Shown here piece by piece: positions 1-33,284 of a stretch of DNA of 33,284 nucleotides (positions are counted from its first letter, which is position 1; each line of letters opens with the position of its first letter). The position numbers were made by a program, and so were the translations under genes. The notes under the pieces are model-generated. The model saw only the letters and a program-made list of their open reading frames with translations, was not told the DNA's origin and ran no database searches. This stretch comes from Gemmatimonadota bacterium (GTDB lineage Bacteria > Gemmatimonadota > Gemmatimonadetes > Gemmatimonadales > Gemmatimonadaceae), in the NCBI GenBank assembly GCA_947462095.1, contig CANHNQ010000026.1, forward strand, positions 1-33,284, given 5' to 3'.

Positions 1-534
1 CGCGCCACGCGCATCAAGTTCACGCAAACGTTCGCCGTGGATACGTTGTACCTCGAGTCGCGCCTGCAGACGGGCGGCACGCTCGGCGCGGTGCAGACGC
101 TGGCGATCGCGCCGGCGAACGGGGTACGTCAGATCAGCCTCGCGACGAACGCCGTGGTGGCCGGCGCCGGCTGCAACTGGGATCTCGAGTTCAACCCGGC
201 GGCGAATCAGCTGTCGCTCGTGCCGAACGTGGCCTGCAACGCCGGGACGTATCCGGGGCCGACGTCACCGGCCTTCGCCAACGCGACCATCGCCGGCGAC
301 GCGCCGCAGTTCGCAACCTTCCTGTCCACGCTGGTGGGGCCGATCCCGAACTCCGTGCTCGACAAGAGCGCGCCGTTCCGATACAACCTGCAGGGCAACG
401 ATCGCCTGCACCCGGCCTTCAACACGTATCTGGTGAAGTCGGGCACGCGCGTGTACAAGCTTCAGGTGACCGACTACTACAGCAACACCGGTGTCGCGGG
501 GTTCCCGACGATTCGCTACGCGCGCATTCGATGA
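1..534 (+). CDS. HmuY-like protein, C-terminal part (5' truncated by window edge)
   Basis: Open frame from base 1 (RATRIKFTQTFAVDTLYLESRL...) to TGA at 532-534. C-terminal motif VKSGTRVYKLQVTDYYS resembles the HmuY family, and it is directly followed by a TonB receptor. Confidence 0.75.
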   Translation, partial: RATRIKFTQTFAVDTLYLESRLQTGGTLGAVQTLAIAPANGVRQISLATNAVVAGAGCNWDLEFNPAANQLSLVPNVACNAGTYPGPTSPAFANATIAGDAPQFATFLSTLVGPIPNSVLDKSAPFRYNLQGNDRLHPAFNTYLVKSGTRVYKLQVTDYYSNTGVAGFPTIRYARIR

Positions 535-2714
535 GCGAAGGCCGGCGCACCTCGATGTCGGGTCGCATGCTGCCGCTGTGCGCTGCGCTGTTGCTGGCCG
601 TCGTGTCTGGCGGACCGGCATTCGCGCAGGGCGTGGTGCCGAGCGTGGTGCAAGGCACCGTGTTGGGCAAGACCGACGGGGCGCCGGTATTGTCGGCGGA
701 AGTGCGCGTGCCGCGCCTCGGCGCGCGCGCGCGCACCGACGAACGCGGCACGTTTCGCGTGGCTGCCGCGGTTGGTGATTCATTGATCGTGCGAGCGCTC
801 GGATTCGCCGAACTGCGTACGGTCGTGCAGAGCAGCACCCCGGTGGTGCGACTGGTGGCGTTGGCCACGGTGCTGCCGGTGTTCACGACCACGATGGGGC
901 AGCGCGTGATCCGCGCCAGCGAGTCGCCGCGCAGCGTGACGGTGATCGGGCGAGAGGAAATCGATGCCGTCGCGGCGGTCTCGGCGAACCAGCTGCTGCG
1001 CCAGCTGCCGGGATTGCAGGAGCTTCCCGCCCCGCCGTCGAAAACATCCATCTCGATTCGCGGCTTCGACGATTCGCGCGTGCTGGTGCTGGTGGATGGC
1101 GAACCGGTGGCGGGTGCGCTCATCGAGAGCCGGGACATCGGCCGATTGAGCACGATTGCCACCGAGCGGATCGAGGTGACGAAGGGGCCGTCGAGCGTGG
1201 AGTTCGGCAGCGATGCGCTGGGGGGCGTGATCAACATCGTGCAGGCAGCGCCCAGCCGACAACTCACCATCGATGCGATCGCCCGCGAAGCCGGGCTCGG
1301 GCGGCGGGAGTCGTCGGCCGGCGTGAGCCAGACGGTGGGGAAGCTCGGGTACCGGGTGAACGGTGGCTGGCGTCAGTCGGACCGCCTGACCGGATACAAC
1401 GCAATCGGTTCGACCTTCAATCGCATTTACGATCTGCGCACCGACGTCCGGTATGCGCTGACCGACAAGTGGGCGCTGCGGCTGGACCTGATGGGATCGC
1501 AGGAGCGTCAGCGCTTTCCGGTGGATGCCGCGTTCAATGGCTTCATCGACAACCGGGGCGGGCAGGGGTTCGCCGAAGTGCGCGGGCCGTTGTTCGGTGG
1601 GACCCTCCGCGCCCGTGCGTTCGAGCAGCGCTTCGTGTATCAGTATCGTCAATCGCGGGGGCTGCTGCCGATCAAGGGATCGGCCGATTCGCTCGAGCAG
1701 CGTGAGCGTCAGGGCCGCTATCTCCTGTCGTACACCCACGTGGTGGCGGGGCACGCCATCGACGTGGGCGCGCAGCGTTCGCACCGGACGCTCGTGGCCC
1801 CGAAGAAGGTGACGGGGGACAGCGCCGACGAGCAGGTCACGGAAGTGTTTGCGCGCGACTCGTGGACGCTTGGTTCGGTGCTGATGACGGCCGGCGCGCG
1901 GTACACCAGCAGCACGTTGTGGGGCAGCAGCACCAATCCGTCGTTCGGGGTGGCGTGGCAGACCTCGTCGCGCGTGCGACTGCGCAGCAACGTGGCGCGC
2001 GGATTCCGCGCACCGGGCTTCAAGGAAATCCGGTACACGTTCACGAATCCGGCGGGAGGGTACACCCTCGCGGGCAATCCCAACCTGCTTCCCGAATCCT
2101 CGTGGAGCACCAGTGCGGGCGGAACGTGGGCGCCAAGCACGATGCTGTCGCTGGATGTGGAAGCGTATCGCAACGACGTGTCGGGGCTCGTGGATTGGCG
2201 CTACGAAGGGGACAACGCGGCCGGCTTTCAGAGCTACCGCTACGTCAACGTCGCGCGGGCACGTACCCAGGGGGTGGAGACCAACGTGCGGGTGAATGCG
2301 GGGGCCACGGAGGTCACGTTGGGGTACGACTTCCTGCGCGCGCGCGATCTCAACTCGGGGCTGCCTCTCAGTCGGCGCGCCTCGCACACGGCACGGCTGC
2401 GCGCGGCACGCGATTGGGCCGTGCGTCGCGGACTCTCTACCGATGCCTCGGTACGCTACACCGGCAACGCGCCGCTCGTCGGCATCCCCAGCGGTGCCCC
2501 GATCACCGGACCGTTCTCGACCGAGAGCGGCGTGATCGGACGTCAGGGTGCGTTGCTGTCGGTCGATGCGCAGCTGCGGTTGGCGGTGACGCGCGAGCTG
2601 GAAGTGTCGGGCGGCGTGAACAACCTGCTCAATCAGCAGCCGAACTTGTGGACGCCGGCCTTCGCGCGACAGATCTACGCGGGTCTGCGGTGGCGGTGGA
2701 GCGTGGCGCCGTAA
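531..2714 (+). CDS. TonB-dependent receptor with N-terminal carboxypeptidase-regulatory-like domain, plug and beta-barrel (HmuR/BtuB-like)
   Basis: Signal peptide, VVQGTVLGKTDGAPV... regulatory-like domain, plug motifs (SVTVIGREEID, SISIRGFDDSRVLVLVDGEPV, GPSSVEFGSDALGGVINI), barrel ending in aromatic-rich YAGLRWRWSVAP. ATGA overlap with the upstream gene. Confidence 0.9.
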   Translation: MSEGRRTSMSGRMLPLCAALLLAVVSGGPAFAQGVVPSVVQGTVLGKTDGAPVLSAEVRVPRLGARARTDERGTFRVAAAVGDSLIVRALGFAELRTVVQSSTPVVRLVALATVLPVFTTTMGQRVIRASESPRSVTVIGREEIDAVAAVSANQLLRQLPGLQELPAPPSKTSISIRGFDDSRVLVLVDGEPVAGALIESRDIGRLSTIATERIEVTKGPSSVEFGSDALGGVINIVQAAPSRQLTIDAIAREAGLGRRESSAGVSQTVGKLGYRVNGGWRQSDRLTGYNAIGSTFNRIYDLRTDVRYALTDKWALRLDLMGSQERQRFPVDAAFNGFIDNRGGQGFAEVRGPLFGGTLRARAFEQRFVYQYRQSRGLLPIKGSADSLEQRERQGRYLLSYTHVVAGHAIDVGAQRSHRTLVAPKKVTGDSADEQVTEVFARDSWTLGSVLMTAGARYTSSTLWGSSTNPSFGVAWQTSSRVRLRSNVARGFRAPGFKEIRYTFTNPAGGYTLAGNPNLLPESSWSTSAGGTWAPSTMLSLDVEAYRNDVSGLVDWRYEGDNAAGFQSYRYVNVARARTQGVETNVRVNAGATEVTLGYDFLRARDLNSGLPLSRRASHTARLRAARDWAVRRGLSTDASVRYTGNAPLVGIPSGAPITGPFSTESGVIGRQGALLSVDAQLRLAVTRELEVSGGVNNLLNQQPNLWTPAFARQIYAGLRWRWSVAP

Positions 2715-2747
2715 CGACGCGAAGGCGCGTCGTCGGGTCGCTCGCGT

Positions 2748-5192
2748 CTACCGCGTCCAGATGGAGATGAGTCCGCAACCGGTGCGCGCGCGCGGGCCCA
2801 GCTCGTTGCCGCCTTGTGAGGCCATCGTGGCGGGAATCGATGCCGCGCCGGCAAACACTTCGATGCCGTAGACTTCGGCGGGCGCCGGCAGTGTTCGCAG
2901 GTCGGGTCGGCCATCGGCTTGCACCACGCCGTTGATCGCCACGCGCAGCCAGCATTCATCGTTGCGAATGCGCATCGATCGCGCGTAGACGGCGCCGAGG
3001 CTGTCCACGACGAGCACCGACGGCACGCGGGTGAGCATCTGCCAGAGACTCACCGGATTGCGCTGCTCGATCTGTTCGCGCGTGATCGACTCCGTGGCCA
3101 GTCCGTAGGCGCGCCGTGTTTCGAAATCGGTGAACCGATTGGTCGTTCTGTTGGCGCGCACCGTAAAAGTATCGAGCGCGGGCGGCGCCGTCGGATCGAG
3201 CGAGAGCTGCAGCGTGTTGCTGCCCGCCACGAACTCGGTGGCGACGGTGCCCTCCACATAGCCGACCCGTCGCAGATGCACGGTGGCGACACCGGCTTCG
3301 AGATCGCCGACCGTGGCCTCGCCGAGGCGATTCGTGCGCATCTCGATTTCACGACCGGCGATCGTGCGCACCACGGCCAGCACCTCGCCAAGCGGTCGTT
3401 CCTCGGCGTCGTACGTGCGAAGGAGCAGTGAGGCCGTACGCGAGACTCGCAGGTACACGTCGGCGGCGGCGAAGGCATCCGTTTCGGCCACACGGAACAG
3501 CGTGTCGATCGTACCGACGGCCGATGTGACGCGAAGCTGCAACGGGATATCGCGGGGAACGCCACACACGCGCCACTGCCCCAGCGAGTCACTCGTGGCA
3601 CTCACGACCTCTTCGTTGAAGCTCACGCGATCGGAAGCCGTGGTGATGTTGCGCAGGGCGCGCAGCCGCACCGTCGCGCCGGACACCACACGGCCACTGG
3701 AGTCGCGCACCGTGCCACGCAGCAAGCTCTGCGCGCGTCGCACCACGTCGGCGCTGCAGACGGCGCGCAGCAGTTCGGTGGCACTGGGCAGCGTCATCTG
3801 CACCAGCCTGCCGTCGGCGCCCACGTCGATGTCGTGTTCACGAGCGGCAATGCCGAGCGAATCCATGAGTGGCGTGTGCACTTGCAACCGGTATTGCCCC
3901 GGCAGGATCGGCTCGACGCGTGCGCTGCCCACACTGTCCGTGCGCATGGTGTAGTCGGTGCCGGTCAGCACACCGAGCGCGCCGCTGATCTCGTGTCCCG
4001 GTACTGGCGTTCCCGTGGCGCGGCGCAGCTGCACGGCGAGTCGCGCGCCTTCTCCACGGAACAGCGTGCGCTCACCCTGCGTGACGCGCGTGACCTCGCC
4101 GCCGCTCACCTGCAGCGCACGGACGACGACGCCGGACGTGGTGATCAGCGTCCGACGGCGACCGACGGTCGTTTGATTGTCGCGGCGCGCGAGAATCGGC
4201 ATGCGCACATGCCACCGCTGCACCATCCACTGTCCGGCACCGAGTCGAAGAAACTCCACCGTGCCGCCGGGGCGCGCGCTTTCGACGAACGCGGGCAGTC
4301 CGGTGTAGCGGTACTCGATGCGCCGGAGTTCATTGCTCACGCGATCGAGCCAGAGCACACCGGTGATGTCGCGACGCTGATTGTCGTTGCCGACCGGACG
4401 GAAGGCGACACCGATCTGCTCCGGCGCGGAATCGGTGGGCGGTTCGAGCCGGAAGCAATGTCCGTTCGTGAACGACTCGGACAGCATCACGTCGGCGTCG
4501 GGCGCGTGATACACCGTGCCGCCGTCGCGATCCACGACATAGCCGTGTGTCGCGAGGGACTCGGCAGGCGCGCTGCGAAATGCGCGCGTGGTCGCGCTGC
4601 GCGTGGTGCGCACCGACTGCTGGCGTACGCGTATGCCCGCGCTATCGAGCGTGCGGTCGTACTCGATCCACTCGGCGTTCAGCGGACTGTCGGACGACGC
4701 CAGCTGCGACGCCATCAGCGCCTTGCGCCCTTCCTCCCACACGCGCGCTACGAGCTGCCCATCGGCGCTACCGGTGCGGCAGTCGTCACGTCCACGCACC
4801 GAGACCGCGGGTAAGGCAACGGCCGCTCCCTTGAGCGCGAACTGGAGCGGCGGAATCTCGGCGGTCGCCTGTTCGAACGGTCCGATGATGGGGCCGTCGG
4901 TTGGCGTGTAGCCAACGCGCAGCGCCCGCAGTCGATAGCGGGCGACCGGCGTGGGCAACTGGAATCGAAAGGCGCCGCGCGCGTCGGAGAGCGTTCGGGC
5001 GAGCACCAGCCCGGCATCGTTCTCGAGCACGACGATGACGGCGGGGGCCGGCGTGGCCCCGTCGGTGGCGAGCACCGTCCCGCGCACCAGTTGGGCCTGC
5101 ACCACGGCCGGCATGCCGCCGACGCCGCACGCGACGCCGCACGTGACGGCGACGAGACGGATGAATCGGACGAGGTGGCGCCGACGAAGCAT
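2748..5192 (-). CDS. Secreted carboxypeptidase-regulatory-like multidomain protein ending in a TonB plug-like domain without a barrel
   Basis: Signal peptide; repeated regulatory-like segments (LVRGTVLATDGATPAPAV..., LLRGTVRDSSGRVVSGATVRL...); C-terminal plug-like segment ITREQIEQRNPVSLWQMLTRVPSVLV...GVVQADGRPDLRTLPAPAEVYGIEVFAG...CGLISIWTR. Confidence 0.75.
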   Translation of the reverse strand: MLRRRHLVRFIRLVAVTCGVACGVGGMPAVVQAQLVRGTVLATDGATPAPAVIVVLENDAGLVLARTLSDARGAFRFQLPTPVARYRLRALRVGYTPTDGPIIGPFEQATAEIPPLQFALKGAAVALPAVSVRGRDDCRTGSADGQLVARVWEEGRKALMASQLASSDSPLNAEWIEYDRTLDSAGIRVRQQSVRTTRSATTRAFRSAPAESLATHGYVVDRDGGTVYHAPDADVMLSESFTNGHCFRLEPPTDSAPEQIGVAFRPVGNDNQRRDITGVLWLDRVSNELRRIEYRYTGLPAFVESARPGGTVEFLRLGAGQWMVQRWHVRMPILARRDNQTTVGRRRTLITTSGVVVRALQVSGGEVTRVTQGERTLFRGEGARLAVQLRRATGTPVPGHEISGALGVLTGTDYTMRTDSVGSARVEPILPGQYRLQVHTPLMDSLGIAAREHDIDVGADGRLVQMTLPSATELLRAVCSADVVRRAQSLLRGTVRDSSGRVVSGATVRLRALRNITTASDRVSFNEEVVSATSDSLGQWRVCGVPRDIPLQLRVTSAVGTIDTLFRVAETDAFAAADVYLRVSRTASLLLRTYDAEERPLGEVLAVVRTIAGREIEMRTNRLGEATVGDLEAGVATVHLRRVGYVEGTVATEFVAGSNTLQLSLDPTAPPALDTFTVRANRTTNRFTDFETRRAYGLATESITREQIEQRNPVSLWQMLTRVPSVLVVDSLGAVYARSMRIRNDECWLRVAINGVVQADGRPDLRTLPAPAEVYGIEVFAGAASIPATMASQGGNELGPRARTGCGLISIWTR

Positions 5193-5260
5193 GGTGGGAT
5201 TTGCCTCTTCGCGACGGGATCGGCAAGGGCGCGTCCCGCTCGCGCGGGATCGAGCCGGAC

Positions 5261-7111
5261 TCAGCGTCTGGGGCTGACCTCGTCGAACAGCGCTTCATCG
5301 GAGAGCGCCATCGGGCGGAGCAGCTGTCGGGCGATCGTTTCCGGGAACTCGTGCACGTTGATGCCGTGCGTGTCGCCGACGTCGGCTTCGGTTTCCGAGA
5401 GATCGACCGTGAGACCGGGGCCCGTGCCGTGCACATGTCCCACGAACGAGCGCGAGGCGCCCGTCCGGCGATGCGCGAGCGTCACGCGCCATGGGGCGCG
5501 GGGCGCTTCCTCGTGCGCGGCCGGCACATGCGGTGCCGCGTCATGCGATGCTACCGTGACATCGAAGGTGGCGATGCGCGGGGTCGCGATACCCATGGAA
5601 GCGCAGGCGATCGCGCCTGCGGCCGCACACGTCGTCGCATCGCGGTGGGGCATCGCTTCGCGCACGAACAGTTCGCTGGCGCTGCCGGCGTTCGGGGCGC
5701 CGCTGGTGGCGGGCGCCAGCCATTGCACGAACTCCGGCATCAGCCGCGAGGCATGTCCGGACAGCTCGATGGAACGCGCGGCGTAGCGCAGCACCTGCCG
5801 CACTTCGATGCGATCGACTTCGTCGAAGAACCACGCACACGACGTGAACGTCCGCATCGTCGCGCGCGCGAGCTCGAGCAGTTCACGCGCCCGCTGCACC
5901 TGATGGTCAGACGCATCGGCCGGCAACTCGCGTCGCGCGAACTGCTCGATCGCATCCCCGTCCTGCGCAACGACATCGCCGTAGCGATCGCGCACGTCCC
6001 ACGGATCGTCGCGGAAGAGCGTGCGGCCCTCGCGCTCGAACACCTCATGCGAGTGGTGCGAGAGGCGCTCGAGGGCCGCGCGCAACGGTCCACGCCACTG
6101 CTGCGCCGGCGGCTTGCTGCCATCGAGGCGACAACCGCAGTTGCTGCGCCACCGCTCCACGCCGTGCGCGCAACTCCACGCGCTCGGCGACACGAGACGC
6201 ACGTCGGTCGTGGGCGGATACATGGCCACCAACGACGCGCTGTTCGTGACGCGGGAGCTCGACTGCTGCACCACCATCGACAACGCTTCGGTGAGCGTGG
6301 AGTCACCGCTCTTGTGATGATGACCGAACGTTTCGCCGTCGGTGGCCAGGGTGGTGCAGCGATCCGGGTGCTGGTCGGCGGCATCGCGGTGCGGGGTGAG
6401 CCGTTGCGCCAGCGCCGGCGCATCGCGCAGCAGGCCGCCGAAGGCGACGTCACCGGCGAGCGATCCATCGTACGGAAGAATCGTGAGGGACCGCCCCGAG
6501 GCGCCGCGCCAGCGCACCGGCATGCCGCTGCCGTCGTGGCCATGCACCTGATACGGTGCCAGAATGGTGAAGGCGATGCCTTCCTTGGCGACGGCGTCGA
6601 GGGTGTCTTCATCGGCCGCGCATTCCGGCAGCCACATCCCTTCGGGCTCGCGATTGAAGCGCCGGCGGAAATCGCGAATGCCCCAGCGGATTTCGGCCGT
6701 GCGCTCGCGCGGCGAGGCGAGCGGGAGGATCACGTGATGATACGGCGCGGCGATCGCGTTGCCGTGGCCCCACCGACGCACACTGGCCGCATCCCCGGCT
6801 TGCATCGCCCGCATGGTATCGGGCGCTTCCGCGTCGAGCCACTCGCAGAGCGTCGCGCCCACGTCGAACGAACACCACGCGTACAGATTCACCACGCGCG
6901 CAATACCGGCGCGCGCGTCGGGATCACGCGCGGCCGCCCGCCGATCGCGCAGGTGCGCTTCGGCGGCTGCGAGTCGGGCGTAGCACTCGCGGTTGATGCG
7001 CGTATTCCAGTCGTGGTCGGGGGCGGCCGACGGTTCCGTCGGGACCACTTCGAGCCAGGGATCTTCGCGCGGCGGCTGGTACAGGTGATGGTGAATGATG
7101 ACCGACTGCAT
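5261..7111 (-). CDS. Glycoside hydrolase family 57 protein (DUF3536-type)
   Basis: Start refined to the ATG at 7111-7109 (MQSVIIHHHLYQPPREDPWLE...). GH57 motifs WLPECA and ATDGETFGHHHK. TGATG overlap with the glgA stop. Confidence 0.88.
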   Translation of the reverse strand: MQSVIIHHHLYQPPREDPWLEVVPTEPSAAPDHDWNTRINRECYARLAAAEAHLRDRRAAARDPDARAGIARVVNLYAWCSFDVGATLCEWLDAEAPDTMRAMQAGDAASVRRWGHGNAIAAPYHHVILPLASPRERTAEIRWGIRDFRRRFNREPEGMWLPECAADEDTLDAVAKEGIAFTILAPYQVHGHDGSGMPVRWRGASGRSLTILPYDGSLAGDVAFGGLLRDAPALAQRLTPHRDAADQHPDRCTTLATDGETFGHHHKSGDSTLTEALSMVVQQSSSRVTNSASLVAMYPPTTDVRLVSPSAWSCAHGVERWRSNCGCRLDGSKPPAQQWRGPLRAALERLSHHSHEVFEREGRTLFRDDPWDVRDRYGDVVAQDGDAIEQFARRELPADASDHQVQRARELLELARATMRTFTSCAWFFDEVDRIEVRQVLRYAARSIELSGHASRLMPEFVQWLAPATSGAPNAGSASELFVREAMPHRDATTCAAAGAIACASMGIATPRIATFDVTVASHDAAPHVPAAHEEAPRAPWRVTLAHRRTGASRSFVGHVHGTGPGLTVDLSETEADVGDTHGINVHEFPETIARQLLRPMALSDEALFDEVSPRR

Positions 7112-8625
7112 CAGCGACGGCTCGCGGCGATCTCGATCGCCTGTTGATACACCTGCGCGTAGCGTTCGGCCGAGCGCTCCCATCCGAAGTCCTGCTGCAT
7201 GGCGGCGCGCATCCGCGGCGCCCAGTCGACCGGATCCGCAAAGCGCGAGAGCGCGCGGGACATCGCGCGGTCGAGCGCCGCCGAGTCGAATTCGTCGAAC
7301 AGAAACCCCGTGGTGTCGTCTTGCACGGTGTCGGCGATGCCGCCAACGCGGCGTGCGATGGGCAGCGACCCGTAGCGCTGGGCGCGCATTTGCGTGAGGC
7401 CGCACGGCTCGTACTGCGAGGGCATGAGGAACATGTCGGCCCCGGCCATGAGGCGATGCTCGAGCCGGTCGGTGAAGTTCAACTGGACGCCGACATGCTG
7501 CGGACGCGCTTTCGCCAGCAGCATCAGGGCACGCTCATACTTCGCCTCGCCGGCGCCCAGAAAGACGAACTGGGCATCGAGCTTCCAGATCGCGTGTGAG
7601 TGCAGAATGAGGTCGAGCCCCTTCTGCACCACCATCCGCCCGGTGAGGCCGAACAACGGAACGTGTTTGCGCTGCGGCAGGCCGAACGATCGCTGCAGCG
7701 CCGCCTTGCACTTGGCCTTGTTCGACGGGTTCTTGCGCGTGTAGTGGGCCGTAATTTGATCGTCGGTGGCGGGATTCCAGAGTTCCTGATCGATGCCGTT
7801 CGTAATGCCGGTGAACCGATGGCCAAGCCACTGAAACACCTCGTGCAGGCCGAATCCGCCACCGGGTGTCCGCAACTCCTCCGCATGGGTCGGACTCACG
7901 GTGACCACCATGTCGGCGAACGTCAGTCCGCCCTTCAGGAAGTTGATGCGATCGTACCACTCGAGATGACGAAAGGTGTACACCTCGGGGGGAATGCCGC
8001 ACTCGTTCAGCATCGAGGCCGGGAAGTGTCCCTGATACCCGGCATTGTGCACCGAGAGCACAGTGGGGGTCGCGGCATAGCGTTCCTTCAGCTCGTCGTA
8101 GCTGCGCAGGTACATGAGGGCCAGCGACGAATGCCAGTCGTGCGCGTGCACCAGCACGGGACCGGCGATGAGTCGCGGAATACCGTCGAGCACGGCGCGC
8201 GAGAAGAGGGCGAACCGTCGGGCATTGTCGGGATAGTCGCGGCCATCCTCTCCATAGAGTCCGGCACGGCGGAACGCCGACGGAATGTCGACGAACACCA
8301 CCTTCGGTCCGGCCGGCGGCTGCACCTCCCGGAAGAAGCGCACTTCCTCTCGGCGGAACCCCAGATCGATCTGGATCGGTCGGCCCAGCGGCGCGAGATC
8401 GGGGGCGTGATCGCGCACCGTGCGATAGAGCGGCATGAACACCACCACGTTCGCGCCGCCCTTCACCTGATAGTTGGCCAACCCCATCACGGCCTCCGCC
8501 AGCCCGCCCGTCCGGGCGAAGGGGCTGTATTCCGACGTGAGATGCACGATTGTCGGCGCCTCACCCTCGGGTGCCCGGACAACGGTCGACCCGAAGCTGG
8601 GCGTCGGCATCGATGGGGATGTCAT
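7111..8625 (-). CDS. glgA: Glycogen/starch synthase (GT5, ADP-glucose type)
   Basis: IVHLTSEYSPFARTGGLAEAVMGL N-terminus, HAHDWHSSLALMYL, YEPCGLTQMRAQRYGSLPIARRVGGIADTV. Start refined to ATG 8625-8623 (MTSPSMPTPSFGS), 10 nt after the glgP stop. Confidence 0.92.
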   Translation of the reverse strand: MTSPSMPTPSFGSTVVRAPEGEAPTIVHLTSEYSPFARTGGLAEAVMGLANYQVKGGANVVVFMPLYRTVRDHAPDLAPLGRPIQIDLGFRREEVRFFREVQPPAGPKVVFVDIPSAFRRAGLYGEDGRDYPDNARRFALFSRAVLDGIPRLIAGPVLVHAHDWHSSLALMYLRSYDELKERYAATPTVLSVHNAGYQGHFPASMLNECGIPPEVYTFRHLEWYDRINFLKGGLTFADMVVTVSPTHAEELRTPGGGFGLHEVFQWLGHRFTGITNGIDQELWNPATDDQITAHYTRKNPSNKAKCKAALQRSFGLPQRKHVPLFGLTGRMVVQKGLDLILHSHAIWKLDAQFVFLGAGEAKYERALMLLAKARPQHVGVQLNFTDRLEHRLMAGADMFLMPSQYEPCGLTQMRAQRYGSLPIARRVGGIADTVQDDTTGFLFDEFDSAALDRAMSRALSRFADPVDWAPRMRAAMQQDFGWERSAERYAQVYQQAIEIAASRR

Positions 8626-8635
8626 TGGCGGGGGC

Positions 8636-10816
8636 TTACGCGATGGGTGGATCGTCGGGCAGTGCGTCACCCAGAATTGATGGTGCATAGTAGGCACGCG
8701 CGTATTGCTCCACCATGCGCCGCGCCGTGAACTGCTGCCCGGCCACACGAATGGAGTGCTTCATCGTGGCCAGCCAGCGACGCGGCAAGTCGTTCTTGTC
8801 CACGTCGTAGTATCGCGGCACCACTTCCTGTTCGAGTAACTCGTACAGCCGGTTGGACGTGCTCACCCCCGCCTCGTCGTCTTCTTCCGGCGTGATCGCC
8901 CACCCGTTGTTGCCTTCGTAGCCTTCTTCCCACCATCCGTCGATGGTGGAGATCTGCGGCACGCCGTTCAAGGCGGCCTTCATGCCGCTCGTGCCCGACG
9001 CTTCGAGGGGGACGCGCGGCAGGTTCATCCACAGGTCCACGCCCTGCACGAGCAGGTGGGCGAGGTGCATGCCATAGTCTTCGACGAACGCGATGCGTCC
9101 TTCGAACTGCGGATCGCGGGTGAAGTGATACACGTTTTGCAGTACCTGCTTCCCCGGGTTGTCGGCCGGATGCGCCTTGCCGGCGAACACGATCTGCACC
9201 GGACGGTGCAGATCGGTGACCAGCTTTCGCAGGCGTTCGACATCGCGGAAGATCAAATCGGCGCGCTTGTACGTGGCGAATCGACGCGCGAATCCGATGG
9301 TCAGCGTCTTCGGGTCGAGCAGGGTGCCGGCACCCACCAGCTGCGTGGCCTCGATCTGCCGCCGCGCGAACGCGCTGCGCGCCTCTTCGCGCACCAGACG
9401 CATGAGCGTGTTCTTGAGCCGCGCGTGCGTGAACCACAACGCCTCGTCGTCGAGCGTGAGCACCTGTTCCCAGAGTGCAGGGTCACCACTGTGGCCCCAC
9501 GCCGGACCGAGGTGGTCGTCCAGCAGCTTCATGATCGGGTTGGCCATCCACGTGGCGAGATGGACACCGTTCGTCACGTGTCCCACGGGAATGTGCTCGG
9601 CTTCGCGGCCATTCCAGAGTGACCGGCTCATGTGACGCGTCACGATCCCATGACGACGCGACACCGCGTTCACGCGGCGGGAGAGTCGTACCGACGCCGC
9701 CGTCATGTGATACACACCGGTGCCCGACTCCGGCATGTAGCCGATGCGCAGAAACGTGTCCGCGTCGATGCCCATGTCGTTCCAGTAGCCGTTGGCGCAC
9801 TGACGCACTTCGTTCACGCCGAAGTGATCGTGGCCGGCGGGCACGGGCGTGTGGGTGGTGAAGACGCTGCGGTTCCGTACGCGCTTGACCGCTTCGCCAT
9901 ACGACACGCCCTGCTGGCACAGCTCGCGCACGCGCTCGACCATCATGAACGCCGCGTGTCCTTCGTTGGCGTGCCACGCCGCCGGCGCGATGCCGAGGGC
10001 ACGCAGCGCGCGAACGCCGCCGACACCCAGCAGCCATTCCTGACGGAGGCGCATGGCCGGGCCACCCGAGTACAGCTTCGAGAGCAACGGACGGTCGTCG
10101 GGATGATTCTCGGGGAGATCGGAATCGAGCAGGTACACGGGCACGCGGCCCACCTGCATCTTCCAAACGCGGATGTTGATGTCGCGGCCGAAGGTGTTCA
10201 CGGTCACGAGATGCTTCTCGCCATCCTTGCCGGGGAGCGGGACGATCGGCACGGCGTTGAAGTCGATGGCATCGTTCGAGTCTTCCTGCCAGCCGTCGAC
10301 GCGGATGTGCTGATCGAAGTACCCCTGACGATACAGAATGCCCACGGCTACGAGCGGGATACCGAGGTCGGACGCCGTCTTGAGATGGTCGCCGGCGAGG
10401 ACGCCGAGGCCACCCGAATAGATCGGCACCGAATTGTGCACGCCGAACTCGGCGCAGAAGTACGCGACCGGCTGACCGCGCAGTTCGGGGAAGGTCCGGG
10501 CGTACCAGGTGTGGTCGTCCGACCGCTCCGTGGCGAGCCACTGCATCGCGCGATCGTAGCGCGCGCAAAAGACGGCGTCCTCGGAGAGCGCCACGAGACG
10601 GGCGGGCTCCACGAGCTGGAGCAACCGGATCGGATTGTGCCGCAGCCGGTGCCAGAGGCTCTCATCGATTTCCCTGAAGAGCATCCGCGCGTCGCGATTC
10701 CAGCTCCACGCCAGATTGTGCGCGAGAAGGGCCAGCCCCGCGAGCCGACCTGGCAGCGGGGCGGGGTCAGGGACCAGCGGGGCAGGCGGCGCTTCGACAG
10801 ATGCGGTCATATCCAC
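8636..10816 (-). CDS. glgP: Alpha-glucan (glycogen) phosphorylase, GT35 with DUF3417-type N-terminus
   Basis: VAYFCAEFGVHNSVPIYSGGLGVLAGDHLKTASDLGIPLVAVGILYRQGYF; PLEASGTSGMKAALNGVPQISTIDGWWEEGYEGNNGW. Confidence 0.93.
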   Translation of the reverse strand: MDMTASVEAPPAPLVPDPAPLPGRLAGLALLAHNLAWSWNRDARMLFREIDESLWHRLRHNPIRLLQLVEPARLVALSEDAVFCARYDRAMQWLATERSDDHTWYARTFPELRGQPVAYFCAEFGVHNSVPIYSGGLGVLAGDHLKTASDLGIPLVAVGILYRQGYFDQHIRVDGWQEDSNDAIDFNAVPIVPLPGKDGEKHLVTVNTFGRDINIRVWKMQVGRVPVYLLDSDLPENHPDDRPLLSKLYSGGPAMRLRQEWLLGVGGVRALRALGIAPAAWHANEGHAAFMMVERVRELCQQGVSYGEAVKRVRNRSVFTTHTPVPAGHDHFGVNEVRQCANGYWNDMGIDADTFLRIGYMPESGTGVYHMTAASVRLSRRVNAVSRRHGIVTRHMSRSLWNGREAEHIPVGHVTNGVHLATWMANPIMKLLDDHLGPAWGHSGDPALWEQVLTLDDEALWFTHARLKNTLMRLVREEARSAFARRQIEATQLVGAGTLLDPKTLTIGFARRFATYKRADLIFRDVERLRKLVTDLHRPVQIVFAGKAHPADNPGKQVLQNVYHFTRDPQFEGRIAFVEDYGMHLAHLLVQGVDLWMNLPRVPLEASGTSGMKAALNGVPQISTIDGWWEEGYEGNNGWAITPEEDDEAGVSTSNRLYELLEQEVVPRYYDVDKNDLPRRWLATMKHSIRVAGQQFTARRMVEQYARAYYAPSILGDALPDDPPIA

Positions 10817-10997
10817 GGGAACTCGAGACAGAAATGCGACGCTGAAAGGTCGCGTCCAGACGTACGCCGAAAGGTAGGCACGCGCGTGCCGGTGTGGACA
10901 GGTGGACGGGCCCGGAGTAGTGTGCGGATGTGCCCCCGGATGACCGGTCGAGCGTCGGACCGGACCGTCCGAATGTTCTCATCATTCCCGCTGGACC

Positions 10998-13532
10998 ATG
11001 CCGCCACTGCGCCACCGTCCGACCTCGCGGTCCACCGCGATCGATGTGTTCAAGTTCGGTGGGGCGTCCTTGGCCGATGCGGCAGCGGTCCGCCACGCGA
11101 TTGCGCTCATCCTCGAGCCGCGTCCATCGCGGGTGGTGACGGTGGTGTCGGCGCTGGCCGGCGTGACCGACGCCCTGCTGGCGATCGCTGAGGCCGCACG
11201 CCTCGGCGAGGTGGTCGCCGTGGATGAACAGGTCACGAAGCTGCATCGGCGACATGCCGCCGTGGCCGCTGGGATCATCGGCAACGCCCGAGTCCGGGCA
11301 CGACTGCTCCGCGAACTCGACGCGGCCTTCAGCGAGTTGCGCACCCTCGCGCATGGCGTGGCCAGCTTGCGTGAGCTGACGCCGCGCACGATGGACTTTC
11401 TGCTGGTGCGTGGCGAACAGCTCTCGGCACGTCTGGTGGTGGCGGGGCTGCTCGCCCGTGGCGCGAAGGCGGCATACGTCGAGGCGGCCACGCTGATTCA
11501 CACCGACGGCGTGTTCGGCGGGGCGTTCCCGGATCTCGCAGCCACCGATCGCGCCGTGCGCGCGCAGCTGCGCCCGCTGCTCGCGAAGCATGTGCTTCCC
11601 GTGGTCCCGGGCTTTGTCGGGGGGGCGCCCGACGGCGCGCTGGTGACGCTGGGCCGCGGTGGCAGTGATCTCACCGCCACCGTGCTGGGGCGTTCCCTGC
11701 GTGCCCAGCGGATCACACTGTGGAAAGATGTGCCGGGGCTGATGACCACCGATCCGCGGTTGGTGCCCAGCGCACGCATCGTGCCGCAGCTGAACGTGCG
11801 CGAAGCGGCGGAGCTCGCGTACTACGGGGCGAAGGTGCTGCATCCGCGGGCCCTCATTCCGCTGGCGCGCGTGCGCGTGCCGGTGTTCGTGCGGCCGTTT
11901 GCCGATCCCACCGCGCCGGGCACCGAGATCTCGGTGCGCCACACGCTCACGCGCTATCCCGTGAAGGCGCTCTCCATCGTGCGCCGTCAGGCGCTGGTCA
12001 CGGTCACCGGCAACGGGATGCTGGGGGTCCCCGGCATCGCCGCACGGACGTTTGCGGCGCTGCAGCAGGCAGGCATTTCGGTCACCCTCATCTCGCAGGC
12101 CTCGTCGGAGCATTCGATCTGCCTGTGCGTGCCGGCCGAACGGGGGGCGGAGGCGCGCGCTGCGCTGGAGCACGCGTTCGCGCTCGAGCTGTCGCGCCGC
12201 GAACTGGAAGGGATGGACGTGCAGCGCGGGATGGCCACGCTGGCCGTGGTCGGGCTGGGCATGGCCGGTTCGCCGGGCATCGCGTCACGTATGTTCACGT
12301 CGCTGTCGAAGGCGGGCGTGAACATCGTGGCCATCGCCCAGGGATCGAGTGAGCTGAACATCTCGGTGGTGATCGCCGAGCCCGATGCCGAAGTCGCGGC
12401 GCGGGCGGTCCACCACGAGTTTCAGCTCGACAAGATCGGCGGCGGCGGCCTGCGCGAGGACGACCGTCTGGACGTCGTCGTCCTTGGCGTGGGGCTCATC
12501 GGCCGGGAGCTGTTGCGCATGTTGCCGCGCGTGCGGCGTCGCGTGAAGCCCACCATCGTCGGGTTGGTGGATCGCAGCGGCTTTGTGTTCGCGCCGGATG
12601 GGTTCACGGCGCGTCAGATGGCGACCTACGCCAAGGCCAAGGAGACGGGCGGCACGCTGGCCACGATGCCTGGCGGCCAGAAGGGGACGGCCGCCGAGGC
12701 GGTCGCGTACATCGGCGCGCACGCCTTGTCACGACCGGTGCTGGTCGATGTCACGGCCCACGAAACGCTGCCGGCCATTCGCGCCGCGATCGTGGCAAAC
12801 ATGGACATCGTGATGGCGAACAAGCGACCGTTGTCGGCACCGCGTGCCGAGGTCGCATCGCTGCGGGCGCTGGCGGCGACGCACGGATCGCGGCTGTTAC
12901 ACGAGACCACCGTGGGCGCCGGTCTCCCGGTGATGGACAGCTACGCGAAGCTCGTGGAGACGGGCGACAAGGTGCTCCGCATCGAGGGATGCACGTCGGG
13001 GACGCTGGGGTTCCTGCTCACGGAACTCGGTAAGGGGCGCCCGTTCAGCGAGGCGCTACGCGATGCCATGTCACGCGGCTTCACCGAGCCGGACCCGCGC
13101 GACGACTTGTCGGGGATGGACGTGGCGCGCAAGGCGCTCATTCTGGCTCGGATGATGGGCTTTGGCGGTGACCTGACCGACGTCACCGTCGAATCGCTGG
13201 TGCCGACGGCCTATCGCGCCATGCCGTTGCCAACGTTTCTGGCCTCGCTGTCGGCGCAGGATGCCGCGTGGGCCGCGCGTTTCGCGGCGGCCACCAAGCA
13301 GGGGCGTGTGCTCCGCTACGTCTTGAACGCGTCTCCCCGCAAAGTCGAAGTGGGGCTACGCGCGGTGCCGCTCACGCATCCGCTGGCGGGATTGCGCGGC
13401 ACCGACAATCAAATCGTCTTCACCACCATGCGTTATCGTGAGCATCCTCTGGTGATCACTGGGCCGGGCGCCGGTCCGGCGGTCACCGCGGCCGGTGTGC
13501 TCAACGACATCCTTCAGCTGACGCCGTCATGA
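10998..13532 (+). CDS. thrA: Bifunctional aspartate kinase / homoserine dehydrogenase
   Basis: AK motif FKFGGASLADAAAVR, tandem ACT region, HSD Rossmann VVVLGVGLIGRELL and catalytic region MDIVMANKRPLSAP. Confidence 0.93.
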   Translation: MPPLRHRPTSRSTAIDVFKFGGASLADAAAVRHAIALILEPRPSRVVTVVSALAGVTDALLAIAEAARLGEVVAVDEQVTKLHRRHAAVAAGIIGNARVRARLLRELDAAFSELRTLAHGVASLRELTPRTMDFLLVRGEQLSARLVVAGLLARGAKAAYVEAATLIHTDGVFGGAFPDLAATDRAVRAQLRPLLAKHVLPVVPGFVGGAPDGALVTLGRGGSDLTATVLGRSLRAQRITLWKDVPGLMTTDPRLVPSARIVPQLNVREAAELAYYGAKVLHPRALIPLARVRVPVFVRPFADPTAPGTEISVRHTLTRYPVKALSIVRRQALVTVTGNGMLGVPGIAARTFAALQQAGISVTLISQASSEHSICLCVPAERGAEARAALEHAFALELSRRELEGMDVQRGMATLAVVGLGMAGSPGIASRMFTSLSKAGVNIVAIAQGSSELNISVVIAEPDAEVAARAVHHEFQLDKIGGGGLREDDRLDVVVLGVGLIGRELLRMLPRVRRRVKPTIVGLVDRSGFVFAPDGFTARQMATYAKAKETGGTLATMPGGQKGTAAEAVAYIGAHALSRPVLVDVTAHETLPAIRAAIVANMDIVMANKRPLSAPRAEVASLRALAATHGSRLLHETTVGAGLPVMDSYAKLVETGDKVLRIEGCTSGTLGFLLTELGKGRPFSEALRDAMSRGFTEPDPRDDLSGMDVARKALILARMMGFGGDLTDVTVESLVPTAYRAMPLPTFLASLSAQDAAWAARFAAATKQGRVLRYVLNASPRKVEVGLRAVPLTHPLAGLRGTDNQIVFTTMRYREHPLVITGPGAGPAVTAAGVLNDILQLTPS

Positions 13533-14911
13533 CCACGCCGATGTCTCACCCGTTGCCGGCCGACGCGGTATTCCTGCCCGCCGGGGTCACGGGACTGCCG
13601 GTCGGTGCCGAACACAGCGTGCAACGCTGCGCCGCCTGCGGACAGTTGCTCTCCCCGCTCGACGCGGCCCCCGATTGTCCGACCTGTGGCGGATTGCTCG
13701 AGATTCTGCATCGCGCGCCCGTCGATGCGTTCGGGGCGCCGCTCTCGGCCGACGCGCTCAAGCACGGGTTCTCGCAGCACTGCTGCGCGCGCCCGATAGG
13801 ACATGCCTCAGGGGTGTGGCGCTTCGAGTCGATCGTGATGCCCGGTGCCGCCGAGGCGATCGTGAGTCACCCCGAGGGGAACACGCCGTTGTTGTCGCGC
13901 GCGGCGATCTCGCGGTACACGGGCTGTGACGGATTGCTGATCAAGCACGAAGGGCACAATCCTACCGGCTCCTTCAAAGATCGCGGCATGACCGTGGGCA
14001 CCACCCAAGCCGTACGTATCGGTGCGAGCGCCGTGGCATGCGCGAGCACCGGCAACACGTCGGCGGCGCTGGCGTCGTATGCCGCGCAGGCCGGCATTCC
14101 CGGACTGGTGTTCGTCCCGGCGGGGAAAATCGCCCTGGGCAAGCTGGCGCAGACGTTGTCGTATGGTGCGCGCACGCTGCTCGTGAAGGGGGATTTCGAC
14201 GCGTGCCTGCGGCTGGTGCAGCAGGCGTCGCGCGAACTGGGGATCTATCTGCTCAACTCCATCAATCCGTGGCGCGTGGAAGGGCAGAAGACCATCGTCT
14301 TCGAACTCTTGCAGCAGCTCGGGTGGAACGCGCCCGACTTCCTCGTGTTGCCGGCCGGCAACCTGGGCAACACCGCGGCGTTCGGGAAGGCGCTGCGCGA
14401 AGCGAAGGCGCTCGGGCTCATTTCGAAAGTGCCGCGCCTCGTGAGCGTACAGGCGGCCGGCGCGGCGCCGTTCGCGCGGGCGTTCCGCGAAGACTTTGCC
14501 ACGCGGTACACGGTGCAGGCGGACACGATCGCCACGGCGATTCGCATCGGTGATCCGGCGTCGTGGGATCGCGCCGTGCGCGCGATTCGCGAAACCGACG
14601 GCCTCGTGATTTCGGCGACCGACGACGAGATCATCGACGCCAAGGTCACGATCGATGGCGCCGGCGTGGGCTGCGAGCCGGCCAGTGCCGCCAGTGTGGC
14701 CGGCGTCCGTCAGCTGGTGCGCGACGGGATTATCCGCTCGGGTGACACCGTGGTGGCGGTGCTGACCGGACACGTGCTCAAGGATCCGGGCATGCTGGTG
14801 GAGCTGCATCAGCGGGAAGATTACGCGCGCGCGAACCGCCCCATGGAGATCGAGGCCTCGGTGAGCGCGGTGGACGCGGTGTTGCACAGCATGCGCGGGA
14901 GTGCGTCGTGA
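13529..14911 (+). CDS. thrC: Threonine synthase with N-terminal Cys4 ribbon
   Basis: CAACGQLL...CPTCGG ribbon; PLP lysine motif HNPTGSFKDRGMTVG; STGNTSAALASYAAQAG. ATGA overlap with thrA. Confidence 0.93.
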   Translation: MTTPMSHPLPADAVFLPAGVTGLPVGAEHSVQRCAACGQLLSPLDAAPDCPTCGGLLEILHRAPVDAFGAPLSADALKHGFSQHCCARPIGHASGVWRFESIVMPGAAEAIVSHPEGNTPLLSRAAISRYTGCDGLLIKHEGHNPTGSFKDRGMTVGTTQAVRIGASAVACASTGNTSAALASYAAQAGIPGLVFVPAGKIALGKLAQTLSYGARTLLVKGDFDACLRLVQQASRELGIYLLNSINPWRVEGQKTIVFELLQQLGWNAPDFLVLPAGNLGNTAAFGKALREAKALGLISKVPRLVSVQAAGAAPFARAFREDFATRYTVQADTIATAIRIGDPASWDRAVRAIRETDGLVISATDDEIIDAKVTIDGAGVGCEPASAASVAGVRQLVRDGIIRSGDTVVAVLTGHVLKDPGMLVELHQREDYARANRPMEIEASVSAVDAVLHSMRGSAS

Positions 14912-15663
14912 CCGGCCCGGGCATGCACGCACTGGCGTCGCCGCGTCGTACGCTGATCACCGGCGCGGCGCGTCCGCTTGGGGTGGAGCTGGTGCGGCAG
15001 TGTCTCAGCCGCGGCGACAAGGTGTACGCGGCGGCGCGCAATCCAGCCCGGGTTCCGGTGCTGGCCGACCTGCGCGCCGAGTACGGCGGGTTGGAGTTGA
15101 TCGCACTCGATCCCGCCGATCCGTCGCTGGTGGCCGACGCCGTGCCGGTGCTGGAGAGCCTCACGGATACGCTCGACCAGTTGATCATCGCGCCGGCCGA
15201 GCCGGGACAGCACGAGAAGCTGGCGGACAGCGAGCGCGACGAAATGTTGTCGACCTTGTCGGGCACCGGGCTCACCGAGCACTATCGGCGGCACGCGGTC
15301 GCACCGCTCCTGCTGGTGCGAACCCTGCTGCCATTTCTCGCCAATCGCGACGGCGCGCGGGTGCTGGTGGTCAGCAGCTGGCTGGGCTCACTCGCCGGCA
15401 AGACGCAGGGCGGGGACTACGCCACCTGCGCCAGCGGTGCCGCGTTGCACATGCATATGCGTGCGCTGGCCCATGACCTCAGTGACGAGCGCATCGTGCT
15501 GATGCTTGGCAACCCCGGGCATTTCGCCACCACGCCGGATGGGCCGGCGTTCCGCGTGCCGATCGATCAAGCCGCGATCGGGTTGCTGAGCCAGATGGAG
15601 CGGCTGCCGAAGGAGAAGACAGGGAGCTTTCTGGATTGGACGGGGGCGGAGCGCGCGTGGTGA
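14908..15663 (+). CDS. SDR-fold protein with degenerate catalytic residues
   Basis: GTG start overlapping the thrC stop (GTGA). SDR-like TLITGAARPLGVELVRQ and VLVVSSWLGSLAG...GGDYATCASGAALHMHMRALAHDL. Confidence 0.82.
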   Translation: MTGPGMHALASPRRTLITGAARPLGVELVRQCLSRGDKVYAAARNPARVPVLADLRAEYGGLELIALDPADPSLVADAVPVLESLTDTLDQLIIAPAEPGQHEKLADSERDEMLSTLSGTGLTEHYRRHAVAPLLLVRTLLPFLANRDGARVLVVSSWLGSLAGKTQGGDYATCASGAALHMHMRALAHDLSDERIVLMLGNPGHFATTPDGPAFRVPIDQAAIGLLSQMERLPKEKTGSFLDWTGAERAW

Positions 15664-15746
15664 GGTAGTCCGTCGCCGCGGGAGTCGGGGCATCGCCCGC
15701 GTGCCGTCGCCTTGCCGGTCGTCCCCGCGTGGCATAGCATCTCCGC

Positions 15747-17402
15747 ATGTCCTCTCTTTCTCGTCTGCTCGCCGTCCCGGCGCTGATGCTCTCCGTTCTC
15801 ACGGGCTCGGTGCTCGTGGCGCAAGACGCGCCGAGTCACACGGGCGCTCGGCGGGCCGGTATCGATGTGCTCCACTACGAATTCCGCGTCGATTTTCCGG
15901 CGCGCGCGTGGCCCGACACGATCCGCTTCGCTTCCACGACGACCGCGCGGCGCGTGAATGCGATGGCGCTCTCGCTCGATCTGTCGTCGGCGCTGCACGT
16001 GGACTCCACGCAGGTGAACGGGGTGCGCGTGGCGTTCACTCGCCCGGGCGACAGCGTGCGTGTGGCGTTGCCAAAGGGCGGGAACGATACCGTGCGTGTC
16101 GCGGTGTTCTATCGTGGGCTGCCCGCCGATGGCCTCATCGTACGCCGGGACTCGTTGCTCGGCTGGACAGCCTTTGGGGACAACTTCCCCGACCGGGCGC
16201 GGCAGTGGCTGGCGACGGTCGACCATCCATCGGACAAGGCGCTGGTGGACTGGATCGTGCGCGCGCCGGCCACCCATCGGGTGGTGGCCAACGGTGCACT
16301 CATCGAGGAGTCGCCCGAGCCGGGGCTCCCCGCCTCGCCGCTGGTGCGCACGCACTGGCGGACGGCGCGGCCGATCTACACCGGCCTGATGGTGATCGGC
16401 GTTTCACCGTTCGCGGTGCTCGAGCTGGGCGAGACCGCGTGCAACCTGGCCGAGCACGCGGGGTGTGTGCGTCAATCCGTGTGGGCGAGCCCGGACCGTC
16501 GTGCGGCCCTTCCGGGGAGTTTCGCGCGCGCGGGCGACATCGTGGCGTTTTTCTCGACGCTGGTCGCGCCGTTCCCGTACGAGAAGCTGGCGCACGTGGC
16601 CTCGTCCACGCGCTACGGCGGCATGGAAAACGCCGGGGCGATCTTCTACGACCAACGGTTATTTACCGTGGGCTCGCCTGGCGAATCGCTGATCGCGCAT
16701 GAAACGGCGCACCAGTGGTTCGGCGATGCCGTTACGGAGCGCGAATGGCCACACGTGTGGCTTTCTGAGGGGTTTGCCACGTACTTCGCCGCGCTGTGGA
16801 CGGAGCACGCGCACGGTGACAGCGCCTTTCTGGCGCAGATGCGCGGCATCCGTGCGAAGCTGCTCAAGTCGCCGATCACCGGAGAGAAGGCCGTGATCGA
16901 TACGACGCTCGACAATCTCACGAAGGTGCTCAACACGAACGTGTACGAAAAGGCCGGTTTCACGTTGCATCTGCTGCGGCGCGAGATCGGCGACTCGGCG
17001 TTCTTTCGCGGGATCCGCACGTACTATGCCGCGCATCGGCACGGGAACGCGCTCACCGCGGACCTTCAGCACGCCGTTGAGCGCGCCTCGCACCGCAAGC
17101 TCGACTGGTTCTTCGAGCAATGGCTGCGGCGACCGGGGTATGCCGAGGTGGACGCATCATGGTCGTGGAACGCGAAGACGAAACAGCTCAGTGCCCGGAT
17201 TCAGCAAGGGACCCGTTTCGCACCGTACCGGCTCTCCCTCATGGTCGATCTCACCACGGCCTCCGGAACCGTGAAGCACGTGCGTGTTACGGTGCCGGCG
17301 CAGGCGACATCGACGATCACGATTCCACTCACGCTTTCCGCGAAACCGCGCGCCGTGACGTTCGATGGGGACGTCTCATTCTTGGGCGTCTTGCGCCAGT
17401 AA
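15747..17402 (+). CDS. M1 family metallopeptidase (secreted)
   Basis: Signal peptide, YGGMENAGAIFYD, zinc motif HETAHQWFGDAV...WLSEGFATYFAALW. Confidence 0.92.
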   Translation: MSSLSRLLAVPALMLSVLTGSVLVAQDAPSHTGARRAGIDVLHYEFRVDFPARAWPDTIRFASTTTARRVNAMALSLDLSSALHVDSTQVNGVRVAFTRPGDSVRVALPKGGNDTVRVAVFYRGLPADGLIVRRDSLLGWTAFGDNFPDRARQWLATVDHPSDKALVDWIVRAPATHRVVANGALIEESPEPGLPASPLVRTHWRTARPIYTGLMVIGVSPFAVLELGETACNLAEHAGCVRQSVWASPDRRAALPGSFARAGDIVAFFSTLVAPFPYEKLAHVASSTRYGGMENAGAIFYDQRLFTVGSPGESLIAHETAHQWFGDAVTEREWPHVWLSEGFATYFAALWTEHAHGDSAFLAQMRGIRAKLLKSPITGEKAVIDTTLDNLTKVLNTNVYEKAGFTLHLLRREIGDSAFFRGIRTYYAAHRHGNALTADLQHAVERASHRKLDWFFEQWLRRPGYAEVDASWSWNAKTKQLSARIQQGTRFAPYRLSLMVDLTTASGTVKHVRVTVPAQATSTITIPLTLSAKPRAVTFDGDVSFLGVLRQ

Positions 17403-17522
17403 CGCTTGGGGGGCGTGTCACGACACCGCTGTACCGCCAGGGTCGCGGGCCAGCGGTGGCCGCGCTTCGTGCGTAGCCTGAGGCGTCCGGTCGCCTCGCC
17501 TCCACGTTCTCTCCGCCGTGCC

Positions 17523-19814
17523 ATGCCTCTCCCGCTCCCGATGATCGCGCCCCGTGCTCTCGCGTGGGCGGTGCTCGCCACCCTGGTGGCGCTCCCCCTG
17601 CAGCACGTGCGGGCCCAGGCGCCGATGGCTGCCTCCGCACGCGCGCGCCGCGAAGTGGTCGCCGCGAGGACCGGTGGCCCCATCCGCCTCGACGGTGTGC
17701 TCGATGAGCCCGTGTGGCGTACGGCCCAACCGGCAACCGACTTCATCCAGAGCGAGCCGCTCACGGGTCAACCCGCCACGGAGGCCACCGAGGTCTGGGT
17801 GGCATTCGATGACGGCAATCTCTATGTCGCCGCGAAGATGCACGACTCGCACCCCGGGGCGCTGCTGGTCACGGACATCAAGAAGGATTTCAAGGAAGAC
17901 GACCAGGACGACTTCGAGCTGCTGCTCGATACGTTTGGCGATCGGCGCAACGGCTACGTGTTCAGCACCAACGTGGAGGGGGCGCGCCACGACCGCCAAG
18001 TCGCGCTCGAAGGGCGCGAGGTCAATCAGAGTTGGGACGCGGTGTGGGAGGTGCGTACGCGCCGCTACGAAGGGGGCTGGATCGCCGAACTGCGCATTCC
18101 GTTCCGCGCGCTTCGGTTCGACAAGGCCGGTGCGACTGCGTGGGGCATCAACTTCTCGCGGCACGTGCGTCGCAAGAATGAAGTGGACTTCTGGTCGCCG
18201 GTGCCACGTGCGTTCAATCTCAATCGCATCTCACTCGCCGGCGATCTCGTCGGGTTGCAAACCGGCAAATCGGGACGGGACCTGCGCGTGAAGCCGTTCG
18301 TGGTGGGGAATACGATTCGTGATCTTGGCACGAAGGCGAAGCCGGCCCCCGCGTATGCGAGTCATGCGGAGGTGGGAGCGGACCTGAAGGCGGCGCTCAC
18401 GCCCGGATTGACGCTCGATGTCACGCTCAATCCCGACTTCGGGCAGGCCGAGGCGGATGAACAGCAGGTGAACCTCACGCAGTTTTCGCAGTTCTTTCCG
18501 GAGAAGCGGGATTTCTTTCTCGAGAACTCCGGCGTGTTCTACGTGGGCGATGCCGCCCGTAACAATCGGGTGAATCCCACGCCGACGCCTGATGAAGACA
18601 ACCTCCTCTTCTTCTCGCGGCGTATCGGGCTCAGCGCCTCCGGATTGCAGATCCCGATCGACGGTGGAGTGCGACTCACCGGCAAGCTCACCGAATCCAC
18701 GCGACTCGGCCTGCTGTCGATCTCCGAGCGCGGTGATGCACTGAACCCGCGGGCCAACTCCAGCGTGTTTCGCTTTCGGCAGAACCTTGGCCGGTCGGGC
18801 GGGGACATCGGGGTCTTTGCCATGCAGCGCGTGAATCTCGGCGGCGCGGACACGGGCGTACAGAACCGTCGCGGCGGGTATGCGAACCGCGTCTACGGTG
18901 TGGACAACAACATCCGGCTGTTTGGCAATCTCGATTGGAATTCGTACGTCGTGAAGACGGAGACGCCCGGGATTACCAAGGGTGACTACGCGTGGCGCAC
19001 CACGCTCAACCGGGAAGGGAACTTCTTCCACGTGAAGGGCGGTGTGATGCAACTGGGGTCGGGATTCCAGAACGATCTCGGGTTCTACCGCCGTACGGAC
19101 ATGCGGAAGTATCTGCTCGATACCGGCCTCCGCCCACGCTCGGCGTGGCTGCGGGCGCATGGGATCCGCGAACTGCATCCGCACGTCACCTGGGACTATC
19201 AGGAGGACTTGCAGGGGCGGATGGTGGCCAAGAAGCTGCACTCGGGCAACTCGTGGTTCTTCAATAACGGTGCGGTGTTCGAAATCGCGGTGAATCCCAC
19301 GTTCAATCGCCTCGATGCGCCGTTCCGCCCCAATCGCGCGATGGCCGCCCCGTTGGCCGCCGGCGGTTATGACTGGACGGAGTGGTCGCTGTACGGCGTC
19401 ACCGACCAGAGTCGGCCGGTGTCCGCGAATGTGCGATACCTGTTCGGTGGGCTGTACAACGGGACGCAGCGCACGGTCAACGGCTCGGTCACGCTGCGCG
19501 CCAATTACAAGCTGCGAGCGACGCTGGGACTGCAGCGAACGGCGGCCACGCTCACCCAGCCGAATCTCGCGTTCGTCAACAACGTGCTCACGGCCCGGGT
19601 GAACTACTCGTTCACGACCAGCATGTTCATCGACGCGCTGTCGCAGTACGACCAAACGACGAAGCAGTTCAATGCCAACGTGCGCTTTAACCTCATTCAC
19701 CATCCATTAAGCGACCTGTTCATCGTGTACAACGACCAGCGGATTCTCACGCCGGAAAGTCCGGTCACGGGGCGCGCGCTGATCGTGAAGTTTACGCAGA
19801 TGCTGGCGTTCTGA
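17523..19814 (+). CDS. DUF5916-type protein: CBM9-like N-terminal domain and outer-membrane barrel
   Basis: Start refined to ATG 17523 (MPLPLPMIAPRALAWAVL). IRLDGVLDEPVWRTAQPATDFIQSEP..., WGINFSRHVRRKNEVDFWSPVPR, NPDFGQAEADEQQVNLTQFSQFFPEKRDFFLENSGVF. Confidence 0.82.
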   Translation: MPLPLPMIAPRALAWAVLATLVALPLQHVRAQAPMAASARARREVVAARTGGPIRLDGVLDEPVWRTAQPATDFIQSEPLTGQPATEATEVWVAFDDGNLYVAAKMHDSHPGALLVTDIKKDFKEDDQDDFELLLDTFGDRRNGYVFSTNVEGARHDRQVALEGREVNQSWDAVWEVRTRRYEGGWIAELRIPFRALRFDKAGATAWGINFSRHVRRKNEVDFWSPVPRAFNLNRISLAGDLVGLQTGKSGRDLRVKPFVVGNTIRDLGTKAKPAPAYASHAEVGADLKAALTPGLTLDVTLNPDFGQAEADEQQVNLTQFSQFFPEKRDFFLENSGVFYVGDAARNNRVNPTPTPDEDNLLFFSRRIGLSASGLQIPIDGGVRLTGKLTESTRLGLLSISERGDALNPRANSSVFRFRQNLGRSGGDIGVFAMQRVNLGGADTGVQNRRGGYANRVYGVDNNIRLFGNLDWNSYVVKTETPGITKGDYAWRTTLNREGNFFHVKGGVMQLGSGFQNDLGFYRRTDMRKYLLDTGLRPRSAWLRAHGIRELHPHVTWDYQEDLQGRMVAKKLHSGNSWFFNNGAVFEIAVNPTFNRLDAPFRPNRAMAAPLAAGGYDWTEWSLYGVTDQSRPVSANVRYLFGGLYNGTQRTVNGSVTLRANYKLRATLGLQRTAATLTQPNLAFVNNVLTARVNYSFTTSMFIDALSQYDQTTKQFNANVRFNLIHHPLSDLFIVYNDQRILTPESPVTGRALIVKFTQMLAF

Positions 19815-19945
19815 GCTGCTGCGCGTACCGGGGGGCGGTGCTGCATGCACGGTTGGGTTGCCGGAACCCTCACTCTGTCCCAGATTCTCGCGTAGCACGT
19901 ACCGGCAGTTCTCGCGCGCCCACGATCGCCACCCGGCCCCTCGCT

Positions 19946-21064
19946 GTGTCATTTCCGCTCCGAACAGTTCTCCCCGCCGCCGCCATCCTGCTCGCCATCG
20001 GCTGCAGCAGTGATCGGACGTCTCCGACCGAAGCGTCGCTGAACGATGCGTTGCCGGCGCCCACCGTGACGGCCAGCAGCGTGCAGAGTGCGCTCGAGGT
20101 GGCGATGTCGCTCCCCGCCGACCTGCGCGGCAATGCGCCCGTGATCGCCCACGTGACGGTGTCGAACCGGTCGCGCGCCACGGTCGTCGTGCCGGACTGG
20201 CAGCTCCCTTCCGAGGAGATGGAAACGGCGCAGTTCGTGGTACGGCGCGACGGTCGGACCGTGTCGTTTGCCGAACCGCACATCAAGCGTGGTGCTTCGC
20301 AGGCCGTACCGATGATCCGCCTGGCGCCGGGCGTGGCGCTCAGCTACGACATCGAGCTCTCGCGCGCCTATGACTTTTCGCAGAACGGCGGCTATACGAT
20401 TGAATTCGTGAGCCGCGGCGCGAACGCCGGGCAGGCGCCCCTGCGTTCGACGGTGCAGGAGGTCCGGCTGGACGGACGCGGGGCCTCGCTGACGTCCGTG
20501 GGCCCGTCCGCCTTCGTTGGTCCGAACAGTGCGGCGTCGATCACGGCGCTTGCCTCGCTGCTCACCTACACGAAGTGCTCCTCGACCCAGCAGACGCAGG
20601 TCGCCACCGCGGTGGCGTCGGCGGCCACCTACGCGACGGCGGCCAAGAGCTACATGGCGGCCAACGTGCTGGGACAGCGCTACACGAAGTGGTTTGGGAC
20701 GGTCAGCGCTGCGAACGCGAACACGGTGAAGGCGCACTACGTGGCGATCGACGACGCCTTCGCGACCAAGCCGATCACGGTGGACTGCTCGTGCAGGAAG
20801 AACTACTACGCGTACGTCTATGCCAGTCAGCCGTATAAGATCTACGTGTGTAACGCGTTTTGGAGCGCCAAGAACGTCGGCACTGACTCCCGTGCCGGGA
20901 CGCTGATTCACGAGATGAGCCACTTTACCGTGGTCGCCGGTACCAGCGACTGGGCCTACGGGCAGTCGGCAGCGGCGAGCCTCGCTCTGAGCAACATCGC
21001 GAAGGCGATCAGCAACGCCGACAGTCATGAATATTTCGCCGAGAACACGCCACTACTGCCGTGA
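19946..21064 (+). CDS. M35-family (peptidyl-Lys/deuterolysin-like) metalloendopeptidase, predicted lipoprotein
   Basis: Candidate GTG start at 19946 (VSFPLRTVLPAAAILLAIGC lipobox; the ORF track opens at 19838). Aspzincin motifs HEMSH and GTSDWAYGQ, C-terminal DSHEYFAENTP. Confidence 0.85.
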   Translation: MSFPLRTVLPAAAILLAIGCSSDRTSPTEASLNDALPAPTVTASSVQSALEVAMSLPADLRGNAPVIAHVTVSNRSRATVVVPDWQLPSEEMETAQFVVRRDGRTVSFAEPHIKRGASQAVPMIRLAPGVALSYDIELSRAYDFSQNGGYTIEFVSRGANAGQAPLRSTVQEVRLDGRGASLTSVGPSAFVGPNSAASITALASLLTYTKCSSTQQTQVATAVASAATYATAAKSYMAANVLGQRYTKWFGTVSAANANTVKAHYVAIDDAFATKPITVDCSCRKNYYAYVYASQPYKIYVCNAFWSAKNVGTDSRAGTLIHEMSHFTVVAGTSDWAYGQSAAASLALSNIAKAISNADSHEYFAENTPLLP

Positions 21065-21599
21065 CCTCGTCGCGCGGCAGTACCGACGACGCGTTGCCCG
21101 GCTCGCGGTACTGCTCGTGACGGTGTCCTCCGGGGCTGGGGCCATTCCCGCCCCTCCCTCGGTCGCGTGTGAACTCCGTGTGATGCCGAGCGCCGTAACC
21201 GGTGCACCCGTACTGCTCACCATGCGTCTGCGCAACACGGGCACGTCGGTGCTGCACCTGCTCACCTGGGGCACGCCGTTCGAAGACGCGTGGTTTCAGC
21301 CCTTCGTGGTGCTTCGGCAGGGGGGGCGCACGTTGCCCTTCGGCGGAGCCTCGGTGAAGCGCGGGGAGCCGGCGGCCGATGAGTATCTGCGATTCTCCGC
21401 GGGGCAGACGCGGCAGGCAAGTCTCGATCTCGCGGATGTGTTCGACCTGTCGGCGCCTGGGCGCTACGACGTGGAGCCACGGGTGGTGCTGCATGATGTC
21501 GTGGCCGCGCCCGGCCGTCCGCCGCGCCCACGTGCGCACCATCGTGCGCTCGAACTGGCATGCAGGCGCGTGTCTTTCGAGATCACACGGGCGCGCTAG
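21027..21599 (+). CDS. Secreted stand-alone protein homologous to the N-terminal domain of the adjacent M35 protease
   Basis: Signal peptide-like N-terminus; VTGAPVLLTMRLRNTGTSVLHLLTWGTPFEDAWFQPFVVLRQGGRTLPFGGASVKRGEP...DVFDLSAPGRYDVEP aligns by eye with the upstream N-terminal domain (FVVRRDGRTVSFAEPHIKRG...YDFSQNGGYTIEF). 38-nt overlap with the M35 gene. Confidence 0.75.
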   Translation: MNISPRTRHYCRDLVARQYRRRVARLAVLLVTVSSGAGAIPAPPSVACELRVMPSAVTGAPVLLTMRLRNTGTSVLHLLTWGTPFEDAWFQPFVVLRQGGRTLPFGGASVKRGEPAADEYLRFSAGQTRQASLDLADVFDLSAPGRYDVEPRVVLHDVVAAPGRPPRPRAHHRALELACRRVSFEITRAR

Positions 21600-22165
21600 T
21601 GGTGGCTGCTGCGGTTCCGATTTTCCAGGATCTGCGGCGTTCGCGGCGCGAGCCGGTGCAGTGCGCACTGGCCCAGTATGCGACGGGCGCTGAACTCACC
21701 GCTGCTGAACGCCCGCAGGAACCGTTGCTGCGCCGCCGGTTCCCAGAGCGCGATCATCGGCTCGATCACGGCCGTCTCGGCATTGAGATAGGCGATCGCC
21801 TCGTGCTCGGCGCCGCGGGCCGCCACCAGACACCGCAGATCCTGCGCTTCGAGATTGGGGTAGTCACAGCCGATCACGAGCCACGCGCTGCTGCCGCCGC
21901 GGGAAAACGCGGCGTGTAATCCGCTGGCTGGACCGTGCCCCGGCACGGTATCCAGAATGGCGCGGTCGCCAAGCTCCCAGTCGACAGCCTGCGTGGCACT
22001 GCATGACCAGAACGGCTCGGCGCCGCATTCCCGCAGCCGTTCCGCCGCGATCCGCCACTGCGGCGCGCTGTGATACGCGATGGCGGCCTTGTCGCGCCCC
22101 ATCCGCGAACTCGCCCCGCCGGTGAGCACCAGCCCCTGGAGCGGGGGCAGCGCGCTCTCAGGCAT
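21596..22165 (-). CDS. mobA: Molybdenum cofactor guanylyltransferase
   Basis: LVLTGGASSRMGRDKAAIAY, DTVPGHGPASGLHAAF, WLVIGCDYPNL. Start refined to ATG 22165-22163, overlapping the stop of the oxidoreductase gene. Confidence 0.85.
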   Translation of the reverse strand: MPESALPPLQGLVLTGGASSRMGRDKAAIAYHSAPQWRIAAERLRECGAEPFWSCSATQAVDWELGDRAILDTVPGHGPASGLHAAFSRGGSSAWLVIGCDYPNLEAQDLRCLVAARGAEHEAIAYLNAETAVIEPMIALWEPAAQQRFLRAFSSGEFSARRILGQCALHRLAPRTPQILENRNRSSHH

Positions 22166-24458
22166 CTGCCGTCGAACGCGTCGCTGCACGCGCGAGGGAG
22201 ATGATCACCGACTTCGACGTGGGCGTCCGGCTGCCGGCCGCCACGCTGTCGATCGGTACGAGCACATTCGTCTCGGGGAAATAGGTGGCGGCACAACCGC
22301 GGGGAATCGCATACGTCACGATCCGGAAGTTCCGGGCGCATCGCTGCACGCCACGGAAGTGACTCACCAGATCCACGGCGTCACCATCGGCAAATCCCTG
22401 CGCTGCGATGTCGTCGGCGTTGAGCAGCACCACGCGGCGGCCGTTGCTGATACCGCGATAGCGGTCGTCGAGGCCATAAATGGTGGTGTTGAACTGATCG
22501 TGCGAGCGAATGGTCATCATCACCAGCTGACCGGGCGCGATCTCCACGCGCGGAATCGCATGCACCGTGAACTGCGCCCGGCCGCTCGCCGTGGCAAACT
22601 CGCGACGGTCACGCACCGCATGCGGCAGGGCGAAGCCGCCCGGTTCGCGCACGCGCGCATTCATGTTGTCGAAGCCGGGAATCACGCGCGCGATCCGGTC
22701 GCGAATCGTGTCGTAGTCGGCCACGAAACCGCTCCAGTCCACGCCAAGCGTGGTTTGCGCGATGCCGGCGACGATCGCCGGTTCGCTGCGCAAGTGATCG
22801 GACGCCGGCGCCAGATGCCCATGCGAGCCGTGCACGATCCCCATGGAGTCTTCCACGGTGATCACCTGCGCGCCTCCCTGTTGCAGGTCGCGTTCGGTGC
22901 GGCCAAGGCAGGGGAGGATCAGCGCGTGCTCGCCGGTGATGAGATGCGAGCGATTCAGTTTCGTCGACACCTGCACGGTGAGTCGGCACTGCCGAAGCGC
23001 CTGCGCCGTGTACGCGGTGTCGGGCGTCGCGGACAGGAAGTTGCCGCCCAACGCCACGAACACGTGCGCGCGCTGTTCGTGCATCGCTTCGATGGCATGG
23101 ACCACGTCGAAGCCATGCTCGGCCGGCGGCACAAAGTCGAACTCCGTACCCAGACGGCTCAGGAACTGCTGCGTGGGACGCTCCCAGATGCCCATGGTGC
23201 GATCACCCTGCACGTTGCTGTGTCCGCGCACGGGGCAGGCGCCGGCGCCCGGGCGTCCCACGTGACCGCCCAGCAGCAGGAGATTCACGATCTCCTTGAT
23301 GTTCGCCACCGCATTCTCATGCTGCGTGACACCCATGGCCCAGCAGCAGATCATGGCCTTCGACGACGCGATCACCGCGGCCAAGGCACGAATGCGCGCT
23401 TCCTCGATGCCGGCGCTCTCGGTGATGGCATCCCAGGACTCGGCCGCCAGATCGTTGCAGTACGCGTCGAACCCGTCGGTGTAGTCGCGGATGAAGGCGT
23501 GGTCGATGCACGCCGGATGCGATTCGATGATCGCCTTCTGGATGCCCTTCAGCAGCGCCACGTCGCCGTTGATGCGCACGGGCAGGAAGTCGGTGGCGAG
23601 CGCCGTACCGGCACCCAGCACACCAGAGACCTCCTGCGGATGCTTGAATCGCTTGAGCCCTGACTCTTCGAGCGGATTGATACTCACGATGCGACAGCCG
23701 CGCCGGGCGGCGCGTTGCAGCGTCGAGAGCATGCGCGGATGGTTCGTGCCGGGGTTCTGCCCGATCACGAGGATGCAGTCCGCGACCTCAAAGTCGGCCA
23801 GCGACACCGTGCCTTTGCCGGTGCCCAGCGTTTCGAGCATCCCCACGCCGCTCGACTCGTGGCACATGTTCGAGCAGTCGGGGAGGTTGTTGGTGCCGAA
23901 CTGCCGCACGAACAGCTGGTAGAGAAACGCGGCTTCGTTGCTCGTGCGTCCCGACGTGTAGAACACGGCCTCGTTGGGTGAGCCCAGCGCACGCAGTTCG
24001 CGTCCGATGACATCGAACGCCGCATCCCAGCTGATGGGCTCGTAGTGGGTCGCGCCCTTAGGCAGGTACATCGGCTCGGTCAGGCGGCCACGCTTGCCCA
24101 GCCAGTAATCACTCTGTTCGGCCAGCTCCGCCACTGCGTGTTCCGCGAAGAACGCCCGGGTCACACGCTCCCGTGTGGCTTCTTCGGCCACGGCCTTCGC
24201 GCCATTCTCGCAGAACTCGAAGCGGGAGCGTTCGCCGTCAGGATCCGGCCACGCGCATCCCGGGCAGTCGTAGCCCGCTTCCTGATTCAGGTCGAGGAGC
24301 GACGACACGGTGCGCGACACACCCATCTGCTTGATGGCCATGGTGAGCGCGACCGTGACGGCCGGCAGCCCACCGGATGACTCGGACGGACGGCCTACGC
24401 GCACGGCCGGGTCGAGCACCTCGGGGCTGAGGAACGACGGGTTGCCGTGGTCGCTCAT
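22158..24458 (-). CDS. FdhF/YdeP-family molybdopterin oxidoreductase
   Basis: AGYDCPGCAWPDP, FYTSGRTSNEAAFLYQLFVRQFGTNNLPDCSNMCHESSGVG, CPVRGHSNVQGDRTMGI. Start refined to ATG 24458-24456 (MSDHGNPSFLSPEVLDP), ATGA overlap with fdhD. Confidence 0.9.
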   Translation of the reverse strand: MSDHGNPSFLSPEVLDPAVRVGRPSESSGGLPAVTVALTMAIKQMGVSRTVSSLLDLNQEAGYDCPGCAWPDPDGERSRFEFCENGAKAVAEEATRERVTRAFFAEHAVAELAEQSDYWLGKRGRLTEPMYLPKGATHYEPISWDAAFDVIGRELRALGSPNEAVFYTSGRTSNEAAFLYQLFVRQFGTNNLPDCSNMCHESSGVGMLETLGTGKGTVSLADFEVADCILVIGQNPGTNHPRMLSTLQRAARRGCRIVSINPLEESGLKRFKHPQEVSGVLGAGTALATDFLPVRINGDVALLKGIQKAIIESHPACIDHAFIRDYTDGFDAYCNDLAAESWDAITESAGIEEARIRALAAVIASSKAMICCWAMGVTQHENAVANIKEIVNLLLLGGHVGRPGAGACPVRGHSNVQGDRTMGIWERPTQQFLSRLGTEFDFVPPAEHGFDVVHAIEAMHEQRAHVFVALGGNFLSATPDTAYTAQALRQCRLTVQVSTKLNRSHLITGEHALILPCLGRTERDLQQGGAQVITVEDSMGIVHGSHGHLAPASDHLRSEPAIVAGIAQTTLGVDWSGFVADYDTIRDRIARVIPGFDNMNARVREPGGFALPHAVRDRREFATASGRAQFTVHAIPRVEIAPGQLVMMTIRSHDQFNTTIYGLDDRYRGISNGRRVVLLNADDIAAQGFADGDAVDLVSHFRGVQRCARNFRIVTYAIPRGCAATYFPETNVLVPIDSVAAGSRTPTSKSVIISLARAATRSTADA

Positions 24459-25282
24459 GGGGGACCTCCGCGAAGACGCCACGCGCCACTGTACACGTTG
24501 AATCGTTCACCGCGCACGAAGCCCAGCAGCGTGAGGTCGAATCGCTGCGCGAGCTCCACGGCCAGGCTGGACGGCGCCCCGACGGCGGCGATCATGGGGA
24601 TGCCGGCGGCGAGCGCCTTCTGCACGAGCTCGAAGCTGGCGCGTCCGCTCAGGAAGAGCAGGGTCCGGCCCAGCGGCGTGCGTCCCTGCAGAAACTGCGC
24701 GCCGAGCAGCTTGTCGACGGCGTTGTGCCGACCGACGTCTTCGCGAATGTCCACGATCGTCCCCTCTGCATCGAAGAGCGCGGCGGCGTGCAGACCGCCG
24801 GTCTGATCGAAGACCGCCTGCCGCGCACGCAATCGATCGGACAAGAGCGGCAGCGTGTCCACGGCGAAGGAGAACACGTCCCGCGCGATGCGCTGCAGTC
24901 CTGGCACTTCCAGCGCGTCGAGCGACGACTTCCCGCATACCCCGCAGCTGGAGGTGGCGTAGAAGTGCCGCTCCATGGAGGGCCACGGGACCCGCGTCTG
25001 ATCCGCGAGGTGCACCGTGACCACGTGGTCGCCGTCCTGCGTGATCGACGCGATCTCGTGCGCGGCGTGCACCAGCCCTTCGGTGAGCAGGAACCCGGCG
25101 GCGAGTTCGCGATCGTGCCCCGGCGTGCGCATGGTGATCGACAAGCTGCGGGTGCCGCGCGCGGCGCCGTCGGTCGCATCGAGCCGGATCTCGAGCGGCT
25201 CCTCGAGCGCGACATCATCGCGCGTTTCACGCGACGTCGCGCCGTCGAATCGGGTGATCGTGATGGCGCGGCTCTGCGGCAT
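24455..25282 (-). CDS. fdhD: Formate dehydrogenase accessory sulfurtransferase FdhD
   Basis: FYATSSCGVCGKSSLDAL, AAGFLLTEGLV, DVGRHNAVDKLLGAQ, LFLSGRASFELVQKALAAGIPMIAAVGAPSSLAVELA. Confidence 0.93.
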   Translation of the reverse strand: MPQSRAITITRFDGATSRETRDDVALEEPLEIRLDATDGAARGTRSLSITMRTPGHDRELAAGFLLTEGLVHAAHEIASITQDGDHVVTVHLADQTRVPWPSMERHFYATSSCGVCGKSSLDALEVPGLQRIARDVFSFAVDTLPLLSDRLRARQAVFDQTGGLHAAALFDAEGTIVDIREDVGRHNAVDKLLGAQFLQGRTPLGRTLLFLSGRASFELVQKALAAGIPMIAAVGAPSSLAVELAQRFDLTLLGFVRGERFNVYSGAWRLRGGPP

Positions 25283-25292
25283 CAGGGAACTC

Positions 25293-26036
25293 CTACTTCA
25301 GCTCGCGGATCTTGATGTTCCGCATCGACAGCTCGCCGTTGTGATCGCCTTGAATGGCGATGAACCCCTTCTTCGCCATGCCGAAATCGGCGAACGGCGC
25401 AAACTTGAGCGGCTTCTTGGCGGGATCCTTCGGATCGCCACGCAGCTTGAGCAGCCACTCCGGCGACCACAGCTCGTACTGTGCGATGAGCTGCCCGTTC
25501 AGCCAATGCTCCACGTGCGGGCCCTTGAGCACCAGACGCGTGGTGTTCCACTCGCCGGCGCGATGCACGACGCCACGCTTTGACGGATAGAAGCCGTACA
25601 CCGCCGCCACCGAGGTGAGAGGGTTGCGGCTGTCCGGCGTGAGCGAGTCTTCCGCCAGCTGATATTCCGGGGCGCTCCAGTACACCTTCGTTTCCTTCTC
25701 GGTCGCGCGATAGAAGATGCCGGCGTTACCGCCCAGCTGGATCTTCCAGTCGAGCATGAGCTCGAAATCGCCGTACTGCTCGCGCGTCACGATGTCGTTG
25801 GTGGTCTTCACCTTGGTCATCGTCCCATTCACCGCCATCCACTCCGGTGGCAGATCCGCCTGCTGGTATCCGCGCCAGGCCGCCAGCGACGTGCCGTCGA
25901 AGAGCAGCCGCCATCCGGCCTGCTTCTCAGCCGCCGAGAGCGTGTTGGCCGGCGCCGTTGGCGGCACGGACTGCGCGAGCGAGACAGTGCTCGTGAACAT
26001 CACGAGCGCGGCAAGAGAGAGCAGGCGACGGGTCAT
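25293..26036 (-). CDS. DUF1080 (3-keto-disaccharide hydrolase-like) secreted protein
   Basis: Signal peptide; WRLLFDGTSLAAWRGYQ..., GDFELMLDWKIQLGGNAGIFYRATE..., NTTRLVLKGPHVEHWLNGQLIAQYE, GFIAIQGDHNGELSMRNIKIREL. Confidence 0.9.
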   Translation of the reverse strand: MTRRLLSLAALVMFTSTVSLAQSVPPTAPANTLSAAEKQAGWRLLFDGTSLAAWRGYQQADLPPEWMAVNGTMTKVKTTNDIVTREQYGDFELMLDWKIQLGGNAGIFYRATEKETKVYWSAPEYQLAEDSLTPDSRNPLTSVAAVYGFYPSKRGVVHRAGEWNTTRLVLKGPHVEHWLNGQLIAQYELWSPEWLLKLRGDPKDPAKKPLKFAPFADFGMAKKGFIAIQGDHNGELSMRNIKIRELK

Positions 26037-26096
26037 GGCTGGCCGACAGTGCGATGAAAGGGCGGGAACGGTATGTAAAGATTGGGGCGCCGGCGG

Positions 26097-27338
26097 CTAT
26101 TGCACCAGCCATCGCTTCGCGCGATGCGCCACGAGTACCGTGGCCGCGAGGTTGCCCGTGACATTCAGGATGGTCGCGATCGTATCGGGGATCGCATCGA
26201 CGGCGATCAGGATGCCCACGCCTTCCACGGGTAGCCCGACGGCCACCAGCAACGGCGTGAGCATGATAAATCCGCCGCGCGGGATCCCCGGTGCGGCGAA
26301 GCCCAGAAACACCGAGGCCAGCGCGATCGTGAACAGCTCGGTCGCGTGCAGCGGCACGTGGTAGAACCAGGCGATGAACACGGCGCCGGCGGTCCATGTG
26401 GTCGGCGCCGCGAGTTTGAACATCGCCGCACCAAGCGGCAACATGAAACCGGTCACCTTGGTGGGCAGCTCGAGCGTCTGTTCCGCCGCCACGACCAGCG
26501 AGGGCAGTGCGGCGATCGACGAGCTCGAGCTGAAAGCAATCAGCTGTGCTGGGAGGGCCGCCCTCGCGAAGCGCGCCATCGACACGCCGCCGAAGATCGC
26601 GACCGTGGGATAGAGCAGCGCAACGACCAGGAGACCGACGAGCACGGATGCCGCGATGTAGAAGCCGATCGCGCCGGCCAGCGACGCGCCGGCATGGGCG
26701 GCCAGCGGCAGCACCATCGCAAACACACCCAGCGGTGCCAGCCAGATCACGCCGCGCACCAGTGTCATCATCGCGTCGCCAAGGGCGCGAAAGAACGCGA
26801 CCAACGTGGTCCGCGTCTCGGGCGCACTACGGGCAACGGCGATGGCAAAGAGCAGCACGAACAGAATGAACGGGACCATCGCCCCGTTGGCCGCCGCACT
26901 CACCGGATTGCCGGGAAGCAGCGAGGTCAGCCACGACGCAACGGTCGGCGTCTGTCCGCTGTTCACCACCTCGCTCGCGGCCTCGGCGGCGCCGGCGGGA
27001 AGCGCAGGGCGCGCGCCGGCCGGCATGAGCCCGAACAGCATCGGCGTGGCCGGAATGACGATGGCGGCCGCACCAATCAGCAGCGAGAGAAACACGGCCA
27101 ACGCGCTCGCCCCCATCCGGCCGATGTCCCGCACGTCGGAGGCCGACGCCACCCCGGTCACGATCAGGGCCACGAGCAGCGGGATCACCGTCATGCGAAT
27201 GGCGGTCACCCACAGCATACCCACCGGGGCCAGCGCGTCGGCCACCCGCAGCGCCTGCGTATTCCCCGACGAGGCGATTGCGGCCCCGATCAGGACGGCG
27301 GAACCGAGAGCGATCAGGACACGTGAGCCGTCTTTCAT
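26097..27338 (-). CDS. Dicarboxylate/amino acid:cation symporter (DAACS)
   Basis: WVTAIRMTVIPLLVALIVTGVAS, FSSSSSIAALPSLVVAAE, GFMLPLGAAMFKLAAPTTW, multiple hydrophobic segments. Confidence 0.88.
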   Translation of the reverse strand: MKDGSRVLIALGSAVLIGAAIASSGNTQALRVADALAPVGMLWVTAIRMTVIPLLVALIVTGVASASDVRDIGRMGASALAVFLSLLIGAAAIVIPATPMLFGLMPAGARPALPAGAAEAASEVVNSGQTPTVASWLTSLLPGNPVSAAANGAMVPFILFVLLFAIAVARSAPETRTTLVAFFRALGDAMMTLVRGVIWLAPLGVFAMVLPLAAHAGASLAGAIGFYIAASVLVGLLVVALLYPTVAIFGGVSMARFARAALPAQLIAFSSSSSIAALPSLVVAAEQTLELPTKVTGFMLPLGAAMFKLAAPTTWTAGAVFIAWFYHVPLHATELFTIALASVFLGFAAPGIPRGGFIMLTPLLVAVGLPVEGVGILIAVDAIPDTIATILNVTGNLAATVLVAHRAKRWLVQ

Positions 27339-27360
27339 AGCGTGAGTGCTGAGAGGGAGG

Positions 27361-27373
27361 GGGAGTCACTCCC
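27361..27373. promoter_or_regulatory. 13-bp perfect palindrome (GGGAGTCACTCCC) upstream of the DAACS gene; possible operator
   Basis: Exact inverted repeat GGGAGT-C-ACTCCC beginning 23 bp upstream of the symporter start codon. Confidence 0.25.
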
Positions 27374-27422
27374 GATACAAGCGTACGGCGCCGCGTCGCG
27401 CTAGAGCGTCGCCGCCACCGTG

Positions 27423-28079
27423 TTACCGCCGCTGCTGCCGCTTCTCCCGTTGCGTCTCGAACGTCGCGCGTGCTTTGGCCAGCATCACCTGCTGCAACGA
27501 ATCCGCGCGCGTGCGCTGCTCGGCCGTGAGCTGTTCGCGCGCCCGATCGCGGAAGCTGTCCTGGATGTCGGAGAGCCTGCCGATGACGGCGCGGACCGTG
27601 TCCGGTGCCCCACCACCTGGCGCGCCAGCCGTCATCGGACCTTCACCCGGTTCTCCGCGGCGTCCCCCGCCGCCTCCCGCCCGCGTCGACATGGCACCGA
27701 ACACATGCTCAAGGTCCTTGAATAGCGGCTTCTGCGCGTCGTGCATGTCCTTTCGCAGCGCCTTGAACGAGGATGCCTGTTCCTTCGTGAGCTCCAGCGG
27801 CTTCTTGTGATCGAGCAGGAATCGGATCGGGTCGGCCTTCTCGAGATTTTGGCGGGCCATCCGAGCGGGCGACGGCATGCTGCCGCCACCCATGCCGGGG
27901 CCGCCGCGCCCACCCATCCCACCGCCGCGGCTCCCGCCGCCCATACCACCGCCCATACCGCCGCCTCGCATCCCACCCATCTGTGCGGTCAGCGCGGACG
28001 GGGCAACAGTCGCTAGCGTACAGGTGAGCACGGTGGCCGTCCAGAACTGACGCCCCTTACGGAATCGGATCGCAGACAT
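27423..28079 (-). CDS. Gly/Met-rich secreted protein with LTxxQ motifs (Spy/CpxP-like)
   Basis: Start refined to ATG 28079-28077 (MSAIRFRKGRQFWTATVLTCTLATVAPSALTAQ). GGMRGGGMGGGMGGGSRGGGMGGRGGPGMGGG tract; LTKEQ and LTAEQ motifs in helical context. Confidence 0.72.
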   Translation of the reverse strand: MSAIRFRKGRQFWTATVLTCTLATVAPSALTAQMGGMRGGGMGGGMGGGSRGGGMGGRGGPGMGGGSMPSPARMARQNLEKADPIRFLLDHKKPLELTKEQASSFKALRKDMHDAQKPLFKDLEHVFGAMSTRAGGGGGRRGEPGEGPMTAGAPGGGAPDTVRAVIGRLSDIQDSFRDRAREQLTAEQRTRADSLQQVMLAKARATFETQREKRQQRR

Positions 28080-29526
28080 GGTCGAGAGGACGAGGATGAC
28101 GGAACGAAAAGCCCGGTGGCGACATCGACTGCAAGGTATCGGAGTCGTGCTCGTCGCCGCATGCGCAAAGAACACCGGACCAGCGACCACCCCCACGCCG
28201 GTGCCCGCACCCGTCACCGTCGGAGCGCCGGTTGCGGCCCCGGTGCCGGTATCCGCCGCGGCCGGCGAACTGGCCATCGTTCCCGTGCGGATCACCTACG
28301 TGCTGCGCACCCTCACGCCGTCGCTCGATTCGCTCTTCCCCGTGAGCGACTCACTTGGCGCCGCCCGCTGCGCCGCGAGCGGTCTGGTGTGCCACCAATA
28401 CGTCTATCGTCGCGAACCGCTGCGCGTGCGGGCCGACGGGCCGCAGCTGTTCATCGACACCAAGCTGGCCTATCGCGCGCGCCTCGGGACGATCGGCGGC
28501 AGCGCCGGTGTCGCCAGCTGTGGATACGCCCCCGAGGCGATGCGGCGCGCCACGACCGCGATGAGCACGTCGCTGTACTGGCGCCGCGACTGGAAGATCG
28601 GCGCGCGCGACACCAAACTCGCCGCCACCCTCGTGGATCCCTGCACGGTCACCGCGCTGGGCGTCGATGCCACCAAGACGTTGCAAGGGGTCATCGACCG
28701 GCAGCTGGCCGTCTTTGCCGCGGAAGCGGATACCACGATCCCGGCGGTCGGTGACTTCAAGCCGTTGGCCGATTCGCTCTGGAAGAGCTTTCTCGAGCCC
28801 ACCGCGCTCGACTCCACCAACTCGCTCTGGCTCGTGCTCGATCCGCAGTCGGTGCAGGTGACGCCCTTCGCCGGAAACGGACCGAGCATCATTACCACGA
28901 TGGTGCTGTACGCGCGGCCGCGCGTGATTGCGGGGGCGAAACCGGTCGTGCGCAGCAAGCCGTTGCCGGTGCTCGCGCTGGGGGCTGGGCCGTTGGAGTA
29001 CACGGTGCCGGTCACGGTGGAGCTGCCGTTCGCGGAACTCGAACGCCGCGCCGAGCTGCTCCTCGCACAGGAAACCGCGAGCGGGAGCGTGCGCGTGGAC
29101 AGCGTACACGTGCGCGGCATCCGCGACAGCGTACGCATCGATCTCACGGTGTCGGGCGCGCTGCGTGGACGACTCTCGCTCGCCGCGCTGCTGCGATGGG
29201 ACGCTGCGACGCGCGAGATCCGCCTCGACGACCTCGATTGGTCGCTCGAGAGCCGCGGAAAGCTCTCGCGGGTAAAAGCCACGCTGGGGGCGCCGCTGGT
29301 GGGACGCGCCGTGCGACGGGCGACCAATGGCGGACGGGTCGCGCTGGGGGCGCAGCTCGACTCGGTGCGCGCCGAGTTGATGCGCAAGCTGAACGGGCCG
29401 ATGGCGCCGGGCGTGGTCATGGGCAGCAGTGTGCGCGAGGTACAGATCATCGACGTGACCGCGACGGCGACCGCCTTCGTGGTGAAGGCGCGACTCACCG
29501 GGCAGTCGGGGGTGTGGTTTCAATGA
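28078..29526 (+). CDS. DUF4403-like lipoprotein
   Basis: Lipobox GVVLVAACAKN; long beta-rich protein with a duplicated 'PVRITYVL...' / 'YTVPVTVELPFAELERRAELLL' arrangement and LWLVLDPQSVQVTPF. Alternative start ATG at 28096. Confidence 0.62.
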   Translation: MVERTRMTERKARWRHRLQGIGVVLVAACAKNTGPATTPTPVPAPVTVGAPVAAPVPVSAAAGELAIVPVRITYVLRTLTPSLDSLFPVSDSLGAARCAASGLVCHQYVYRREPLRVRADGPQLFIDTKLAYRARLGTIGGSAGVASCGYAPEAMRRATTAMSTSLYWRRDWKIGARDTKLAATLVDPCTVTALGVDATKTLQGVIDRQLAVFAAEADTTIPAVGDFKPLADSLWKSFLEPTALDSTNSLWLVLDPQSVQVTPFAGNGPSIITTMVLYARPRVIAGAKPVVRSKPLPVLALGAGPLEYTVPVTVELPFAELERRAELLLAQETASGSVRVDSVHVRGIRDSVRIDLTVSGALRGRLSLAALLRWDAATREIRLDDLDWSLESRGKLSRVKATLGAPLVGRAVRRATNGGRVALGAQLDSVRAELMRKLNGPMAPGVVMGSSVREVQIIDVTATATAFVVKARLTGQSGVWFQ

Positions 29527-30476
29527 GCATGCGATTCTCTCCTCGCGTCGGGATGGCGGTGATCGCCCTCGCCTGCGGCGCGTCGTCCGCACAGGCGCAG
29601 CGCACGGCGGCCATCGACGTCACGACCGCGCGCTTGATGCAGCGCCTCGGCGCCCTCGCAGCCGACAGCATGGAAGGGCGCCGTGCCGGTACACCCGGCT
29701 CGGCGCGAGCCCGCGCGTGGATTGTCTCGGAGCTCACGACGATGGGGGCGAAGCCCATCGGTCCGAGCTATACCGCGCCGGTCATACTGCGCGCACGGGC
29801 CGGTAGCGACACGACCGGCGCGAACATCGTGGCGCGCATTGCCGGCACGCAGGCCGGTGGTCCGGTGCTCGTGCTCAGCGCCCACTACGATCACCTGGGG
29901 GTGCGCAACGGCGAGGTGTTCAACGGCGCAGACGACGACGCGAGTGGCTGCGTCGCCCTGCTCGCGATCGCCGAACGGCTGCTGCGCGAGCCGCCGCAGC
30001 ACGACGTGATTCTGGCGTTCTTCGACGCCGAGGAGTCGGGGATGGTCGGCTCGAAGGCGTTCGTGAGCGCACCGCCCGTACCGCTCGATCGCATCGCGCT
30101 GAACATCAATCTCGACATGGTGGCGCGTCAGGATGGTCGGGCGCTCTGGGTGTCGGGCACGTCGCACCATCCGGTGCTCAAGCCGATCGCCGAAGCGGCG
30201 GCGAGGAACGCGGCGGTGACCATTCGCTTCGGGCACGACACGAAGGACCTCAAGCCGGGAGACGACTGGACCGCGTCGTCGGATCACGCGGCGTTCCACA
30301 CTCGGGGGATCCCGTTTCTGTATCTGGGCGTCGAGGACCATGCGGACTATCACAAGTCGGGGGACGACGCCGACAAGGTGGACCCCGCGTTTTATCGCGG
30401 CACGGTCGAGTTCGCGTATGCGCTGGTGCGGGCGGCCGACGGTCGGCTGGCCTCGGTACCTCGCGCGAAGCCGTAG
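29523..30476 (+). CDS. M28-family zinc peptidase (secreted)
   Basis: Start refined to ATG 29523 (ATGA overlap). Signal peptide ALACGASSAQAQ; LSAHYDHLGVRNGEVFNGADDDASG, FFDAEESGMVGSKAF, SDHAAFHTRGIPFLYLG. Confidence 0.92.
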   Translation: MSMRFSPRVGMAVIALACGASSAQAQRTAAIDVTTARLMQRLGALAADSMEGRRAGTPGSARARAWIVSELTTMGAKPIGPSYTAPVILRARAGSDTTGANIVARIAGTQAGGPVLVLSAHYDHLGVRNGEVFNGADDDASGCVALLAIAERLLREPPQHDVILAFFDAEESGMVGSKAFVSAPPVPLDRIALNINLDMVARQDGRALWVSGTSHHPVLKPIAEAAARNAAVTIRFGHDTKDLKPGDDWTASSDHAAFHTRGIPFLYLGVEDHADYHKSGDDADKVDPAFYRGTVEFAYALVRAADGRLASVPRAKP

Positions 30477-30499
30477 CGGCCGCGGAGGGCCGGAATGGA

Positions 30500-30537
30500 A
30501 GAAGGGCCGCTTCGGAGTGATCCGTTGCGGCCCTTCT
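30500..30537. terminator. Terminator-like hairpin between the M28 gene and the minus-strand micro-ORF
   Basis: Perfect 11-bp stem AGAAGGGCCGC (30500-30510) / GCGGCCCTTCT (30527-30537), 16-nt loop. On the minus strand it is followed by a pyrimidine-rich TCCATTCC; no long U tract. Confidence 0.6.
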
Positions 30538-30546
30538 GACTCCTTG

Positions 30547-30571
30547 CCGGTTCGAAACGATCCCGAACCGG
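30547..30571. other. Second hairpin, 8-bp stem
   Basis: CCGGTTCG (30547-30554) / CGAACCGG (30564-30571), 9-nt loop; lies just 3' of the micro-ORF on the minus strand. Confidence 0.5.
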
Positions 30572-30580
30572 TAGTACCCG

Positions 30581-30646
30581 TTACCGGGCGTCGATCAGGA
30601 GATCGGTTGCCCAGGACGAACCGGCAAAGGAACTAGGACTAGACAA
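30581..30646 (-). CDS. Putative 21-aa micropeptide (M/L)SSPSSFAGSSWATDLLIDAR with TTG start
   Basis: Minus strand GAGGAGGTGATCAT-TTG: AGGAGGTGATC is an 11-nt match to the canonical anti-SD complement with a 7-nt spacer from GGAGG to TTG. ORF ends in TAA immediately before two hairpins. Confidence 0.5.
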   Translation of the reverse strand: MSSPSSFAGSSWATDLLIDAR

Positions 30647-30745
30647 ATGATCACCTCCTCGAAATAGGGTGGGACTTCGGGCGTACTGACACCGAGATCC
30701 TACAATGCCGCCCAGGCCGCTTGGAGACCGGGGAAGCGCGGTTTT

Positions 30746-30767
30746 TGCGCGGTCGCTCCTCCGCGCA
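30746..30767 (-). other. 5' leader hairpin upstream of the micro-ORF
   Basis: 7-bp inverted repeat TGCGCGG (30746-30752) / CCGCGCA (30761-30767). A further GCGCGG copy at 30736-30741 allows alternative pairing. Confidence 0.35.
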
Positions 30768-30773
30768 GCCACC

Positions 30774-30802
30774 ATGCTAGGGCACCGGCCGCTCCGAGGC
30801 AA
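30774..30802 (-). promoter_or_regulatory. Candidate sigma70-type promoter for the micro-ORF (TTGCCT-17-TAGCAT)
   Basis: On the minus strand TTGCCT (30802-30797), 17-nt spacer, TAGCAT (30779-30774). Partial consensus only. Confidence 0.35.
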
Positions 30803-30893
30803 GCGACGAATGCGTGCCAAATCACAGTTCGGTACTTTTCCGAGACAGTGTCCGCCGCAGGATTCCCCGGATTTCCCCACCTCGAGCTCCGCC

Positions 30894-33116
30894 ATGGTCA
30901 GACTGACCTCCCGCCACCATCTGTCCCGCCGAGCGGCGACAGTGGCTGCCCTCCTCCTCGCTGTTCCCGCCGCGATTGTGGCGCAGCAGGCACCGGCCGC
31001 GCCCGCCGCGACCACGCTCCCCAAAGGGCCGCGCGCGATGCTGCTGGCCGACTGGTACCGCGTGGTCACGGTGAGCTCGCCCGCCGTCTCACCAGACGGG
31101 AAGCGCGTGGCCATGACGGTCACCAAGGCTGTGGACGCTGAGAATAAGCGGCACAATGAGATCTGGGTGGTGAACACCGCCGGCGGCGAGCCGCAGCGGT
31201 GGACGTCGCCGAGTACCGAAAGCAGCAATCCGCGCTGGTCGCCCGACGGCAAGTACCTGTTCTTCACGTCGCCGCGCGCCGGCGGGCAGGGGAGCACGTG
31301 GGCCATTCGCCTCGACCAGCCCAGTGGCGAAGCCATCCAGATCGCCACGTACGCCAACGGCTCGATGCCGGCCGACGGCTCCTTCGCCGTGTTCACCGAG
31401 CCGGCCCGTCGCGACAGCACGGCGCGGAACGGCGCCAATCCGTTTGCCCGCATGCAGCCGATGGCGCGTCCCACCTACGACGCGATCACACGTCCCGCCG
31501 AGCCCGCGCGCTTCGACGGCCGTCATGTGACCGACATGTCGTACAAGGTGAATGGCGTGGGCTTCGTGCCGGGGCGTGCCGAGGCGCGCAGCTGGCGTCC
31601 GTCGCAGCTGTGGCGGCAGACGGTGGGCGACACTGCGAAGCGGCAGCTCACGACCGCGCTCTATTCGCACCGGTCGCCCGAAGTGTCCCCCGATGGCAAG
31701 TGGATTGCCTTCGTGGCCGACGCGCAACTGCGCCCGGATTCGATGGTCGATCTCGAGCGTGACTCGCTCGCCAAGCTGCCGTACAACAAGGCCCGCGATG
31801 AAGCGGATCGGAACGACACCGACCTGTACGTCGTGGCCAGCACCGGCGGCACGCCGCGGAAGGTGAGCGAGTGGATGGGCGCCGAGTCGGACATCACGTG
31901 GTCGCCCGACAGCAAGCAGCTGGCGTTCGTGGGCCGTCCGTCGCGCATGAAGTCGGCGCGCATCTATGTCGTGGACGTGGCCGGCGGCACGCCGCGCAAT
32001 CTTCTCGGCGACTGGCAGTTCGAGCCGGGCTCGCTGTTCTGGCTGAGCACCGGCCAGCTGCAGTTCGCGGCGGACATTGGTGGCCGTTCGGCCATTCTGC
32101 GGGCCGATCTCACCGGCAAGACGGCACCGAAGGAGCTGGTGGGTGGTCGTCGTCAGCTGCGTGGCGCGAGCTACGACGCGGCGGGCAAGGTGATGGCGTA
32201 CACGTCGACCTCAATGACGAAGCCCACGGAGTTGTTCGTGGCGACGGCTGACGGCACGGGCGAACGCCAGCTCACGCACTTCAATGACGACGTGAACACG
32301 GACGTGGTGTGGAGCGACGCCGATCGCTTCACGTACAAGAGCGTCGGCAACCTGGAGATCGAAGGGTGGCTGATGAAGCCGTACGGCTACACCCCGGGCA
32401 AAAAGTATCCCATGGTGATCTACATCCACGGTGGCCCGCACTCGGCGTACGGCGAAGGCTGGTTCGACGAGTTCCAGAATCTCGCGGCGCAGGGGATGTT
32501 CGTGCTCTTCACGAACCCGCGCGGATCGAGTGGCTACGGCGCGGACTTCACCTACAGCACGCGCGGCCGCTGGGGCATGGAGGACTACGACGACCTGATG
32601 AAGGCGGTGGACATCGTGGCCGCTCGCCCCGATGTAGACAGCACGAAGATGGGCGCCACGGGCGGCTCATACGGCGGATTCATGACCACGTGGATCGCCA
32701 CCAAGACGGATCGCTTCAAGGCGATCGAGACGGACCGCACGATTACCGACTGGACCTACTGGTACGGCAGCAGCGATGCGCAGGGGCTCACCGAGTTCGA
32801 ATTCTACGGGAAGCCGTGGGACAATCAGGCGCTCTACGACACGCTGTCGCCGATTCGCTATGTGCAGAAAGTGAAGACGCCGATGCTGCTGGTGCAGAGT
32901 GAAGAAGATCACCGCACCCCGATGGGGAGTGCGGAGATCTGGTTCATGTCACTCAAGAAGCAGGGCGTGCCGGTGGAGATGGTGCGCTATCCGCGCTCGA
33001 ATCATGATCTCTCGCGCACCGGCGAGCCGTGGTTGCTGGTGGATCGCCTCGGGCGGATCCGGCAGTGGTTCGCGTTCTGGCTGCAGGGTGTGAAGCCGGG
33101 AACGGCGGCGCAGTAG
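30894..33116 (+). CDS. S9-family (prolyl oligopeptidase/DPP-like) serine peptidase
   Basis: Start refined to ATG 30894 (MVRLTSRHHLSRRAATVAALLLAVPAAIVAQ). Beta-propeller SPDGK repeats; catalytic GATGGSYGGFMTTW, SEEDHRTPM, RSNHDLSRTGEP. Confidence 0.93.
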   Translation: MVRLTSRHHLSRRAATVAALLLAVPAAIVAQQAPAAPAATTLPKGPRAMLLADWYRVVTVSSPAVSPDGKRVAMTVTKAVDAENKRHNEIWVVNTAGGEPQRWTSPSTESSNPRWSPDGKYLFFTSPRAGGQGSTWAIRLDQPSGEAIQIATYANGSMPADGSFAVFTEPARRDSTARNGANPFARMQPMARPTYDAITRPAEPARFDGRHVTDMSYKVNGVGFVPGRAEARSWRPSQLWRQTVGDTAKRQLTTALYSHRSPEVSPDGKWIAFVADAQLRPDSMVDLERDSLAKLPYNKARDEADRNDTDLYVVASTGGTPRKVSEWMGAESDITWSPDSKQLAFVGRPSRMKSARIYVVDVAGGTPRNLLGDWQFEPGSLFWLSTGQLQFAADIGGRSAILRADLTGKTAPKELVGGRRQLRGASYDAAGKVMAYTSTSMTKPTELFVATADGTGERQLTHFNDDVNTDVVWSDADRFTYKSVGNLEIEGWLMKPYGYTPGKKYPMVIYIHGGPHSAYGEGWFDEFQNLAAQGMFVLFTNPRGSSGYGADFTYSTRGRWGMEDYDDLMKAVDIVAARPDVDSTKMGATGGSYGGFMTTWIATKTDRFKAIETDRTITDWTYWYGSSDAQGLTEFEFYGKPWDNQALYDTLSPIRYVQKVKTPMLLVQSEEDHRTPMGSAEIWFMSLKKQGVPVEMVRYPRSNHDLSRTGEPWLLVDRLGRIRQWFAFWLQGVKPGTAAQ

Positions 33117-33149
33117 GCCCGCCGTTCCACCCTCTACAGCGCGAACGGT

Positions 33150-33284
33150 TTACAGCGCGAAGCAGTAGTACAGTCCAGCCCCGCCGGATGCTTTCAGATT
33201 GTCCTGACTGCATCCGCGCGACGGGTGGGCGAACACCCACGACGTCGGATTGACCCCGCCGCCCTGACGGTCGTGATGACCGAC
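33150..33284 (-). CDS. C-terminal end of an unidentified CDS, truncated at the right window edge
   Basis: Minus-strand open frame to the window edge: ...GHHDRQGGGVNPTSWVFAHPSRGCSQDNLKASGGAGLYYCFAL*, TAA at 33152-33150, GC-rich third positions. Not in the supplied ORF track. Confidence 0.45.
   Translation of the reverse strand, partial: VGHHDRQGGGVNPTSWVFAHPSRGCSQDNLKASGGAGLYYCFAL

Follow-up and report, generated by a model that had tools for sequence, protein, structure and literature searches.

Between an M28 and an S9 gene of a Gemmatimonadota bacterium (family Gemmatimonadaceae; assembly GCA_947462095.1, contig CANHNQ010000026.1), the minus strand reads like a minute gene: promoter, leader, Shine-Dalgarno (SD) sequence, TTG start, 21 codons, TAA and hairpins. 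The locus raises the question whether it serves to make a dedicated micropeptide, as the first-pass annotation had suggested, or whether the RNA itself is the product. The window that was analyzed is the whole stretch of 33,284 nucleotides. Direct reading bore out the proposed layout (Table 1), and Pfam confirmed the identities of the two flanking genes, both of which are encoded on the plus strand (the M28 gene ends at 30476). The promoter hexamers and their 17-nt spacing are kept with small changes in nine close relatives (L002-L009 among them), while the spacer bases vary. Just 5' of the SD, at about 30670-30686 on the minus strand, the leader contains the block GCCCGANGTCCCACCC, which recurs in other Gemmatimonadota families. 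Both hairpins that had been announced were found, i.e., CCGGTTCG/CGAACCGG, read directly on the minus strand 3' of the TAA, and the 11-bp stem, but the first one competes with a longer helix that has its 5' arm in the ORF. The U tract of the terminator-like stem is weak in this species, and the hairpin and the M28 gene are convergent, and the gene may share it; relatives, e.g. L048 and L111, have clear terminators with T runs. The reading frame is also open far 5' of the TTG (mechanical ORF 30581-31474), which is a G+C artefact.

Table 1. Features of the element and their positions in the window
Feature	Position	Strand	Remarks
Promoter TTGCCT-17-TAGCAT	30774..30802	-	TTGCCT 30802-30797, TAGCAT 30779-30774; read directly
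5' leader	30660..30767	-	start site inferred from promoter
Maximal Shine-Dalgarno AGGAGGTGATC	30649..30659	-	11 bases; complementary to the single-stranded 16S rRNA 3' tail
21-codon ORF MSSPSSFAGSSWATDLLIDAR	30581..30646	-	TTG 30646-30644, TAA 30583-30581; start and stop conserved in position, residues variable
5' arm of long hairpin	30617..30630	-	within ORF, +17 to +30
Inner hairpin GGGC...GATC-TCCT-GATC...GCCC	30585..30613	-	within ORF
Alternative small hairpin CCCG-GUAA-CGGG	30577..30588	-	stop codon in loop
3' arm of long hairpin	30542..30554	-	3' of stop codon; part also pairs with 30571-30564 as alternative
Terminator-like hairpin, 11-bp stem AGAAGGGCCGC/GCGGCCCTTCT	30500..30537	-	read directly

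The SD had been called exceptionally strong, and rightly so: the 3.6-Mb assembly contains just two copies of the 11 bases, the second apparently within a coding region. The 16S rRNA of the genus ends with GGCTGGATCACCTCCTTTCT (locus L242), which predicts pairing of the SD with the free 16S rRNA tail.

A DNA search of relatives, in which BLAST matches do not require the SD, identified the element in 45 of 149. The positives include 26 of the 29 genomes in this genus as well as genomes from the sister family, so that the element is present in both families of the order; the conserved core consists of the SD, the ORF and the hairpin. With a covariance model, 98 of the 288 genomes searched in the order were positive (the weakest matches are uncertain). 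At the level of the phylum, a short pattern (SD, two free bases and TTGTCT, one mismatch allowed) was present in 187 of 395 genomes, almost always in one copy, compared to 1 of 395 for the reversed pattern; members found in this way share the SD by construction. In 118 genomes of the family, nearly all matches to an SD-NTG pattern represent this element. The first-pass annotation had named missing conservation of SD and start in related genomes as the observation that would speak against it; both are conserved across relatives, in agreement with its claim of a dedicated, self-contained and very probably translated unit. That the SD is a chance string in non-functional intergenic DNA, for which the small size of the element speaks and nothing else, is refuted by the DNA search, the covariance model, the phylum and family patterns and the covariation described below, and its probability is negligible.

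The element is much older and more widespread than one sequence alone could reveal. Among the matches listed in a scan of GTDB genomes are also Alphaproteobacteria, Nitrospinota and one Neomarinimicrobiota (Marinimicrobia) genome, with identical SD, spacing and design, and a relaxed pattern was matched in 43 of 289 sampled Alphaproteobacteria genomes. The case for homology across phyla depends on the initiation region plus the architecture, for which convergence could also account. Copies on named plasmids were found in Azospirillum, Skermanella, Sphingobium and Methylobacterium, mostly in stretches without a listed same-strand gene (plasmid gene tables are incomplete). Plasmid pSM-3 of Skermanella mucosa carries two copies (L245, L281), and in Azospirillum lipoferum 4B two replicons gave matches. 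An exception among the plasmid copies is a version in Azospirillum that is longer, 57-59 codons (L246, L247, L283), and is listed in A. thermophilum as a hypothetical protein. In this version the same initiation region precedes a signal-peptide-like sequence (MSHGASPVVAALFGLATLLTAGIANADC...), and in two of the three cases a carbonic anhydrase gene is nearby. The longer version may be an example of the element turning into a protein gene. Three contigs labelled Gammaproteobacteria with a Gemmatimonadota-type element (L110, L152, L167) are probably misbinned. In the Zambryskibacteria contig L138, a 121-codon protein begins with the same SD-TTGTCTAG start (3248-3268, minus strand), probably by chance, and ORFs of more than 45 codons (L073, L074, L102, L138) were excluded as chance motif matches. 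No element was found on viral contigs, and phage matches were weak only, mostly under primase or hypothetical genes, and were judged to be chance. Searches of plasmids with the peptide MSSERKYLR... gave no real match, and with Rhodobacterales-type DNA none at all.

The start codons interchange between ATG, GTG and TTG, but CTG never occurs. In 44 alphaproteobacterial matches, for which the base before TG had been left free in the pattern, it was A in 23, G in 15, T in six and C in none. TTG is used by nearly all members of the Gemmatimonadota, with the exception of genus g4 of the Gemmatimonadaceae, which has ATG GCC in place of TTG TCT at an equal distance from the SD. Stop codons also interchange, at fixed positions, and the ORF has 20-22 codons in 53 of 59 diverse Gemmatimonadota elements. 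In this set the standard deviation of ORF length is 1.3 codons in frame 0 versus 24.8 in frame +1, for groups that were trimmed of long outliers and contain related, i.e., not independent, sequences. The interchange of starts and stops together with the tight ORF length argues that the ORF is very probably translated.

The peptide, on the other hand, appears to be free of protein-like selection in the Gemmatimonadota. Codon positions 1, 2 and 3 diverge about equally within the genus (0.21, 0.23 and 0.17), and the synonymous share of single-step changes is 0.27 versus 0.25 expected at random. In Alphaproteobacteria, the motif GGAGCARCCTYY is found in differing reading frames in L226, L227 and L239. 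Even divergence, a synonymous share at chance level and shifting frames indicate that the peptide sequence is not the main target of selection. The peptides of the various clades, 11-35 amino acids long and mostly polar, have only an N-terminal MS(S) in common, and neither control codons for one amino acid nor a stall motif were seen in them. A dedicated micropeptide as the product is thus disfavored, as RNA pairing and ORF length are maintained and the peptide is free to vary; the ideas of a membrane-associated or RiPP-like product fare no better, the peptides being polar and unconserved and no common neighbor genes having been seen.

A micropeptide that is functional but makes few demands on its sequence, e.g., an N-terminal MS plus a short core, with a hairpin that tunes expression or stability, is rather unlikely. 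It would explain the conservation of start, stop and length, the MSS or MSH beginning, and the fact that genus g4 has kept M-A-S-x-S-P-x-A-G-S-x-W-A after the change of start codon and codon 2. The synonymous share of about 0.4 versus 0.24 in Nitrospinota and Rhodobiaceae, based on few sequences, points in the same direction, as does a TWIVAS-like core that some Alphaproteobacteria, Methylobacterium among them, have in their peptides. It is at odds with the random synonymous share in the genus, with third codon positions that are not faster, with GGAGCARCCTYY in different frames, and with ORF ends that follow the hairpin. The part of the Alphaproteobacteria with the common pattern MSHC...TWIVAS is a possible exception, and the peptide could be functional there.

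In contrast to the amino acids, the RNA shape is conserved. A region of 226 nt folds at -100 kcal/mol, below 200 of 200 shuffles (z -3.8). The folding z values for five groups are -3.6, -2.75, -2.1, -4.5 and -5.7, and pairs between the ORF and its downstream region exceed shuffled ones in all five. The 5' arm of a long hairpin is supplied by the ORF in every clade; the stop codon lies near the apex, the 3' arm and then the terminator come next, and the ORF ends track the hairpin. The hairpin starts at about +8 to +26, and Alphaproteobacteria have an extra hairpin inside the ORF. Covariation is strong in a Longimicrobiales-type group, with 97.5% of the cells in the long helix paired and both-side changes in 10 of 18 pairs (0 of 500 shuffles); the window's genus has 13 both-side cells in the covariation test (0 of 500 shuffles). 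The U-G pairs would be C-A mismatches if read from the other strand, and therefore they support a minus-strand RNA. For the segment after 30554, two upstream segments can serve as pairing partners in the genus, and a second small hairpin can hold the stop codon. Mutually exclusive hairpins overlap the ORF, and each of the two alternative pairings is kept in more than 93% of cells. The sequence GGGCAANCGATCGCC (about +33 to +48, counted from the start codon) takes part in the pairing of the long hairpin; its position is strongly kept across Gemmatimonadota families, and it seems to be conserved beyond the needs of pairing alone. Sequestration of the SD by downstream sequence, which would have completed a simple switch, was rejected as a general mechanism (mean z -0.6 to +0.2 versus shuffles).

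The three-segment alternative pairings resemble attenuators, and a cis-acting leader peptide or attenuator of a downstream gene was also considered. This reading is already largely refuted, and very improbable: the next gene in the window, M28, is convergent, so that no same-strand gene lies directly downstream, the orientation of the downstream gene is mixed across clades (in a crude longest-ORF test), and the neighbors differ outside the near relatives. A common cis target across clades was not found. The S9/M28 neighborhood is kept near the window's genus and, beyond it, only in a few family members, which rules out linkage to these genes as the cause. As neighbor genes are not common to the relatives, the element is regarded as an independent gene. 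Its own promoter and the terminators after the hairpin, predicted from the sequence, are features of an independent transcript. Judged by these comparisons, the locus is a real, unannotated, free-standing gene for an RNA of roughly 200 bases with predicted unusually strong ribosome binding.

Rfam contained no match at the gathering threshold, and weak E-value matches on this stretch were chance-like. Pfam and NCBIfam profiles gave no match, peptides this short being hard to detect, and no description of the element was found in open-access papers, which is not proof of absence. Of the possibilities raised by the first-pass annotation, which as a whole is partly supported, a leader-peptide or dual-function sRNA fits best. 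Dual-function sRNAs (SgrS, RNAIII, Pos19) are independent small structured transcripts with a short ORF, and so is the element. However, its ORF is itself the main hairpin arm, its peptide is unconserved and it matches no Rfam family. Type I toxin mRNAs are likewise small and folded with a tiny ORF, but they encode a hydrophobic membrane toxin, whereas the peptides of the element are mostly polar and unconserved and SD sequestration is unsupported. With leader-peptide attenuators of the trp type the element shares a short ORF and competing hairpins whose pairing would be shifted by translation, followed by a terminator. In contrast to them, it has a maximal SD, is conserved as a free-standing unit across phyla, has no downstream operon and is not tied to one amino acid. 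The element thus resembles a leader peptide set loose from its operon, and lacks the defining regulated downstream gene. The leader peptide peTrpL of Sinorhizobium meliloti also acts in trans (PMC7298713). In Staphylococcus aureus, extended SD-antiSD pairing together with a weak start codon has been linked to regulated initiation of infC, ccpN and cvfC1 (PMC13009471). The element shares both properties, but the SDs of those genes precede ordinary protein genes, and that of the element a very short hairpin-folded ORF.

We propose, at about even chances, that the element is a short structured translated RNA with a fold set by ribosome occupancy, and that this RNA, likely a regulator, is the product. 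The maximal SD would capture a 30S subunit; a longer SD-antiSD helix is known to support weak start codons and regulated initiation (PMC13009471). The ribosome would start at TTG (ATG or GTG in many Alphaproteobacteria), read 11-35 codons along the 5' arm of the long hairpin, and stop and be released near the apex. Translation would open the hairpin, which would form without it, and the fold would report ribosome access. The peptide would be mostly incidental, and the RNA, in its ribosome-occupied or folded state, would most likely regulate in trans or via its own stability, in step with the ribosome supply. The proposal is backed by conservation, start and stop interchange, hairpin covariation and independence from the neighbors; transcription, two states in vivo and a role in trans we infer. 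An RNA that traps ribosomes, with maximal SD, weak start and stable hairpin holding 30S or 70S particles and thereby buffering or storing them, is a distinctly unlikely alternative. Complementarity between the SD and the free 16S tail, the TTG start of nearly every member of the Gemmatimonadota apart from genus g4, and a hairpin beginning at about +8 to +26 would suit it; ATG or GTG in many Alphaproteobacteria would not, trapping does not require a conserved stop close to the apex, and a single-copy RNA would need to be very abundant.

A gene that about half of the well-assembled genomes of the phylum carry, in roughly one copy each, that also occurs in other phyla and that is absent from the searched libraries represents a clear gap in annotation. 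A more far-reaching and quite tentative version of the proposed ribosome-dependent RNA is that the element belongs to a deeply conserved class which occurs at least in Gemmatimonadota, Alphaproteobacteria and Nitrospinota and serves to sense free ribosomes: by way of a maximal SD and a dummy ORF, a ribosome would open the hairpin, and the state of the RNA would signal translation capacity in trans. With its complementarity to the free 16S tail, an ORF that is a hairpin arm, a stop codon near the apex and no common downstream gene, the design offers a testable case that the purpose of a small ORF can be translation itself rather than the peptide.
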